From the NCBI GenBank assembly GCA_016794585.1, contig JAEUJM010000017.1, forward strand, positions 1 through 64,000: a stretch of DNA of 64,000 nt, in the 5' to 3' direction. The stretch comes from Acidimicrobiales bacterium (GTDB taxonomy: Bacteria; Actinomycetota; Acidimicrobiia; Acidimicrobiales; DATDAH01). Below, piece by piece: positions 1 through 64,000 of this stretch. The position numbers were made by a program, and so were the translations under genes. The notes beneath the pieces are model-generated. The model was not told the origin of the DNA, ran no database searches, and saw only the letters and a program-made list of their open reading frames with translations. Within the stretch, counting starts at the first letter, position 1; each line of letters opens with the position of its first letter.

Positions 1-2
1 CC

Positions 3-92
3 ATCGCCCGCCGCTACCTCTCCGAGACCTCGATGGCCCTCCTCGACCACCCGCGCGACACTGACCACGACCAGCCCCAACTCAAGGGCTGA
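3..92 (+). CDS. C-terminal end of an unidentified gene
   Basis: An open frame enters from the left edge and stops with TGA at 90-92, giving the last 29 residues of a protein. The visible tail is hydrophilic and acidic, with an Ala-Leu-Leu-Asp-His stretch followed by an Asp/His/Gln-rich end. That is too little to assign a family. The codon pattern is GC-rich at third positions, like the neighbouring genes, so I take it as real coding sequence cut by the window edge. Confidence 0.4.
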   Translation: MARRYLSETSMALLDHPRDTDHDQPQLKG

Positions 93-540
93 ACACACCG
101 AGGATCACCCTCGAAACCCCACCACCTCACGGGACTCTGTCGACAGAAGCAGCACGATCGGCGGCAGGCCGCCTCAGCTAGTGCCGTTCCTGGGCACCGA
201 ACCCGAGCCATGGGATCCCCCTGTCAGCGGCGCCGTGTCCGGCATTTGTCCACCAGCACACGACACCTAACCCATGAGCGCGACCTGTCCTGGAACTGGA
301 GGGCTGGCAGTCGTCGTCGTCGTACGGTCTTGGGTGTGGCACGGGGTGCGGCAGAGGTGCGAGGCCCGACGTATTTCCGGGTCTACCAATCACTGAACCT
401 GTCTGTGGGATACGACGATTTCTGCGTCGTCTGCGAAACACAGGGTCTCCCGACACCGAGTCGGCGGATGTTCCAACACGTTCGGCGGCTGCTCCGCGCT
501 CGCAAGTCCGCATACATGACCAGGGACTGCCGCGCGTTGA
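93..540. other. gene-poor stretch left of the IS element
   Basis: About 450 bp with no convincing gene. Open frames exist on both strands, but their translations are Arg- and Ser-rich low-complexity strings without domain features. Base composition is more even than in the rest of the window. It lies between a gene tail and an IS3 element whose far side is a truncated gene, so it may be decayed or rearranged DNA. No tRNA, clear terminator or repeat was seen. Confidence 0.4.
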
Positions 541-554
541 GGTGACACGGGTTG

Positions 555-1439
555 TCAGGCGGCGGTTGCCGTCTGTGGGGTCATGATCATCTCGAACTCG
601 ATGGGGGTCAAACGTCCGAGCCGGGCCTGGCGGCGACGGTGGTGGTAGGTGCGTTCGATCCAGGTGACGATCTCGATCCGGAGGTCGTCGCGGGTGGCCC
701 AGCGGTGTCGACGGTCGAGGACGTTCTTCTGCAACAGGGCGAAGAACGATTCCATGGCGGCGTTGTCGCCGGCGGCACCGACCTTGCCCATCGATCCGAC
801 CATGCCGTAGCGGGCCAGCACCCGATGCACCTTGCGGGACCGGAACTGGCTGCCCCGGTCCGAGTGCAGGATGCAGCCGGCGACGTCGCCGCCACGACGG
901 GCGACGGCCATCTCGATCGCGGCGACGACCAGGCGGGCCTTCATGCGGGAGTCGATGGCCCACCCGACGATCCGGTTCGAGAACACGTCTTTGATCGCGC
1001 AGCAATAGAGCTTGCCCTCGGCGGTGCGGTGTTCGGTGATGTCAGCCAGCCACAGCCGGTTCGGGGCCTCCGCGGTGAACACCCGGCGGACCAGATCGTC
1101 GTGCGACGGCGCACCGGGCTTGGTCGCCTTGCGGTTCTTGGGTTTGCCGAACGCCGACCACCACTGGTGGTCCCGGCAGATCCGCCACACCACCCGATCG
1201 GATACCTCAGGATGGTCGCCCTGGCGGACCTCGTCGGCGAGGAACCGGTAGCCGAACTCGGGGTCATCGCAATGCGCGTCGAAGATCGCGTTCGCGAGGT
1301 ACGCCTCGTCGAGCTGGCCGGCGGTCACCGGCTCGTTGAGCCACCGGTAGTAGGGCTGACGAGCAAGGCCGAGTACCCGACACGACACCGTGACGGGGAT
1401 CCCGTCGACGGCGAGCTCACGCACGAGCGGGTACATCAT
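555..1439 (-). CDS. IS3-family transposase OrfB (DDE catalytic subunit)
   Basis: Integrase-core transposase, 294 residues if translation starts at the ATG that overlaps the orfA stop; it is more likely produced as an OrfAB fusion. The DDE triad is visible: Asp in the LADITEH segment, Asp in LHSDRGSQF, and Glu in NAAMESFFALLQK, followed by the Arg-rich tail TWIERTYHHRRRQ typical of rve-domain transposases. It has the expected length and no internal stop. It catalyses strand transfer of the element. Confidence 0.9.
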   Translation of the reverse strand: MMYPLVRELAVDGIPVTVSCRVLGLARQPYYRWLNEPVTAGQLDEAYLANAIFDAHCDDPEFGYRFLADEVRQGDHPEVSDRVVWRICRDHQWWSAFGKPKNRKATKPGAPSHDDLVRRVFTAEAPNRLWLADITEHRTAEGKLYCCAIKDVFSNRIVGWAIDSRMKARLVVAAIEMAVARRGGDVAGCILHSDRGSQFRSRKVHRVLARYGMVGSMGKVGAAGDNAAMESFFALLQKNVLDRRHRWATRDDLRIEIVTWIERTYHHRRRQARLGRLTPIEFEMIMTPQTATAA

Positions 1440-1723
1440 CCTTTTGGGAGGCTGGCCTGCCCCAGATACGCGGCCGCCCGTCGCAGCACCTCGTTCTCCT
1501 GCTCGAGGAGCCGGATCCGCTTCTTCGCCTCGCGCAGCTCGGCCATCTCGCCACGCGCCGAGGGATCCTGGCTGTCGTCGCGGTCCTGGGCCAGCCAGTT
1601 CCCCAGACACGACTCCGTGATCCCGAAATCGGCGGCGATGTCTTTGATCCGCACGCCGTCCTCGCGGTTCTGGGCGACCCGGACGACCTCCTCGCGGAAC
1701 TCCTTCGGATACGGCTTGGGCAT
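1436..1723 (-). CDS. IS3-family transposase OrfA (HTH DNA-binding subunit)
   Basis: Small basic protein of 95 residues counted from the Met before Pro-Lys-Pro-Tyr. It has the IS3 OrfA form: an N-terminal helix-turn-helix (Phe-Arg-Glu-Glu-Val-Val ... Ile-Ala-Ala-Asp-Phe-Gly-Ile-Thr), a Trp-Leu pair, then a leucine-zipper-like coiled coil (Leu-Arg-Glu-Ala-Lys-Lys-Arg-Ile-Arg-Leu-Leu-Glu-Gln-Glu-Asn). OrfA binds the terminal repeats. Its stop codon overlaps the start of orfB. A Met nine codons upstream is possible, but the family consensus starts at MPK. Confidence 0.85.
   Translation of the reverse strand: MPKPYPKEFREEVVRVAQNREDGVRIKDIAADFGITESCLGNWLAQDRDDSQDPSARGEMAELREAKKRIRLLEQENEVLRRAAAYLGQASLPKG
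1441..1445 (-). other. programmed -1 frameshift site between orfA and orfB
   Basis: On the minus strand the end of orfA reads CCA AAA GGA TGA. The A-AAA-G slippery run lies just before the orfA stop, and orfB continues in the -1 frame as AGG ATG ATG TAC. This is the standard IS3 arrangement that yields a fused OrfAB transposase. The motif is seen; frameshifting itself is inferred from the family. Confidence 0.75.
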
Positions 1724-1775
1724 GGTGCACATCCTCTCCCGTGGCACCACTCAGCACCACAGATCAGATGTCACC

Positions 1776-2440
1776 CCGCCGCGCGGCAGTCCCCCTGGTG
1801 GGACCGGGCCCGCCAGCAGCAGGTCATCACCAACTCACCGGCCACTTGGCACCAGGCCATGGCCGACCTCGACCCCTCGGTGGAGACCCTCTACGCCGCC
1901 TTCGAACGCAACTGGCCGGGCGCCTTCACCGCCTCCATCAACGAGCCGTGCGACGCCGGCGCCGCCTACTCCACCTTCGGTGTCATCCGCGACGGCGGCC
2001 AGATCGACCGCCCGCCCCGCGCCGACGAGCTGCCCGACGCCACCGAGCGCTTCGTGCGACCCGTCAAGGAGTACGAGTGGTCGTCACGGGTGGACCACAC
2101 CAGCGTCACCCAGGCCCGCCAGGCGTTCTCCGGTGAGCTCGGCGCCCTCCCGAAGTTCTGCTGGGTGAACTTCACCCTCACCGACGCCGCCTTCCACGAG
2201 GGCGGGCCCTACTCGGAGATCGCCGAGGCCAGCGTCGTGGACTCCGACGCCCGCCTCGGCCAGGTGCTCGATGCGGTGGAGGCCGCCGGCGTGTTCGACC
2301 GCACCGCCTTCTTCCTGGTGGCCGACCACGGCATGCAGGAGTCGAACCCCGAGGTCCGCGGCGACTGGGGCGACGCCCTGAAGGCCACTGGTCTGGCGTA
2401 CCGCGACGAGGGCTACGGCTTCATCTACGTCAACCCCTGA
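1776..2440 (+). pseudogene. 5'-truncated type I phosphodiesterase / alkaline-phosphatase-superfamily protein
   Basis: The frame is open from the IS end to a TGA at 2438-2440 and reads as the C-terminal part of a nucleotide pyrophosphatase/phosphodiesterase-like protein. Evidence is the start WWDRARQQQVITNSPATWHQ, the metal-site segment FFLVADHGMQES (Asp-His pair) and the ending GYGFIYVNP. The N-terminal metal site and nucleophile Thr/Ser are missing because the IS lies where they should be. They are not on the other side of the IS either, so this is more than simple insertion. A later Met at 1859 could start a fragment, but it would not be a functional enzyme. Confidence 0.75.
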
Positions 2441-2476
2441 AGGGGACGGTGTGCCGATCGACCTCACGGGCCGAGG

Positions 2477-3795
2477 TCAGGGCGCAGGGAGCCGCCGGGC
2501 GACATAGACCTGCCCCTGCCTGCAGCAGGGATCCGACCAGTGGACGAGCGCCAGTAAGTCGCCGGCTCGGGCGTAGGCGGCGCCGTACCCCGTGTCTGGC
2601 GTGACCCGCGTGATCGATCCCGCGACCAGGTCGCGCTCGAAGAGGTCGAGGCTGTCGGCTTCGTCGCCGGCCACTAGCGGTGCCGTTGACGTGAAGGTGA
2701 GGAACCGTCCGTCGGCGGTGAGGTCCCCCACCTGGCTGCTGCCGAGCGAATCCTGACCGATGGCGTCGACGCTGATCCGCGCCGTGGAGTTGGCCCGAGT
2801 GTCGCGGAGGAAGACATCTCGTCCTGAGTGGTTGGCGTCGGCGTTGTCGTCACCGGCGACGAGATCCGTCGCCTCTGAGTCAAACGCGACCAGACGCCCG
2901 TTCGGTGAAACCGCCAGACGGCCTTCGGGCTTGTTCCGCTGACCCGACGGCGGGCCCGCTTCGGTGCGGCTGATCAGTCGGGTGGTACCGGTGAGGAGAT
3001 CACGAAGAAAGATGTCGGTGGTCCCGTTGTCGTCGTGGCGAACGAGGTTCGACGCGTCGGACGCGAACGCGACGAACCGACCGTTGGCCGAGATCGACGG
3101 CGCGTACGAACGTGCGTTGCCGAGTGCGCCGGCGCTCGAGCGGCTCACTGCGGTGGTGCGGCCGGTGCTCCGGTCGCGGACGAAGATGTCGCTGGCGATG
3201 TTCAGGTCGTCGCTCGCCAGATTCGCCCCAGTTGATGTGAAGGCGACATACCGTCCATCGTCCGAGATGCTTGGGCCAGAGGAGCTTCCGTCCGATTGGG
3301 TGCCGGCTTTGCTCACGCTCACGAGGTGGGTGGTTGCAGTGCGGAGGTCACGGACGAAGACGTCGGAGCCGCGACCGCGGTCGCCGGGAACGAGGTTCGA
3401 GGCCTCGGACGAAAACGCGACGAGACGTCCGTCGGCCGTGATCTGTGGTTCGTACGAGTTCCCGTTCGGGTAGTAACCGTTGCGGAGCGCCCGGCTGACC
3501 AGCCGGGTGACGCCTCGACGACGGTCCCGCACGAACACCTCTGGTCGGTGATCGGGTTGGTGGGCGACGAGGTTTCCCGCCTCCGAGGTGAACACGACGA
3601 ACCGGCCGTCCTCGCTGATGGAAGGCAGCCACGAAGATTCGTCGCCGGACGCCCCGCTGGAGCTGACGCTCTGCTGCTGCCCCAACTGCCAGGTGCCCTG
3701 ATCGTCAGTCAGGATTCGGCCCGCGGAGGCGGGGGGGGGGCCACGCCGGCGGCCACGCCGACCATCAGAAGACCGAGGAGAATCCGGCGCGCCAT
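2477..3795 (-). CDS. secreted TolB/WD40-like beta-propeller protein, frameshifted in the signal-peptide region
   Basis: The body consists of six or more repeats of the type PSISDDGRYVAFTSTGANL ... DIFVRDRSTGRTTAVS, the PD40/TolB-type beta-propeller repeat, with no catalytic domain. The natural start is the ATG at 3793-3795, which begins a signal peptide (MARRILLGLLMVGVAAGVA). That frame is joined to the propeller frame only across a run of ten G (3731-3740) and is one base out of register. One extra base would give a good signal-peptidase site (Ala-Ser-Ala before Gly-Arg-Ile-Leu). It is either a sequencing error, a phase-variable tract or a recent mutation. The exported role is unknown; propellers usually bind protein or glycan. 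Confidence 0.75.
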
Positions 3796-3802
3796 CGTGC
3801 AA

Positions 3803-3808
3803 AGGGTA
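3803..3808 (-). promoter_or_regulatory. -10-like TACCCT before the beta-propeller gene
   Basis: TACCCT on the minus strand, 7 nt before the ATG at 3795. This spacing would put the transcript start at or next to the start codon (leaderless mRNA). No Shine-Dalgarno is present. It also supports choosing the signal-peptide ATG as the real start. Confidence 0.5.
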
Positions 3809-3892
3809 CCGGTCGGCGCACGGGGGGTTGCGAGACGGAGACTGACAACTACTGCCACCACAGTCCGTGGTCGCGGGCGACCGACCGTCTTC

Positions 3893-3937
3893 GTTGGAGG
3901 AAATAGCCCCCGGAATCCGGGAGCTATTTCCTCCAAC
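3893..3937. terminator. long hairpin sharing arms with other intergenic palindromes
   Basis: Two 21-nt arms around an AAT loop with a single mismatch. The arms begin GTTGGAGGAAATAGC and the core is CCGG-AAT-CCGG. It lies between the end of the SDR gene and the propeller gene. The outer arm TGGAGG(A/G)AATA recurs at 17960 and a related form occurs at 38554. There is no T-tract, so termination is inferred from position and stem strength. Confidence 0.55.
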
Positions 3938-4002
3938 GGCCTCGTCGCCAGGGGGTTGCGGTCCGCGGGACTCACGCTCGGTGGCCGGAGGGGGTCCTGG
4001 CG

Positions 4003-4039
4003 CGATCGGGCCCCTGGCGCAGTGCCAGGGGCCCGATCG
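4003..4039 (-). terminator. hairpin terminator after the SDR gene
   Basis: Perfect 16-bp stem (CGATCGGGCCCCTGGC) with a 5-nt loop GCAGT, 17 bp beyond the stop of the minus-strand SDR gene. It is very GC-rich and lacks a T run, the common actinobacterial form. Confidence 0.7.
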
Positions 4040-4056
4040 TCCGGTCTTGGCGGTGG

Positions 4057-4956
4057 TCAGCTCTTGAAGTGGGCGAGGACCTGCTGGAGCTCGTCGCTGA
4101 GGCTCGAGGGGGTGATGTAGCCCTCCTCGCTGCGGATCTCGTCCCAGTGGTCGCGCACGTCCTCGAGAGTGAGCTCGGGGTTGTAGTAGCCGTGGGTGAG
4201 CCCGATGAACATGCGGGCGATCCGCCCGCCGGCGGCGGAGTAGATCTCGCCGCTGACGTCGCAGTCCTCGTGGGCGAGGAAGGCGACGAGGGGCGACACG
4301 AGCGCGGGGTCGAGCTTCTCGGCGAGGGGGCCGAGCAGCTCCTCGGTCATGCGGGTGCGGGCGATGGGGGCGATGGCGTTGGCCTTGATGTTGTTGCGGG
4401 CGCCCTCGACCGCGAGGACCCGGGTGAAGCCGACCAGGCCCATCTTGGCGGCGCCGTAGTTGGTCTGGCCGAAGTTGCCGAGGATGCCGGCGTTCGACGA
4501 GGTGTTGATGACCCGGCCGTAGTTCTGCTCTCGCATGAGCTTCCAGGCGGGGCGGGTGACGTAGAAGGCGCCCTTGAGGTGCACGTCGAGCACGGGCTCG
4601 AGCAGGTCGGGCGTCATGTTGTGGAACGCCTTGTCCCGCAGGATGCCGGCGTTGTTGATGACGATGTCGACCTTGCCGAAGGCGTCGACCGCGGTCTGGA
4701 CGATGGCCTCGCCACCCTCGGGGGTGGCCACCGAGTTGGTGTCGGCCACGGCCACGCCGCCGAGGTCGTTGATCTCCTTGGCGGTGGTGTGGGCGGGGCC
4801 CTCGGTGCCCTCGCCGGAGCCGTCGACGGTGCCGCCGAGGTCGTTGATGACGATCTGCGCGCCACGCGAGGCGAGGAGGAGGGCGTGCTCGCGACCCAGG
4901 CCGCCGCCGGCGCCCGTGATGATCGCGACCTTGTTGTCGAAGCCGATGTCAGCCAT
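4057..4956 (-). CDS. SDR-family 3-hydroxyacyl-CoA dehydrogenase (MFE-2-like)
   Basis: Short-chain dehydrogenase of 299 residues, most like the dehydrogenase domain of peroxisomal multifunctional enzyme type 2. Seen: cofactor motif TGAGGGLG (14-21) followed by the MFE-2-typical NDLGG, NNAGILRDKAF (from 101), and catalytic Ser-153/154, Tyr-167 and Lys-171 in NTSSNAGILGNFGQTNYGAAK. The family oxidises 3-hydroxyacyl-CoA with NAD+ in fatty-acid or sterol side-chain beta-oxidation. Next to an acyl-CoA synthetase on the same strand, which fits. A -10-like hexamer lies directly upstream. The exact chain-length or sterol substrate cannot be read from sequence. Confidence 0.85.
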   Translation of the reverse strand: MADIGFDNKVAIITGAGGGLGREHALLLASRGAQIVINDLGGTVDGSGEGTEGPAHTTAKEINDLGGVAVADTNSVATPEGGEAIVQTAVDAFGKVDIVINNAGILRDKAFHNMTPDLLEPVLDVHLKGAFYVTRPAWKLMREQNYGRVINTSSNAGILGNFGQTNYGAAKMGLVGFTRVLAVEGARNNIKANAIAPIARTRMTEELLGPLAEKLDPALVSPLVAFLAHEDCDVSGEIYSAAGGRIARMFIGLTHGYYNPELTLEDVRDHWDEIRSEEGYITPSSLSDELQQVLAHFKS

Positions 4957-4964
4957 GGCCGTCG

Positions 4965-4970
4965 AAGGTA
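4965..4970 (-). promoter_or_regulatory. -10-like TACCTT before the SDR gene
   Basis: TACCTT, 8 nt before the ATG at 4956, in the short gap after the acyl-CoA synthetase gene. It suggests the SDR gene has its own leaderless transcript. Confidence 0.45.
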
Positions 4971-4995
4971 GTCAGCGCACTCCCAGGCGCGTAAA

Positions 4996-6627
4996 TCAGC
5001 CGGTGATGCCGAGCGCCTCGGCGGCCTCGCCCTTCAGGCGCTTGTAGTCCACCTTGCCGTTGGGGGCGCGGCCGATGGTGTCGATGACCACCACCCGCTT
5101 GGGGGCCTTGTAGTGGGCCAGGTGGGCCTTCACGTGGGCGATCACGTCGGCCTCGTCCACGGTCGCGTCCGGGAGGGGCTCGACCATGGCGGTGATGGCC
5201 TCGCCGAACTTCTCGTCGGGCACCCCGACGGCAACGGCGTCGGCGATGGCGGGGTGCTCCTTCAGCACCTCCTCCACCTCCTCGGGGAAGACCTTCTCGC
5301 CGCCGGTGTTGATGCACACCGACCCCCGGCCCAGCAGCACGAGGCCGCCGTCGGCGTCGACCTGGGCGTAGTCGCCGGGCATCGAGTACCGCTCGCCGTC
5401 GATCTCCACGAACGTGGCGGCGGACTTGGCCTCGTCCTTGTAGTACCCGATCGGGGTGACGCCCTTGACCGCCACGCGGCCGATCTCGCCCGACCCGGGG
5501 GCCACGTCGTTGCCGGCGTCGTCGATCACCCGGGCGTTGGCGCCCAACATGAACTTCGCCGTACCCGACGTCCCCCCGGCGCTCGATACCGACTGGCCCA
5601 TGCCGAGCGCCTCGGACGACGAGAACGCGTCCATGAGGAACATCCCCTCGTTGTGGGTGAGCAGGCCCTGCTTGACGGGCTCGCTCCACATCACCCCGGA
5701 CGAGATCATCAGGAACAGGCTGGAGATGTCCCAACGGTCGGGCTCGGCGTCGAGGGCCCGCAGCATCGGCTTGGCGAAGGCGTCGCCGACGATGACGATC
5801 ATCTGGACGCCCTCGGCCTCGATGGTGTCGAAGAGCTCGGGGATGTCGAGGTGGCGGGACTCGAGGGTGACGACCAGGCCGCCCACGCTGAGGTTCTGCA
5901 GCATCATGAACCAGCCCGTGCCGTGCATGAGGGGGCAGGCGGGCATGGCCACGGGGCGACCGGGCTCGGCGGCCAGGGCGCGGACCGCGTCGAGGTCCTG
6001 CTCCTCGCCGTAGGTGGGGACGGTGGCGCTGGTGATGGCGACGAACAGGTCCCGCTGGCGCCACATCACGCCCTTGGGCATCCCCGTGGTGCCGCCGGTG
6101 TAGAGCATGAGGATCTGGTCGCCGGATCGACCCCATGGCGCCTGCACCCGCTCGGTGGCGGTGGCCGCGGCGGTCTCGTACGGGACGGCCCAGTCGGGGC
6201 AGGGTCCGCTGCCGTCGTCCACCCAGAGCCAGACGCGGACGCCCGGCACAGCGTCGCGGATGCCCTCGATGCGCTCGGCGAAGGTGCCGTGGAACACCAC
6301 GGCAATGGCGTCGGCGTTGTCCCAGAGGTAGGTCAGCTCGGCGTCGGCGTAGCGGTAATTGGTGTTGACGGGCACGAGCCCGGCCTTGAAGCAGGCGAAC
6401 ACCGTCTCGAGGTACTCCGGGCAGTTGTGGACGTAGAGCGCGACCTTGTCCTGGACCGCGGTCGGCGTCTCGTCCGTGCCCGAGTCGAGGATGGTGCGGG
6501 CGATGCCGTCGGCCCGACGGTCCATCTCGCCCCAGGTGATGACGCGCTCGCCCTGGCGCTGCGCCGGTGCGTCCGGGATGGTGTCGGCCACCGCCTCCCA
6601 CACGTCCGCGAAATTCCATCCCCCCAT
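4996..6627 (-). CDS. acyl-CoA synthetase (FadD-type, ANL superfamily)
   Basis: 543 residues, normal length for an adenylate-forming acyl-CoA ligase. Seen: the AMP-binding P-loop YTGGTTGMPKG (176-186), the hinge region STGGE-like INTGGEKVFPEEVEEVL, and the C-terminal catalytic lysine motif NGKVDYKRLKG near the end. It activates a carboxylic acid to its CoA thioester via an acyl-adenylate, feeding beta-oxidation. An AGGGGGG run precedes the ATG at 6627. It is divergent from an acyl-CoA dehydrogenase across 146 bp that also holds a dispersed repeat. Substrate could be a fatty or a cyclic acid; not resolvable here. Confidence 0.88.
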   Translation of the reverse strand: MGGWNFADVWEAVADTIPDAPAQRQGERVITWGEMDRRADGIARTILDSGTDETPTAVQDKVALYVHNCPEYLETVFACFKAGLVPVNTNYRYADAELTYLWDNADAIAVVFHGTFAERIEGIRDAVPGVRVWLWVDDGSGPCPDWAVPYETAAATATERVQAPWGRSGDQILMLYTGGTTGMPKGVMWRQRDLFVAITSATVPTYGEEQDLDAVRALAAEPGRPVAMPACPLMHGTGWFMMLQNLSVGGLVVTLESRHLDIPELFDTIEAEGVQMIVIVGDAFAKPMLRALDAEPDRWDISSLFLMISSGVMWSEPVKQGLLTHNEGMFLMDAFSSSEALGMGQSVSSAGGTSGTAKFMLGANARVIDDAGNDVAPGSGEIGRVAVKGVTPIGYYKDEAKSAATFVEIDGERYSMPGDYAQVDADGGLVLLGRGSVCINTGGEKVFPEEVEEVLKEHPAIADAVAVGVPDEKFGEAITAMVEPLPDATVDEADVIAHVKAHLAHYKAPKRVVVIDTIGRAPNGKVDYKRLKGEAAEALGITG

Positions 6628-6694
6628 GGGGACCCCCCTGTCGATCGTCCGGTCACCCGCAGGCGGCGGGCGATCGGGTGAGTGTAGGAACGTT

Positions 6695-6760
6695 TACGCT
6701 GCGCAGCGGAGCGGAGCTGCCGCAGGGACGAACCGGATCCCGAAGGGGCGCCGACGAAGG
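6695..6760 (+). repeat. dispersed 66-bp element in the 5' leader of the acyl-CoA dehydrogenase gene
   Basis: This copy matches the reverse complement of 34259-34324 without gaps, with 10 mismatches in 66 counted by hand. It starts TACGCTGCGCAGCGGAGCGG and ends CCGACGAAGG, running into AGG to make a GAAGGAGG Shine-Dalgarno 10 nt before the ATG. Inside, CCC-GAA-GGG replaces the GGC-GAA-GCC of the other copy, so the stem is kept by paired changes. It may be a mobile leader or a structured RNA element. The initial TACGCT also resembles a -10 hexamer. Confidence 0.75.
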
Positions 6761-6773
6761 AGGCGCAAGGCAG

Positions 6774-7949
6774 ATGGATTTCGACGTGGCGCCCGACGAC
6801 GACCCTCGGCGGCTCGCGGTGCGGTCCTGGCTGGCCGAGCACCCGGACCCGTCGGGCGCCCAGTTGGCCGAGGCGGGCTACGTGGCCCCCCATTGGCCCG
6901 AGCCCTTTGGCCTCGACGCCGACCCCATCCACCAGCTGATCATCGACGAGGAGCTCCGGGCGGCGAAGGTGCGGCGGCCGGAGAACCCCATCGGCATCGG
7001 CTGGGCCGGTCCGACCATCCTCCACGGCGGCACGGACGAGCAGCAGCGCCGCTACCTCCCCCACCTGCTGTCGGGCGAGGACCTCTGGTGCCAGCTCTTC
7101 AGCGAGCCGGGCGCAGGGTCGGACCTCGCCGGCCTCGGCACCCGGGCGGTCCGTGACGGCGACGAGTACGTGGTCAACGGCCAGAAGATCTGGACGTCGC
7201 TCGGCCACGTGGCCCGGTACGGCATCCTCATCGCCCGCACCAACCCGGACGCCCCGAAGCAGAAGGGCGTGTCCTACCTGATCTGCCCCATGGACACCCC
7301 GGGCATCGAGGTGCGTCCCATCGTCGAGATGACGGGCCTGCACCTGTTCAACGAGGTGTTCTTCACCGACGTGCGCATCCCCGTCGAGAATCTCGTGGGC
7401 GACGAGAACGAGGGCTGGTCCCTGGCGAAGGTCACGCTCGGCAACGAACGCGTGAGTCTCTCGAGCCCGGGTGCGCTGTGGGGCCGCGGTCCGACCGCCG
7501 ACGACCTGCTCGACCTCGTCCGCGATCGCGGCGGCTGCGCCGACCCGATCGTGCGTCAGCGCCTCGCCCGCCTGCACACCGAGTCCGAGCTGCTGCGCCT
7601 CATCCGCCTACGCACGGTCAGCGCCCGCATCAAGGGCGAGCAACCCGGCCCTGAGTCGTCGATCCGAAAGGTGCTCGCCGACGAGCACGGCCAGCACATC
7701 ATGGGCCTGGCCAAGGACCTCGCGGGCACCGCGGGCCTGCTCAGCGACGCCGGGCCCATGGGTGCGCCGGTCGACCTCTGGGAGTACGGATTCTTGTTCG
7801 CTCCGGCGCTGACCGTCGGCGGGGGCACGGGAGAGGTGCAGCGCAACATCCTCGGCGAGCGGGTGCTGGGCCTGCCCCACGACATCGACGTCGAGGCCAA
7901 CCAGACCTGGGCCGAGACGCGCTCCCTCGTCGGCCGCGGCGCCGGCTGA
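6774..7949 (+). CDS. acyl-CoA dehydrogenase
   Basis: 391-residue FAD-dependent acyl-CoA dehydrogenase. Seen: LWCQLFSEPGAGSDLAGL (the FAD/substrate-binding signature), VNGQKIWTSLGHVARYGIL, LFNEVFFTDVRIPVENLVG, and C-terminal VGGGTGEVQRNILGERVLGLP. The family introduces the trans-2,3 double bond into acyl-CoA and passes electrons to ETF. The start is fixed by GAAGGAGG 10 nt upstream, contributed by the dispersed 66-bp element. Seven bases separate its stop from the next gene, so the two are probably cotranscribed. The chain-length class is not determinable. Confidence 0.88.
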   Translation: MDFDVAPDDDPRRLAVRSWLAEHPDPSGAQLAEAGYVAPHWPEPFGLDADPIHQLIIDEELRAAKVRRPENPIGIGWAGPTILHGGTDEQQRRYLPHLLSGEDLWCQLFSEPGAGSDLAGLGTRAVRDGDEYVVNGQKIWTSLGHVARYGILIARTNPDAPKQKGVSYLICPMDTPGIEVRPIVEMTGLHLFNEVFFTDVRIPVENLVGDENEGWSLAKVTLGNERVSLSSPGALWGRGPTADDLLDLVRDRGGCADPIVRQRLARLHTESELLRLIRLRTVSARIKGEQPGPESSIRKVLADEHGQHIMGLAKDLAGTAGLLSDAGPMGAPVDLWEYGFLFAPALTVGGGTGEVQRNILGERVLGLPHDIDVEANQTWAETRSLVGRGAG

Positions 7950-7956
7950 GCCCGCG

Positions 7957-8799
7957 GTGCGCGTCCTCGTCACCGGCGGCGCCGGCCTTCTGGGGGCGCG
8001 CCTGGCCGTGGACGTGCCCGCCGGCGTCGACCTGCACTGCACCTGGCACCGCACCGCGCCGGCGTCGGGTGACGGCCTGGGGGAGTGGCACGAGGTCGAC
8101 CTGGCCGACCACGAGGCCACCGCGGCGCTGGTCGCCGGCGTTGCGCCCGACCTCATCATCCACACGGCGTACGCGATGGCCGACGGCGATCGTCACATCG
8201 TCGCCGCCACCGCGCACGTGGCCGACGCCGCCGCTGCCCTCGGCGCCGGCCTGGTCCACCTCAGCAGCGATGTCGTCTTCGACGGCGAGCACGCGCCCTA
8301 CGCCGAGGCCGATCCGCTGCTTCCCATCTCGCCCTACGGCCGCCACAAGGCGGAGGCCGAGGCCCACGTCCGCGCCGCCTGCCCGGACACTGCCGTGGTG
8401 CGCACGTCGCTGATCACCTGGGCGAACCCGTTCGACGCCCGCACGGCGTGGATCGTCGACACCCTCCGCGCCGGCGATCCGCTCACGCTCTTCACCGACG
8501 AGATCCGCTGCCCCGTGCGCCTCGACGACCTGTCCGCCCAGCTGTGGGACCTCGCCGCCCTCGACCCCGAGGCGCGGGCCGGGGCCTGGCACCTGGTGGG
8601 CTCGGAGGCGCTCTCCCGCCACGAACTCGGCGTGTGCATCGCCCGCCACGCCGGCCTCGACCCGGCGGGCATCACCGCGGCGTCGAGCCACTCGCAGCCG
8701 GTGCCCCGGCCCAGGGACCTGCACCTCACCACCGCCCGCGCCGACGCCGCCCTGCCCACGCCGTCCCGCTCGGCGCGGACGCTGTTCCCGCCCCGCTGA
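7957..8799 (+). CDS. RmlD-like NAD(P)-dependent sugar/SDR-type reductase
   Basis: 280-residue extended SDR resembling dTDP-4-dehydrorhamnose reductase. Seen: Rossmann motif VTGGAGLLGARL at the N-terminus, LSSDVVFDG, and the catalytic YGRHK after SPYG (YxxxK). It begins with GTG seven bases after the acyl-CoA dehydrogenase stop. No other deoxysugar genes (rmlA, B or C) are present, so a role in dTDP-rhamnose synthesis is not supported by context. A general epimerase/reductase is as likely. Confidence 0.75.
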   Translation: MRVLVTGGAGLLGARLAVDVPAGVDLHCTWHRTAPASGDGLGEWHEVDLADHEATAALVAGVAPDLIIHTAYAMADGDRHIVAATAHVADAAAALGAGLVHLSSDVVFDGEHAPYAEADPLLPISPYGRHKAEAEAHVRAACPDTAVVRTSLITWANPFDARTAWIVDTLRAGDPLTLFTDEIRCPVRLDDLSAQLWDLAALDPEARAGAWHLVGSEALSRHELGVCIARHAGLDPAGITAASSHSQPVPRPRDLHLTTARADAALPTPSRSARTLFPPR

Positions 8800-8824
8800 T
8801 CCGGGCCGTCGCCGGCCGCGGGGC

Positions 8825-8830
8825 TACGGT
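8825..8830 (+). promoter_or_regulatory. -10-like TACGGT before the LLM oxidoreductase gene
   Basis: TACGGT, 8 nt before the ATG at 8839, no Shine-Dalgarno. Consistent with a leaderless start separate from the upstream pair. Confidence 0.45.
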
Positions 8831-8838
8831 CGACGGCC

Positions 8839-9876
8839 ATGAAGATCAGCATGCAGCTGCAGTACTCGGGCGGGTTCAAGGAGTCGGCGGCCCGGGTGGT
8901 CGAGCTCGAGAAGGCCGGCCTCGACATGGTGTGGGTGGCGGAGGCCTACGGCTTCGATGCCCCCAGCCTCATGGGCTACCTGGCCGCCGAGACCGAGACC
9001 GTCGAGATCGCCGCCGGCATCCTGCCGATCTACACCCGCACGCCGACGCTGCTGGCCATGACCGCGGCGGGCATCGACGCCCTCAGCGACGGACGCTGCG
9101 TGCTGGGTCTCGGCGCCTCCGGCCCGCAGGTGATCGAGGGCTTCCACGGCCTCCCCTACGACAAGCCCCTCACCCGCACCCGCGAGATCATCGAGATCTG
9201 CCGGGCAGTCTGGAAGCGTGAGCGGGTCACCTACGAGGGCAAGGTGTACACCCTGCCCCTGCCGCCCGAGCAGGGGACCGGCCTCGGCAAGCCGCTCAAG
9301 ATGATCACCCACCCGGTGCGCGAGCAGATCCCGATCTACGTCGCCTCGCTCGGCCCCAAGAACGTCGAGCTCACCGCGGAGCTGGCCGACGGCTGGCTGC
9401 CGATCTTCTACCACCCCGAGAAGGCCGCCAGCGTGTGGGGCGACGACCTCGCCGCCGGCCAGGCCAAGCGCCCGGCCGAGCTCGGCCCGCTCGAGGTGGT
9501 GGCCGGTGGTGCCGTGGCCATCTGCGGGCCCGACGAGGCCAAGGCCGTGCGGGACTTCGCCCGCCCGATGGTCGCCCTCTACGTGGGCGGCATGGGCGCC
9601 AAGGGCCGCAACTTCTACAACGACCTCGTGTGCCGCTACGGCTACGAGGCCGAGGCCGAGAAGATCCAGGACCTCTACCTCGACGGCAAGAAGCAGGAAG
9701 CCGCCGCCGCCGTGCCCGACGAGCTCCTCGACTCCCTGTCGCTCTGCGGCGACGAGGGCTACGTGCGCGAGCGCATCCAGGCCTTCAAGGACTCGGGGGT
9801 CACCAACCTCAACATCAACCCGATCGGGGCCGACCCCGTGGGGCTGACCGCCAAGATCAAGGAGTGGGTGTCTTGA
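8839..9876 (+). CDS. LLM-class F420-dependent oxidoreductase
   Basis: 345-residue luciferase-like monooxygenase family protein. The TIM-barrel pattern is clear: KISMQLQYSGG at strand 1, MVWVAEAYGFDAPS, a cofactor-binding segment VEIAAGILPIYTRTPTLLAM, GRCVLGLGASGPQVIEGFHG, and IPIYVASLGPKNVELTAELADGWLP. In actinobacteria this subgroup typically uses coenzyme F420, but the substrate is unknown. Its last 20 bp overlap the 3' end of the convergent gene on the minus strand. Confidence 0.85.
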   Translation: MKISMQLQYSGGFKESAARVVELEKAGLDMVWVAEAYGFDAPSLMGYLAAETETVEIAAGILPIYTRTPTLLAMTAAGIDALSDGRCVLGLGASGPQVIEGFHGLPYDKPLTRTREIIEICRAVWKRERVTYEGKVYTLPLPPEQGTGLGKPLKMITHPVREQIPIYVASLGPKNVELTAELADGWLPIFYHPEKAASVWGDDLAAGQAKRPAELGPLEVVAGGAVAICGPDEAKAVRDFARPMVALYVGGMGAKGRNFYNDLVCRYGYEAEAEKIQDLYLDGKKQEAAAAVPDELLDSLSLCGDEGYVRERIQAFKDSGVTNLNINPIGADPVGLTAKIKEWVS

Positions 9877-11113
9877 ACGCCCCGGCGGCGTCCAGCGCCC
9901 GGTAGGCCCCGGGCGAAGAGAACATGTGCCGGTGCCACCGGCCGGGCGTGGCCAGCAGGGCGCGGGGGTAGTCCTCCCAGAGCCAGCGGGCGAAGTTGCG
10001 CCGGGTCCAGTCGGAGGCGCCGGCGACCGCCACGGAGGCCCTCGCCCCCTTGCGGTGGCGCAGGGCCCGCACGAGCAGCGTCGACATCGCGTGGTCGGCG
10101 AAGAAGTGGTGGCGGACCGCTGCCTCGTAGCCCGTGGACGCGAGGCGCTGATCGGTGGGGCCGGCGTCGAGCAGGGCGTCGGCCGCGAGCACGCCCGTGA
10201 GCAATGCCTGGCCGATGCCCTCACCGCTCATCACGTCGCACGCGGCGGCGGCGTCGCCCACGAACAGGGCCCGGCCCGCGGTGAGGGGCACGCCATCGAT
10301 GCGGGCGGGAATGGGCCACGCCCGGTGGGGCGCCTCGGGGGTGGCGCCGTCGCCCAGGACCGCTCGGACGGCGGGTCGCTCGAGGAGCTCGGGCCAGAGC
10401 TGCTTCATGGCGGGCACGGGCACCTTGCCGCCGCGGTGCACGCCGAAGCCGACGTTCGCCCCGCCACCGGGCAGCGGGAACGACCAGACGTAGCCCGGGA
10501 GGATGTCGGCCTCGAACCACACGAAGAGGTCACGGGAGGCGTCCGGCGAGACGTCGGTGAAGTACTGGCGGAAGGCGTGCCATTCGCCGCGGTAGTCGGG
10601 CAGCGCGGCGCCGAGGAACTTGCGCATGGGCGACCACATGCCGTCGGCGGCGACCGCATAGCGGGCGTCGAGCCGGCCGGCGCCGTCGGGGCCGTCGAAC
10701 TCGAGGCGGATGCGCTCGTCGTCGGGGTGCGAGGCGCCGGTGACGGCGTGACCCTCGAGGACGGTCGCGCCGGCGGCGCGGGCAAGGTCGAGCACGGCCG
10801 CGTCGAGCTCCTCGCGACGGGCCACGGCGGCGTAGAGCCCGCGGCCCTCGGGGAGACGGAAGCGCACCTGGTGGCCTGAGGGGGAGGCGACGGCCACCTC
10901 GCCGACCACCTGCCACGACGGCACGTCGGCCGGGTCGAGGCCGAGCGTCTCGAGCAGACGGAGGGCGCCGGCGGTGAGGCCGTCACCGCAGATCTTGTCC
11001 CGGGGGAACCGGGCCTTGTCCACGAGCACCACGTCGAGCCCGGCTCGCGCCAGGACGGTGGCGGCGGCAGCACCCGCAGGGCCACCGCCGACGACGGCGA
11101 CGTCGGTGATCAC
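9857..11113 (-). CDS. geranylgeranyl-reductase-family FAD-dependent oxidoreductase
   Basis: 418 residues. Dinucleotide-binding motif VVGGGPAGAAAATVLARAGL at the N-terminus, then VLVDKARFPRDKICGDGLTAGALRLL, the signature of the geranylgeranyl reductase/halogenase-like FAD family. The second FAD motif is ALFVGDAAAACDVMSGEGIGQAL. Members reduce isoprenoid double bonds (menaquinone or lipid tails) or hydroxylate aromatics; the GGR group fits best here. Starts with GTG. Its end overlaps the convergent LLM gene, so no terminator fits between them. Confidence 0.82.
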   Translation of the reverse strand: MITDVAVVGGGPAGAAAATVLARAGLDVVLVDKARFPRDKICGDGLTAGALRLLETLGLDPADVPSWQVVGEVAVASPSGHQVRFRLPEGRGLYAAVARREELDAAVLDLARAAGATVLEGHAVTGASHPDDERIRLEFDGPDGAGRLDARYAVAADGMWSPMRKFLGAALPDYRGEWHAFRQYFTDVSPDASRDLFVWFEADILPGYVWSFPLPGGGANVGFGVHRGGKVPVPAMKQLWPELLERPAVRAVLGDGATPEAPHRAWPIPARIDGVPLTAGRALFVGDAAAACDVMSGEGIGQALLTGVLAADALLDAGPTDQRLASTGYEAAVRHHFFADHAMSTLLVRALRHRKGARASVAVAGASDWTRRNFARWLWEDYPRALLATPGRWHRHMFSSPGAYRALDAAGAFKTPTP

Positions 11114-11147
11114 GGGAGCCAGTGTGGTGCGGTGGTGGGCGCTCGCC

Positions 11148-12548
11148 TCAAGCGAGGGCGAGGATCTCGTCGAAGCTCTCGCGCATCGACGTCATGAGCG
11201 TGTCGGGGTCGGCCACGGCGGCCGGATCGGTGTTGAAGCCGATGTTGAGGTCGTTGAGGTAGCTGAGGAGGGTGATGTTGCAGGCGGCGCCGGCCATGGG
11301 GCCGAAGGCGTACTGGCCGAGGAACTCGCTGCCGGCCAGGTAGAGCGGGATGGGGGCGCCGGGGACGTTGCTGGCGGTGAAGTCGATGCCGCGCATGATC
11401 GAGCCGAACAGCCCGGTGGCCACCTCCTTCGGGAAGCGGTTCAGCAGGCCGGCCATCGGGTCGAGCAGGGCCAGCGCGGGCTCGGTGCGGGCTTCCTCGA
11501 CGAGGCGGCGAAGCGTGCGCATGCGCTCGACCGGGTCGGCGATGTCGAGAGGGACGGCGAAGCGCGCCGGGGCGAACTGGTTGCCGGCCTGGTCGGCGGT
11601 GTCGTCGGACCGGACGTTGATGGGCATGGACATGCGCAGGGCGGACACCTCGTGGCCGTGGCGGTCGTGGTAGCGGCGCCACCCGCCGACGAGGCCGGCG
11701 AGGAAGGCGTCGTTGAGCTTTCCCTCGGCCCGCTTGGCGGCCCGCTTGGCCTCGTCGAGCGGGATCGTGAGGGTGTCGAAGTGCACGCTCAGCGAACGGT
11801 CGCGCATGACCGGGCTGAGGGGGTCGTTGGCGGGCTGCAGCATGCGCAGCACCGACTGGGCCGTCTCGGTCACGGCCTCGGAGGTGCCGACGGGGTCGGC
11901 GGCCGCCAGGCCCAGCGCGCCCACCACCGTGCCCACCGAGCGCTTGGCGATACCGGCGCCGCGGCGGCCCTCGTGGGCCATGGCGTCGAGGAACCGCTCG
12001 CGCTGGTTCATCACGTGCACGGCCGGCGCCTCGGGCACGGGACCGCGGTCGCCCGGCTCGTGTTCGAGGTCGAAGGTGGCCAGCATCAGCGCCACGCCAC
12101 CCACGCCGTCGGTGATGGCGTGGTGGATCTTCATCACGAGCCCGGCGCGACCGTCCTGGAGGCCCTCGACCACCGTGTACTCCCACAGCGGGCGGGCGCG
12201 GTCGAACCCCTGCATGGCGATGGGCTCGGCGATGTCGAACAGGTCCTGCACCGAGCCGTCTCCGCCGGCCCGCACCCAGCGGAGGTGGAAACCGAGGTCG
12301 AAGTTGGGATCGACCTCCCAGCGCGGAGGGGCCACCGAGAGCGGGTTCGACACGACGCGCTGGCGCAACCGGGGGACCGTGCGGCTCGCCCGGTCGATGA
12401 TGTCGGTCATCACCGCACGATCAGGGGCTCGGTCGAGCAGGACCACCGACGTGATGGTGCTGCGCAACATGGGGTTGTGCTCGATCGTCCACATGAGCTT
12501 GTCCGCGTCGCTCATCCGGGACTCGTAGCGGATCTCACCGTCGGCCAT
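11148..12548 (-). CDS. WS/DGAT-family O-acyltransferase (wax ester synthase / diacylglycerol acyltransferase)
   Basis: 466 residues from the MADGE start. The catalytic HHxxxDG motif is present as KIHHAITDGVGGV, after PLWEYTVVEGL. The middle and C-terminal part carries NDAFLAGLVGGWRRYHDRHG and FTASNVPGAPIPLYLAG, both typical of the family. It esterifies fatty acyl-CoA to alcohols or diacylglycerol, making storage lipid. An in-frame GTG six codons upstream (12566) is an alternative start, but TACCCT sits 6 nt before the chosen ATG. Next to other lipid genes. Confidence 0.87.
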   Translation of the reverse strand: MADGEIRYESRMSDADKLMWTIEHNPMLRSTITSVVLLDRAPDRAVMTDIIDRASRTVPRLRQRVVSNPLSVAPPRWEVDPNFDLGFHLRWVRAGGDGSVQDLFDIAEPIAMQGFDRARPLWEYTVVEGLQDGRAGLVMKIHHAITDGVGGVALMLATFDLEHEPGDRGPVPEAPAVHVMNQRERFLDAMAHEGRRGAGIAKRSVGTVVGALGLAAADPVGTSEAVTETAQSVLRMLQPANDPLSPVMRDRSLSVHFDTLTIPLDEAKRAAKRAEGKLNDAFLAGLVGGWRRYHDRHGHEVSALRMSMPINVRSDDTADQAGNQFAPARFAVPLDIADPVERMRTLRRLVEEARTEPALALLDPMAGLLNRFPKEVATGLFGSIMRGIDFTASNVPGAPIPLYLAGSEFLGQYAFGPMAGAACNITLLSYLNDLNIGFNTDPAAVADPDTLMTSMRESFDEILALA

Positions 12549-12554
12549 GGCGGC

Positions 12555-12560
12555 AGGGTA
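12555..12560 (-). promoter_or_regulatory. -10-like TACCCT before the WS/DGAT gene
   Basis: TACCCT on the minus strand, 6 nt before the ATG at 12548. It lies inside the alternative GTG-initiated frame and therefore argues for the shorter start. Confidence 0.45.
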
Positions 12561-12684
12561 CGTCACGACCCCGCAGGGAGGGGGTGGCGTGGTGTGTCAC
12601 AGCGCTCGCATACCCTCGGTCGCTGGCGGGCACCACCGGACGATCACGACCGACCACGACGAGAGGACCGAGAGGCAACCGCAG

Positions 12685-13401
12685 ATGGCGCCCCAAGGAC
12701 GAGACACGCGCGAGGCCCTGCTCGAGGGCGCCATGAACCTGCTCGCGGAGTCGAGCCGTGACCACCTGCGTCGGGTCCTCACCGCCGGGGCGGTCGCAGA
12801 GTCGGCGGGCCTGCACCGCCAGACCTTCTACCTCTACTGGAGCACCCAGGCGGAGTTCGTGGAGGACTTCGTGCGCTACGTCACCGACCCGGCGCACTCG
12901 TCGTCCTCCGAGCGCCTGACCCGGATCGACGACGATCTGGAGGACGCGTCCGACGACCCCGCCGCAGAGGTGCGTCGCATGAGTGCCCGCACGTATCAGA
13001 GCTGGGTCGACGACCCCGTGCACTTCGCTCGCATGGTGCTCTGGGCGACCCACCCGAACGACGAGTTGGTGCGCGAGTGCATGCAACGGCTCTACCAGGC
13101 CAACGACGGGGCCGCGGCCGAGGGCTTCGCCGCCGTCGGCGAGGCATGGGGCATCGAGCCCCGCCCTCCCTTTACCATCGAGACCGTCGCTCTGTTGTTC
13201 AACGCCCTGCGCGACGGGCTCATGCTCCAGCTGATGATCCGAGGCGACGAGATCCCCGCCTCGTTCTTCGGGGACGTGCACCTGGCCATGAGCCGGATGG
13301 TCACCCGGCCCATCGGCGAGACCGACACGCCGTCGCTGGACGACGCCTACCGCGCCCACGTGCGGGGCGCCCAGGTCGACGACGAGGGCGCGTCGACCTA
13401 G
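12685..13401 (+). CDS. TetR-like transcriptional regulator
   Basis: 238 residues. The N-terminus shows the TetR helix-turn-helix: TREALLEGAMNLLAESSRDH ... VAESAGLHRQTFYLYWSTQAEFVEDFV. The remainder is a helical ligand-binding domain with no recognisable sensor. It is divergent from the WS/DGAT gene across about 135 bp, so that gene and itself are natural targets. A purine-rich GAGAGG lies about 10 nt before the ATG, unlike the leaderless neighbours. Its stop overlaps the end of the convergent MOSC gene by 4 bp. The tyrosine-rich FYLYW recognition helix is classic for the family. Confidence 0.82.
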   Translation: MAPQGRDTREALLEGAMNLLAESSRDHLRRVLTAGAVAESAGLHRQTFYLYWSTQAEFVEDFVRYVTDPAHSSSSERLTRIDDDLEDASDDPAAEVRRMSARTYQSWVDDPVHFARMVLWATHPNDELVRECMQRLYQANDGAAAEGFAAVGEAWGIEPRPPFTIETVALLFNALRDGLMLQLMIRGDEIPASFFGDVHLAMSRMVTRPIGETDTPSLDDAYRAHVRGAQVDDEGAST

Positions 13402-13976
13402 GGGACCAGCTTCCGCACGCGGTCGCCGGCGCGGACCACGCCGGCGGTGACCACCTTGGCGTTGACGCCACGCAGGTGGAGGGAACGGCCCTCCTCGGAG
13501 TTGACGAGGCGCATGGCTTCGACGCCGAACCGCTCGCGGAACTTGGGGCAGCCCCGGTGGGGCTGGTCGGTGACCTCGATCACCGCCCCGCCGAGCGCGA
13601 GTCGGGTGCCGGCGGGCAGGTTGTCCGCGCTGAGGTCGAGGTCGAGGTGCAGTTGGTCACCGGCGAGGGCGCGGTGGTCGACGTCGTTCGAGATGAGGCG
13701 GGAGAACCGGGCGCCGATCAGGTTGAGCTGCATGTCCGGGTGGGGCGCGCCGTCGGGCGTGCGCTTCGAGGGCCGGATGTCCCAGGTGTCACCCACGAGG
13801 CCGACCGCGGGATCCAGCGCTCCCTCGACGAGCACCTCCCGCTCGCCGAAGCCGGGACGGCGCACGATGAGCTCGACCGTACCGTCGTCCGCGGGAGCGG
13901 CCCGGACCTCGTCCAGTCCGGCCTGCAACTCGTCGTTGGTGCGGTGCTCCACCGGTGCGTCCACGCTTCCCAGCAT
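13398..13976 (-). CDS. MOSC-domain protein
   Basis: 192 residues from the Met before Leu-Gly-Ser-Val. The MOSC core is recognisable: VGDTWDIRPSKRT, MQLNLIGARFSRLISND, HLDLDLSADNLPAGTRLALG, and the conserved cysteine segment TDQPHRGCPKFRERFG followed by HLRGVNAKVVTAGVVRAGD. MOSC domains carry sulfur on that cysteine or bind molybdenum cofactor; stand-alone bacterial members are linked to metal-sulfur transfer or N-hydroxy compound reduction. Substrate unknown. A GTG eight codons upstream is an alternative start. Confidence 0.78.
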   Translation of the reverse strand: MLGSVDAPVEHRTNDELQAGLDEVRAAPADDGTVELIVRRPGFGEREVLVEGALDPAVGLVGDTWDIRPSKRTPDGAPHPDMQLNLIGARFSRLISNDVDHRALAGDQLHLDLDLSADNLPAGTRLALGGAVIEVTDQPHRGCPKFRERFGVEAMRLVNSEEGRSLHLRGVNAKVVTAGVVRAGDRVRKLVP

Positions 13977-14016
13977 GGCCAGTGGCGGCGTCGTCACCAA
14001 GCGGTTTCCCGCGCCG

Positions 14017-15786
14017 TCAGCAGGTGGGGCCGGCGTTGCGGTAGTAGCCGTGGAAGGTGTCGTTCTCGGTCCGGCCGTCCACGAACGTGCGCGTCCGCGT
14101 GGTGGTGACGTCGGTGCAGCTGCCTCGTGGGCTGGTGCTCTGCCCGGTCTGGGCGCCGACCGCGTACCGGGTGGAGTACATGGTCATGGTGATGCTGGTG
14201 TCGGTGTAGGTCGGCCACAGCAACACGCCGTAGGGGGTGTTGTTCTCGATGATGAAGTTCGGCTGCGGGTACGACACCGTCGATTCGCGCCCATAGGGGT
14301 AGCGGCTGATGTGCTCGGTGTGGAACTGGTAGCTGGGGATGTCGAGGCCCGCGAAGAAGGCGGCGTTGAACGAGGTGGTGGCGAACTGCGACACGCCACC
14401 GCCCACGGCGTCGACGTGCACGCCGTTCTCGATGGCGCCGGCGGCCACGAAGCCGTTCTCGACGGTGCGCGGCCCGACGACCTCGTTGATGGAGAACTGG
14501 CCGCCCGGCATGATCACGTAACCCCGCACCAGGTCGGCCATGCGGTTGATGTTGGTGTTGCGGCCCTCGCAGCAGTTGTGGTGGGTGGTCTTCCGGCACC
14601 CCTCGGCGGCGCCCGAGTTGCAGGGCTCCTCGTCGGGGAGGGTGATCTCCTCGACGATGCCCAGTGCCTCGGCCTCTTCGGTGGTGAGGTCCGGCTCGCG
14701 CGGGCCGAGCTCGAGTTGCACGCTCGTCTCGCCGCTGCGCAGCGCCGTGGCCACCTTCACCGCCGAGCCCGCCGCACAGCAGCCCGTGCCCGGCCGGCCG
14801 GGGATCACCTCGGGGCCGAACGCGCCCACCGTGAAGCTGGCGTCGACCGGCGCCTCCCCGAAGGCGGGCAGGATGAGGGGCAGGTCGGTCTTGATCTTCT
14901 CCTTGTCGATCTTCAGCTTCAGGCGCTCGGCGCCGACCTTGGCGCTGATCCAGTTCTGGAGCTGTGCCGTGGTGGCCGAGGCGGTCTCCCCGCCGGCGGT
15001 GATCTGGAGCGGCTCGTCGGTCATGTCGTTGGCCTGCACGGCCAGTGCCTCGGCGTCCGAGTCCGGGAAGCGGGGCGGGATGGTCTTGTTCTCGACCGTG
15101 AGGCTGATGGTGGCGTCGGGCCCCGCGCTGTCGACGCCGTCGGCGTTGAGGCCGGTGAGGATGTCGGCGGGGTCGATGCCCTCGCCGTCGACGCCGGGGA
15201 CGACCTCGTAGCGGCCCTCCACCAGCTCGAGGCCGGGCTCGACCGGCGGCGTGCGCTCCTGGCCCTGGAGCGTGACGAGCGCCTCCTCCACCCGCACGGG
15301 GTTGGCCCGGAAGACGACCGGCGACACCTCGCCGTCGAGGAAGGACTGCCACCACGCGACCGGTTGGGCGACGACGGAGCCGTCGCGGCCGATCTCCATG
15401 GCCGCAGCGACGGTGGCCTCCTGGTCGACCCTGGCCCCCAGCTCGCCGACGGTGGTCTCGATGGTGCGCTCGGGCGTCTCGAGCGTGACCGGCGTGTCCT
15501 GGTACTCGTCGGCGAGCTCGGCCACGGTGTCGGTGAGCTCGGCCTCGGTCATCGTCCCGACGTCCACGCCGGCCACCGTGACGTTGCGGACGACGCGTCC
15601 GTCGTCCTTCGTGTCGACGGCCCACGCAGCCACCGCGGCACCGAGCAGCAGCACGGGGATGACCACGGCGAGGGTGAGCACGATGCGCCGGCCACGGCGC
15701 CGCTTGGCGCGGCGGAGATCGCCTCGCATCTCGGGGATCTCGTCGGCGAGATCCGAGATCTGCTCGTCAGGTTCGAAGACGCTCAT
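14017..15786 (-). CDS. membrane-anchored VanW-family protein
   Basis: 589 residues. A short basic cytoplasmic N-terminus is followed by one membrane helix (about 35-57) and a large extracellular part. That part contains peptidoglycan-binding-like repeats (about 65-330) and a C-terminal VanW domain: NINRMADLVRGYVIMPGGQFSINEVVG ... VDAVGGGVSQFATTSFNAAF. VanW and YoaR-like proteins are cell-wall associated; their biochemical role is unclear and resistance is not implied. Several Cys (GCCAAGSA, HHNCCEGRN) suggest extracellular disulfides. Divergent from the second SDR gene; no TANNNT directly before the ATG. Confidence 0.85.
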   Translation of the reverse strand: MSVFEPDEQISDLADEIPEMRGDLRRAKRRRGRRIVLTLAVVIPVLLLGAAVAAWAVDTKDDGRVVRNVTVAGVDVGTMTEAELTDTVAELADEYQDTPVTLETPERTIETTVGELGARVDQEATVAAAMEIGRDGSVVAQPVAWWQSFLDGEVSPVVFRANPVRVEEALVTLQGQERTPPVEPGLELVEGRYEVVPGVDGEGIDPADILTGLNADGVDSAGPDATISLTVENKTIPPRFPDSDAEALAVQANDMTDEPLQITAGGETASATTAQLQNWISAKVGAERLKLKIDKEKIKTDLPLILPAFGEAPVDASFTVGAFGPEVIPGRPGTGCCAAGSAVKVATALRSGETSVQLELGPREPDLTTEEAEALGIVEEITLPDEEPCNSGAAEGCRKTTHHNCCEGRNTNINRMADLVRGYVIMPGGQFSINEVVGPRTVENGFVAAGAIENGVHVDAVGGGVSQFATTSFNAAFFAGLDIPSYQFHTEHISRYPYGRESTVSYPQPNFIIENNTPYGVLLWPTYTDTSITMTMYSTRYAVGAQTGQSTSPRGSCTDVTTTRTRTFVDGRTENDTFHGYYRNAGPTC

Positions 15787-15905
15787 TGGGGGGCGCGGGG
15801 TGGGGGAAGGGGGCGCGGGCCGCGCGTGCGACCGGGTGGGTCCACACACGCTAGACATGCCATCATCGCTGGCGGTCGCGCCCACGAGGGGGATTTCGGA
15901 AAAAC

Positions 15906-16811
15906 ATGTCAGGCATCTGCGAAGGACGAGTGGCAGTCATCACCGGCGCCGGCCGGGGCATCGGGCGTGAGCACGCCCTGATGCTGGCGGGTCAAGGGGC
16001 CAAGATCGTGGTCAACGACCTCGGCGGTTCCATGGACGGCACGGGCAAGGGCGAGGGCCCGGCCCACGACGTCGTGGCCGAGATCGAGGCCATGGGCGGC
16101 GAGGCCGTCGCCAACGGGGACGACGTCTCGGACTTCGAGGGCGCCGGCCGGCTCATCCAGCAGGCCATCGATCACTTCGGCGGTCTCGACATCCTCGTCA
16201 ACAACGCCGGCATCCTGCGGGACCGGATGCTCACCAACATGACCGAGGCCGAGTGGGACGCCGTCATCAAGGTGCACCTCAAGGGCACGTTCGGCCCCAC
16301 CCGCCACGCCGCCGCCTACTGGCGCGAGCGGGTGAAGGCCGGCGAAGACAACGACGCCCGGGTCATCAACACCAGTTCCGCGTCGGGCATCTACGGCAAC
16401 GTGGGCCAGACCAACTACGGGGCGGCCAAGGCCGGGATCGCCGCCTTCACCATCATCGCCAGCCAGGAGCTGGGCCGATACGGGGTCACCGTGAACGCCA
16501 TCGCTCCGGCCGCACTCACCCGCATGACCGAGGGCCTCGGCATGGGCGAGGCCTCGGAGGAGATCAAAGAGCAGATGTCGCCGCGGTGGATCGCGCCGAT
16601 CGTCACGTGGCTCGCCAGCCCCGAGTCGAAGGACGTCACCGGGCGGGTGTTCGACGTGTCCGGCCGGGCGCTGTCGGTGGCCGAGGGCTGGCACATCGGC
16701 CCGTCCGTGGCGCCGTCCGACGATCCCACCGAGCTGGGCCCGCTCGTCGCCGACCTGATGTCCCAGGCGCGGCCGAACGCGGACATGAGCGGCCGCGACG
16801 CCCGCAGCTGA
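15906..16811 (+). CDS. SDR-family 3-hydroxyacyl-CoA dehydrogenase (MFE-2-like)
   Basis: 301 residues, paralogous to the SDR at 4057. Seen: TGAGRGIG (13-20), NDLGG, NNAGILRDRML (from 99), catalytic Ser-157/158, Tyr-171 and Lys-175 in INTSSASGIYGNVGQTNYGAAK. It is followed 68 bp downstream by a hydratase-2-type MaoC gene. The pair together encodes the two activities that are fused in MFE-2 (hydration then 3-hydroxyacyl-CoA oxidation). Likely one operon for a specific acyl-CoA degradation. Confidence 0.86.
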   Translation: MSGICEGRVAVITGAGRGIGREHALMLAGQGAKIVVNDLGGSMDGTGKGEGPAHDVVAEIEAMGGEAVANGDDVSDFEGAGRLIQQAIDHFGGLDILVNNAGILRDRMLTNMTEAEWDAVIKVHLKGTFGPTRHAAAYWRERVKAGEDNDARVINTSSASGIYGNVGQTNYGAAKAGIAAFTIIASQELGRYGVTVNAIAPAALTRMTEGLGMGEASEEIKEQMSPRWIAPIVTWLASPESKDVTGRVFDVSGRALSVAEGWHIGPSVAPSDDPTELGPLVADLMSQARPNADMSGRDARS

Positions 16812-16879
16812 GCGGCCGCCCAGCCGAGCACGATCCGAACGATCCGAACGACCCTCGATCACGCAATTAGGAGATCCGC

Positions 16880-17722
16880 ATGCCCATCAACCTGGATGCC
16901 GTCGGCGTCGAGTCCGAGCCCGGTGAGCGCTCGTGGGACTCGAAGGACTGCCTGCTCTACGCCCTCGGCGTGGGCGCCGGCACCGACGAGCTGGCCTTCA
17001 CCACCGAGAACAGCGCCGACATCGACCAGAAGGTGCTCCCCACCATGGCGGTCGTGCTGAACGCCATGGGCTCGGGCATGCCCAGCCTCGGTGACTTCAA
17101 CCCCGCCATGCTCGTACACGGCGAGCAGAGCGTCGAGCTGCACCGCGAGATCCCCGTCAAGGGCACCCTGCGCAGCACCGGCAAGGTCGAGGCCATCTAC
17201 GACAAGGGCAAGGGCGCCGTCATCGTGATGTCCACCAGCGCCGTGCTGGCCGACACGAACGAGCCCCTGTTCACCAACACGATGTCGGTGTTCATCCGCG
17301 GCGAGGGCGGCTTCGGTGGCGACCGCGGCCCCTCGGGCCCGCAGAACGTGCCGCCGGACCGGGCGCCCGACCACTCGGTCACCTACCAGACCCGCGAAGA
17401 CCAGGCTCTGCTCTACCGGCTGTCGGGCGACCGCAACCCGCTGCACTCGGACCCCAAGTTCGCCGAGATGGGCGGCTTCCCGAAGCCGATCCTCCACGGC
17501 CTGTGCACCTACGGCTTCACCGGCCGCGCCCTGCTGCACACCCTCTGCGGCGGCGATCCCGCCCGCTTCGGGAAGATGGAGGGCCGCTTCTCGTCCCCCG
17601 TGTTCCCCGGCGAGGCCCTCACCGTGAACCTGTGGGTCGACGGCGACGCCGCGGTCTTCCAGACCTGCGGTGACGACGGCCGCGTCGTCCTCGACGCCGG
17701 CCGCTGCACCTTCACCGCCTGA
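16880..17722 (+). CDS. MaoC-family enoyl-CoA hydratase 2
   Basis: 280 residues forming a double hotdog. The catalytic half carries YRLSGDRNPLHSDPKFAEMG (hydratase-2 Asp/His dyad) followed by FPKPILHGLCTYGFTGRAL; the N-terminal half (about 1-140) is the degenerate substrate-binding hotdog. It converts trans-2-enoyl-CoA to (3R)-hydroxyacyl-CoA, the substrate of MFE-2-type dehydrogenases such as its upstream neighbour. TAGGAGAT 6-10 nt upstream is a good Shine-Dalgarno, so it is translated from a leadered or polycistronic mRNA. Confidence 0.88.
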   Translation: MPINLDAVGVESEPGERSWDSKDCLLYALGVGAGTDELAFTTENSADIDQKVLPTMAVVLNAMGSGMPSLGDFNPAMLVHGEQSVELHREIPVKGTLRSTGKVEAIYDKGKGAVIVMSTSAVLADTNEPLFTNTMSVFIRGEGGFGGDRGPSGPQNVPPDRAPDHSVTYQTREDQALLYRLSGDRNPLHSDPKFAEMGGFPKPILHGLCTYGFTGRALLHTLCGGDPARFGKMEGRFSSPVFPGEALTVNLWVDGDAAVFQTCGDDGRVVLDAGRCTFTA

Positions 17723-17959
17723 CCGACGCCGGCGGCGGTTCGCCCCGGTTCACCTGCTCACGCCCGACGGTCTCGCGGGGTCAGTTCCTCGCGCTCTCTC
17801 GGAAGCTCGGTGACGGCCGTACCCGTTTCTGCGTCGGCAGACGACAAAGGCGCGAGGGAGGGGCGTGGCTCGGCCGTGTCCGCCGGGGAACCTCGGTGGT
17901 GACCCACCCCCAATCGGATCTCACCGACTGTGGTCGTCCGGCGGACCAATGGCGAGTTC

Positions 17960-17999
17960 TGGAGGGAATACCAGTCACCGGTGACTGGTATTTCCTCCA
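17960..17999. terminator. 40-bp palindrome between convergent genes
   Basis: Twenty-base arms with no loop and a single mismatch, beginning TGGAGGGAATACCAGTCACC. The arm TGGAGG(A/G)AATA is shared with the hairpin at 3893. Position between two converging genes suggests a bidirectional terminator; it could also be an insertion-type repeat. Confidence 0.55.
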
Positions 18000-18172
18000 A
18001 AGATGGGCGTTTCGGCGAGATCGGCCCCCGGGACTGCCTCCCTGGTCACGCAGGGTGGCCATCGAAGGTCGAGCCCCGTCGGTGGACCACCCCCGCCCCC
18101 GTTCTTCGCACCGTTGCCTTTGACGTTTCGTCTTTCGCGAAGCGCCTCGCGTCGGGAACCGGGCGCCGGCGG

Positions 18173-18200
18173 CGTCCGTCCAACGCTCCGTGGACGGACG
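18173..18200 (-). terminator. hairpin terminator after nucS
   Basis: Perfect 10-bp stem CGTCCGTCCA with an 8-nt loop, 7 bp past the nucS stop on the minus strand. GC-rich, no T-tract. Confidence 0.6.
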
Positions 18201-18207
18201 AGGGTGG

Positions 18208-18867
18208 TCAGAAGAGGCGGAGGACGTCGGACTCGATGCCGCGGAGGGCGTCGTAGTCGACCTCGACGCAGGCGATGTCACGGGCGCCGGCCAGCACCTT
18301 GGCCTGGGGCTTGATCTGCTGGGCCACGAAGACGCCGCGCACGGGCCGCAGCATCGGGTCGAGGTTGAGGCGCTCGAGGTAGCGGGCCAGCTGCTCGACG
18401 CCGTCGATGTCGCCGCGCCGTTTGATCTCGATCGCCACCGTGGCCCCGTCGGCGTCCTTGCAGAGCAGGTCGACCGGGCCGATGTCGGTGGGGTACTCCC
18501 GGCGCACGAGGCGCAGGCCCTCGGCGATGCTCTCGCAGTTGGCCGCCAGCAGCTCCTGGAGGTGGGCCTCGACGCCGTCCTTCTGGAGGCCGGGGTCGAC
18601 GCCGAGCTCGTGGGCGCTGTCGGCCAGCACCTCCTCGAGGGTGATGGTGAGCACCTCGCCCTTCGGGTTGGTGACGGTCCACTCGCCGTCGCCCTCGACC
18701 AGCCGGTTCGGGGCGTTCATCCAGTTGAGCGGCTTGTACGCGCCACCGTCGGCGTGGATGGCCACACACCCGTCCGCCTTCACCATGATGAGGCGGGTGG
18801 CGAGGGGCAGGTGCGCCGTCAGGCGTCCCTCGTAGTGCACTTCGCAGCGGGCGATGACCAGACGCAC
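18208..18867 (-). CDS. nucS: mismatch-specific endonuclease NucS (EndoMS)
   Basis: 219 residues, the usual size. The N-terminal DNA-binding domain starts [20 protein letters not shown] and contains [22 protein letters not shown]. The C-terminal RecB-like nuclease core shows [12 protein letters not shown] and [21 protein letters not shown] (Asp, Glu, Lys of the PD-(D/E)XK site). The end LRLF fits the beta-clamp-binding tail. NucS performs non-canonical mismatch repair in actinobacteria that lack MutS/MutL. Starts with GTG, with TACGCT 7 nt upstream. Confidence 0.93.
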
Positions 18868-18874
18868 CCGGCGC

Positions 18875-18880
18875 AGCGTA
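18875..18880 (-). promoter_or_regulatory. -10-like TACGCT before nucS
   Basis: TACGCT, 7 nt before the GTG start at 18867, no Shine-Dalgarno: leaderless arrangement. Confidence 0.5.
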
Positions 18881-18944
18881 TCGACGGCCCGACGCGCGCC
18901 CAGAAACCGGCGGTACGTACTGTCAGCGGTGCCGGTCAGCGCGT

Positions 18945-18950
18945 CATACT
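18945..18950 (+). promoter_or_regulatory. -10-like CATACT before the first LAL regulator
   Basis: CATACT, 9 nt before the GTG at 18960, preceded by TGTCAG 18 nt further upstream as a possible -35. No Shine-Dalgarno. Confidence 0.4.
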
Positions 18951-18959
18951 GGCGGCGCT

Positions 18960-21590
18960 GTGACCATCACCTGGCCGCTCATCGGGCGCGAGCAAGCACT
19001 CGACCTCGTGCGCGGTGAGCTCCGACGGACCGACATCACCGGCCTCGTGCTCGTCGGCCCGCCGGGCGTCGGCAAGACCCGCCTGGCCAAGGAGTGCCTC
19101 GCCGTCGGGGAGGCCGCCGGCTTCGCCACCGCGCTCGCGGTCGGGAGCCGCGCCGCCGCCGAGATCCCCCTGGGTGCGCTCGCGCCGCTCCTGCCTCCCG
19201 CCGCCGGCGCCGCCGAGCGGGGTGTGGCCATGCTCCAGGAGGCCACGGACGGCCTCGTCGAGCTGGCGGCCGGGCGTCCCCTCCTCCTCGTCGTCGACGA
19301 CGCCCACAACCTCGACGATGCCTCCGCCCTCGTGCTCCAAGGCCTCGCGGTGGCGCGCACCGCCTACGTCGTGGCCACCGTCCGGTCCGGCGAGCAGGTC
19401 CCCGAGCCGGTGGTCGCACTCTGGAAGGACGGCCTCGCCGAGCGGCTCGAGCTGGGCCCCCTCGATCAGCTGGAGGTCGCAGAGCTCCTCGAGGCCGTCC
19501 TCGGGGGGCCGGTCGAGGGCAAGGTGCTCCAGCAGTTCTGGACGGCCAGCGAGGGCAACGTCCTCTACCTGCGCGAGCTGGTGCTGGGGTCACTCGACGC
19601 CAAGACGCTGGTCGACGACGCCGGGCTGTGGCGCCTCGTGGGCGAAGTGTCCAGCTCCCCCCGCCTGACCGACCTGGTGCAAGGACGCCTTGCCGGCCTC
19701 GACGAGGAGGAGCTCGCCGCGCTCGAGCTGGTGGCCTTCGGCGAGCCCATCGGTGTCGACGTGATCGAGCGACTCAGCAGCGGGGCCGCACTCGAGCGCC
19801 TCGAGCGCCGCGGGCTGTTGGCCACCGAGGTCGACGACCGGCGGGTCCAGGCCCGCCTCGCACACCCGCTGCACGGCGATGTCCTCCGTGAGCGCACCCC
19901 GCGCTTCCGGGCCCGTTCGGTGCGCCGGGCCCTCGCCGACGAGGTCGAGGCCGCCGGCGTGCGGCGCCGCGGCGACGTGCTCCGGGTGGCCCTGTGGCGC
20001 CTGGACGGCGGCGGCAGCGCCCGGCCCGACCTGCTGCTCGAGGCCGCCCGCCAGGCCACCTTCGCCAACAACTACGACATCGCCGTGCGTCTGGCCCGGG
20101 CCGCGTGGGAGGTGGCACCCAGCTTCGAAGCGGGCCACGTCCTCGCCGACGCCCTCTACTCCTCCGGCGCGGTCGCCGAGGTGGAAGAGGTGCTGTCCGC
20201 AGTCGAGCACCTCGCCGCCTCGGAGCCCGACCGCACCCGGGTCGCCCTGCTGCGCTCGTTCAACCTGTTCTGGCACCTCGGGCAGTTCGACCAGGCCGTG
20301 AAGGTCGTGGACACCCTGCTCATCGACCTCGAGGACCCCGAGCTCATCGGGGAGGCCAGGGGAGTGCTCGCCCTGTACGACGTCGCCGCTGGTCAGGCCG
20401 AGGTGGGCGTGCCCACCATCGAGGACCTCTTCCCTCGGGATGAAGGGCGGGCCTTCCTCCAGGCCGCCCTCGCCGGCAGCCTGGGGCTGCCCCTGCTCGG
20501 GCGCGGCGACCAGGCCGTCGACCTCGCCCGTCGCGGCTTCGCGGCGCACCGGGGGCGCATGCCGAGCATGTACGAGCCCTCGCTGCTCAAGGTGGCACGA
20601 GCACTCGCATTGACCGCGCTCGGCCGCATCCCCGAGGCCGAGCTGCTCGCGCACGAGGGCTACGCCATCGCCGTGGGGGAGGGTGACGGCGCGGGCTGGG
20701 CCTTCCACTGCCTCGCCCTCGGGCGCTGCACCCTCGACCGGGGGCGGGTCGTGGACTCGCTGCGCTGGTGGCGCGAGGCGGCCGCCCTCTTCGCCGCGGT
20801 GAACCACCCCGGCGCGCACCGCTGGGCCCTGATCGGACAGGTCTACGCCCACGCGCTCGCCGGCGACGCTCCTGCCGCGCGCGCCGCCCACGCCGAGGTC
20901 CTCGCCGTCGGCCCACACCCGGCCCGGCTCAACGACTCCGATCTCGAGCGGGCGCTGGCGTGGACGGAGGCGGCCGAGGGGGACCTCCGGCGTGCACGTG
21001 AGCGGCTGGCCGCCGTGGCGGCATCGGATCGGGCCGTGGGGCACTTCGGCCACGAGCTCGACGCGCTCCACGACCTGGCTCGACTCGGTGGCGCCGCCGA
21101 GGCCCAGGGCCGTGCGCACGAGCTCGCCGAGATCGTGGACGGTCCGCTCGCCGACGCCCGCGTGATCCACGTCGACGCTCTCGTCACCGGTGACGGCGCC
21201 TCCCTCGAGGCCGCCGCCGAGGCCCTCGCCGCGTGCGGCGCGTCGCTGGCCGCGGCCGAGGCCGCCGAAGAGGCAGCCGAGGCCTACCGGCGGTCCGGGG
21301 ACGCCCGCGAGTCCACGGGATGTCGCCGTCGCGCGTCCGAGCTCCGTGGCGAGTGCGAGGGGGCGGCGACGCCCGGGCTGGCCCGGATCGAGGGCCCGAC
21401 ACCCCTCACCAAGCGCGAGGCCGAGATCGCCGGCCTGGCGGCGCGAGGCCTGCCCAGCAAGGACATCGCCGCCCAACTCTTCGTCTCGGTGCGCACGGTC
21501 GACAACCACCTCGCCCGCATCTACGACAAGCTCGGCGTGGCCGGGCGGGCCGGCCTCGCCGACGCGCTCAAGGCTGCCCCGCTGATCTGA
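18960..21590 (+). CDS. LAL-type (large ATP-binding LuxR) transcriptional regulator
   Basis: 876 residues. An N-terminal STAND/AAA ATPase has Walker A GPPGVGKT (33-40) and Walker [11 protein letters not shown] (about 107). A long helical, TPR-like middle follows, then a C-terminal LuxR/GerE helix-turn-helix (about 810-865): [48 protein letters not shown] proteins are ATP-dependent activators triggered by small-molecule or protein signals. It lies 13 bp before a close paralogue. No pathway genes adjoin the pair, so the target is unknown. Confidence 0.87.
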
Positions 21591-21603
21591 CGACGGACAT
21601 GAT

Positions 21604-24246
21604 GTGGGCGTGGGCGTGAGCGTGATCTGGCCTCTCACCGGCCGAGCGGCCGAGCTCGACCGGCTCCGCCGCATCGTGGAGGCGCGCGAGGTGGCGGGAA
21701 TCGTCCTCGTCGGGCCCGCCGGCGTGGGCAAGACCCGCCTGGCGAAGGAGTGCCTGGCGGTGGGCGAGGCCGCCGGCCACGCGACGGCGCTCGCCGTCGC
21801 CAGCCGGTCGGCCGCCAGCATCCCGCTCGGCGCCCTCGCCTCGCTCCTGCCGGCCATGCCCGAGGCCGCCGCCTCGGGCCTCGGCCTGCTCCAGTACGCC
21901 CAGGAGGGGCTCGCGCGCCTGGCCGGCGACCGGCCCCTGCTGGTCGTCGTGGACGACGCCCACAACCTCGACGACGCCTCTGCCGTGCTGCTCCAGCAGT
22001 TGGCGGCGGCCCGGTCGGCGTTCATCGTGGCCACCGTCCGCACCGGCGAGCTCGTGCCCGAGCCCATCGCGTCACTCTGGAAGGAGGGCCTCGCCGAGCG
22101 CATCGAGCTGGAAACGCTCGACGCCGACGCCACCGAGGTGCTGCTCGAGGTGGCCCTCGGTGCGCCGGTCGAGGCCATCGCGGTCCGCCAGCTCTGGGAC
22201 GCCAGCCAGGGCAACGTGCTGTACCTCCGCGAGCTCGTCCTGTCGGCGCTCGAGACCCACACCCTGGTGGACGACGCCGGCCTCTGGCGCATCGTGGGAG
22301 AGGTCTCGGCGTCGGCGCGACTTCGTGACCTGGTCGAGGTGCGTGTCGCCGGGCTCGACGACGAAGAGGTCGAGGCCCTCGAGTTGGTGGCGTTCGGCGA
22401 ACCCGTCGACCTGGCCGTCATCGACCGCCTCGGCGTGACTGCGGCCGTCGAGCGCCTCGAGCGGAAGTCGATCGTGGCCATCAACGAGGACGGGAACGAC
22501 GTCGAGGTGCGCCTCGCCCACCCACTCCACGGCGACGTGCTCCGCGATCGCACGCCGGTGATCCGCTCGCGTCGCGCCCGCCGGATGTTGGCGGACGCGG
22601 TCGAGGGGGTGGGCGCGGACCGTCCCGGCGACGTGCTGCGGGTCGCTCTGTGGCGCCTCGACGGCGGGGGGACGATCGAGCCCGACGCCCTCGTGGCCGG
22701 GGCGGCCCTGGCCGGCCATGCCTTCGACTACGCCACCGCCGAGCGCCTGGCCCGCGCCGCCTTCGAGGCCGAGCCGAGCTTCGCCGCCGGCTACCTCCTC
22801 GCCGGTGCGATGAACGAGCGGGGCGACGCCGCCGGCGTCGAGGGCGTGCTCGCGCAGCTCAGCGACCTGACCGAGGGCGACGACGACAAGGCGAGCATGG
22901 CCGGCCTGCGGGTGGCCAACCTCTTCTGGCGGGCGCGTGACCTCGAGTCGGCCATCGCCGTCGGCGAGAGCATCGCCGCGAGCCTGACCGAGCAGGAGGC
23001 GCGGAACTACGTGATCAGCCAGGTCGCGGTGGTGGAGGCCAGCGCCGGCCGGGCCGTGGACGCAGTGGCGAGGGCCGGCGAACAATTCTCCGCCTCGGGT
23101 GGTCGGGCCTTCTACCACGCCGCCCTGGCGGGGACGCTGGCCATGCAGCTGCTCGGTCGGGCCGGGGAAGGGGCGGAGCTCGCGCAGCGGGGGATCGACG
23201 CCCACACCGCTCTCGGCGTGCAGGGCCGCATCTTCGAGGTCTCGCTCATGGATGCGGCGAGGTGCATCGCGCTCTTCGAGGCCGGCGAGGTGGACGAGGC
23301 CAGGCGGCGCGCCGAGATCGGCTTCGACCAGGCCCTCCGTGACCAGGACGACGTGGGACGCTCGCAGTTCGCCCTCGCCCTCGGGCTCATCGCCCTCGAC
23401 TCGGGCGACGCCCACGACGCCGTGCGTCGGTTCCGGGAGGCGGAGGCGCGCTTCCGCCGTGACCGCCACGACGGCATGACCCGGTGGGCCCTGGGTGGCC
23501 AGTTGTTCGCACAGGCACTGCTCCGCGACACCGGAGCGGCGCACGCCGTCCTCGAGGCCCTGGACGAGATCGGCCCCCACCCGGCGGGGTTCACCGAGAT
23601 CATCCTGCTCCGGGCGAAGGCGTGGCTCGCCGTGGCCGAGCACGACCTTGCGACCGCGCTCGACCGACTCCGGGCCGCGGCGGCGAGCGCGGCGGACGCC
23701 GGTCAGCCTGCCCGCGAGCTCCCGGCCCTCCACGACCTGGCCCGCCTCGGCGAGCCCGACGAGGTGGTCGACCGGGCCCGGGCGGTCGCCGCGGAGGTGG
23801 CGGGCTCCTCTTCGACGGCTCGCTTGGCGCACATCGAGGCTTTGGTCGCCGGGGACGCGGACACTCTCACCGCGGCCGCCGACCTGCTCGAGCCCCGTGG
23901 CCTGGTCATCGCCGCGGCAGAGGCGATGGTGGCCGCGGCCGACGCCTGCCGTGCGGCCGGGGACGGCCGCCGTGCGGCGGCCTGCGTCCGGCGTTCCCAG
24001 GAGCTCGCCGCACGCTGCGAGGGGGTCACCACGCCGGGCCTCGTGCAGGCCGACGCCGTCGTCCCCCTCACCAAGCGTGAGCGCGAGATCGCCCTGCTCG
24101 GGGCCGAAGGCCTGTCCAGCCGCCAGATCGCCGAGCGCCTGGTGGTGTCCATCCGCACGGTGGACAACCACCTGGCCCGTATCTACGACAAGCTCGGCGT
24201 GGCCGGGCGCTCCGAGCTCGCCGACGCGCTGGCCACCGACCGCTGA
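21604..24246 (+). CDS. LAL-type LuxR regulator, tandem paralogue
   Basis: 880 residues counted from the first of several in-frame GTG codons (21604, 21610, 21616); the last of these better matches the start of its neighbour. Walker A is GPAGVGKT, Walker B PLLVVVDDAHN. The C-terminal HTH is [47 protein letters not shown]. The ATPase domain and HTH are nearly the same as in the upstream gene, while the middle region is more diverged. This is the pattern expected after gene duplication with a change in signal sensing. Confidence 0.86.
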   Translation: MGVGVSVIWPLTGRAAELDRLRRIVEAREVAGIVLVGPAGVGKTRLAKECLAVGEAAGHATALAVASRSAASIPLGALASLLPAMPEAAASGLGLLQYAQEGLARLAGDRPLLVVVDDAHNLDDASAVLLQQLAAARSAFIVATVRTGELVPEPIASLWKEGLAERIELETLDADATEVLLEVALGAPVEAIAVRQLWDASQGNVLYLRELVLSALETHTLVDDAGLWRIVGEVSASARLRDLVEVRVAGLDDEEVEALELVAFGEPVDLAVIDRLGVTAAVERLERKSIVAINEDGNDVEVRLAHPLHGDVLRDRTPVIRSRRARRMLADAVEGVGADRPGDVLRVALWRLDGGGTIEPDALVAGAALAGHAFDYATAERLARAAFEAEPSFAAGYLLAGAMNERGDAAGVEGVLAQLSDLTEGDDDKASMAGLRVANLFWRARDLESAIAVGESIAASLTEQEARNYVISQVAVVEASAGRAVDAVARAGEQFSASGGRAFYHAALAGTLAMQLLGRAGEGAELAQRGIDAHTALGVQGRIFEVSLMDAARCIALFEAGEVDEARRRAEIGFDQALRDQDDVGRSQFALALGLIALDSGDAHDAVRRFREAEARFRRDRHDGMTRWALGGQLFAQALLRDTGAAHAVLEALDEIGPHPAGFTEIILLRAKAWLAVAEHDLATALDRLRAAAASAADAGQPARELPALHDLARLGEPDEVVDRARAVAAEVAGSSSTARLAHIEALVAGDADTLTAAADLLEPRGLVIAAAEAMVAAADACRAAGDGRRAAACVRRSQELAARCEGVTTPGLVQADAVVPLTKREREIALLGAEGLSSRQIAERLVVSIRTVDNHLARIYDKLGVAGRSELADALATDR

Positions 24247-24318
24247 CCCGCCGGCGAGACGGTCACCCCACGCAGGCTGGCGCCAGAACGGGCAGGGCCG
24301 GGTCGGCGGCGCCGAGCG

Positions 24319-25923
24319 CTAGCGCCGGAAGACGCCGAGCTTCGACTCGCGGCGGGCGAAGCGGCTGCGGATGACCTCGCGGCGGGCCTGGAGCTCGGCG
24401 TAGGTCAGGCCCTCGGTGCTGGGATCCACACCGAAGCTGGCCTTCACCCCTTCGAGGTCGATCTCGTAGGACCGGGGGTCGATCCCCACGTCGGCGGCGA
24501 TGCGCTCGCCGTGGGTCTGGGCGAAGTAGAGGGCGAGGTGTGCGATCTCGGCGAAGAGGTCGAGGTCGGGGGCGAGGGTGGCGATGGCCCCGTCCAGGAA
24601 CACCATGTTCTTCACGAACAGCATGAGCTCCTTCGGGAGCCGGGCCCCGTAGGCGAGGAGCCCCTTCATGATCTGCTGGATCTCGGCGACCATCTCGTCG
24701 GGGGTCAGCGTCGTCGGGTCGATCGGAGGGCGGTCGAGCCCGAGGTCGGCGATGACGGCCTCGAGGTCGGTGTCGAGCGGGAGGGCGCCGAGGTCGCGCA
24801 GCGCGGCGAGCTGCCCGGGGATGTCGTTCATGGTGGCGCCCATGAGCAGGCGCAGGAAGGCGAGGCGACGGGGCTCGTCGAGGCGGCCGGTGATGCCGAA
24901 GTCGAGCAGCGCGGTGCGGCCGTCGGGGAGGACGCGGAGGTTGCCGCCGTGCAGGTCCCCGTGGAAGACGCCGTGCATCATGGCGCCTTCCATGAAGGCG
25001 ATCATCCCGGTGCGGACGATGGCGTAGGTGTCCACCCCGGCCTCGACCATGCCGGCCACATCGTCGAAGGCGAAGCCGTCGAGGCGCTCCATCACGAGGA
25101 TGCGCCGGGTGACGAGCTCGGGGTGGGGGCGAGGTATGACGTAGCCCCGCTGGCCGAGGGCGGCGAGCGACTGGGCGACGTCGAGCATGTTCTCGGCCTC
25201 GAGCCGGAAGTCGAGCTCCTCGTTGATGGTCTCGGCGAAGAGCTCGACCAGGGCGGGCGGGTTCGCCAGCGATGCGATGGGGATGCGGCCCACCAGGTAC
25301 GGGGCCACCCACGCCATCACCCGGAGGTCGTCGTGGACCAGACGGCCCACGGACGGGCGCTGCACCTTGACCACCACGGACTCGCCGGTGCGGAGAACGG
25401 CGCCGTGCACCTGGGCGATCGACGCCGCCGCGATGGGCTCGCGGTCGAACGACGAGAACACGTCCTCGAGGCGTTGTCCGAGCTCGCCCTCGACCACGGC
25501 GCGCACGACGGCGAAGGGCTCGGCGGGGACGCGGTCCCGGCACTTCTTGAACTCCTCGACCAGCTCGGCCGGGAAGATGCCCTCGCCCGACGAGATGATC
25601 TGCCCGAGCTTGATGTAGGTGGGCCCGAGGCGCTCGGCCGCGACCCGGAGGCGCCGGGAGATCCCGGCGCGCGAGGCGCTGCCGCCGCGAGGGCGCTCCC
25701 GTAGCGCCCACCACGCCAGGGCGAGACCGAGGTGGCGCAGGACGCGGAGGAGGCGGCCGAGCGGCGGCAGATGACCCGGGTCGACCAGCTCGGGCACCTC
25801 TCGCCGGCTGACCTCGCGCACCAGGTCCAGGCCCCGGCGCCAGCGGAGGGCGTGGAGATCCGTGAGCACCCATGGTGGGTGGTCGCTGAACGCGGCCTGG
25901 TCGAGGTCGGCGGGCGCGGGCAC
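24319..25923 (-). CDS. ABC1/UbiB-family atypical kinase
   Basis: 534 residues from a GTG. Family motifs in order: KxGQ (GPTYIKLGQIISSGEGIFP), Ala-rich nucleotide loop (AAASIAQVHGAVL), Lys in VVVKVQRPSV, ExD segment (NEELDFRLEAENM), catalytic HGDLHGGNLRVLPDG, and LLDFG. UbiB/COQ8 proteins are ATPases that aid quinone lipid synthesis or transport; actinobacterial members are little studied. Unlike many homologues I see no C-terminal pair of membrane helices. Divergent from the PEP-mobile-domain gene. Confidence 0.87.
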   Translation of the reverse strand: MPAPADLDQAAFSDHPPWVLTDLHALRWRRGLDLVREVSRREVPELVDPGHLPPLGRLLRVLRHLGLALAWWALRERPRGGSASRAGISRRLRVAAERLGPTYIKLGQIISSGEGIFPAELVEEFKKCRDRVPAEPFAVVRAVVEGELGQRLEDVFSSFDREPIAAASIAQVHGAVLRTGESVVVKVQRPSVGRLVHDDLRVMAWVAPYLVGRIPIASLANPPALVELFAETINEELDFRLEAENMLDVAQSLAALGQRGYVIPRPHPELVTRRILVMERLDGFAFDDVAGMVEAGVDTYAIVRTGMIAFMEGAMMHGVFHGDLHGGNLRVLPDGRTALLDFGITGRLDEPRRLAFLRLLMGATMNDIPGQLAALRDLGALPLDTDLEAVIADLGLDRPPIDPTTLTPDEMVAEIQQIMKGLLAYGARLPKELMLFVKNMVFLDGAIATLAPDLDLFAEIAHLALYFAQTHGERIAADVGIDPRSYEIDLEGVKASFGVDPSTEGLTYAELQARREVIRSRFARRESKLGVFRR

Positions 25924-26013
25924 GTCCTCAGGGTGGCATCCCGCCGGCCGTCCCCACGAACCGGGCGGGGTTACGATCCCGAGGCCCATCGGGAGCGACG
26001 CAGGGGGACGGCA

Positions 26014-27747
26014 ATGGCTGAGCGGTGGATCGTCGACGACGAGCCGAGCGTCCGGTATCCCGTCTACACGCGGGGCAACGTCGGCGAGGTCTTCCCCGAC
26101 CCGGTGACCCCCTTCTCCGCCTCGTTCGCGATCACGCCCTACAGCGAGCCCGGTTGGCGGGACGCCCTCGTGCGCTCGGGGATCTTCACCGAGGACGAGT
26201 TCGATCCCGACCACAACGAGATCATCGGGATCTTCGGCGGGTACTGCTACCTGAACGTCTCCATCAACCGGATCTCCGGCGTGCGGGTGCCGGGCATGAC
26301 CCCCGAGATGATCGACCTCGCGCTGTACGGCTCCCAGCCGGGGATCCCGCCCTACGAGCCGCAGCCGGGCGACGACGATCCCGACCGGGCCACGGCGGCG
26401 TTCGAATGGTTGATCTGGATCATGACCGCGACGGAGCTGCCCGAGCTGGCCGCGGAGGAGGCCCTGACCAAGCAACTGCGCGAGGACCGCCCCGACCTCG
26501 CCGCGATGAGCGACGTCGAGCTCGTCGCCTACGTGCGCCGCCTGTACGACGCCCACTTCCGCCAGCTCTTCGGCCAGCACATCTACATCTCGACCGCGGT
26601 GCAGATCCCCCTGGGGATCATCACCCAGGTGTGCGAGGCCGTCGGTGATCCCTCGCTGGCGATGCGCCTCGTGGCCGGCCTCGGCGACGTCGAGTCGGCG
26701 GCGCCGTCGTTCGCGCTGTGGGAGCTGGGCCGGCGGGTGGCCCGATCCGACGTCCTCACCGCCGAGTTCGAGGCCGGCGTCCCCGGCTTGCTCGACCGCC
26801 TCGAGGGCGCGCGGGGCGACGGCGAGGTCGACACCTTCCTCGGCTCGCTCGCGGCCTTCCTCCGCGAGCACGGCTCCCGCGGCCCCAACGAGTGGGACAC
26901 CACGTCGCACACCTGGGAGACGCGTCCGGAGCTGGCGCTCGCCGCCATCGACCGCATGCGCCTGCTGGCGGACGGTGAGGCGCCGGACGGCCACCACGCC
27001 GAGCGGGTGGCCGACCGCGAGGCAGTGGCGGCAGAGGTGGCGGCCCTCCTGGTCGATCAGCCCGAGGCGCTCGAGCAGTTCCAGCAGGCGCTCGCGTCGG
27101 CCGCGCTCTTCTTCCCGGCCCGCGAGCGCTCGAAGACCAACGCCGTGCGCTTCATCCACGAGACGCGGGTGGCCCTGCACGAGCTGGGCCGACGGATGGT
27201 GGCGGCGGGCCACTTCGGCCAACTCGACGACTTCGGGATGCTGCTGGCCGACGAGCTGGACGACTTCCTCGCCGATCCCGCCGGCTTGACCGCGACCCTC
27301 CGCGAGCGGCGGGCCCGCTACGACGAGCTCGCCGCCCTCGAGCCACCGTTCGTGTTCGCCGGCGAGCAGCCGCCGGTCGAGACCTGGGAGCGTCGGGGTG
27401 CGCACCACGAGGCGCCCGCGGCGGCGGGCGACGTGCTCACGGGGATCTCCGGCTGTCCGGGTCAGGCGACGGGAGTGGCCAGGGTCATCCTCGACCCGGC
27501 CGACCCGGGTGCGTTGGCGCCCGGCGACGTCCTCGTCGCGCCGATCACGGACCCGTCGTGGACGCCGCTGTTCGTGGCCGCCTCGGCGGTGGTCGTGGAC
27601 GTCGGCGCCCAGATGAGCCACGCCATCATCGTGAGCCGGGAGCTCGGCATCCCGTGTGTCGTGTCGGTCACGGGGGCCACCCGCCGGATCCCCGACGGCG
27701 CGCTGCTCACCGTCGACGGCACCGCGGGCACGGTGACGCTGGCATGA
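26014..27747 (+). CDS. PEP-utilizing-enzyme mobile-domain protein lacking an ATP-grasp domain
   Basis: 577 residues. Only the C-terminal 90 or so are clearly recognisable: GQATGVARVILDPADPGALAPGDVLVAP ... VVDVGAQMSHAIIVSRELGIPCVV, the swivelling phosphohistidine domain of PEP synthase/PPDK-type enzymes, with the conserved His in QMSHAII. The N-terminal 480 residues match neither the ATP-grasp nor the PEP-binding barrel by eye. They resemble the middle region seen in rifampicin-phosphotransferase-like and PEP-synthase-like proteins. The stop overlaps the next start (ATGA), so it is translationally coupled to a CoA-transferase. Confidence 0.7.
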   Translation: MAERWIVDDEPSVRYPVYTRGNVGEVFPDPVTPFSASFAITPYSEPGWRDALVRSGIFTEDEFDPDHNEIIGIFGGYCYLNVSINRISGVRVPGMTPEMIDLALYGSQPGIPPYEPQPGDDDPDRATAAFEWLIWIMTATELPELAAEEALTKQLREDRPDLAAMSDVELVAYVRRLYDAHFRQLFGQHIYISTAVQIPLGIITQVCEAVGDPSLAMRLVAGLGDVESAAPSFALWELGRRVARSDVLTAEFEAGVPGLLDRLEGARGDGEVDTFLGSLAAFLREHGSRGPNEWDTTSHTWETRPELALAAIDRMRLLADGEAPDGHHAERVADREAVAAEVAALLVDQPEALEQFQQALASAALFFPARERSKTNAVRFIHETRVALHELGRRMVAAGHFGQLDDFGMLLADELDDFLADPAGLTATLRERRARYDELAALEPPFVFAGEQPPVETWERRGAHHEAPAAAGDVLTGISGCPGQATGVARVILDPADPGALAPGDVLVAPITDPSWTPLFVAASAVVVDVGAQMSHAIIVSRELGIPCVVSVTGATRRIPDGALLTVDGTAGTVTLA

Positions 27748-28916
27748 CCCTCGAGGGATTCCGCGTCGTCGAGCTCGGTGTCTGGGTGGCGGGCCCGAGC
27801 GCCGGCGGGCTGCTGGCCGACTGGGGCGCCGACGTCATCAAGGTCGAGGCGCCGGCCGGTGACCCGATGCGACGCCTGTTCGCGGTGCTCGCGGGGCACG
27901 GTCAGACCGAGAGCCCGCCGTTCGACCTCGACAACCGCGGCAAGCGCAGCGTCGTGTTCGACCTCACGACCGAGGAGGGCCGGGCCGACGCCCGTGCGCT
28001 GGTGGCCACGGCCGACGTCTTCCTCACCAACCTCCGACCCGAGGCCGTCGACCGCCTCGGACTCGGCGCCGACGACCTGCTCGCCGCCAATCCCCGCCTC
28101 GTCTACGCCAGCGTCACCGGCTACGGCCGCGAAGGCCCGGATGCCCATCGCGCCGGCTACGACGTCGGCGCCTTCTGGGCCCGCACCGGCATCGCCCGCT
28201 CGCTGATGCCCGACGACCAACCGCCCATCGACCTCCGGGCAGGGATGGGCGACCACGTCACCGGTCTCACCATCCTCAGCGGCATCCTGGCCGCGCTCCT
28301 CCAACGGGAGCGCACGGGCACCGGCCAACTGGTGGAGACGTCGCTCCTGCGCACCGGCATCTACTGCGTGGGATGGGACCTCGGCATCCGCCTGCGCTTC
28401 GACAAGTTGGCGCCCACCCAGCCCCGCACCGAGATCATGAACCCGATGGTCAACTGCTACCAGGGGTCGGACGGCGCCTGGTTCTGGCTCCTCGGCGTCG
28501 AGTCGGACCGGCTGTGGCCGAAGCTGATCGCGGCCATCGACCGGCCCGACCTGGGTGGGGACGAGCGTTTCGCCACCGCCCGGGCCCGCCGGCACCACCC
28601 CGGCGAGTGCATCGCCGCCCTCGACGAGGTCTTCGCCGGCGCCACCTGGGACGAGTGGATCGAGCGCTTCGACCGCCACGACGTGTGGTGGGCGCCGGCC
28701 AACACCCCGGCCGAGGTGCTGGAGGACCCGCAGGCAATCGCCGCCGGCGCGTTCGTCGACGTGCCCGGAGGGGCGTTCGGCCCCCCGCACCGGGCCGTGG
28801 CCACCCCGATCTCGTTCTCCGCCGACGACGGGGCGCGCCACCCTGGGCCTGTCCCGGCCCTCGGAGAGCACACCGACGAGGTGCGCCGTGAGCTCCACGG
28901 CGGCGACCTACGCTGA
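27744..28916 (+). CDS. family III CoA-transferase (CaiB/BaiF)
   Basis: 390 residues. Seen: FRVVELGVWVAGPSAGGLLADWGADVIKVEAP at the N-terminus, FDLDNRGKRSVVFDL, VYASVTGYGREGPD, and GMGDHVTGLTILSGILAALLQRERTGTGQ, which contains the aspartate that acts as nucleophile in the family. These enzymes move CoA between carboxylates, or racemise 2-methylacyl-CoA. The His of racemases is not evident, so a transferase is preferred. ATGA overlap with the PEP-mobile-domain gene suggests a joint function. Confidence 0.84.
   Translation: MTLEGFRVVELGVWVAGPSAGGLLADWGADVIKVEAPAGDPMRRLFAVLAGHGQTESPPFDLDNRGKRSVVFDLTTEEGRADARALVATADVFLTNLRPEAVDRLGLGADDLLAANPRLVYASVTGYGREGPDAHRAGYDVGAFWARTGIARSLMPDDQPPIDLRAGMGDHVTGLTILSGILAALLQRERTGTGQLVETSLLRTGIYCVGWDLGIRLRFDKLAPTQPRTEIMNPMVNCYQGSDGAWFWLLGVESDRLWPKLIAAIDRPDLGGDERFATARARRHHPGECIAALDEVFAGATWDEWIERFDRHDVWWAPANTPAEVLEDPQAIAAGAFVDVPGGAFGPPHRAVATPISFSADDGARHPGPVPALGEHTDEVRRELHGGDLR
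28909..28914 (+). promoter_or_regulatory. -10-like TACGCT before the lipoprotein gene
   Basis: TACGCT at the very end of the CoA-transferase gene, 10 nt before the ATG at 28925. Leaderless-type spacing. Confidence 0.4.
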
Positions 28917-28924
28917 TCGTCGCC

Positions 28925-29527
28925 ATGTCCCGCCGATCCGCACCCCGCCTGCTCCTGCTCGGCCTCTCCGTGGCGCTCGTCGCCGCCGCGTGCAGCGTCG
29001 GCGTGGGGACGGCGCCGGAGGACTTCGTCGCACCCGACGAGCAGGGCGGGGGCAACGGTGGGTCCGGTGGTGCCGACGCCGACGTCGATCTCCTGGTGGA
29101 CGGCCCCGAGGTGGCCGTCGCCGACCTCGAGTCGGCGGTCGGCACCGAGCGGGTGAAGGCCCTCGAGCTCGCGGTCTACGCGGACTCCGTCTACCTCGAG
29201 GCCCAGGACCCCGACGATCCCACCAGGGTCCTCGTCTACAACTGGAACGTGGGCGAGGGGGTGACCGAGAGCGGTGAGAAGGACGTCGCCGGGATCGACC
29301 TCGACGCCCGGCTCTTCGCGGTCAACCAGGTCGATCTGTCCGCCATCCCCGGTCTGGTGGCCGACGCGCCGAGCCTCACCGGGGTGCAGGGCGACATCAC
29401 CAGCAGCGTGAGCGTGCAGCGCCCGGCGGGCAGCCCGACCCTCATCACGGTGTTCGTGTCGACCCCGCGGGGCCAGAACGGCGCCGTGGTGGCCGACCAG
29501 GACGGCAACGTCCTGACCAGCTCCTGA
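28925..29527 (+). CDS. predicted lipoprotein of unknown function
   Basis: 200 residues. Lipoprotein signal peptide with basic start MSRRSAPR, a leucine-rich core and lipobox LVAAAC, followed by an acidic Gly-rich linker (DEQGGGNGGSGGADAD). The mature domain (about 50-200) is of mixed beta character with no motif I recognise. It should sit on the outer face of the membrane. Convergent with another lipoprotein gene. Confidence 0.7.
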   Translation: MSRRSAPRLLLLGLSVALVAAACSVGVGTAPEDFVAPDEQGGGNGGSGGADADVDLLVDGPEVAVADLESAVGTERVKALELAVYADSVYLEAQDPDDPTRVLVYNWNVGEGVTESGEKDVAGIDLDARLFAVNQVDLSAIPGLVADAPSLTGVQGDITSSVSVQRPAGSPTLITVFVSTPRGQNGAVVADQDGNVLTSS

Positions 29528-29570
29528 GGCATCATCGGGTCGCTGCGGTGGCGGCGGTCGCTCCGGTCGC

Positions 29571-30152
29571 CTACCGGCTGATGGTGTGCTCGCAGGCGTC
29601 GAGGGTGTCGAGCTGCTCGACGAGGGCGGCATCGGAGTAGTCGCCCTGGTCGGGCTGGGCCAGCGACTGCACCTTCTCCATGTCGATGAACACGGCGGAG
29701 AGGATCTCGCGGGGCCCCTCGTCGGGGAGGCCGTCGGTCAGCTCGGCGGTGATGCGGTCGAGCTGCTCGTCGACCGCGGCCGTGGCGGCGGAGGCATCGG
29801 CGACCAGTCGGCCGAGGTCACCCCGGTCGTCGACCTGGAGGGCGGCGTAGCGCTCGGGGAGGAACTCGGCGGCGCTGCGGATGTCGTCGGTGGCTTCCAG
29901 AAGCAGCGCTCTCGCCTCCGCAGGGTCGGTCTCGGAGGTGATCTGGCGGGACGCCTCGTTGACCTCGAGCGCGACCGTGCGATCGAACGCGACCAGGATC
30001 CTGCACACGCCGGAGGCCGCCTGGTGGGCCTCGGAATCGGCTCCGGTCGGCGCCGAGCCTCCGGCGCTGCCGTCGTCGCTGCTCGAGCACCCGGTGAGGG
30101 TGCCGGCGAGTACGGCGCCGGCGAGGAGCATCCCTGCCGTGCGGGGCCTCAC
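29571..30152 (-). CDS. predicted lipoprotein, helical
   Basis: 193 residues from the GTG that overlaps the stop of the enoyl-CoA hydratase gene (GTGA), so the two are coupled. Signal peptide with lipobox LAGTLTGC then an SSSDDGSAGG linker. The mature part is predicted helical, with two cysteines (SGVCRILVAF near the start and DACEHTISR at the end) that could form a disulfide. No family recognised. Confidence 0.7.
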   Translation of the reverse strand: MRPRTAGMLLAGAVLAGTLTGCSSSDDGSAGGSAPTGADSEAHQAASGVCRILVAFDRTVALEVNEASRQITSETDPAEARALLLEATDDIRSAAEFLPERYAALQVDDRGDLGRLVADASAATAAVDEQLDRITAELTDGLPDEGPREILSAVFIDMEKVQSLAQPDQGDYSDAALVEQLDTLDACEHTISR

Positions 30153-30979
30153 GACGGGGTCCGGTGCGCGAAGGTCGGCCGCTGCTTCCGGCGGAGTGCT
30201 GCGACTCCTGCGGCGAAGTCGGGTTCGGTCACCATCTGCTCCAAGAGCTCCTCTGCTCGTTCCACGGCGGTGCCCACGTCGCCGTGCAGGTCGGTGTAGA
30301 TCTGGCGCTTGGCCGTCGCCGTCGCCCGCGGGGAGACCTCGGTGGCCAGCCGCCGGGCGTAGTCGTAGGTCACGTCGAGGAGCTCGTCGCCCGGCACCGC
30401 CCGGTTGACGAGCCCCATCCGCTCGGCCTCGTCGCCCAGTACCACCCGGCTCGACAGGAGCAGGTCGGTGGCGTGGCCCACGCCCACGAGCCGGGGCAGC
30501 ACCCACGACAGGCCGTACTCGGCGGGCAGGCCGAGTCGCCCCGACGCAGTCGTGAGCTTGGCGTCGGCCGCCGCGAAGCGCAGGTCGGCGAAGCAGGCGA
30601 GCACCAGGCCGACGCCGGCCGCGGGGCCGTTGATCGCGGCGATCACGGGCGTGGCCATGCCGTAGTGGAAGGCGAAGGCGTGGTCGAACTCGGGGCGCAC
30701 GCCGTAACCGGGCTCGGCCAAGGGGGATCGGACCCCGCTGTCGTAGGCGCCGGCGGCGACGTGGCCGTCGAGCGCGGCGGCGTCGGCTCCGGCGCAGAAC
30801 CCGCGTCCGGCGCCGGTGACCACGATGGCCCGCACGGCCGGGTCGTCCTCGGCCTGCGCCAGCACCCAGCGGTACTCCTCGTGCATGCGGCCGGTCCACG
30901 CGTTGAGGCGGTGCGGTCGGTCGAGGGTCACGGTGGCCACGCCGCTGTCGACGTCGTAGCGCACCACCTTGAGGTCCAT
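30149..30979 (-). CDS. enoyl-CoA hydratase/isomerase (crotonase family)
   Basis: 276 residues. Crotonase signatures: LNAWTGRMHEEYRWVL, IVVTGAGRGFCAGADAAAL (oxyanion hole and CoA site), AAINGPAAGVGLVLACFADLRFA, and ASGRLGLPAEYGLSWVLPRLVG. The Glu usually found for hydratase chemistry is best matched by the one in GLPAEYG. Catalyses hydration or isomerisation of an enoyl-CoA. Divergent from the SHOCT membrane protein by 24 bp; followed by a coupled lipoprotein gene. Confidence 0.86.
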   Translation of the reverse strand: MDLKVVRYDVDSGVATVTLDRPHRLNAWTGRMHEEYRWVLAQAEDDPAVRAIVVTGAGRGFCAGADAAALDGHVAAGAYDSGVRSPLAEPGYGVRPEFDHAFAFHYGMATPVIAAINGPAAGVGLVLACFADLRFAAADAKLTTASGRLGLPAEYGLSWVLPRLVGVGHATDLLLSSRVVLGDEAERMGLVNRAVPGDELLDVTYDYARRLATEVSPRATATAKRQIYTDLHGDVGTAVERAEELLEQMVTEPDFAAGVAALRRKQRPTFAHRTPS

Positions 30980-30989
30980 GGGTACTGAT

Positions 30990-30995
30990 TAGCAT
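30990..30995 (+). promoter_or_regulatory. -10-like TAGCAT before the SHOCT membrane protein
   Basis: TAGCAT, 8 nt before the ATG at 31004, in a 24-bp divergent gap. There is no room for a leader, so both flanking genes are probably leaderless. Confidence 0.5.
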
Positions 30996-31003
30996 CGCGC
31001 CCA

Positions 31004-31933
31004 ATGGGCCTCGTCGACGACCTCAACCGGCTGAGCGACCTCCACGCGTCCGGGCAACTCTCCGACGAGGAGTTCGAGGACGCCAAGACCCGCCTCATCC
31101 GCGAGTCCACGGGCACCTACACGCCGCCGGAAGCGCCGGTCGGCACCGGCGACACCGCCGCCGGCCCGGCCACCAGCTCGCCGTACGACCCCACCCTCTC
31201 GCCGCCCACTCCACCCTCGTTCAGCGAGGTCGCGGCCGGGACCACGGGCGCGGTCGCCGGAGCGGCCGGCGCCGGGGGCTCGGCCGTGGCGCCCCCGCCC
31301 CCGGGCAGCACCTCGGTGCACCAGGCGCCGTCGACGGTGATCACCTCGGGGTTGGGGACCGGGGGCGTCAGCCTCGGGGCCCTGCCGCCGACCGGACGTC
31401 TGCGCACCCGCGCGCAGGGGCTCACCTCGCCCGGTGCGGTCGAGCCGAAGCGCAGCGCCAAGGGCACCTTCCTGGCCAGCCTCGGCTGTCTCACCATCGT
31501 CATCGTGTTCGTGGCCCTGATGGTGGCCAGCGCCGGCGTGGCGATGTTCCCCGGCCTCGCCCGGCTCAGCGCCCCGTTCCTCTGCGAGGCACCGTTCGAC
31601 CACAGCTACGTCGACATCACCTCGAGCAACCCGGTGCCCGGCGAGACCTACATCGAGTGGGAGCTCCAGTGCTACAACGACCGCGGCGCCATCGATGCCC
31701 AGAGCCAGTTCACGGTGATGGGCATCGTCTTCGTCGAGACGGTCGTCGTCCTGTTCGCCCTCTTCTTCCTGATCATCCTCATCGCCCGCATTCTGCGGCG
31801 GGTGAAGGGTGGGGGCGGGGGTCCCGACCAGGTGCAGCCGGTGCCTCCCGCGGGCTCGCTCGACGATCTGAGCGGCGGCGGGCCCACGGCCGGGTTCCCG
31901 GCGGGCGGGCCCGTCATCAACCCGCCCAGCTGA
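31004..31933 (+). CDS. SHOCT-domain membrane protein
   Basis: 309 residues. N-terminal SHOCT motif (LVDDLNRLSDLHASGQLSDEEFEDAKTRLI), then a long Pro/Gly/Ala-rich linker (about 35-145). A first membrane helix (LGCLTIVIVFVALMVASAGVA, about 155-180) is followed by an extracellular loop with Cys (FLCEAPFD, LQCYND) and a second helix (VFVETVVVLFALFFLIILIA, about 235-260), then a Gly/Pro-rich tail. SHOCT segments are thought to mediate oligomerisation. Function unknown; a second SHOCT protein lies at 55236. Confidence 0.68.
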   Translation: MGLVDDLNRLSDLHASGQLSDEEFEDAKTRLIRESTGTYTPPEAPVGTGDTAAGPATSSPYDPTLSPPTPPSFSEVAAGTTGAVAGAAGAGGSAVAPPPPGSTSVHQAPSTVITSGLGTGGVSLGALPPTGRLRTRAQGLTSPGAVEPKRSAKGTFLASLGCLTIVIVFVALMVASAGVAMFPGLARLSAPFLCEAPFDHSYVDITSSNPVPGETYIEWELQCYNDRGAIDAQSQFTVMGIVFVETVVVLFALFFLIILIARILRRVKGGGGGPDQVQPVPPAGSLDDLSGGGPTAGFPAGGPVINPPS

Positions 31934-31961
31934 GCTTCACCGCACCTCGGCGCTGACCTGC

Positions 31962-33398
31962 GTGCCCCGGCTCCACCTCCCCCACACGACGCCGGCGGAG
32001 TTCGCCGCGGGCCTCGCGGCCATCCGGGCCGAGCTGGACGTCCCGGCCTCGTTCCCCGTCGCCGTCGAGGCCGCGGCCGAAACGGCCGCCGCGCGCGCCC
32101 CGGGCGAGGGTGCGTCCCGCGTCGATCGCCGGGACCTCGAGCTGGTGACCGTCGACCCTCCCGGAAGCCGGGACCTCGACCAGGCGTACGGCGCCGAGCG
32201 GCGGGGGAGCGGCTACCGCGTGCACTACGCCATCGCCGACGTGGCCGCCTTCGTCGCCCCCGGCGGGGCCCTCGACGGCGAGAGCCGTGCCCGAGGGGTC
32301 ACCCTCTACCTGCCTGACGGCCGGGCCCCGCTCTACCCGCCGGCGTTGGCGGAGGGGGCGGGCAGCCTGCTGCCCGAGGTCGATCGGCCTGCGGTCCTGT
32401 GGACCCTGGACCTCGATCAGCGCGGCGTGCCGGTGGACGTGGGCGTGGCGCGCGCGACGGTCCGCAGTCGTCGCCAGCTGGACTACCGGTCGGTGCAGGC
32501 CGCGGTCGACGACGGCTCGGCGGCGCCGGCCCTGCTGTTGCTGCGGGAGGTCGGGCTCCTCCGTGAGGAGCGGGAGCGGGACCGGGGCGGCGTGAGCCTG
32601 AACCTGCCCTCGCAGGCCGTCGAGCGGGAGGCCGACGGCACCTTCGCCCTGCGCTACGACGGGCCCCTGCCGGCCGAGGGGTGGAACGAGCAGATCTCGC
32701 TGCTCACGGGCATGGCTGCCGCCGAACTCATGCTCGACGCCGGCGTGGGGATCGTGCGCACCCTTCCGCCGGCGGGGCCCGAGGTGTTCGACTCGCTGCG
32801 CGAGAGCGCCCGTGCCCTGGGCGTGGACTGGCCCGCCGACCGCTCGTACCCCGAGTTCGTGCGAGGCCTCGATCCACACGTGCCCGCTCACGCCGCCCTG
32901 ATGACGCAGTCGGCCCGGGTGCTGCGGGGCGCGTCCTACGCCGCCTTCGACGGTGCGACGCCCGAGCAGCCGCTGCACGCCGCCATCGCCGCGCCATACG
33001 CCCACGTCACCGCCCCGCTGCGCCGCCTCGCCGATCGATTCGCGAACGAGGTGGTGCTCGCCGCGGAGGCGGGAGCGCGTCCGCCGGCCTGGGTGCTCGA
33101 CGCGCTCCCGGTTCTCCCCGAGGTGATGGACGCGGCGCACCGTCACGAGCGGGCGCTGGAGCGGGCCGTGGTCGACTTCCTCGAGGCCGCCGTCCTCGCT
33201 CCCCGCGTCGGCGAGGAGTTCCCCGCGGTGGTCACCAGTGCCGGCCGGGGCCGGGCCACCGTGCAGCTGCGCGAGCCGGCCGTCCTCGCCTCGGTGGAGG
33301 ACCCGTCGATGGCACCCGGCTCCGAAGTGCGCCTCCGCCTCGACGCCGCCGACCTCGTGGCCCGCACCGTCACCTTCTCCGTGGCCGCCGGCGCCTGA
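31962..33398 (+). CDS. RNB-domain exoribonuclease (RNase II/R-like)
   Basis: 478 residues from a GTG. The RNB core is clear: VTVDPPGSRDLDQAYGAERRG, YRVHYAIADVAAFV, GVTLYLPDGRAPLYPPALAEG, WNEQISLLTGMAAAELM, APYAHVTAPLRRLADRFANE. Of the four active-site aspartates of E. coli RNase II, three are present (65, 71, 73) and the fourth position is Gln-74, a variant common in actinobacterial RNB proteins. Cold-shock and S1 domains are short or absent, so RNA binding differs from RNase R. Degrades RNA 3' to 5'. Confidence 0.85.
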   Translation: MPRLHLPHTTPAEFAAGLAAIRAELDVPASFPVAVEAAAETAAARAPGEGASRVDRRDLELVTVDPPGSRDLDQAYGAERRGSGYRVHYAIADVAAFVAPGGALDGESRARGVTLYLPDGRAPLYPPALAEGAGSLLPEVDRPAVLWTLDLDQRGVPVDVGVARATVRSRRQLDYRSVQAAVDDGSAAPALLLLREVGLLREERERDRGGVSLNLPSQAVEREADGTFALRYDGPLPAEGWNEQISLLTGMAAAELMLDAGVGIVRTLPPAGPEVFDSLRESARALGVDWPADRSYPEFVRGLDPHVPAHAALMTQSARVLRGASYAAFDGATPEQPLHAAIAAPYAHVTAPLRRLADRFANEVVLAAEAGARPPAWVLDALPVLPEVMDAAHRHERALERAVVDFLEAAVLAPRVGEEFPAVVTSAGRGRATVQLREPAVLASVEDPSMAPGSEVRLRLDAADLVARTVTFSVAAGA

Positions 33399-33422
33399 CG
33401 CCGGCACCCAGTCCGATCCTCC

Positions 33423-33474
33423 CGTTCTGCCAGCACCAGCCTGTTCTGCAGAACAGGCTGGTGCTGGCAGAACG
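33423..33474. terminator. 52-bp perfect palindrome between convergent genes
   Basis: Two exact 26-nt arms with no spacer; each arm begins CGTTCTGCCAGCACCAGCCT. It fills most of the 92-bp gap between the RNB gene end and the cysQ end. The centre CTGCAG allows cruciform extrusion or a very stable RNA hairpin. Probably a bidirectional terminator. Confidence 0.6.
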
Positions 33475-33490
33475 AGGGAAGGCGCAGCGA

Positions 33491-34243
33491 TCAGGAGTTG
33501 AGGATGGTGAGGGCGCGCTCGGCCAGTTCGGGGCGGCAGATGAGCAGGTCGGGCAGGTACACGTCTTCCTGGTTGTAGAGGAGGGGCGACCCGTCGAGCC
33601 GCGAGGTGTGCAGCCCGGCGGCGGCGGCGACGGCCACCGGGGCGCACGAGTCCCACTCGTACTGGCCGCCCGAGTGGGCGTAGATGTCGACCTCGCCCTG
33701 GACCACGGCCATGGCCTTGGCCCCGGCCGAGCCCATCTCCACGAGCACGCCGTCGAGGGCCTCGGCGAGCTGCTGCGCCGCCGCCGGCGGACGGGTACGG
33801 CTCACCACGAGGCGAGGGGGACCGTCCACGGCAGGGGCGAGCGGGGGCGGCACCTCGGTGCTGAGGGTGACGCCCTGCGCCGGCAGGGCCACGGCCCCGG
33901 CGATGGGGCTGCCGCCTTCGACGAGCGCCACGTGCACGGCCCAGTCGGTCCGGGGCACCTCGCTGAACTCCCGGGTGCCGTCGAGGGGGTCGACGATCCA
34001 GACCCGGGAAGCCGAGAGCCGGGCGTGATCGTCCTTTCCCTCCTCAGAGAGCACGGCATCGGCGGGGGCGGCGTCGGCCAGGCCGGCCATGAGCAGCTCG
34101 TGCGCCTGGCGGTCGCCCTCGGCCTTGAGCGCGGCCGGCGTCTCTCCGGCGGCGGTGAGCCGGTCGCGCAGGGCGACGAGCAGCTCGCCCGCCTCGGTGG
34201 CCAACCGGTGGGCGAGGGCGTGGTCAGCGGCGGTAGCAGGCAT
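33491..34243 (-). CDS. cysQ: 3'(2'),5'-bisphosphate nucleotidase (CysQ-like, IMPase superfamily)
   Basis: 250 residues. Metal-binding signatures of the FIG superfamily: LSEEGKDD, VWIVDPLDGTREFSE, and C-terminal EWDSCAPVAVAAAAGLHTS. The REF after DPLDGT favours CysQ over inositol phosphatases. It removes the 3' phosphate of PAP/PAPS, recycling the product of sulfate activation; adjacency to cysD-cysN-cysC supports this. The start is set by GAAGGAGG 12 nt upstream, which is the end of a tandemly repeated leader element. Confidence 0.86.
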   Translation of the reverse strand: MPATAADHALAHRLATEAGELLVALRDRLTAAGETPAALKAEGDRQAHELLMAGLADAAPADAVLSEEGKDDHARLSASRVWIVDPLDGTREFSEVPRTDWAVHVALVEGGSPIAGAVALPAQGVTLSTEVPPPLAPAVDGPPRLVVSRTRPPAAAQQLAEALDGVLVEMGSAGAKAMAVVQGEVDIYAHSGGQYEWDSCAPVAVAAAAGLHTSRLDGSPLLYNQEDVYLPDLLICRPELAERALTILNS

Positions 34244-34258
34244 GTTGGCTATGTCCCT

Positions 34259-34324
34259 CCTTCGTCGGGACGGCTTCGCCATCCGGTTCATCGGTGCGGC
34301 TGCTCCGCTCCGCTGCGCAGCGTA
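34259..34324 (-). repeat. 66-bp leader element, copy adjacent to cysQ
   Basis: Read on the minus strand it starts TACGCTGCGCAGCGGAGCGG, contains GAACCGGATGGC-GAA-GCC (a 7-bp stem with a GAA loop, counting GGATGGC and GCCGTCC) and ends CCGACGAAGG, passing into the cysQ Shine-Dalgarno. Identical to the next copy and about 85% identical to 6695-6760. Confidence 0.8.
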
Positions 34325-34328
34325 CGGT

Positions 34329-34394
34329 CCTTCGTCGGGACGGCTTCGCCATCCGGTTCATCGGTGCGGCTGCTCCGCTCCGCTGCGCAGCGTA
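34329..34394 (-). repeat. 66-bp leader element, second tandem copy
   Basis: All 66 bases are the same as the copy at 34259, displaced by exactly 70 bp. It is not next to a start codon and lacks the final AGG, so it carries no Shine-Dalgarno. The exact identity implies recent duplication or gene conversion. Confidence 0.8.
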
Positions 34395-34403
34395 GGGATC
34401 CGC

Positions 34404-34444
34404 GGGGCCGTCGTTGCCATCCGGTTCATCAGCCCCTCTGCTCG
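34404..34444 (-). repeat. degenerate third copy of the leader element
   Basis: Retains the central 15-mer GATGAACCGGATGGC on the minus strand and scattered flanking matches; the hairpin loop is changed to AACGACG. It suggests an older array that was partly renewed by the two identical copies. Confidence 0.5.
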
Positions 34445-34502
34445 GCCCGATGGCGCGGTCGTGAATCCCCATCGCGTTGGTCAGGAATTCCGGCCCTCAG
34501 AT

Positions 34503-34508
34503 TAGGCT
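34503..34508 (+). promoter_or_regulatory. -10-like TAGGCT before cysD
   Basis: TAGGCT, 10 nt before the ATG at 34519, with TTGGTC 20 nt further upstream as a weak -35. No Shine-Dalgarno: leaderless start, in contrast with the long repeat-bearing leader of the divergent cysQ. Confidence 0.5.
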
Positions 34509-34518
34509 GTGCCCCCGC

Positions 34519-35424
34519 ATGCACTACGAGCTCTCCCACCTGCGCGCCCTCGAGGCCGAGGCCATCCACATCATGCGGGAGGTCGGCGCCGAATTCGAGC
34601 GCCCCGTCCTGCTGTTCTCGGGTGGCAAGGACTCGATCGTCATGCTCCGCCTGGCGGAGAAGGCGTTCTGGCCGTGCCCCCTGCCCTTCCCGGTGATGCA
34701 CGTCGACACCGGCCACAACTTCGACGAGGTGATCGCCTTCCGGGACAAGCGGGTCGCCGAGCTCGGCGCCCGCCTCGTGGTGGCCTCCGTGCAGGAGTCG
34801 ATCGACTCCGGTCGGGTCCGTGAGGAGACCGGCCCCCGCGCTTCGCGCAACCGCCTCCAGACCACCACCCTGCTCGACGCCATCGAGACCCACGAGTTCG
34901 ACGCCGCCTTCGGCGGGGCGCGCCGCGACGAGGAGAAGGCCAGGGCCAAGGAGCGGGTGTTCTCGTTCCGGGACGACTTCGGCCAGTGGGACCCGAAGAA
35001 CCAGCGCCCCGAGCTGTGGAACCTCTACAACGGCCGACACCGCAAGGGTGAGCACATCCGGGTCTTCCCGCTGTCGAACTGGACCGAGCTCGACATCTGG
35101 CAGTACATCGCCGAAGAGGGCATCGAGATCCCCGAGATCTACTACGCGCATCGCCGCGAGGTGTTCCGCCGCGACGGCATGCTGCTGGCCGTCGGCCCCT
35201 ACGTCACGCTCGCCGAGGACGAGGAGCCGTTCGAGATGGTCGTCCGCTATCGCACCGTCGGCGACGCCTCGTGCACGGGTGCGGTCGAGTCCAGCGCCGA
35301 CACCATCGACAAGGTGATCGCCGAGGTGGCCGCCACCCGTATCACCGAGCGCGGCGCCACCCGCGCCGACGACCGGGTCTCCGAGGCCGCCATGGAAGAC
35401 CGCAAGCGCGAGGGGTACTTCTAG
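34519..35424 (+). CDS. cysD: sulfate adenylyltransferase subunit 2
   Basis: 301 residues, normal length. PP-loop ATP pyrophosphatase motif FSGGKDS (33-39), then HVDTGHNFDEVIAFRD, TTTLLDAIETHEFDAAFGGARRDEEKARAKERVFSFRD, and PLSNWTELDIWQYI. With CysN it makes adenosine 5'-phosphosulfate (APS) from ATP and sulfate, with energy from GTP. Two bases separate its stop codon from the cysN start, so the two are one operon. Confidence 0.95.
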   Translation: MHYELSHLRALEAEAIHIMREVGAEFERPVLLFSGGKDSIVMLRLAEKAFWPCPLPFPVMHVDTGHNFDEVIAFRDKRVAELGARLVVASVQESIDSGRVREETGPRASRNRLQTTTLLDAIETHEFDAAFGGARRDEEKARAKERVFSFRDDFGQWDPKNQRPELWNLYNGRHRKGEHIRVFPLSNWTELDIWQYIAEEGIEIPEIYYAHRREVFRRDGMLLAVGPYVTLAEDEEPFEMVVRYRTVGDASCTGAVESSADTIDKVIAEVAATRITERGATRADDRVSEAAMEDRKREGYF

Positions 35425-35426
35425 AC

Positions 35427-36683
35427 ATGGAACTCCTCCGACTCGCCACCGCGGGCTCCGTCGACGACGGCAAGTCCACCCTCATCGGCCGCCTCCTCTA
35501 CGACTCGAAGGCCATCTTCGAGGACCAGCTCGAGGCGGTCGAGCGCACCAGCCGGGACCGGGGCGACACCTACGTCGATCTCGCCCTGCTCACCGACGGC
35601 CTGCGGGCCGAGCGCGAGCAGGGCATCACCATCGACGTGGCCTACCGCTACTTCGCCACCCCCCGCCGCAAGTTCATCATCGCGGACACCCCCGGGCACC
35701 TGCAGTACACGCGCAACATGGTCACCGGCGCGTCCACCGCGAACCTGGCGCTGGTGCTGATCGACGCCCGCAAGGGCATCCTCGAGCAGTCCCGCCGCCA
35801 CGCCTTCATCGCGTCGCTGCTGCGCATTCCGCACCTCGTGCTGTGCGTCAACAAGATGGACCTCGTCGACTACGACCAGGCCGTCTTCGAGCGCATCAAG
35901 GACGAGTTCCGCGAGTTCGCCGCCCGCCTCGACATCAGCGACCTCACCTTCATCCCCATCTCCGCGCTGAACGGGGACAACGTCGTCGACCGCTCGGCCA
36001 ACATGCCCTGGTACGAGGGCACGTCGCTGCTGCACCACCTGGAGGAGGTGCACATCGCGTCCGACCGCAACCTCCAGGACGTGCGCCTGCCCGTCCAGTA
36101 CGTGCTGCGCCCGAAGAGCGACGAGTTCCACGACTACCGCGGCTACGCCGGCACGCTGGCGGGCGGGGTGCTCAAGCCCGGCGACGACGTGGTGGCCCTG
36201 CCGTCGGGCTTCGCCACCAAGGTGGCGCGCATCGACACCTTCGACGGACCGGTCGACGAGGCCTTCAGCCCCATGGCCGTCTCGGTGCTGCTGGAGGACG
36301 AGATCGACATCTCGCGCGGCGACATGATCTGCCGCCCCCAGAACCGCCCCGAGACGGGGCAGGACATCGACGCCACCATCTGCTGGATGTCCGAGTCGTC
36401 CATCCTGGCGCCGGGGGCCAAGCTCGCCCTGAAGCACACCACCCGCTCGGTGCGCGCCCTCGTCAAGGACCTGCACTACCGCCTCGACATCAACACGCTG
36501 CACCGCGACGAGGCGGCGAGCGAGCTCACCCTCAACGAGATCGGCCGGGTGAGCCTCCGCACCACGGCGCCGCTGTTCTACGACGAGTACCGGCGCAACC
36601 GCACCACCGGCAGCTTCATCCTCATCGACGAGGCCACGAACGAGACGGTGGGCGCGGGCATGATCCTCGGCCCCACCAGCTGA
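35427..36683 (+). CDS. cysN: sulfate adenylyltransferase subunit 1 (GTPase)
   Basis: 418 residues. Translation-factor-like GTPase: P-loop AGSVDDGKST (9-18), DGLRAEREQGITIDVAYRYF (switch I), IADTPGHLQYTRNM (G3), VNKMDLVDY (G4). Domains II and III follow from about 230. It ends at ILGPTS without a fused APS kinase; that activity is encoded separately by the next gene. Partner of CysD in APS synthesis. Confidence 0.95.
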   Translation: MELLRLATAGSVDDGKSTLIGRLLYDSKAIFEDQLEAVERTSRDRGDTYVDLALLTDGLRAEREQGITIDVAYRYFATPRRKFIIADTPGHLQYTRNMVTGASTANLALVLIDARKGILEQSRRHAFIASLLRIPHLVLCVNKMDLVDYDQAVFERIKDEFREFAARLDISDLTFIPISALNGDNVVDRSANMPWYEGTSLLHHLEEVHIASDRNLQDVRLPVQYVLRPKSDEFHDYRGYAGTLAGGVLKPGDDVVALPSGFATKVARIDTFDGPVDEAFSPMAVSVLLEDEIDISRGDMICRPQNRPETGQDIDATICWMSESSILAPGAKLALKHTTRSVRALVKDLHYRLDINTLHRDEAASELTLNEIGRVSLRTTAPLFYDEYRRNRTTGSFILIDEATNETVGAGMILGPTS

Positions 36684-36768
36684 GCCCGTGCACGTCGTCC
36701 GTGGCGTCCCCGGCCACCGGGCCGTCCGGCGCGCCGCCGCCGGCCGTCCGGCCGCCTAGCGTCTGACC

Positions 36769-37374
36769 ATGGCCAGCGAGAACGTGGTGTGGCACCAGTC
36801 CGACCTGCCACGGGCCGATCGCTGGGCCGCGCTCGGGGTGCGGGGAGCGACGCTCTGGTTCACCGGACTCTCTGGTTCCGGCAAGTCCACCGTGGCGGTG
36901 GCCGTCGAGCGTCGCCTGCTCGAAGCCGGCGCCCCCGCGTACCTGCTGGACGGCGACAACCTTCGGCACGGCCTCAACGGCGACCTCGGCTTCAGCGCCG
37001 ACGACCGGTCCGAGAACGTCCGTCGCGTCGGCGAGGTGGCCCGGCTCTTCGCCGATGCCGGCGTCGTCGCCCTGGTGCCGCTCATCAGCCCCTACCGGGC
37101 TGACCGCGACCGCTCCCGGGCCGCCCACGAGGCCGCCGGGGTCCCGTTCTACGAGGTCTTCGTGAACACCCCCATCGAGGAGTGCGAGGCCCGGGACCCG
37201 AAGGGTCTCTACGCCAAGGCGCGGGCCGGCGAGATCACCGGCTTCACCGGCATCGACGACCCCTACGAGGCGCCCGTCACGCCCGATCTCGAGCTGACCC
37301 CCGCCGACGGCGACCCCGCCGCGCAGGCGCAGCTCGTGCTCGACCTGTTGCACCGCACCGGTTCGCCGGCCTGA
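36769..37374 (+). CDS. cysC: adenylyl-sulfate kinase
   Basis: 201 residues. Walker A GLSGSGKST (33-41), YLLDGDNLRHGLNGDLGFSADDRSENVRRVGEVARLFADAG (APS site and signature), LISPYRADRDRSR, and EVFVNTPIEECEARDPKGLYAKARAGEI. Phosphorylates APS to PAPS. Located 85 bp after cysN with no terminator between. No APS or PAPS reductase is visible in the window, so the PAPS could be for sulfation or for assimilation encoded elsewhere. Confidence 0.94.
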   Translation: MASENVVWHQSDLPRADRWAALGVRGATLWFTGLSGSGKSTVAVAVERRLLEAGAPAYLLDGDNLRHGLNGDLGFSADDRSENVRRVGEVARLFADAGVVALVPLISPYRADRDRSRAAHEAAGVPFYEVFVNTPIEECEARDPKGLYAKARAGEITGFTGIDDPYEAPVTPDLELTPADGDPAAQAQLVLDLLHRTGSPA

Positions 37375-37381
37375 CCTGTCC

Positions 37382-38128
37382 GTGCGCCCCGCTCCGCCTG
37401 GACCCTTCACCACCCGGCGCCTGGGCGCCCTGGTGGTGATGAGCGTGCTGCTGGCCGCTGCGGCGGCGTGCGGCGGCGATGGGGATGGCACCGGAGCGGC
37501 TGCCGGGACCGCGGTGGCCGCTGCCGGGCCCACCACGGCCACCGCCACCGCCGAGGAGCTGGCCGACCTCGACCTCACCCCGGCGCTCCTGCGAGCGCGG
37601 GACTTCCCCGACCCCGAGGCCGTGGAGCCCATCCTGGTGGGAGCCGACTTCGGGGCCGTCGGCCCCGGTCAGCGCATCAAGGTGTGCGGGCAGGACATCC
37701 GCGCCGATGTGGGGGCCGACCGGGGCCGCTTCTCGCAGTTCCGGGTGGACCGGTACGCGGTCACGCAGACCATCACGGCCCTGCCCGAGCCGCAGGCCAC
37801 CGCCCTCGGGCAGCGCTTCGCCGCCCTGGGCCGCACGTGCACCGAGCCGTGGACCCAGCCCGACCCCAACGGGGGCGAGATCACCCGTCGCATCGTCGGC
37901 CCGGTGCCCCTGCCGGACCTCGGCGCCGACGCCGCTGCCTACCTGGTGCGGGCCGAGAACCGGCTCGGCCGGGACGACTCGATCCTGCTGATGGTCGTCG
38001 ACGGCCCCTACGTGTCCACGCTGACCGTCACCGGCCCGGTGGACGACCGCTTCGAGCTGGTCGAACCCCTGGAGCTGGCCCTGGCCGAGCGCCTCAGGAC
38101 GCTGCCGGCGCCCGGCGGGGAGGCGTAG
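37382..38128 (+). CDS. predicted lipoprotein of unknown function
   Basis: 248 residues from a GTG seven bases after the cysC stop. Signal sequence with hydrophobic core LGALVVMSVLLAAAAAC (lipobox Ala-Ala-Ala-Cys) then a Gly/Ala/Thr linker. The mature domain has two Cys (VCGQDI, RTCTEPW) and resembles sensor-like PknH domains only vaguely; I do not assign it. Its last 35 bp overlap the 3' end of the convergent CxxC-protein gene. Confidence 0.65.
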   Translation: MRPAPPGPFTTRRLGALVVMSVLLAAAAACGGDGDGTGAAAGTAVAAAGPTTATATAEELADLDLTPALLRARDFPDPEAVEPILVGADFGAVGPGQRIKVCGQDIRADVGADRGRFSQFRVDRYAVTQTITALPEPQATALGQRFAALGRTCTEPWTQPDPNGGEITRRIVGPVPLPDLGADAAAYLVRAENRLGRDDSILLMVVDGPYVSTLTVTGPVDDRFELVEPLELALAERLRTLPAPGGEA

Positions 38129-38459
38129 GGGCGGGCGCCGCGGCCTCACCGTGGGGCTGGCCGGCGGACTCGTAGCACTCGGCGTGGTAGTGCTCGACCC
38201 GGTCCCACACGCCCTTCACGTACACGTTGCAGATCACCTGCTGGAGGCGGACCTTGGCCCGGAACTTCACGGGCTCACCGCACTCGCGACAGGTGACGGA
38301 GCTGCCTGGCTCGATGGCCCGCAGCACCGCTCGGCTGGTCCAGCGCGTGGCCGTGCGGCGCTTCGCCCTGGTCTTGGCCGGCGAGGAGCGGGGGGTGCTT
38401 CGGCCGGCGGGGGCCTTGGCCTCCGCTGCCCGAGGCCGGGTGGCGGTCTTGGGAGCCAT
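38094..38459 (-). CDS. small basic protein with a CxxC...HxxxC zinc-binding-like site
   Basis: 121 residues. A Lys/Arg/Ala-rich N-terminal third (AAEAKAPAGRSTPRSSPAKTRAKRRT) looks like a nucleic-acid-binding tail. It is followed by a compact domain with CRECGEP and HYHAECYE, a likely zinc site (Cys-x2-Cys ... His-x3-Cys). The C-terminus is Pro/Ala-rich. No named family. DNA or RNA binding is inferred only from charge and zinc motif. Confidence 0.6.
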   Translation of the reverse strand: MAPKTATRPRAAEAKAPAGRSTPRSSPAKTRAKRRTATRWTSRAVLRAIEPGSSVTCRECGEPVKFRAKVRLQQVICNVYVKGVWDRVEHYHAECYESAGQPHGEAAAPAPTPPRRAPAAS

Positions 38460-38553
38460 GCCCTTCCCGTCGGCCGTTCTCGGGCTGGTCTGAGGATCCG
38501 GGTGATGCCGTCGGCTCCGGATCGGCGCTGCCGCATCGCTTCCGGATGCCGTT

Positions 38554-38596
38554 CTCGAGGCAATGCCCCCTGGATTCCGGGGGCCATTGCCTCGAG
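38554..38596 (-). terminator. hairpin terminator after ettA, related to the 3893 hairpin
   Basis: Arms CTCGAGGCAATG(G)CCCCC, one bulged base, loop TGGATTCC. It resembles 3893-3937 in plan: outer GAGG-x-AAT, C-run, GGAATCC-like centre, G-run, ATT-x-CCTC. It lies 28 bp after the ettA stop on the minus strand. Confidence 0.6.
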
Positions 38597-38624
38597 TTCG
38601 CGGATGCGGGCCGGCCCGGTGGGC

Positions 38625-40337
<1,713 letters not shown>

Positions 40338-40399
40338 GACCCTCTTGTCTATCGACTCCCGCACCTGACGCCTGCTTCGGCCTGAGATTGCCACCGGCG

Positions 40400-40438
40400 C
40401 CGTTTTGCGAGAGGCGCAGCCTCTCGCCTGACAAACGG
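40400..40438 (-). other. hairpin in the ettA leader
   Basis: Inner 9-bp stem GCGAGAGGC with GCA loop and outer CCGTTT/AAACGG pairing across a small internal loop. It is about 60 nt before the ettA start codon. It may be a 5'-leader structure or part of the terminator region of the upstream gene. Confidence 0.4.
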
Positions 40439-40442
40439 GGTA

Positions 40443-40549
40443 GCGACGGAGCGGGTGGCGCCGGTCCGGAGGGTCCAGGAGCCGCCGCCGGTTCTGGTTT
40501 TTGGCGGCGGTCCTGGATACCGGACCGGTGACAGGACCCGCTCCGTCGC
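40443..40549 (-). terminator. 107-nt large imperfect hairpin after the NYN-S1 gene
   Basis: Arms of about 47 nt: both begin GCGACGGAGCGGGT, both contain GGTCCGG and CCAGGA, and both end CCGCCGCC, around a 13-nt loop that includes TTTTT. It starts 20 bp after the stop of the minus-strand NYN-S1 gene. Much larger than a normal terminator. Confidence 0.55.
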
Positions 40550-40568
40550 GGGGGTAGCCCCCAGGCTC

Positions 40569-41855
40569 CTACTTCTTGCGGCCGATGAGCTTCTTGGCGG
40601 CCTCGGCGATGCCGCCCTTCTTCTTGGTGGCGGGCGCCGTGTCCTGGACGCCGTCGCCGCCCCGCTGGCTCTTGAGGGGTGCCGCGCCGGTGCGGGGGGC
40701 GCCCTCGGTGGCCTTCTGGGTGGCCGCCCGTCGGGCCGACGCGGCCTTCGGGCTGGCCTCCTCCGCGCTGGGCGGCGCCGGCGTGTTGGGTAGGCCGGGC
40801 ACGATGAGGTCGATGCCGCGGCGGGGCGTGTCGAAGGCCAGGACGACGAAGTCGCGCACCTCGCCCCGCTCGAGCACGTCGCGGGCGCTGCGGGGCGGCG
40901 GGTCACCGAGGGCCTTGAGGGCCACGTAGCAGCGGGCGCCGCCGGCCAGCACGTAGGCGCCGTGGGACGAGAACTGCTCGACTTCGCCCGAGACCGTGCT
41001 GCCGACGGGGTAGTTGGCCACGAACTCGATGAAGGGGAGCGGGTCGTTCGTCTTGTTGACGCTGGCGCGCTTGGCCGGCGCGTTGCCCGCCGGCTCGGCT
41101 TTCGCCTGGGAACGGCCACTCGACTTGGTCCCCGCGGCGGTCTGCTTCGCCGGCGATTTCGCGGTCTCCTGGGTGGTGCTCCCGGCGCCTGAGTCGCCGC
41201 CTCGCCCGCCGCGACCTCGTCCGCCCCGGCTGCGACGGGAGCCGGTCGAGGGGCCGGCGGCGCTGTCCTCGGTGGCGTTCGTCGTCTCCGCGGCGCTCGA
41301 GGAGCGTCCTCGGCCCGATGCGCTGGATGAGGACGACCGGGAGGAGCTGCGGCCGCGACCGGCGGGCGCCTCGGCCGGCTCGGCGGCTCGGCTGTTGCGC
41401 TTGCGGGCGTCGCGCACGGCGCGCTGGCTGGTCGCGCCTCGCACGGGGCTGCGCGACACGAACACCCATCCCACGTCGGGCACGGGCTTGCCGCCGATGA
41501 GGCGACCCTCGTCGAACAGCCAGGGATGGGTGCCGTGGAACTCCTGGAAGGAGTCGTTGGACAAGATGAGGGCGCCGGCCCGCTCGGCGATCTCGAGCAC
41601 GAAGGCGTCGCCCCGGCCGATGGCGCCCGCCGGCGGCGTGACCATCTCGTTGTTGGCGATGGCCTCGTCGAAGAGCGCACGCTCCGAGGGGTCGATGCGG
41701 TGGCCGAACGTGGCGTCGACCACCACGGTCAGCTTGTCGTGCGGATGCTCCTCGAGGAAGGCCCGCACCGCTTCGTCGAGTTGTTTGAGGCTGGGGGTCG
41801 AGCGGCCCTCGGTTGCGATGTTCGAGCCGTCGACCACGACATGCGTGGATGCCAT
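40569..41855 (-). CDS. NYN/Zc3h12a-like ribonuclease fused to an S1-like RNA-binding domain
   Basis: 428 residues. Residues 1-138 form a PIN-like NYN nuclease with spaced acidic residues Asp-9 (HVVVDGSNIA), Asp-47 (TVVVDATFG), Asp-83 (GRGDAFVLE) and Asp-101 (LSNDSFQEF). Residues about 140-265 are a disordered Ser/Arg/Gly/Lys-rich linker with RGG-like repeats. Residues about 273-345 look like an S1/OB domain (GSTVSGEVEQFSSHGAYVLAGG). The basic tail ends KKLIGRKK. Probably an RNA endonuclease; targets unknown. The start at 41855 is preferred over 41900 because it begins the NYN strand. Confidence 0.75.
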   Translation of the reverse strand: MASTHVVVDGSNIATEGRSTPSLKQLDEAVRAFLEEHPHDKLTVVVDATFGHRIDPSERALFDEAIANNEMVTPPAGAIGRGDAFVLEIAERAGALILSNDSFQEFHGTHPWLFDEGRLIGGKPVPDVGWVFVSRSPVRGATSQRAVRDARKRNSRAAEPAEAPAGRGRSSSRSSSSSASGRGRSSSAAETTNATEDSAAGPSTGSRRSRGGRGRGGRGGDSGAGSTTQETAKSPAKQTAAGTKSSGRSQAKAEPAGNAPAKRASVNKTNDPLPFIEFVANYPVGSTVSGEVEQFSSHGAYVLAGGARCYVALKALGDPPPRSARDVLERGEVRDFVVLAFDTPRRGIDLIVPGLPNTPAPPSAEEASPKAASARRAATQKATEGAPRTGAAPLKSQRGGDGVQDTAPATKKKGGIAEAAKKLIGRKK

Positions 41856-41913
41856 GACAGGCCTAGTCAACCACCTGGAGGGTCCGAAACCGGACATCAC
41901 CTAACGTGCTGGC

Positions 41914-43257
41914 GTGCTGCCTGCCGCCGACACCGTCACCGCGGAGGTCACGGACCTCCTTCAGAACCTGATCCGCAACGCGTGCGTGAACGACGGGACC
42001 GAGGCGTCCGGGCAGGAGGTGCGCAGCGCCGACCTGCTCGCCACGTACCTGGAGGGCCCCGGCCTCGACCTCGAGCGCTACGAGGCCGCCCCGGGGCGCA
42101 CCAGCCTCGTCGGGCGCATCGAGGGCACCGACCCCGAGGCGCCCACCTTGCTGCTCATGGGCCACACCGACGTCGTGCCCGTCACGCCCTCCGGGTGGAG
42201 CCGCGACCCCTTCGGCGGCGAGCTGGTGGACGGCGAGGTGTGGGGCCGGGGCGCGGTCGACATGTTGAACCTCACCGCCTCGATGGCCACCGCGTTCAAG
42301 TACCTCGCCCGCGACGGCTTTCGACCCAAGGGCACGCTGATCTACCTGGCCGTGGCCGACGAGGAGGCCAACGCCACCTACGGCGCCGGCCATCTGGTCG
42401 AGCACGAGCTCGACGCCGTCCAGGCCGACTACGTCATCACCGAGTCGGGCGGTATCCCCATCCCGTCGCCCACCGGCCTCAAGCTGCCGGTGATCGTGGG
42501 GGAGAAGGGCCTGCACGGCGTGCACCTCAAGATCAGCGGCACCCCGGGGCACGGCTCACAGCCCTTCAAGACCGACAACGCGTTGGTCACCGCGGCCGAG
42601 GTCGTTCGCCGCATCGCCGAGCACCAGCCCGCCACGCAGATCCACGACATCTGGCGGGCCTTCCTCGAGGGCATGGAGTACCCCGAGGAGCTCGTGGCGC
42701 CCCTGCTCGACCCCGAGCAGCTCATGGGCGCCCTCGACTTCCTCCCGGTGGGCATGGCCCGCCAGTTCCACGCCTGCACCCACACGACGATGGCGCCGAC
42801 GGTCGTGCACGGCGGGACCAAGATCAACGTCATCCCCGACGAGGTCGTCCTCCAGGTCGACATCCGCACCCTGCCCGGGCAGACCGCGGCCGACATCGAC
42901 GCCATCCTCGCCGACGCCCTCGGCGACCTCGCCGACCGGGTCACCATCACGGTGGACAGCGACGATCCGTCCAGCTCGTCGCCGGTGGACACGCCGCTCT
43001 GGGACAGCCTCGCCCGCCTCACCCCCCGCTGGTACGGCGAGTCGAAGCTGGTGCCCTTCCTCACCGTGGGCGCCACCGACGGCCGCTTCTTCCGCCGCCG
43101 CGGCGTCCCCGCCTACGGCTTCGGCCTGTTCAGCGAGAAGCTCACGATCGAGGACTTCGGCGACATGTTCCACGGCAACGACGAGCGTGTCGACCAGGAC
43201 TCACTGCGCCTGTCCACCGAGCTCTGGGACGCCGTCGCCCGCGACTTCCTGGCATGA
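41914..43257 (+). CDS. M20-family metallopeptidase
   Basis: 447 residues from GTG. Di-zinc peptidase motifs: LLLMGHTDVVPV (His, Asp), WGRGAVDMLNLTASM, AVADEEANATYGAGHLV (Glu-Glu), KISGTPGHGSQPF (dimerisation/lid domain), and a C-terminal zinc His in MFHGNDERVD. Family members cleave small peptides or acylated amino acids (ArgE/DapE/CPG2 group). Translationally coupled by ATGA to the sulfatase downstream. Substrate unknown. Confidence 0.87.
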   Translation: MLPAADTVTAEVTDLLQNLIRNACVNDGTEASGQEVRSADLLATYLEGPGLDLERYEAAPGRTSLVGRIEGTDPEAPTLLLMGHTDVVPVTPSGWSRDPFGGELVDGEVWGRGAVDMLNLTASMATAFKYLARDGFRPKGTLIYLAVADEEANATYGAGHLVEHELDAVQADYVITESGGIPIPSPTGLKLPVIVGEKGLHGVHLKISGTPGHGSQPFKTDNALVTAAEVVRRIAEHQPATQIHDIWRAFLEGMEYPEELVAPLLDPEQLMGALDFLPVGMARQFHACTHTTMAPTVVHGGTKINVIPDEVVLQVDIRTLPGQTAADIDAILADALGDLADRVTITVDSDDPSSSSPVDTPLWDSLARLTPRWYGESKLVPFLTVGATDGRFFRRRGVPAYGFGLFSEKLTIEDFGDMFHGNDERVDQDSLRLSTELWDAVARDFLA

Positions 43258-44690
43258 CCGCCGACGGGTCGTCGCCCCGCCGGCGGCCGAACGTCGTGCT
43301 CATCAACTGCGACGACCTCGGCTACGGCGACCTGGGCTGCTACGGCTCGACCCGCAACGACACCCCGGTCCTCGACCGGATGGCCGAGGAGGGCCTCCGC
43401 CTCACCGACTTCTACATGGCGTCACCCGTGTGCTCGCCGTCACGGGCGGCGATGCTCACCGGCTGCTACCCGCCCCGGATCGGCTTCGACCAGTTCGACG
43501 GGCTCCCCGTGCTGTTTCCCGGGCAGCGCTTCGGCCTCCACGAGGACGAGGTCACCCTCGCCCAGGTCCTGTCCGACGCGGGCTACGCCACCAAGCTGGT
43601 GGGCAAGTGGCACTGCGGCGACCAACCCGGCTTCCTGCCCACCCGGCGCGGCTTCGACGGCTACTTCGGCCTGCCGTATTCGAACGACATGGGCCGCCAG
43701 CGCACCGAGAACGACTTCTCCCTCCCCGCGCTCATGGCGAAGCTCGGGATCCCCTTCGTGGACGAGATGCCTCCGCTCCCGCTGCTGCTCGACGACGAGG
43801 TGCTCGAGCAGCAGCCCGACCAGACGTCGCTGACGGCGCGCTACGTGGACGAGAGCATCCGCTTCCTGCGGGCCAATCGGGACCGGCCCTTCTTCTTGTA
43901 CCTCGCCCACATCTACGTGCACCTGCCCATCTACGTGCAGGAGCGCTTCGCGGTCGCCTCCCGCAACGGCCGCTACGGGGCCGCGGTGGCGTCCATCGAC
44001 TGGGCGGCCGGCGTGCTGCTCGCCGAGCTGCGCTCGCTCGGCCTCGACGACGACACCATCGTCATCTTCACGAGCGACAACGGCTCGCGGGCGCGCGACG
44101 AGGGCGGCAGCAACCTGCCCCTTCGGGGCGAGAAGGCCACCGCCTGGGAAGGCGGACTGCGGGTCCCGTGCATCGTGCGCTGGCCCGGGCAGGTGCCGGC
44201 CGGGGAGGTCCGCTCGGACCTGACCACGGCCATGGACCTCCTGCCCACACTGGCGACGCTGTGCGGCGGCGAGGTGCCGGGCGACCGGACCATCGACGGC
44301 CGGGACATCTCCCCGATCCTCCTCGGCGACGCCGGCGCCACCTCCCCCCACGAGGCCTTCTGGTACTACGTCGGCGACCAGCTCCATGCCGTCCGGGCGG
44401 GCCGGTGGAAGTTGCACGTGTCCCGCGAGGGGGCCGCGGTCGAGGAGCTCTACGACCTGGTGGACGACCCTGGCGAGACCAGCGACGTCGCTCCGTCGCA
44501 CCCGGAGGTGGTGGCCGACCTCCTGCGCCATGCCGAACGGGCACGGGCCGAGCTCGGTGATCGCGCCACTGGTCGCATCGGCGGCGGGCGCCGTCCGGTC
44601 GGCGAGGTGTCCGATCCGGTCCCGCTGACCACCTTCGACCCGGCCCACCCGTACTACCTCGCCGAGTACGACCTCACCGACATGGGCTAG
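43254..44690 (+). CDS. type I sulfatase (formylglycine-dependent)
   Basis: 478 residues. Metal-site NCDDLGYGDLGCYG (Asp-20, Asp-21), formylglycine motif CSPSRAAMLTG (Cys-60 to Arg-64), VGKWHCGD, IVIFTSDNGS (second metal site) and LRGEKATAWEGGLRVPCIVRWPG. No signal peptide is evident, so it may be cytoplasmic. Hydrolyses a sulfate ester; overall form is arylsulfatase-like. ATGA overlap with the M20 peptidase gene. Needs a formylglycine-generating enzyme, not seen in the window. Confidence 0.88.
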   Translation: MTADGSSPRRRPNVVLINCDDLGYGDLGCYGSTRNDTPVLDRMAEEGLRLTDFYMASPVCSPSRAAMLTGCYPPRIGFDQFDGLPVLFPGQRFGLHEDEVTLAQVLSDAGYATKLVGKWHCGDQPGFLPTRRGFDGYFGLPYSNDMGRQRTENDFSLPALMAKLGIPFVDEMPPLPLLLDDEVLEQQPDQTSLTARYVDESIRFLRANRDRPFFLYLAHIYVHLPIYVQERFAVASRNGRYGAAVASIDWAAGVLLAELRSLGLDDDTIVIFTSDNGSRARDEGGSNLPLRGEKATAWEGGLRVPCIVRWPGQVPAGEVRSDLTTAMDLLPTLATLCGGEVPGDRTIDGRDISPILLGDAGATSPHEAFWYYVGDQLHAVRAGRWKLHVSREGAAVEELYDLVDDPGETSDVAPSHPEVVADLLRHAERARAELGDRATGRIGGGRRPVGEVSDPVPLTTFDPAHPYYLAEYDLTDMG

Positions 44691-44765
44691 CGGCGGTGCA
44701 CCGGCGGACGGATCGCCGGGCGCCCATCGCCGACCGCTTCCTGGGCGCGGCCGCGCCGCCGCCCT

Positions 44766-44806
44766 CCGCCGCCGGCCACCACCGCTCACACGGTGGCCGG
44801 CGGCGG
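44766..44806. terminator. hairpin between convergent sulfatase and NHL/RTX genes
   Basis: Perfect 15-bp stem CCGCCGCCGGCCACC with an 11-nt loop, centred in the 124-bp convergent gap. Likely bidirectional. Confidence 0.65.
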
Positions 44807-44814
44807 GGCGTGGA

Positions 44815-46398
44815 TCAGGGGACGCCGGTGACGACCTCGCAGCTCTGGGCGATGTCCGTGCCGGTCTGGCCGGCGCAGCTGTCCCGGTTGGTGCCGCCGA
44901 CCATGCGGTCGTTGCCGGCGCCGCCCTGGATGCCGTCGTTGCCGCTGCCGCCGCTGAGCTGGTCGTCGCCGTTGCCGCCGAGCACCGCATCGGCGCCCTT
45001 GCCGGTGTTGACGGTGTCGTCACCGCCGCCGGCGTTGACCAAGTCGAGGCCGTTGCCGCCGGTGACGGTGTCGTCGCCTCGGCCGCTGCGGACCGTGTCG
45101 GAGCCGTCGCCGGCGTTGATGGTGTCGTCGCCGTCACCGCCTTCGATCTCGTCCTTGCCGATGTAGCCGGTGATGGTGTCGCCGCCGCCGAGGCCACAGA
45201 TGACGTCGCCGCCCCCGAGGCCGTCGATGGTGTCGGCCGCGCCGGTCCCCACGATCACGTCGGCCCCGCCGGTCGGCGTGCCGGCCACGCCGACGAGCAC
45301 GGTGGCGGGCTCACCGTCGCAGGTGGTGCTGGACGGGTCGAGCAGGAGCCGCCCGAGGCGTGTCGTGCCGCTGCTCGTGTACCAGAGGTTGCCGTCGGGA
45401 CCGACGGTGATGTCCAGCGGCTGGCTCGTAGACGACACGCCGGCAGGGTCGACGAACTTCGTCATCGCTCCGGTCGGGGTGACCCGCACGATCATGTTGG
45501 AGGCGTAGGAGGTGAACCAGAGGTTGCCGTCAGGGCCCGAGGTCAGGCCCGACGGACTGCCGATCTCGAAGTCCGCGTCCCCGAAGGTGGTGATCGAGGC
45601 GGCGATGTCAGCGGCGTCGGGGTCGAGGCGGCCGATTCGATGGTTGAACTGGTTGGTGTACCAGAGGTTCCCGTCGGGCCCGGTCACGATCTCGTAGGGG
45701 CCGTCGCTCGACGAAGGGCCGCCGGGGTCGGCGAAGGTGGTGATGACGCCAGCGGGGGTGATGCGCCCGATCCGGTCGCTGACCGAGTTCGTGTACCAGA
45801 GGTTGCCGTCGGGACCAGCGGTGATGCGGAAGGGACCGTTCGTCGACGCCGTGCCCCCGGGGTCGGCGAAGGTGGTGATGGTTGCCGCCACGTTGGGGGC
45901 GTCCGGGTCGAGGCGGCCGATGCGGTTGTTGCCCTGGTTCACGTACCAGATGTTGCCGTCGGGACCGGCGGCGATGCCGTCGGGGATGCTCGTCGAGGCC
46001 GTGCCCGCCGGGTCGGCGAAGGTGGTGATCACGCCGGCCGTGGTGATGCGTCCGATGCGGTTGTTGCCCGGGTTGGTGAACCAGAGGTTGCCGTCGGGCC
46101 CGGCCACGATGTCGGCCGGTTCGTTCGTGGACGAGCTGCCGTTGGGGTCGGCGAACGAGGTGATGACGCCGGCGGGGGTGATGCGCCCGATGCGGTCGGT
46201 GTCGGGGTCGGTGAACCAGAGGTTGCCGTCCGGCCCGGGCGTGATCGAGTACACGTCCTCGATGGTCGCCCCGGGGTCGGCGAAGGTCGTGATGGGCGCC
46301 GGCACCGTCGCCGCCGCGGCAGGCGGGACGGAGGCGACGACGACGCCGAGCGGGGCGGTCAGGAGGACGAGGGCCGAAGCGGCACGACGGAGGTGCAT
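44815..46398 (-). CDS. secreted NHL/Vgb-like beta-propeller with C-terminal RTX calcium-binding repeats
   Basis: 527 residues. Signal peptide 1-30 (MHLRRAASALVLLTAPLGVV). Residues about 30-345 hold seven or so repeats of the form GPDGNLWFTNPGNNRIGRIT, the virginiamycin-lyase/NHL propeller blade. Residues about 375-510 hold RTX-type GGxGxD nonapeptides (GGNGDDQLSGGSGNDGIQGG), which bind calcium outside the cell. The end has two Cys (DSCAG, AQSCE). GGAGG precedes the ATG. A lyase function is not implied: the propeller match is structural. Likely a surface or matrix protein. Confidence 0.8.
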   Translation of the reverse strand: MHLRRAASALVLLTAPLGVVVASVPPAAAATVPAPITTFADPGATIEDVYSITPGPDGNLWFTDPDTDRIGRITPAGVITSFADPNGSSSTNEPADIVAGPDGNLWFTNPGNNRIGRITTAGVITTFADPAGTASTSIPDGIAAGPDGNIWYVNQGNNRIGRLDPDAPNVAATITTFADPGGTASTNGPFRITAGPDGNLWYTNSVSDRIGRITPAGVITTFADPGGPSSSDGPYEIVTGPDGNLWYTNQFNHRIGRLDPDAADIAASITTFGDADFEIGSPSGLTSGPDGNLWFTSYASNMIVRVTPTGAMTKFVDPAGVSSTSQPLDITVGPDGNLWYTSSGTTRLGRLLLDPSSTTCDGEPATVLVGVAGTPTGGADVIVGTGAADTIDGLGGGDVICGLGGGDTITGYIGKDEIEGGDGDDTINAGDGSDTVRSGRGDDTVTGGNGLDLVNAGGGDDTVNTGKGADAVLGGNGDDQLSGGSGNDGIQGGAGNDRMVGGTNRDSCAGQTGTDIAQSCEVVTGVP

Positions 46399-46516
46399 GG
46401 CGCCATCCTCCGGGAACCGCCTGCAGCGCGCATCCGTAGCACTACGGAGACCGGGGCCTGTTCCTGGCCGCCGACGCCGCCCGGTCGAGACCTGGGGTGC
46501 CGACCCGAGTGGGTTG

Positions 46517-50212
<3,696 letters not shown>

Positions 50213-50219
50213 GATTGGG

Positions 50220-50225
50220 ATCCTA
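50220..50225 (-). promoter_or_regulatory. -10-like TAGGAT before kgd
   Basis: TAGGAT, 7 nt before the GTG at 50212, no Shine-Dalgarno. Faces the xth promoter across about 85 bp. Confidence 0.5.
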
Positions 50226-50311
50226 ACGGTGCCCTGCAACCTGGCTCCGGGGTCAGGTCGGGTCGCGGGGCCGGGTGGGTCGGGGGTGGTTCGGTGGTCG
50301 GGCACAGGGGG

Positions 50312-50317
50312 TACCTT
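50312..50317 (+). promoter_or_regulatory. -10-like TACCTT before the exonuclease III gene
   Basis: TACCTT, 7 nt before the GTG at 50325, no Shine-Dalgarno; mirrors the kgd promoter. Confidence 0.5.
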
Positions 50318-50324
50318 CCCCATC

Positions 50325-51113
50325 GTGCGCATCGTCACCTGGAACGTGAACTCGCTGAAGGCGCGCCTGCCCCGGGTGGAGGAGTGGCTGGCCCAGGTGG
50401 GGCCCGACGTCATCTGCCTCCAGGAGACGAAGCTGGCCGATCCCGCCTTCCCGGCGTTGACCTTCCAGGCCCTCGGCTACGAGGCGGCCCACCACGGCGA
50501 GGGGCGCTGGAACGGCGTCGCCATCCTCTCCAAGGTCGGCCTCGACGACGTCGCCTACGGCTTCGGCGGCGACGACCCCGAGCTCGAGCGCGAGGCCCGC
50601 ATCCTCACCGCCACGTGCGGGGGTGTGCGGGTGTCGAGCGTCTACGTGCCCAACGGGCGCGAGGTCGGCCACGACCACTACCACTACAAGCTGGCGTGGC
50701 TGGCCGAGCTCCTCCGGTTCCTCGACCGTGACGGCGCCGCCGGTGCGTCCGGCAACCGGGTCCTGTGCGGCGACTTCAACATCGCCCCCGACGACCGTGA
50801 CGTGTGGGACGCCAGCGCGGTGCACGGCGCCACCCACGTCAGCGCGCCCGAACGCGATGCCCTCGCCGAGCTGTGCGACTGGGGCCTGGTCGACGTGTTC
50901 CGCGAGCGCTACGACGCCGGCGGGCTGTACTCGTGGTGGGACTACCGGGCGGGGAACTTCCACAAGGGGATCGGCATGCGCATCGACCTCATCCTGGCCA
51001 CCCGCCCTCTGGTCGACGGCCTGGGGGCCGTGCTCATCGACCGCAACGCCCGCAAGGGCCAGTCTCCGTCCGATCACGCCCCGCTGCTCGCGGACTTCGA
51101 GGTGCTCACATGA
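50325..51113 (+). CDS. xth: exodeoxyribonuclease III / AP endonuclease
   Basis: 262 residues from GTG. All family motifs are present: TWNVNSLKARL, ICLQETKLAD (metal Glu), SVYVPNGREV, CGDFNIAPDDRDV, and the C-terminal SDHAPLLADFE (catalytic Asp-His). It cleaves DNA at abasic sites and degrades 3' ends in base excision repair. Its stop overlaps the next start (ATGA). Confidence 0.93.
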   Translation: MRIVTWNVNSLKARLPRVEEWLAQVGPDVICLQETKLADPAFPALTFQALGYEAAHHGEGRWNGVAILSKVGLDDVAYGFGGDDPELEREARILTATCGGVRVSSVYVPNGREVGHDHYHYKLAWLAELLRFLDRDGAAGASGNRVLCGDFNIAPDDRDVWDASAVHGATHVSAPERDALAELCDWGLVDVFRERYDAGGLYSWWDYRAGNFHKGIGMRIDLILATRPLVDGLGAVLIDRNARKGQSPSDHAPLLADFEVLT

Positions 51114-51871
51114 CCGACCAGCCGCCCCCTGCGTCCTCCCCGCCGCCGAAGACCTCCGTCCACGACACGGTCACGCCCGAGGAGGCCCGCCGGCGCCTGA
51201 CCGACGCCTGGGACGACGGCGTCGAGCACAACCTCACCCCGCGCCACCTGGAGATGCGCCGCCTGGCCGACGCCACCCGGCTCGTCATCGAGCACCTGAT
51301 GTCCACGGGCGCGCCCGAGGAGGCCCTGTCGGCCGCGGCCGACGCGGTCGAGCGCATCGCCGCCGATCTCGACGAGTTCCCCCACGGCAGCATCTACGAG
51401 GGCTTCGCCGAGGCGGCGAACTCGGGGGCCAACCCGTCGATGGGCTTCTTCGACCACAGCCCACTGATCGGCAAGGCCAACCCGCTGGCGTCCCCGATCG
51501 AGGTCTCCATCGAGGGTGACATGGTGGTGGGCAAGGCCACCTTCGGCAGCGCCTACGAGGGGCCGCCCGGGTGCGTGCACGGCGGCTTCGTGGCGGCCGC
51601 GTTCGACGAGATCCTCGGCGCCGCCCAGTCCATGAGCGGCCTGCCCGCCATGACCGGCACCCTCACCATCCGCTATCGCAAGCCCACGCCGCTGCACCGA
51701 GAGCTCCGCTTCGAGGGCGAGCTGGTGGAGGTGCAGGGCCGGAAGGTCTTCGCCACCGGCCGCGTCTACGCCGGCGACACCCTGACCGCCGAGGCCGAGG
51801 GCATCTTCGTGACCATCAACTTCGACCGCTTCAAGGCCCTCATCGACGAACGCGACCAGCCCGCGGGCTGA
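51110..51871 (+). CDS. hotdog-fold thioesterase-like protein
   Basis: 253 residues. The C-terminal part (about 115-245) is a PaaI/4HBT-like hotdog: GPPGCVHGGFVAAAFDEILGAAQ followed by GTLTIRYRKPTPLHRELRFEG. The N-terminal 110 residues are helical, with no assigned fold. It would hydrolyse an acyl-CoA thioester. ATGA-coupled to exonuclease III, probably just for expression, since the two functions are unrelated. Confidence 0.8.
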   Translation: MTDQPPPASSPPPKTSVHDTVTPEEARRRLTDAWDDGVEHNLTPRHLEMRRLADATRLVIEHLMSTGAPEEALSAAADAVERIAADLDEFPHGSIYEGFAEAANSGANPSMGFFDHSPLIGKANPLASPIEVSIEGDMVVGKATFGSAYEGPPGCVHGGFVAAAFDEILGAAQSMSGLPAMTGTLTIRYRKPTPLHRELRFEGELVEVQGRKVFATGRVYAGDTLTAEAEGIFVTINFDRFKALIDERDQPAG

Positions 51872-51887
51872 GCCCAGCGCGACGTCC

Positions 51888-53978
51888 TCAGGCGTCGGCG
51901 TGCTCCGCCACGACGGCGAGGAGGGTCTCGCCGTAGCGGGTGGCCTTGACCTGGCCCACGCCGGGCAGCGAGAGCAGACCGGCGATGTCGCGGGGGCGGG
52001 CCACGGCCATCGCTTCCAGCGTCCGGTCGGGGAACACCACGTACGCCGGCACGCTGGCGGCGCGGGCCTGCTCGAGGCGCCAGGCCTTGAGGGCGTCGAA
52101 GACCTTGGCGTCGCCGGCGCTCAGGGTGGCGGGGCTCTTGGCCCCTCGGGCGCGCCGACCGGTGCCCTGCTGCGCGGCCAGGAGCTGACGCTCCTTGCGC
52201 ACCTCGGTGAGGCTGTCGACGGGCTCGCGCCCGCCGGCCAGGGCGTCGAGCACCGACCGCACCTCGAGCAGGTACGGGGAGGGCTGGCGTCGCGAGCGGC
52301 GTGAGCCGAAGGTGCGCTCGGCGGCCCACGACAGGCGCAGGACGCGCTCGGCCCGGGTGAGGGCCACGTAGAACAGGCGACGCTCCTCGGCCTCGGCGTC
52401 GGGGGTCTTGGCGTGGCCGATGGGGACGAGGCCGGCCTCGACGCCCGCCACGTGGACGATGGGCCATTCCAGGCCCTTGGCGGCGTGGAAGGTGGCCACC
52501 TCGACGGCGTCGCTGCCGCCGCCGGCGTCCTCGGAGCGGGCCGCGGCGTTGAGCCACTGGACGAAGCCGGCGGCGCTGGCCGACGGGTCCAGGCCGACGT
52601 AGTCGTTGCCCAACTGCACGAGGGCGGCGAGGTTCGCCCGGCGCTGCTCCTGTTGCTCGGTTTCCTGCGGCACCTCTCGCTCGTCGCCCTCGTCCGTCGG
52701 GAGGGCGTCGCCCCCGTCGGTCTCCTCGGCGAAGCGGCCGGACACGTCGGCCTCGAGGTCGGCCAGGGCCACCGGGAAGGGCGCGCGCGACCCGCGTAGG
52801 CGCCGCAGCGCCTCCTTCACCTCGGGCTGGGCCGTGAGGGTGGCGCCGCCGCGCACCCGGTGGGGGATGCCCACCCGACCGAGGGCGTCGGCGATGAGCG
52901 CGGCCTGGGCGTTGGTGCGGGAGAGGACGGCCTGGTCCGACCACGGGCGCCCCGGGCCGTGGGTGTCGCGGACGGACCGTGCGATGCCCCGGGCCTCGTT
53001 GGCGTCGTCGGCGTACTCGACGATCGCGGGCGGCTCGCCCGGGGGCCGGTTCGGGCGCAGGGGTGCCCCGACCTCGCGCTCGGCGATCACGGCGTTGGCC
53101 ACCGCCAGGATCTGCGGCGTGGACCGGTAGTTGTCCCGGAGCTCGTGGACCTCGGCTCCCGGGAAGTGGCGGGCGAACTGGTTGAGGTAGCCGGCGTCGG
53201 CGCCGTTCCAGGCGTAGATGGCCTGGCGGGGGTCGCCCACCACGCAGAGGTCGGTTCGGTCGCCGAGCCAGGCCCGCAGGAGCGCGAACTGGAGCGGGTT
53301 GACGTCCTGGAACTCGTCCACGAACAGGTGACGGAAGCGCCACCGCTGCGTGGCCGCGAACTGCGCGTCGCTGCTCAGGGCACGCTCGCAGAGGACGAGC
53401 AGGTCGTCGAAGTCCACCAGGCCCCGCTTCGCCTTGTCCTGCTCGTAGCGCTCGTAGACGGTGGCCATCTCCCGACCCGGCAGCGGGGGTCGCCGGTTGT
53501 GGTGCAGGGCCTCGTCGGCGTAGTCCTGGGGGGCGATGCGGCGGGCCTTGGCCCATTCGATCTCGCCGATGGCGTCGAGTGGGTTGACCTCGCGCTGACC
53601 CGAGCGGCGGGGGATGTTGCGGGCGACGAGGGCGAACTTCCGGTCGAGCAGGGTGGGCTCGGGCTCGCCGCGCTCGAGCCAACGGGTGCGGAGCTGAGCG
53701 AGCGCGATCCCGTGGAAGGTGCCGGCGGCGACGCCGTCGCGCAGGCCCAAGCTGCCGAGTCGGGCACGGAGTTCGCCCGCGGCCTTGCGGGTGAAGGTGA
53801 GGGCCAGCACCCGGTGGGGCTCGGCCGTGCCCGTGGCCACCCGGTGGGCGATGCGGCGGGTGAGCACCCGGGTCTTGCCCGAGCCGGCACCGGCGAGGAT
53901 GCAGAGAGGGGCGGCATCGGTGGTGACGGCGGCGCGCTGGTCGGCGTTCAGCCCCTCGAGCAGCCCGTCGGCGTCCAC
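51888..53978 (-). CDS. uvrD2: UvrD2-type superfamily I DNA helicase with HRDC domain
   Basis: 696 residues from GTG. Helicase motifs: AGAGSGKTRV (Walker A, 29-38), TFTRKAAGELRARLG, FVDEFQDVNPLQFALL (Walker B), VVGDPRQAIYAWNGAD, NYRSTPQILAVANAVI, VATFHAAKGLEWPIVHVAG, FYVALTRAERVLRLSWA. A C-terminal HRDC domain follows (about 610-690; DAKVFDALKAWRLEQARAA ... LLSLPGVGQVKATRYGETLL). This domain order matches mycobacterial UvrD2. Role in DNA repair or replication. Confidence 0.9.
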   Translation of the reverse strand: MDADGLLEGLNADQRAAVTTDAAPLCILAGAGSGKTRVLTRRIAHRVATGTAEPHRVLALTFTRKAAGELRARLGSLGLRDGVAAGTFHGIALAQLRTRWLERGEPEPTLLDRKFALVARNIPRRSGQREVNPLDAIGEIEWAKARRIAPQDYADEALHHNRRPPLPGREMATVYERYEQDKAKRGLVDFDDLLVLCERALSSDAQFAATQRWRFRHLFVDEFQDVNPLQFALLRAWLGDRTDLCVVGDPRQAIYAWNGADAGYLNQFARHFPGAEVHELRDNYRSTPQILAVANAVIAEREVGAPLRPNRPPGEPPAIVEYADDANEARGIARSVRDTHGPGRPWSDQAVLSRTNAQAALIADALGRVGIPHRVRGGATLTAQPEVKEALRRLRGSRAPFPVALADLEADVSGRFAEETDGGDALPTDEGDEREVPQETEQQEQRRANLAALVQLGNDYVGLDPSASAAGFVQWLNAAARSEDAGGGSDAVEVATFHAAKGLEWPIVHVAGVEAGLVPIGHAKTPDAEAEERRLFYVALTRAERVLRLSWAAERTFGSRRSRRQPSPYLLEVRSVLDALAGGREPVDSLTEVRKERQLLAAQQGTGRRARGAKSPATLSAGDAKVFDALKAWRLEQARAASVPAYVVFPDRTLEAMAVARPRDIAGLLSLPGVGQVKATRYGETLLAVVAEHADA

Positions 53979-53984
53979 CGGTGC

Positions 53985-53990
53985 ACCCTA
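53985..53990 (-). promoter_or_regulatory. -10-like TAGGGT before uvrD2
   Basis: TAGGGT, 6 nt before the GTG at 53978, no Shine-Dalgarno. Confidence 0.45.
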
Positions 53991-54033
53991 CCGACCGGGT
54001 CCGACAGCGGAGCCGGGGGTGCCACCATGGGGC

Positions 54034-54804
54034 ATGCAGTTGCCCGAGGGGCAGGCGCTCCGCGCCATCTACGACGAGTCGGGGCCCGGGTCCACGGGCC
54101 GGCGCCTCGACGTCCTGGCCGACCCCGACGGGCGCTTCGTGGTGCGCGACCCGGCCACGGGCACGGAGTCCCGGTGCGACGGCACCACCGTCTGGTCCCT
54201 CGCCGACGCATCGTCGGCGTTCGTCGGTCGGGTACCACCCGGCCCGCTCGACACCTTCGCGCTCCTGCCGCCGCTGCTCGCCGAGCTGTTGCACTCGGGC
54301 TCCGAGTACCTCAGCGCCGCCTTCGCCGACCCGGCCACCACGGACGAGGAGCTGCCCCTGGGCTGCGTGCGCATCTCGGGCTCGGACCTCTCGATCGTCT
54401 ACGACCGCAGCATCGACGTGGTCCACGAGTACCGCCGCCCCGACGGGCTGCGGCGCCGCCTCACCGCGCTCGAGGTGGTGGCGGTCGGGCCCGGCGACGA
54501 CGGGGCGCCGGCTCCCTGGTCGGGCCCGGCGGTGGCCCACCGCGGCGGGACGGTGACGGTGTCCACCACGGCACCGGTGGCTCGGGTCGAGGACGCACTG
54601 GCCGGCGCGTGCTTCGCCGCCCACCTCGAGCACGAGTCACCGGTCCTCACCTACTGGTTGGACGGACCGGGGGTCGACGGTGAGGGGTTGGCCCTCGATC
54701 GGTGCCTGGCGTGGGCGCAGGCCCTTGACGCCGACGTGCGCGTCTCGGTGGACCTGCTCACGGGCGAGACCGTCGACCTTCGGGGCACGACGTACGGGGA
54801 CTGA
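54034..54804 (+). CDS. hypothetical protein, cytoplasmic, no recognised domain
   Basis: 256 residues starting MQLPEGQALRAIYDESGPG. No signal peptide or membrane helix. The sequence alternates beta-rich and charged segments (RRLDVLADPDGRFVVRDPAT, VLTYWLDGPGVDGEGLALDR). It may belong to a family of small actinobacterial outer-surface-like beta proteins, but I cannot name it. The start is the ATG 55 bp from the divergent uvrD2 start; no Shine-Dalgarno and no TANNNT is evident. Followed 25 bp later by a small zincin gene. Confidence 0.6.
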   Translation: MQLPEGQALRAIYDESGPGSTGRRLDVLADPDGRFVVRDPATGTESRCDGTTVWSLADASSAFVGRVPPGPLDTFALLPPLLAELLHSGSEYLSAAFADPATTDEELPLGCVRISGSDLSIVYDRSIDVVHEYRRPDGLRRRLTALEVVAVGPGDDGAPAPWSGPAVAHRGGTVTVSTTAPVARVEDALAGACFAAHLEHESPVLTYWLDGPGVDGEGLALDRCLAWAQALDADVRVSVDLLTGETVDLRGTTYGD

Positions 54805-54815
54805 CCCGGGGCCGG

Positions 54816-54821
54816 TACCGT
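54816..54821 (+). promoter_or_regulatory. -10-like TACCGT before the small zincin
   Basis: TACCGT, 8 nt before the ATG at 54830. Confidence 0.4.
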
Positions 54822-54829
54822 CCCGGTCC

Positions 54830-55177
54830 ATGGTGGCGGTGAGCCCGGAGCGCTTCGAAGAGCTGGTGGGCGATGCCCTCGACGGCATCCCCGACGAGCT
54901 GGCCGACCTGATGGACAACGTGGCGGTGTTCGTCGAGGACCGGTCGCGCAAGCGCGGGCTCCTGGGCCTGTACCAGGGCATCCCGCTCACCGAACGGGAC
55001 GCCGGCTACGGCGGGATGGTCATGCCCGACCGCATCACCATCTACCGCGAGCCCATCTGCGCGATGTGCCGCACCGAGCAGGAGGTGGTCGAGCAGGTGC
55101 GCATCACCGTCGTCCACGAGGTCGGCCACCACTTCGGCATCTCCGACCACCGCCTCCACGAGCTCGGCTACGGCTGA
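54830..55177 (+). CDS. minimal zincin-like metallopeptidase
   Basis: 115 residues. The C-terminal zinc motif HEVGHHFGISDHRLHELGYG fits HExxH with a downstream acidic ligand (HExxHxxGxxD type), preceded by the ITIYREPICAMCRTEQEVVEQV region. The N-terminus (FEELVGDALDGIPDELADLMDNVAVFVED) is the conserved start of this compact family of small putative peptidases common in actinobacteria. Substrate unknown. Confidence 0.82.
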   Translation: MVAVSPERFEELVGDALDGIPDELADLMDNVAVFVEDRSRKRGLLGLYQGIPLTERDAGYGGMVMPDRITIYREPICAMCRTEQEVVEQVRITVVHEVGHHFGISDHRLHELGYG

Positions 55178-55223
55178 CCGGGCACGGTTCGTCGGAAGCC
55201 GGTGACGCCGCCGCCGAGGGGTC

Positions 55224-55229
55224 TAGTCT
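55224..55229 (+). promoter_or_regulatory. -10-like TAGTCT before the PH/SHOCT protein
   Basis: TAGTCT, 6 nt before the ATG at 55236, no Shine-Dalgarno. Confidence 0.5.
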
Positions 55230-55235
55230 CCCGCC

Positions 55236-55868
55236 ATGGCGTACCCCAAGAACCTGTTGATCCCGGGTGAGGAGGTCGTACTCGACCTGCGCCCCCACTG
55301 GTGGTTCCTGACCCCGCGGGCGTTGCTGTCAGTGGCGGCCATCGTCGTCGGCATCGTGGTGCTCGCGCAGGGCTGGGAAGGCGCCGGCGCCAGCACCCTG
55401 AACATCATCCTGGGCGTCGCCATCCTCGTCGCGCTCGTGTGGTTCCTCCTGCGTCTGGCCAAGTGGGCCACCACCGAGTTCGTCCTGACCAACAAGCGGG
55501 TGATCTACCGGTACGGCGTGATCGGCAAGAACGGCAAGGAGATCCCTCTCGACAAGATCAACACCGTGTTCTTCGACCAGACGGTGTTCGAGCGCATGAT
55601 CGGGTGCGGCACGGTGGCCATGGAGTCGGCCGGCGAGTCCGGCAAGGACTCGTTCACGCACATCCGCAAGCCGTCGGTGGTCCAGGGCGAGATCTACCGC
55701 CAGATGGAAGAGGACGAGCGCAAGGACCACGAGGCCATCGGGCACGCCGCCCGAGGGGGAGCGGGGGGCCTGAGCGTCGCCGAGCAGCTCGAGAAGCTGC
55801 ACCAGCTCCACCGCGACGGCGCCCTGAGCGACGCCGAGTACGAGGCCCAGAAGGCCAAGCTGCTCTAG
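55236..55868 (+). CDS. membrane protein with bacterial PH domain and C-terminal SHOCT motif
   Basis: 210 residues. Two membrane helices (ALLSVAAIVVGIVVLAQGW, about 30-48, and LNIILGVAILVALVWFLLRLA, about 55-75). A bPH2 domain follows (EFVLTNKRVIYRYGVIGKNGKEIPLDKINTVFFDQTVFERMIGCGTVAME). A SHOCT motif ends the protein (SVAEQLEKLHQLHRDGALSDAEYEAQKAKLL). Family role unknown; membrane stress functions have been suggested for bPH proteins. Convergent with galK. Confidence 0.82.
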   Translation: MAYPKNLLIPGEEVVLDLRPHWWFLTPRALLSVAAIVVGIVVLAQGWEGAGASTLNIILGVAILVALVWFLLRLAKWATTEFVLTNKRVIYRYGVIGKNGKEIPLDKINTVFFDQTVFERMIGCGTVAMESAGESGKDSFTHIRKPSVVQGEIYRQMEEDERKDHEAIGHAARGGAGGLSVAEQLEKLHQLHRDGALSDAEYEAQKAKLL

Positions 55869-55893
55869 GTGGTGGGGCGCCGCCGCCGGCGCT

Positions 55894-56895
55894 TCAGCGC
55901 AGGGTGCGGACGCGGGCGCCGCCGGACGGCTGCACCACCGTGCCGTGGCGCACGGCCCCGGGCGCGGCCAGCGCCACGATCGAGCCCCCGAACCCACCGC
56001 CGGTGAGGCGGGCGCCGTACACGCCCTTGCGTCCCAGCAGGCCGGCCACGGCCTCGTCGAGGCCAGGGGTGGAAACCTCGAAGTCGTCGCGGAGGCTCTC
56101 GTGGCTGGCCGCCATCAGCCCGCCGGCCTCGTCCAGGTCGCCGGCGCCGAGGGCGCGGACGAAGGCCAGCACGCGGCCGTTCTCGGTGATGACGTGACGG
56201 GCCCGGCGACGCAGGAGCGGGTCGTCCAACGCGTCGAGGTCGTCGAGCGACGCCTGAGCCAGCGGGCCGATGACGGCCTGCGCCGCCTCGCACTGGGCCC
56301 GGCGCTCGGCGTACCCCGACCCGGCCAGCGTGCGGGGCTCGCCCGAGTCGATGACGACGATCTCGGCCCGCTCGGGCAGCTCGACCGGGGTGACCGTGAG
56401 GTTGGTGCAGTCGATGAGGGCGGCGTGGCCCTCCACGCCGGCCAGGGACGTGAGCTGGTCCATCACCCCACACGGGACGCCGGAGGCGCGCTGCTCGGCC
56501 CGCTGGCAGAGGGTGGCCACCTCGGGTGCGGTGCCGCGGACGCCGAGGGCCAACGCGACCGCGACCTCGAGCGCCGCGCTGGACGACAGGCCCATGCCCA
56601 TGGGCAGCGTCGAGCGCACCTGGCCGATGAAGCCGTGCTCGGGACGGGCCTCGGCCACCACGCCGGCGACGTACCGGGCCCACGCCGGGTCCACGCCGGC
56701 GGGGTCGCCGACGTCGAGCTCGACGATCGCGGGCTCGTCGTCGAGGTCGGACTCCAGCACGACCCGGGCCCCGACGGGCTCACCGGTGATGGTGATGCCC
56801 ATCTGCACGGCCATGGGCAGCACCAGGCCCCCCGTGTAGTCCGTGTGCTCCCCGATGAGGTTGACCCGACCCGGGGCGTAGGCCTCGATGGTCAC
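55894..56895 (-). CDS. galK: galactokinase
   Basis: 333 residues, a little shorter than typical. GHMP motifs: galactokinase signature GRVNLIGEHTDYTGGLVLPMA near the N-terminus, ATP loop LPMGMGLSSSAALEVA, and motif 3 LTGGGFGGSIVAL. GVMDQLTSLAG carries the catalytic Asp. Phosphorylates galactose at C1. Next to galT on the same strand, forming a partial Leloir pathway; no epimerase (galE) is visible here. Confidence 0.92.
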   Translation of the reverse strand: MTIEAYAPGRVNLIGEHTDYTGGLVLPMAVQMGITITGEPVGARVVLESDLDDEPAIVELDVGDPAGVDPAWARYVAGVVAEARPEHGFIGQVRSTLPMGMGLSSSAALEVAVALALGVRGTAPEVATLCQRAEQRASGVPCGVMDQLTSLAGVEGHAALIDCTNLTVTPVELPERAEIVVIDSGEPRTLAGSGYAERRAQCEAAQAVIGPLAQASLDDLDALDDPLLRRRARHVITENGRVLAFVRALGAGDLDEAGGLMAASHESLRDDFEVSTPGLDEAVAGLLGRKGVYGARLTGGGFGGSIVALAAPGAVRHGTVVQPSGGARVRTLR

Positions 56896-56961
56896 GATCC
56901 CGACCTCTGGCGGACCTGCCCGCCGGCCGGTGGAACCTCGATCGAGCGCACGCCCGCGACG

Positions 56962-57888
56962 CTACTGCCGGTCGCCGCCGGCGTCCCGGAGCGCCGCGGC
57001 GGCATCGTCCGGATCGACCGGGTTGAAGAACATGCCGCTGCCCAACTCGCCGGCGGCGACGTAGCGCTGCGTGCCGGGGGAGCGGTAGAGCGGGGCGACG
57101 TGGACGTGCAGGTGGGCCGTGGGCCACGCGCCGCCGTCGGTGGGGCGCTGGTGGAACCACAGCATGTACGGCATCGGCGCGTCGAAGAGTGCGTCGAGGC
57201 GCCCGAGGGCGTCCACCAGCACCTCGGCGAGGCCGGTTCGGCCGGCGTCGCCCAGGCCGGGCAGGTCGGGCTCGTGCGCGTCCGGCGCCACGAGGAGGGC
57301 GTAGGGCCACGTGGCGGCGTCGGGCACCCAGGCCCGCCATCCGCCGACGGCGTGAACCAGGCGGGGGCCGGGGTCGACCCCGCACAGCGCGCACGCCGCC
57401 TCGTCCAGCTCGCGGCGGGGCGCCGGCGGCACCTCGGGGAAGGCGTAGATCTGGCCGTGGGGGTGGGGGATGGTGGCGCCCACCTCGGGGCCCCGGTTCT
57501 CGAACACGAGGACGTAGGCGACGTCGTCGCGCCCGCCGAGGGCGGCGGTGCGCTCGGCCCAGAGGTCGACGACCTTGCGGGCGCCGTCGACCCCGAGGGA
57601 GGCGAAGCTGGCGTCGTGGTCAGAGGTGTAGAGCACCACCTCGCAGCGGCCGTCGGAGATGGAGGGCCACCGGTTGGTGAAGGCCTTGACGTCGTAGTCC
57701 TCGGGGGCCTCGACGCCCCCGGGGCAGAACGGGCAGGCGACCGTCGACGCCGTGTGCATGCCCTCGCCGAGGTTCGGTCGGGCCTGGCGCTTCGCCACGA
57801 TCACCGCGGCCTCCCCGGTGAGGGGGTCGATCCGCCGGTCGTAGGGCGCCGCCGGTGGAGACGACGCCGCGCCCGGCTCCTGCGCCAC
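56962..57888 (-). CDS. galT: galactose-1-phosphate uridylyltransferase
   Basis: 308 residues from GTG. Zinc-binding ACPFCPG, substrate loop FTNRWPS, active-site ATIPHPHGQIYAFP (His-Pro-His), and C-terminal TAHLHVHVAPLYRSPG. It swaps UMP between UDP-glucose and galactose 1-phosphate. The start codon is two bases from the stop of the LLM gene upstream, so that gene, galT and galK may be one transcript. Confidence 0.9.
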   Translation of the reverse strand: MAQEPGAASSPPAAPYDRRIDPLTGEAAVIVAKRQARPNLGEGMHTASTVACPFCPGGVEAPEDYDVKAFTNRWPSISDGRCEVVLYTSDHDASFASLGVDGARKVVDLWAERTAALGGRDDVAYVLVFENRGPEVGATIPHPHGQIYAFPEVPPAPRRELDEAACALCGVDPGPRLVHAVGGWRAWVPDAATWPYALLVAPDAHEPDLPGLGDAGRTGLAEVLVDALGRLDALFDAPMPYMLWFHQRPTDGGAWPTAHLHVHVAPLYRSPGTQRYVAAGELGSGMFFNPVDPDDAAAALRDAGGDRQ

Positions 57889-57890
57889 CG

Positions 57891-58793
57891 TCAGCCGCCG
57901 AGCTCGTCGATGGCGTCGGCGAGGTGGTCGAGGCTGGCGACGTCCCACGGTGCCCGCATGGCGATGTTCACCTGGTCGGCGCCGGCGGCGACGTACTCGC
58001 CGATGCGGTCCACCATCTGCGCCTGCGACCCCATGACCACCCCCGGGCGCACGTAGTCGGCCATCGCCCCGAACTGGGCCGCCAACGCCTCCTCGTCCTT
58101 CGCCACCCCGACGTTGACCGCGCACCGGATGTCGTCGACGTAGCGCCCGGCGGCGGTGCAGTGCTCGGCCAGCACCCGCCGCTTGTGGGCGAACGTGGCG
58201 GGCTCGACGAAGGGCACGTTCCAGCCGTCCGCCCACCGGGCGACGATGGCGAGGGTGCGCTGCTCGCCGCCGCCGCCGATCCAGATGGGCAGCTCGGCCT
58301 GGACGGGCTTCGGCTCGCAGCGCGCTTCAACGAGGGTGAAGTACTCGCCCTCGAAGTTCGTGACCTCCTCGCGCAGGAGGCTGCGCACGCACTGGACGGA
58401 CTCCTCGAGCAGGTCGAGGCGCTTGCCCGCCGAGGGGAACGGGATGCCGTAGGCCTCGTACTCGGGCTGGGCCCATCCGGCGCCGATCCCGAAGTCGACC
58501 CGCCCGTCGCAGAGTTGGTCGATGGTGGCCATGGCGTTGGCCAGCACGGCGGGGTGGCGGTAGCCGGCGCAGTACACGAGCGAGCCGCAACGCACCCGGG
58601 TGGTGTCCATGGCCAGTGCCGTGTGGGCGGCCACCGCTTCGTGGCAGTGCGGGCCGGTGAGGTCGGCTGCGTAGAAGTGGTCCCAGATCGAGATCCAGTC
58701 GAAGCCCAGCTCCTCGATGTGGTGCCACAGGCCGCGCAGCTCGCCCATGGTCGTGTTCTGCAGGCCGGTGTGCACGCCCCAGGTCGGTGACAT
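57891..58793 (-). CDS. LLM-class F420-dependent oxidoreductase
   Basis: 300 residues. Pattern typical of the F420-dependent group: WGVHTGLQNTTMGEL, IEELGFDWISIWDHFYAAD, VRCGSLVYCAGYRHPAVLANAMATIDQL, GRVDFGIGAGWAQPEYEAYGIPFP, LPIWIGGGGEQRTLAIVARWADGWN. Similar length and motifs to the family of putative N5,N10-methylenetetrahydromethanopterin reductase-like proteins. Substrate unknown; no relation to the downstream galactose genes is obvious. Confidence 0.84.
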   Translation of the reverse strand: MSPTWGVHTGLQNTTMGELRGLWHHIEELGFDWISIWDHFYAADLTGPHCHEAVAAHTALAMDTTRVRCGSLVYCAGYRHPAVLANAMATIDQLCDGRVDFGIGAGWAQPEYEAYGIPFPSAGKRLDLLEESVQCVRSLLREEVTNFEGEYFTLVEARCEPKPVQAELPIWIGGGGEQRTLAIVARWADGWNVPFVEPATFAHKRRVLAEHCTAAGRYVDDIRCAVNVGVAKDEEALAAQFGAMADYVRPGVVMGSQAQMVDRIGEYVAAGADQVNIAMRAPWDVASLDHLADAIDELGG

Positions 58794-58799
58794 GGATCG

Positions 58800-58805
58800 A
58801 TCGTA
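58800..58805 (-). promoter_or_regulatory. -10-like TACGAT before the LLM-galT-galK run
   Basis: TACGAT, 6 nt before the ATG at 58793, no Shine-Dalgarno. Confidence 0.45.
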
Positions 58806-58837
58806 GAAGGGGTGGGCGGTGGGCGGCTCGCCGAGGG

Positions 58838-59269
58838 CTACGGGCGCCGCATCGGCACGTGGGGGATGCCGTCCTCGACGAACTCCGGTCCGTCGGCGGC
58901 GAAGCCGAACCGGGCGTACCAGTCGACCATCCGGGACTGGGCGTCGAGCACGGCGGGCCCCTCGACCCCGTCGAGCGCCGCTTCGACGAGGGTCGCGGCG
59001 AGCCCCCGCCCCCGCTGGTCGGCCCGGGTGGCGATGCGCCCGATGCGGGTGACGCCGCCGGGGTCGACGAGGCGGCGCAGGCAGGCCAGCACCTCACCGT
59101 CCTCCTCGACCCAGAACTGGAGCGTGGCCGGCTCCGCGTCGCGCCCGTCGAGGTCGGGGTAGGCGCACTCCTGTTCCACCACGAAGACGTCGGCCCGCAG
59201 GCGGAAGAGGTCGTGGGCGAGGGTGGCGGGGAGCTCGGCCAGCGGCGCCGTGCGCACGGTCGGGGGCAC
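58838..59269 (-). CDS. GNAT-family acetyltransferase (ElaA-like)
   Basis: 143 residues from GTG. The start LFRLRADVFVVEQECAYPDLDGRD is the hallmark of ElaA-type GNAT proteins. The acetyl-CoA loop is ATRADQRGRGLAATLVEAAL, and the C-terminal catalytic region is SRMVDWYARFGFAADGPEFVEDGIPHVPM. Probably N-acetylates a small molecule or peptide. Divergent from the hydrolase gene, sharing a palindromic operator-like site between them. Confidence 0.85.
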   Translation of the reverse strand: MPPTVRTAPLAELPATLAHDLFRLRADVFVVEQECAYPDLDGRDAEPATLQFWVEEDGEVLACLRRLVDPGGVTRIGRIATRADQRGRGLAATLVEAALDGVEGPAVLDAQSRMVDWYARFGFAADGPEFVEDGIPHVPMRRP

Positions 59270-59290
59270 GGCCCCATCGTCGCACGCTTC

Positions 59291-59308
59291 CTTGACCGAT
59301 CGGTCAAG
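59291..59308. promoter_or_regulatory. perfect palindrome resembling a TetR-type operator overlapping a -35
   Basis: CTTGACCGATCGGTCAAG, an exact 18-bp palindrome in the 54-bp gap between the divergent acetyltransferase and hydrolase genes. It contains TTGACC on both strands. On the plus strand AACAAT (59313-59318) could be the -10, 15 nt beyond TTGACC, with the ATG 5 nt later. A repressor bound here would block both genes. No regulator gene adjoins, and the nearest TetR gene in the window is 46 kb away. Confidence 0.6.
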
Positions 59309-59323
59309 TGGAACAATGACCCG

Positions 59324-60220
59324 ATGCCCTTCACCGACCGCAGCGGCGTGTCCATCTGCTACGAGACGTTCGGCGACCCCGATGACGTCCCCTTGATGCT
59401 CGTGTGCGGGCTGGGGATGCAGCTGGTCCGCTGGGACGAGGAGCTGCTCGCCGGGCTCACCGCCCGGGGCTTCTTCGTGGTCACCCACGACAACCGCGAC
59501 ATCGGGCTGTCCGAGAGCTTCGCCCACGTCGAGGTCGACGTGGTCGCCGCGGTCATGGCCGCCATCGAGGGGGCGGCGGTGGACGCGCCCTACCTCCTGA
59601 GTGACATGGCCGCCGACGCGATCGCCGTGCTCGACGATCTCGGCATCGAGCGGGTGCACGTGGTGGGCACGTCGATGGGCGGCATGATCGCCCAGACGAT
59701 GGCCATCGAGCACCCGGACCGGGTGGCGAGCCTCACCTCCATCATGTCGACCACGGGTGACCCCGACGTCGGCCAGCCCAAGCCCGAGGTGCTGCCCACG
59801 CTCCTGGGGAACAGCGGCGAGGACCGCGAGGCCATCATCGAGGCCACCGTCGAGACCTTCCGCACGATCGGCAGCCCCGACCACTTCGACGAGGACCTCA
59901 CCCGGGCGGCCGCCGCCCGCGCCTACGACCGGGCCCACGACCCGACCGCGCAGAGCCGCCAGCTCGTGGCCAGCATCGCCAGCGGCAGCCGCTCGGAGGC
60001 GCTGCGCTCCGTGTCGGTCCCGACGCTGGTCGTGCACGGCGAGGCCGACCCGCTGATCGACGTCAGCGGCGGACGCCGCACCGCGGAGGTGATCCCCGGC
60101 GCGGAGCTGCTGGTCATCGAGGGCATGGGCCACGACATCCCCCGGGTGTTCCAGCCGCAGGTCATCGAGGCCGTCCTGGCCCTGGTGAGCCGCGCCGAGT
60201 CGGCGGCGGTGACGTCGTGA
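59324..60220 (+). CDS. alpha/beta-hydrolase
   Basis: 298 residues from the ATG just after the palindrome. Oxyanion strand LMLVCGLGMQLVRWDEEL, nucleophile elbow VVGTSMGGMIAQTMAIEHP (Ser), acid VHGEADPLIDVSGG (Asp), and catalytic His in IEGMGHDIPRVFQP. Closest type is the RdmC/aclacinomycin methylesterase-like group, but the reaction is unknown. It overlaps the downstream racemase gene by 4 bp (GTGA). Confidence 0.85.
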   Translation: MPFTDRSGVSICYETFGDPDDVPLMLVCGLGMQLVRWDEELLAGLTARGFFVVTHDNRDIGLSESFAHVEVDVVAAVMAAIEGAAVDAPYLLSDMAADAIAVLDDLGIERVHVVGTSMGGMIAQTMAIEHPDRVASLTSIMSTTGDPDVGQPKPEVLPTLLGNSGEDREAIIEATVETFRTIGSPDHFDEDLTRAAAARAYDRAHDPTAQSRQLVASIASGSRSEALRSVSVPTLVVHGEADPLIDVSGGRRTAEVIPGAELLVIEGMGHDIPRVFQPQVIEAVLALVSRAESAAVTS

Positions 60221-61389
60221 GCGCGAATGCACACCTCGATGCCAAGCAGGGCCCGCTGAAGGGTGTCCGGGTCGTCGAGCTCGCGGGCATCGGCCCGGGC
60301 CCGTTCTGCGCCATGTTGCTCGCCGACATGGGCGCCGAGATCATCCGCATCGACCGCGCCGGAGCGGTGCGGGGGTTCGACCCCGCCACGCCGTCGAGCG
60401 ATCTGCTCAACCGCGGCCGCCGGTCGGTGGGCGTCGACCTGAAGCACCCGGACGGTGTCGCCACCGTCCTCGATCTCGTCGAGCAGGCCGACGCGCTGAT
60501 CGAGGGCTTCCGTCCTGGCGTCACCGAGCGCCTCGGCCTCGGTCCCGACGAGTGCCTCGCCCGCAACCCCCGCCTGGTCTACGGGCGGATGACGGGGTGG
60601 GGCCAGGAGGGTCCGTGGGCTCTCGAGGCGGGCCACGACATCAACTACATCGCCCTCGCCGGCGCCCTCGACCCCTGCGGGCGCAAGGGTGAGGCTCCGG
60701 TGCCGCCCATGAACCTGGTCGGCGACTTCGGCGGCGGGGCGATGTTCCTCGCCTTCGGCGTGGTGTGCGGCATCCTCGAGGCCCGCACGTCGGGCCAGGG
60801 CCAGGTGGTCGACGCGGCCATGGTCGACGGCGCCGCCCTGCTCACCACGATGATGCACGGGATGATGGCCATGGGCATCTGGGACGTCGAGCGGGGCACC
60901 AACATGCTCGACACCGGCGCCTTCTTCTACGAGGTGTACCGGACCAAGGACGACAAGTTCGTGTCCGTGGGCTCCATCGAGCCGCAGTTCTACGCCGCGC
61001 TCGTCGAGCTGACCGGTCTGGGCGACGGCACCGCGCCGCCGCAGATGGATCGTGCCAGCTGGCCCGAGCTGAAGGAGCAGCTGGCCGCCATCTTCCTGAC
61101 GAAGACGCGCGACGAGTGGTGCGAGATCCTCGAGGGCCATGACGTGTGCTTCGCCCCGGTGCTCTCGATGGCCGAGGCGCCCGACCATCCGCACATGGTG
61201 GCGCGGGGGACCTTCACCGAGGTCGCCGGCATCCGCCAGCCCGGACCGGCCCCGCGTTTCAGCCGTACGCCCGGCGCCATCACCGAGCCACCGCCGCACG
61301 CCGGCCAGCACACCGACGAGGCCCTCGTCGACTGGGGCCTCGACCCCGAGCGCGTCGCCGCCCTGAAGGAGTCCGGCGCCGTCCGCTGA
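60217..61389 (+). CDS. alpha-methylacyl-CoA racemase-like family III enzyme
   Basis: 390 residues from GTG. N-terminal GVRVVELAGIGPGPFCAMLLADMGAEIIRIDR, then the racemase catalytic pair: His in LEAGHDINYIALAGAL and Asp in MNLVGDFGGGAMFLAFGV. Presence of both favours 2-methylacyl-CoA racemase over a plain CoA-transferase. It would convert (2R)- to (2S)-methyl-branched acyl-CoA for beta-oxidation, as needed for sterol side chains or isoprenoids. Coupled to the upstream hydrolase. Confidence 0.88.
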   Translation: MSANAHLDAKQGPLKGVRVVELAGIGPGPFCAMLLADMGAEIIRIDRAGAVRGFDPATPSSDLLNRGRRSVGVDLKHPDGVATVLDLVEQADALIEGFRPGVTERLGLGPDECLARNPRLVYGRMTGWGQEGPWALEAGHDINYIALAGALDPCGRKGEAPVPPMNLVGDFGGGAMFLAFGVVCGILEARTSGQGQVVDAAMVDGAALLTTMMHGMMAMGIWDVERGTNMLDTGAFFYEVYRTKDDKFVSVGSIEPQFYAALVELTGLGDGTAPPQMDRASWPELKEQLAAIFLTKTRDEWCEILEGHDVCFAPVLSMAEAPDHPHMVARGTFTEVAGIRQPGPAPRFSRTPGAITEPPPHAGQHTDEALVDWGLDPERVAALKESGAVR

Positions 61390-61409
61390 CGCTTCGGGCG
61401 GGTCACCCT

Positions 61410-61415
61410 TAGGCT
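61410..61415 (+). promoter_or_regulatory. -10-like TAGGCT (with CTGACG -35-like) before the PIG-L gene
   Basis: TAGGCT, 9 nt before the ATG at 61425, preceded by CTGACG 18 nt upstream. One of the better complete promoter matches in the window. Confidence 0.5.
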
Positions 61416-61424
61416 GGTCCGCCC

Positions 61425-62234
61425 ATGGCCACCCTCGCCTGCTTCCACGCCCATCCCGACGACGAGACCATCGCCACGGGCGGGGTCATGGCGTTGGCGA
61501 AGAGCCAGGGTCACCGCGTGGTGCTCGTGGTCGCCACCAAGGGCGAGCACGGCGAGATCCAGCCCGACGTGCTCGACGAGGGCGAGACGCTCGCGGAGCG
61601 CCGGGTGCGAGAGGTCGCCGAGGCCGCCGCCATCTTGGGGATCGACCGGGTCGAGTACCTGGGCTACGTCGACTCCGGGATGATGGGCGAGCCGACCAAC
61701 GACCTGCCGGGCTCGTTCTGGACCGCCGACCTCGACGAGGCCACCGAGCGGCTCGCCGCCATCCTGCGCGACGAGGCGGTCGACGTCCTGACCGTCTACG
61801 ACAGCCATGGTGGCTACGGCCACCCCGACCACATCCAGGTCCACCGGGTGGGCCACCTGGCCGGAGCCGCCGCCGATGTCCCCCGCGTGCTCGAGGCGAC
61901 GATGGACCGCGACGCCATCTTCGCCCGCATGCGCGAGGCCGCCGAGCGCGGTGAGCTGCCGGACGACTTCGAGCTCCCCGACCCCGACGGTGAGGAGTCG
62001 TTCGGGAGCCCCGCCGACGTGATCACCCACGAGATCGACGTGACCGCGTTCGTGGGCCAGAAGCGGGAGGCGCTCGTCGCCCATGCCAGCCAGGTGGGCC
62101 CCGATTCGTTCTTCCTCGCCATCCCCGACGAGGCGTTCCTCGAGAACTTCGGCCGGGAGTGCTTCATCGACCCGAGCGAGCCGCGCCCGCCGGGGGCGCC
62201 CCGCCACACCGACCTGTTCGAGGGACTGTCATGA
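61425..62234 (+). CDS. PIG-L-family zinc-dependent deacetylase
   Basis: 269 residues. Zinc and catalytic motif FHAHPDDETIATGG near the N-terminus and HGGYGHPDHIQVHRVGHLAG in the middle. Length and the MATLACFHAHPDDE start resemble the MshB/Mca group of mycothiol enzymes, but many PIG-L proteins act on other N-acetylglucosamine derivatives. Without mycothiol genes nearby I do not assign mshB. Coupled by ATGA to the downstream dehydrogenase. Confidence 0.84.
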   Translation: MATLACFHAHPDDETIATGGVMALAKSQGHRVVLVVATKGEHGEIQPDVLDEGETLAERRVREVAEAAAILGIDRVEYLGYVDSGMMGEPTNDLPGSFWTADLDEATERLAAILRDEAVDVLTVYDSHGGYGHPDHIQVHRVGHLAGAAADVPRVLEATMDRDAIFARMREAAERGELPDDFELPDPDGEESFGSPADVITHEIDVTAFVGQKREALVAHASQVGPDSFFLAIPDEAFLENFGRECFIDPSEPRPPGAPRHTDLFEGLS

Positions 62235-63361
62235 GCGATGCACCCGTCGTCGGACCGCCGACCGCGTGGGTCCACACCGGTTACACCCAGCAGCTGCACT
62301 TCGGAGCCGGGGCCGTCGACCGCCTCGGGGAGGTGCTGAAGGGCCTCGGGGCGCGACGGGCGATGCTCATCACGACCGCGGGGCGCTTCCAGTCCGACGA
62401 CGGCGCCCGGGTCCGCAAGGCGATGGGCCGCATCCTCGCCTCGAGCTTCGCCGAGGCACTCGCGCACGTCCCGACCACGGCGGTGCGCGAGGCGGGCCTC
62501 GAGGCCCGGCGCGACGCCGTCGACGCGGTCGTCTCCTTCGGCGGCGGCTCCTGTGCCGACCTCGCCAAGGCCGTCTGCTACTTCAGTGAGCAGGAGTCGG
62601 GCACGCCGGGCGCGTCCTACGCCGACCGCCCTGCGATCCTCCACGTCTCCGTGCCCACCACCTACTCGGGCGCCGAGCTCACCCCGTTCTTCGGCATGAC
62701 CGACCCCGCCACCCGCCAGAAGCAGGGGGCGGGCGGCCCGACAATCGCCCCGATCGCGGCCGTCTACGACCCGGAGCTCACCCTCGCCACCCCGGCGCGG
62801 GTGAGCGCCGAGACCGGGATGAACGCGCTGGCGCACTGCGTCGAGGCGGCGTGGTCGCCGACCCGTACCCCCGAGGCCGAGGCCATCGCCCTCGCCGGGG
62901 CGCACCGCATCCACGCCGCGCTGCCGAAGGTGGTGGAGGCCCCGGACGACCTGGCCGCCCGCACCGACATGCTGCAGGGGGCGGTCCTCGGTGGGCGCTG
63001 CCTCCAGAACGGGTCCATGGGCGTGCACCACGGGCTGGCCCAGCTCGTGGGCGGCCGGACCGGCATCCCCCACGGCCTCGCCAACGCGATGATCCTGCCC
63101 CACGCCATCCGGTACAACGCCGACACCGTCCCGTGGGCCATCGCCGGCCTCGCCCTGTCCATGGGGGTGGCGGACCCCGCCGACGCCGTGGCCGACCTGG
63201 TCAGGCGCCTCGGTCTGCCGACCGGGCTGCGCGAGTGCGGCGTCACCGAGGAGGATCTCGACGCGGTGGCGCAGCTCTCCCAGTCCAACGGCAACGTCTT
63301 GAACAACCCGCGGCCGGTGTCCGAGGAGGACGCCCGGGCCATCCTCGCCGCCGCCTACTGA
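62231..63361 (+). CDS. maleylacetate reductase-like iron-containing alcohol dehydrogenase
   Basis: 376 residues. Nucleotide site VSFGGGSCADLAKAVCYF, VPTTYSGAELTPFFGMTDP, metal-site GMNALAHCVEAAWSP and HHGLAQLVGGRTGIPHGLANAMILPH. This set matches maleylacetate reductases (MacA/TcpD type), which reduce maleylacetate to 3-oxoadipate at the end of hydroxyquinol or chlorocatechol degradation. No ring-cleaving dioxygenase is present, so the real substrate may differ. Last 7 bp overlap the end of the convergent EAL gene. Confidence 0.82.
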   Translation: MSDAPVVGPPTAWVHTGYTQQLHFGAGAVDRLGEVLKGLGARRAMLITTAGRFQSDDGARVRKAMGRILASSFAEALAHVPTTAVREAGLEARRDAVDAVVSFGGGSCADLAKAVCYFSEQESGTPGASYADRPAILHVSVPTTYSGAELTPFFGMTDPATRQKQGAGGPTIAPIAAVYDPELTLATPARVSAETGMNALAHCVEAAWSPTRTPEAEAIALAGAHRIHAALPKVVEAPDDLAARTDMLQGAVLGGRCLQNGSMGVHHGLAQLVGGRTGIPHGLANAMILPHAIRYNADTVPWAIAGLALSMGVADPADAVADLVRRLGLPTGLRECGVTEEDLDAVAQLSQSNGNVLNNPRPVSEEDARAILAAAY

Positions 63362-64000
63362 GGCTCGCCGACCGCCTCTTCGCGTGGGGTGGGGCCCACG
63401 TCCTCGAGGGTGGTCCCGTCGATGATGCGGGGGCAGCCTCGCTCGGCGAGCCAGGCCGTGATCTCGGCGGCCGTGCCCGGGCGACGGTCGACATAGCCCT
63501 GCGAGCGGTCACAGCCGAGCTCGGCGGCCAGGATGCGCGTGATCTCGTCCTCGATGCCCTCGGCCACGACGGTCAGTCCGAGGGTGGCAGCGAGGGTGAC
63601 GATGGAGGTCACGATGGCCTGGTCGTCGTCGTCGACGGCGAGGTCGGTGATGAAGGCGCGGTCGATCTTGAGCTCGTGCACCGGCAGGCGCTTGAGGTGG
63701 GACATCGACGAGTAGCCCGTGCCGAAGTCGTCGATCGAGAGGCGGACGCCGAGGCTGGCGAGGCGCTCGACGAGCGAGACCAGGTCGTCGGTGCGACCAC
63801 CGAACGCGCTCTCGGTGATCTCGAGGGTCACGCACTGGGAGGGAAGGCGGGCCTCCAGGATCGTGGCGTGGAGGGTGCGGGCGAGGTCCGGGTCCTCGAG
63901 CGCCTTGGGCGACACGTTCACCGACATCGCGACGTCGAGGCCGTCGGCACGCCATCGAGCGCATTGGGTGAGCGCGGTCCGCACGACCTGCTTCGTGAGC
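63355..64000 (-). CDS. EAL-domain cyclic-di-GMP phosphodiesterase, C-terminal part
   Basis: Enters from the right edge; about 214 residues are visible. EAL-domain motifs after the EAL itself: MSVNVSPKALEDPDLA, LEITESAFG, RLSIDDFGTGYSSMSHLKRLPVHELKIDRAFI, DDQAIVTSIVTLAATLGLTVVAEGIED. Metal and catalytic residues in these blocks are intact, so it is probably active in c-di-GMP breakdown. The late motif is GYVDRRPGTAAEI rather than the usual GYxFxxP. Any GGDEF or sensor domain is outside the window. Confidence 0.88.
   Translation of the reverse strand, partial: LTKQVVRTALTQCARWRADGLDVAMSVNVSPKALEDPDLARTLHATILEARLPSQCVTLEITESAFGGRTDDLVSLVERLASLGVRLSIDDFGTGYSSMSHLKRLPVHELKIDRAFITDLAVDDDDQAIVTSIVTLAATLGLTVVAEGIEDEITRILAAELGCDRSQGYVDRRPGTAAEITAWLAERGCPRIIDGTTLEDVGPTPREEAVGEPQ

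Follow-up and report, generated by a model that had tools for sequence, protein, structure and literature searches.

Genomic context of the repeated element

The window, a stretch of 64,000 nucleotides from an Acidimicrobiales bacterium, contains an acyl-CoA dehydrogenase-type gene and, on the opposite strand, a cysQ-like gene, both preceded by copies of the same short repeat (Table 1). Direct comparison confirmed the shared 66-nt stretch reported in the first-pass annotation, as 6695-6760 of the forward strand and 34259-34324 of the reverse strand align without gaps over 66 positions with 10 mismatches. Both copies precede a start codon (ATG at 6774 and ATG at 34243), and their AAGGAGG motif ends 10 and 12 nt upstream of it, respectively. 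The 23-nt seed TACGCTGCGCAGCGGAGCGGAGC, with up to 3 mismatches allowed, has 3 matches in the window and 0 in 100 shuffles, which excludes a chance origin. The paired change described for the inner hairpin (hairpin 2) was also found, and hairpin 3 is likewise altered on both sides, its 3' arm containing part of the Shine-Dalgarno sequence. The copy upstream of the dehydrogenase gene has a U-U mismatch at one position of stem 1. A second, tandem copy at cysQ had been missed; it shows 0 mismatches to the proximal copy. According to the coupling script, the cysQ copies carry no mini-ORF coupled to the gene.

Just past the cysQ stop codon (L001:661-747, about 33411-33497 of the window), sub-threshold matches to microRNA models occur on both strands. 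This stretch is probably a strong inverted repeat and perhaps a terminator.

Table 1. Repeat copies, their hairpins and the adjoining genes in the window
Feature	Position	Strand	Remarks
Full repeat copy upstream of acyl-CoA dehydrogenase gene	6692..6777	+	96.1 bits; 3' end overlaps the gene's ATG
Hairpin 1, 6692 copy	6698..6720	+	Outer stem, GGA-type internal loop, inner GC-GGA-GC
Hairpin 2, 6692 copy	6739..6747	+	CCC-GAA-GGG
Hairpin 3, 6692 copy	6748..6766	+	GCGCC-GA-C-GAA-G-GA-GGCGC; includes AAGGAGG 6757-6763
Open frame from GTG 6678 through the repeat to the dehydrogenase gene	6678..6773	+	Possible in-frame N-terminal extension
Acyl-CoA dehydrogenase-type gene	6774..7949	+	NCBIfam, e.g. 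pimC_large 214 bits, below curated cut-off 623.85
cysQ-proximal repeat copy	34242..34327	-	95.2 bits
Hairpin 3, cysQ-proximal copy	34253..34271	-	GTCCC-GA-C-GAA-G-GA-GGGAC
Hairpin 2, cysQ-proximal copy	34272..34280	-	GGC-GAA-GCC
Tandem second copy at cysQ	34328..34394	-	67 nt identical to cysQ-proximal copy
Possible degenerate third-copy fragment at cysQ	34405..34446	-	76% identity, E 0.1 (weak)
cysQ-like gene	33491..34243	-	NCBIfam CysQ 117 bits, below curated cut-off 228.8

Copy number and distribution of the repeat

A covariance model built from 38 copies revealed at least 80 copies at E ≤ 0.01 and at least 85 at E ≤ 1 in the 5.49-Mb genome; since 150 of 12551 candidates were scored, these counts are lower bounds. 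A BLAST search of the same genome with the cysQ copy recovered at least 48 matches at E ≤ 1 (40 of 80 candidates scored). When tandems are collapsed, the family occupies 69 places, 11 of them tandem.

Among 118 genomes of the order, with 38 candidates scored per genome, two match, namely the own genome and one weak hit in G106; among 396 genomes of the phylum, with 11 candidates scored per genome, the own genome is the single match. A strict pattern scan of the contigs of the named genomes and of viral contigs gave 0 matches, and phages and plasmids likewise yielded no BLAST match. A looser scan retrieved seven stretches from several bacterial phyla, with one match each, which we took for chance. 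The repeat family looks lineage-restricted within the limits of these sequence searches, in which the genus and family are represented by the own genome alone, with no pair of strains with and without a given copy. A search of the literature, with subscription journals mostly outside its scope, yielded no described repeat of this kind for this group.

The hit in G106, a member of another family of the order, is a lone element of similar layout between two genes (contig C61, about 3202-3312; L103/L201), with the GNA-type triloops GCGTAGC and GCGAAGC. BLAST of this genome found no further copy.

Conserved fold of the repeat

RNAalifold proposed three hairpins on a sequence-only alignment. In the 38-copy alignment, 96.3% of the cells are paired and changes on both sides of a pair affect 83 cells, compared with a shuffled mean of 24.0. 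Covariation reaches 0.417 versus at most 0.102 with the partners slid, a control in which the structure is favoured, being derived from the same alignment on which it was counted. Tree, loop and pairing counts were obtained from the 66 of 80 copies scoring at least 60 bits. Pair 66/80 is standard in 64 of 66 copies (1 gap, 1 unpaired) with at least 21 changes on the tree, and pair 71/75 is standard in all 66 with at least 11; the tree omits the paired columns and rests on 66 copies aligned anew with few columns, so that these change counts may be inflated. The earlier suggestion that the stems are preserved by compensatory change is supported by both the excess of two-sided changes and the changes at pairs 66/80 and 71/75.

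The loop of hairpin 1 is GGA in 61 of 66 copies (GAA in 3), and that of hairpin 2 is GAA in 59 (GGA in 6). Hairpin 3 has a GNA triloop and, flanking a closing pair, GA facing GA in 62 copies; Watson-Crick partners replace GA/GA in the other four. Both DNA and RNA form stable GNA triloops and tandem GA pairs. Folding energies of single copies are unremarkable, with z from -0.47 to -0.94 for RNA and from -0.31 to -0.93 for DNA.

A conserved coded peptide was considered and rejected: copies differ in the length of the linker that joins hairpins 1 and 2, and 1-nt deletions occur in hairpin 1, so that no single frame is kept through the repeat. Whether a frame is open depends on the site. CsrA-type binding, suggested by the GGA motif, was a further candidate reading.

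Position of the copies relative to genes

The 69 places were classified with our own gene finder, which rewards a Shine-Dalgarno sequence, so that called starts lean to the repeat while stops do not. Twenty-nine places have a sense gene on each side. At 16 others one lies downstream and none is called immediately upstream on that strand, though C15:77490 is probably miscalled among these, and at 24 no sense gene is called downstream. At 21 of these 24, an antisense gene has its called stop codon within -11 to +5 nt of the element edge, at exactly -5 in 12 cases. The other three lack an antisense call: C13:62994 is close to a polA-like gene, C16:84605 falls within a helicase gene, and the third is C26:229123.

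A script classed the 29 operon places by the start codon that comes first once the upstream gene has stopped. In 13, a mini-ORF running through the repeat ends at the start of the downstream gene; one of these (C41:52541) owes its coupling solely to an ORF whose called start is 437 nt upstream. An in-frame N-terminal fusion occurs at 4 of the 29; 11 were scored as other and 1 lacks a start codon.

Neighbouring genes share no common theme, as far as they can be named by NCBIfam and by reading of the proteins listed. Among the 10 proteins tested, PrcA, ArgF, LepA, AroC and ArgG, and FtsY on the antisense side, score above the NCBIfam cut-offs, CysQ, the acyl-CoA dehydrogenase and the Lhr-type helicase score below them, and a small neighbour that is WhiB-like by reading has no match. 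Two further arrangements were noted. Tandem copies at C26:250982 and 258948 precede ImuB-like and DnaE2-like genes about 8 kb apart (names by reading), and at G000:C7:8801-10100 a single 293-aa gene, DivIVA-like by reading, stands between oppositely oriented copies.

The siting bears directly on the function proposed in the first-pass annotation, a portable leader with its own Shine-Dalgarno sequence, either a cis-regulatory RNA family or a mobile leader. Many copies (at least 80), strong covariation and respect for gene edges were indeed found; a constant orientation to genes and a position always before starts were not. The repeat is portable and supplies a usable Shine-Dalgarno sequence where a copy precedes a gene, but at the 21 antisense places it is no leader. 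In a riboswitch-like leader or attenuator, hairpin 3 would hold the Shine-Dalgarno sequence and be opened either by a shared signal or by ribosomes translating the mini-ORF, and the covariation in the stem overlapping AAGGAGG, as well as the mini-ORFs ending at the start codon, would suit such a device. However, antisense copies stand beside stop codons, one copy lies in frame within the helicase gene, and the neighbours include prcA, argF, argG, aroC, lepA and many others by reading. Furthermore, no Rfam family reached its gathering score in the window, and 20 loci gave 15 sub-threshold matches only, one of them over the element (sR49, an archaeal snoRNA model, L028).

The stems themselves provide the clearest distinction. 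Leader function would let those of antisense and intragenic copies decay. Pairing is intact in 636 of 657 cells in 44 sense copies (96.8%), in 290 of 298 cells in 20 antisense copies (97.3%), in 15 of 15 cells in the helicase copy and in 15 of 15 in one unclear copy, with the class of five copies set by hand (C26:250982 and C41:52541 sense, C26:229123 antisense, C16:84605 intragenic, C15:77490 unclear). No decay is seen, indicating that the structure belongs to the element. These intact non-leader copies favour selection on the element itself, though young insertions could look intact too. We therefore consider a cis-regulatory RNA improbable; a mobile leader comes closer, with the reservation made above for the antisense places.

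Since the antisense-class hairpins abut stop codons, the repeat might instead be a 3'-end or RNA-stability element, a terminator or processing hairpin under transcript selection, as has been proposed for REPs and ERICs (PMC3733652, PMC2229807). Yet a sense gene begins downstream at 45 of the 69 places, and the frames that run through the repeat to the gene start in many operon copies would be needless for a terminator, making this explanation very improbable. A site for chromosome organisation or protein binding that owes its spread to selection and not to mobility would agree with the many copies on many contigs; it predicts neither the start/stop siting nor the tandems and open frames, and we give it hardly any credence.

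Candidate insertion junctions

Three sites were compared with relatives. At prcA, 29 of 58 relatives were fetched and four (L117, L119, L123, L138) were unreadable; in 18 of the 25 readable ones the stop of the preceding ORF overlaps the start codon as an uninterrupted RTGA. In the own genome, the repeat is flanked there by two GTGA copies. Similarly, a stop/start overlap at argF was seen by reading in about 20 of 25 readable relatives, L148, L159, L164 and L167 being unreadable.

The third site is the helicase gene, the one case of a full repeat copy within a gene, where it contributes about 28 in-frame residues. Between VNSRR and HHGS the spacing is 71 here, 42 in L181, 41 in L183 and 25 in several others, but 65 in L173 and 97 in L180, and the pattern missed about 13 homologues, including L172, L174 and L175. 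Four homologues aligning end to end (L172-L175) have 213-228 codons versus 233 here. The loop is variable by nature, and the presence of a full in-frame repeat copy in it is certain.

No general target-site duplication was detected among 50 single copies (permutation p 0.053): a duplication score of at least 9 was reached by 2 of 50 own pairs versus 30 of 2450 mismatched pairs. Two candidates, C47:138264 (14 bp, 1 mismatch) and C1:20451 (9 bp), are not claimed as duplications, given that there is no overall excess.

Comparison with known repeats

Mycobacterial interspersed repetitive units (MIRUs) are attributed to Supply et al. (1997). Some MIRU loci are tandem, and DTGA-type junctions serve as their target. 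To our knowledge, the mechanism by which MIRU-like repeats move is not known. As with these tandem loci, the present family has at least 80 copies at 69 places, 11 of them tandem; it also has three covarying GNA-triloop hairpins, a large antisense-stop class and one intragenic copy. One report describes MIRUs as apparently mobile elements that insert at start codons and thereby couple an ORF of their own to the gene at a -4 nt spacing (PMC12548453). The present repeat is likewise short, dispersed and located at starts, with an internal ORF coupled by stop/start overlap as a tendency (13 of 29). It is MIRU-like in anatomy and siting, judged by the published description.

Other families share individual traits. 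Rickettsia palindromic elements (RPEs) have hairpins and readable frames and insert in frame in a protein gene (PMC2229807); the single helicase case and the N-terminal fusions at 4 of 29 operon places resemble this behaviour, with the difference that only one intragenic copy was found here. CGTC-tagged repeats are said to lack a dedicated transposase and to show the tag variants CCTC or TGTC (PMC3733652). The tetranucleotide whose last base opens hairpin 1 is GACG in 23 of 66 copies and GAGG in 20, that is, CGTC and CCTC on the opposite strand. This edge is also compatible with CGTC-tagged repeats, depending on which end and strand are counted. For RPE/CGTC-tagged repeats, these sources give one stem of 8-9 bp, a loop of 4-5 nt and a CCA tail, in contrast to the three short triloop stems here; CCA follows hairpin 3 in 1 of 66 copies, with no consensus.

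REP/RAYT elements are also short hairpin repeats adjoining genes, and GTAG REPs are said to supply stop codons to flanking ORFs by their ends (PMC3733652). Unlike them, the present repeat has three hairpins in about 80 nt and no Y1_Tnp gene in its own genome: Y1 transposase PF01797 has 0 matches there and is positive in 5 of 14 control genomes. Reverse transcriptase PF00078 also has 0 matches in the own genome and is positive in 3 of 14 control genomes. ERIC/RU-1, of 127 bp with TA termini, is intergenic and can carry open frames fused to genes (PMC2229807), a likeness to the present repeat by description.

A probable mobile repeat at translation junctions

Collectively, these data make it highly probable that the element is a mobile repeat, non-autonomous and only about 70-86 bp long, with anatomy and siting like those of mycobacterial MIRUs, a confidence slightly lowered by the variable loops of the helicase homologues and by the edge compatible with CGTC-tagged repeats. 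A single strand or RNA of the repeat would fold into three GNA-triloop hairpins, and the repeat would spread by inserting itself at the edges of genes, with a preference for junctions where stop and start overlap. Such insertions may be tolerated because ribosomes could run through the repeat and open hairpin 3, terminate on reaching the next gene's start codon and begin again there, using the Shine-Dalgarno sequence that the repeat supplies. Recognition of the folded strand by a putative mobilising enzyme is the probable reason why the stems are kept. It is conceivable, though on balance rather unlikely, that the repeat represents a MIRU-like class moved via a folded single strand, whose three GNA-triloop hairpins would form in DNA too, by an enzyme that is neither Y1 nor a reverse transcriptase and prefers translation start/stop junctions.

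Covariation together with a Shine-Dalgarno sequence, as seen here, need not imply a riboswitch. About 80 copies with compensatory change in sense, antisense and intragenic settings point to features of the fold that are kept by the element itself, and the family gives defined junctions at which insertion can be sought. It would also offer a route by which a repeat may enter operons without breaking translational coupling.

Follow-up and report, generated by a model that had tools for sequence, protein, structure and literature searches.

The window, the whole 64,000-nucleotide stretch analyzed here, contains the divergent genes cysQ and cysD, separated by a spacer of 275 nt. A tandem array on the minus strand occupies ~190 nt of this spacer, leaving a remainder of ~85 nt that is similar to the closest relative. 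The features of the locus, together with a second site in the window, are given below; bit scores refer to R1, a covariance model built from 17 copies of the repeated element, and to R2, a combined model.

33491-34243, minus strand: cysQ, encoding an inositol-phosphatase-family protein (Pfam PF00459, 4.9e-33), downstream of the array
34247-34326, minus strand: complete gene-proximal copy (R1 93 bits; R2 59.6 bits)
34328-34397, minus strand: second unit, matching 34258-34327 at 69/70 positions (R1 67.7 bits at 34326-34396)
34405-34446, minus strand: third, decayed copy, 76% identical over 42 nt
34224-34472, minus strand: 82-codon open frame spanning all three copies, its final codons overlapping the cysQ start by 20 nt
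34499-34504, minus strand: TAATCT, possible -10 (TANNNT type) for cysQ, read from sequence
34519-35424, plus strand: cysD, encoding a PAPS-reductase-domain protein, divergent neighbor (Pfam PF01507, 2e-45)
6693-6772, plus strand: second family site, a single copy (R1 85.5 bits; R2 62.9 bits)

TRF reported a single array at 34258-34430, with 2.5 copies of a 70-bp period and a score of 276; apart from coding repeats near 45-46 kb, no array in the window is stronger. Those coding repeats comprise ~135-bp tandem repeats with a 285-bp higher unit at 45613-46238, probably from a coding beta-propeller-type repeat gene; a further set of repeats with a 27-bp period at 44893-45244 probably encodes a glycine/aspartate-rich repeat protein. 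A preliminary description of the locus had placed two copies, identical over 66 bp, exactly 70 bp apart. The spacing held; the extent of identity had to be corrected, as units 34258-34327 and 34328-34397 are near-identical over 70 bp with one difference (99%). The degraded third copy reported alongside them was borne out and retains GATGAACCGGATGGC at 34416-34430. All three copies carry the exact core, which elsewhere in the window has at least two mismatches.

Read toward cysQ, the gene-proximal copy consists of P1 (GCTGC/GCAGC), GATGAACCGGAT, P2 (GGC-GAA-GCC) and P3 (GTCCC-gacgaagga-GGGAC). P3 includes a Shine-Dalgarno sequence, and the copy ends 3 nt before the cysQ ATG, terminating in GGAGGGACATAGCCAAC-ATG as no other array copy does; GGAGGGAC ahead of an ATG is likewise confined to the cysQ-proximal copy. 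The second unit is truncated in the P3 loop and lacks both the 3' arm of P3 and the Shine-Dalgarno sequence. This confirmed the earlier observation that only the gene-proximal copy has a Shine-Dalgarno end, an arrangement seen again in arrays with a period of 67-70 bp. A cysQ transcript from the candidate -10 would contain the array as its leader; no sigma-70 consensus promoter was found at the cysQ-cysD locus. The possible -10 elements of cysQ (TAATCT, minus strand) and cysD (TAGGCT, plus strand) overlap at 34499-34508, and the two divergent promoters may therefore interfere. In the closest relative, G017 (CysD 88% identical), cysQ looks leaderless (TAGGGT-AGCCGG-ATG, again from the sequence itself), and relatives keeping the divergent cysQ-cysD pair lack the array.

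The core was also found elsewhere in the same genome, with flanks in common. R1 identified 82 copies at E<0.01 in the 5.49-Mb draft genome (51 contigs). An unbiased R1 scan of 563 kb recovered the listed copies in that stretch, indicating that the copy list is close to complete. At the second site in the window, 1 nt separates the copy from the start codon of a gene for an acyl-CoA dehydrogenase (6774-7949; Pfam). Three copies (L035, L149 and L154) appear inside long called genes, where in-frame insertion or a wrong gene call is possible. Searches of genome and viral contig collections, from which this genome was possibly left out, returned for the exact core pattern single, chance-like matches in unrelated bacteria. 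The array is not a leader specific to cysQ but belongs to a genome-wide family of ~80 copies. Because this dispersed family adjoins unrelated genes (proteasome prcBA, dnaX-ybaB and an acyl-CoA dehydrogenase), the element carries no sulfur-specific information.

Compensatory changes across copies support three helices, P1 (GCTGC/GCAGC), P2 (GGC-GAA-GCC) and P3 (GTCCC/GGGAC). Over the three helices, 98.6% of cells were paired and the covariation score was 0.385 versus 0.150 for shuffled alignments (0/500); RNAalifold recovered the same helices with no structure supplied. Covariation across two families of the order gave 0.637 versus 0.145 shuffled (0/500). P2 occurs as GGC/GCC, GCC/GGC and CCC/GGG, variants that keep pairing and alter the encoded amino acids, indicating stronger constraint on the fold than on the peptide. 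The GAA loop of P2 is invariant in the A1 copies, and the Shine-Dalgarno sequence occupies the P3 loop and 3' arm. Copies in this genome keep GA on both sides of the P3 loop, a pattern that would allow tandem G-A pairs. Folding of single sequences gave weak z-scores (-1.0 to -2.5), and the structure thus rests on covariation. A strand test comparing G-U with A-C combinations gave 57 versus 13 in a large alignment, mostly from one P1 pair and with the alignment fitted to the model.

To describe placement, genes were called with a simple codon-usage caller (92.7% coding), and positions were counted over 66 copies. The 3' end lies at a co-directional start codon in 27 of the 66 (8.6% of random intergenic positions; p ~1.5e-12) and falls on an opposing gene's stop codon in 14 (1.4% of random intergenic positions; p ~4e-13), p-values that, like those for reading frame below, treat related copies as independent and thereby overstate independence. 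About one third of copies sit at other distances or within genes. In operons, the intergenic spacer is the element itself. An RTGA motif marks the upstream stop at 13 of 17 clean operonic copies, compared to a 37% background (p 0.001), and nine of 12 RTGA junctions contain a mini-ORF of 29-35 amino acids that shares 4 nt with the stop of the upstream gene and 4 nt with the start of the downstream one (for example, MILEAAERSGAAALDEPDPEGAPTEEVQGE). Spacings were congruent to 1 mod 3 in 12/14 cases (p 8e-5), with 82, 85, 88, 97 and 100 all keeping frame. The cysQ site departs from this clean coupling geometry, its open frame overlapping the start by 20 nt and not 4, and the RTGA criterion is inapplicable there because the genes are divergent.

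Comparison with relatives revealed filled and empty sites. The prcB-prcA gap is 2 nt in most of 29 relatives examined, usually with RTGA, versus 91 nt here; these 91 nt are the element, with GTGAACAT before and GTGAGCAT after it. Similarly, dnaX and ybaB overlap by 4 nt in several relatives, and here the element lies between both genes. Over the whole copy set, target-site duplication was not significant (p 0.14). At L140 (2066-2147; G000 C47:138265-138346 in this genome), AGGTCCTGTCGTGA and AGGTCCTGTCATGA flank the copy; this 14-bp near-perfect duplication around a gene junction is the best single case, and L140 and prcB-prcA are suggestive of target duplications. We infer that mobility caused the dispersal. 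RAYT was considered as the mover and rejected, the Y1/RAYT transposase (PF01797) being absent from this genome (G000), G016 and G968; G875 has one. No known transposase was identified for the family in this genome, G016 or G968.

Twelve arrays of the element were detected in the genome. Identity within arrays is mostly 0.85-1.00 (0.67-0.74 in three arrays), compared to a mean of 0.72 between loci, which supports the local duplication proposed in the preliminary description. In arrays of 67-70 bp period (the window, L038, L022, L051, L054 and L138), upstream copies stop in the P3 loop, suggesting slippage at the P3 hairpin.

This genome is the sole member of its family in our comparison set. 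Weak R1 matches led to G016, a member of a different family within the order, in which the core matched 64 times versus two in a control and arrays have a period of ~90 bp. Searching with R2 uncovered family expansions in G968 and G875, neither of which had been used in building the model; their copies have P1 in common, and several again abut stop codons. Besides this genome, three genomes of the order thus carry expanded homologous families. The G016, G968 and G875 loci L214-L233 and L264-L278 form dense arrays with different P1/P3 sequences and a 3' end of CAATGT, often followed by a stop codon belonging to the opposing gene. Elsewhere in the order, most genomes gave no match or a few weak ones in a search that scored few candidates per genome, and the spread across the order appears patchy, as roughly measured. 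Weak R1 matches in G005, G006, G015 and G037 were discounted as lying in coding sequence or resembling chance.

We consider it likely, with a probability of roughly 0.72, that the array arose by local tandem expansion from an intercistronic, MIRU-like element of ~80 nt that is mobile and dispersed through the genome. Such an element would spread by copying itself to the boundaries of genes, above all to RTGA stop/start junctions and to sites abutting a stop or start codon. Its 3'-end Shine-Dalgarno sequence and, in operons, its short frame overlapping both neighbors would hand ribosomes to the next gene, and insertion would be tolerated because the element brings both. At cysQ, whose counterpart in the closest relative looks leaderless, it would have inserted next to the start codon. 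The array, grown by local duplication and most likely by slippage at stable hairpins, would now make up most of a ~250-nt cysQ leader, with the last copy supplying the ribosome-binding site, and may affect cysQ expression.

Precedents for this arrangement come from MIRUs. The senX3-regX3 locus contains MIRUs of 77 bp and 53 bp (PMC4213456); parA is leaderless in M. marinum, and in M. bovis a MIRU makes up the 77-nt 5' UTR of its orthologue (PMC4128351); and MIRUs are described as apparently mobile, with insertion at start codons and -4 coupling (PMC12548453). Our element shares with them its shortness, RTGA junctions, a mini-ORF overlapping its neighbors, a Shine-Dalgarno sequence near the 3' end and tandem arrays mixing full and shortened units. 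It differs in being longer, in a different sequence with three covarying hairpins and no detectable homology, in often lying antisense on opposing stop codons and in a host from another order of the phylum. MIRU-type repeats, searched with a sequence pattern, occurred in one genus of the phylum, with at most 16 in any genome, and showed the same junction geometry as the element; R1 does not match the repeats found in this way. Descent from MIRUs is not supported; that the element works like a MIRU is. MIRUs underlie tuberculosis typing, and by likeness to these typing loci it is plausible that copy number at cysQ differs between strains, as was initially suggested. More tentatively, the family may represent an undescribed class of structured mobile elements whose fold is better conserved than their sequence across families of this order, and which target gene boundaries through a folded single strand, use no known transposase and evolved the MIRU coupling architecture independently; we regard this as possible and somewhat short of an even chance.

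The strongest competing reading, which we consider unlikely, is a REP/BIME-type element: a structured repeat that forms hairpins as single-stranded DNA, is spread by a transposase and is tolerated next to stop codons, with start coupling secondary. REP/BIME sequences are dispersed, hairpin-forming intergenic repeats beside stop codons, often clustered, and our element resembles them in all these respects. In four genomes copies abut opposing stop codons exactly, and the copies in G016 and G968 mostly lack the Shine-Dalgarno sequence; both observations fit this reading, as do the invariant P2 GAA loops of the A1 copies, given the use of a GCGAAGC-type mini-hairpin for the robust stability it has in DNA (PMC4686876). 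The element might then end transcription or protect mRNA 3' ends, but no T-run terminator-like site was found at the cysQ locus. Moreover, the element is larger, with three hairpins and, at starts, a Shine-Dalgarno sequence and mini-ORF; RAYT/Y1 transposase is absent from three of the four rich genomes, including its own, and the frame-preserving mini-ORFs and RTGA junctions would be left unexplained. ERIC-, BOX- and Correia-type miniature elements are likewise non-autonomous, dispersed and intergenic; unlike these, our element showed no terminal inverted repeat pairing its ends, and it is placed exactly with respect to codons.

A riboswitch, attenuator or other cis-regulatory RNA controlling cysQ in response to a sulfur metabolite would account for a structured leader whose P3 hairpin, immediately upstream of cysQ, holds the ribosome-binding site. 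It is very improbable given ~80 copies near unrelated genes, many antisense to the neighboring gene, and the element's absence before cysQ in relatives; an Rfam search of 33900-34900 returned no match above the gathering score and one chance microRNA match far below threshold. For the same reasons, a family beside unrelated genes and relatives' cysQ-cysD pairs without the element, the proposed tuning of cysQ relative to cysD-cysN-cysC specifically is unsupported. Least probable of all is an assembly artefact, conceivable in a draft of 51 contigs and contradicted by differences among the copies (one substitution, one decayed copy), by the short unit and by the detection of twelve arrays.

A local expansion of a MIRU-like element would have two implications. 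We know of no mechanism for MIRU movement, and a second, unrelated family of MIRU architecture outside mycobacteria, with a covarying fold and clear empty and filled sites, would offer a route to what a shared mechanism needs. The element also illustrates how leaderless or overlapping genes may gain leaders and spacers with the start signal kept.
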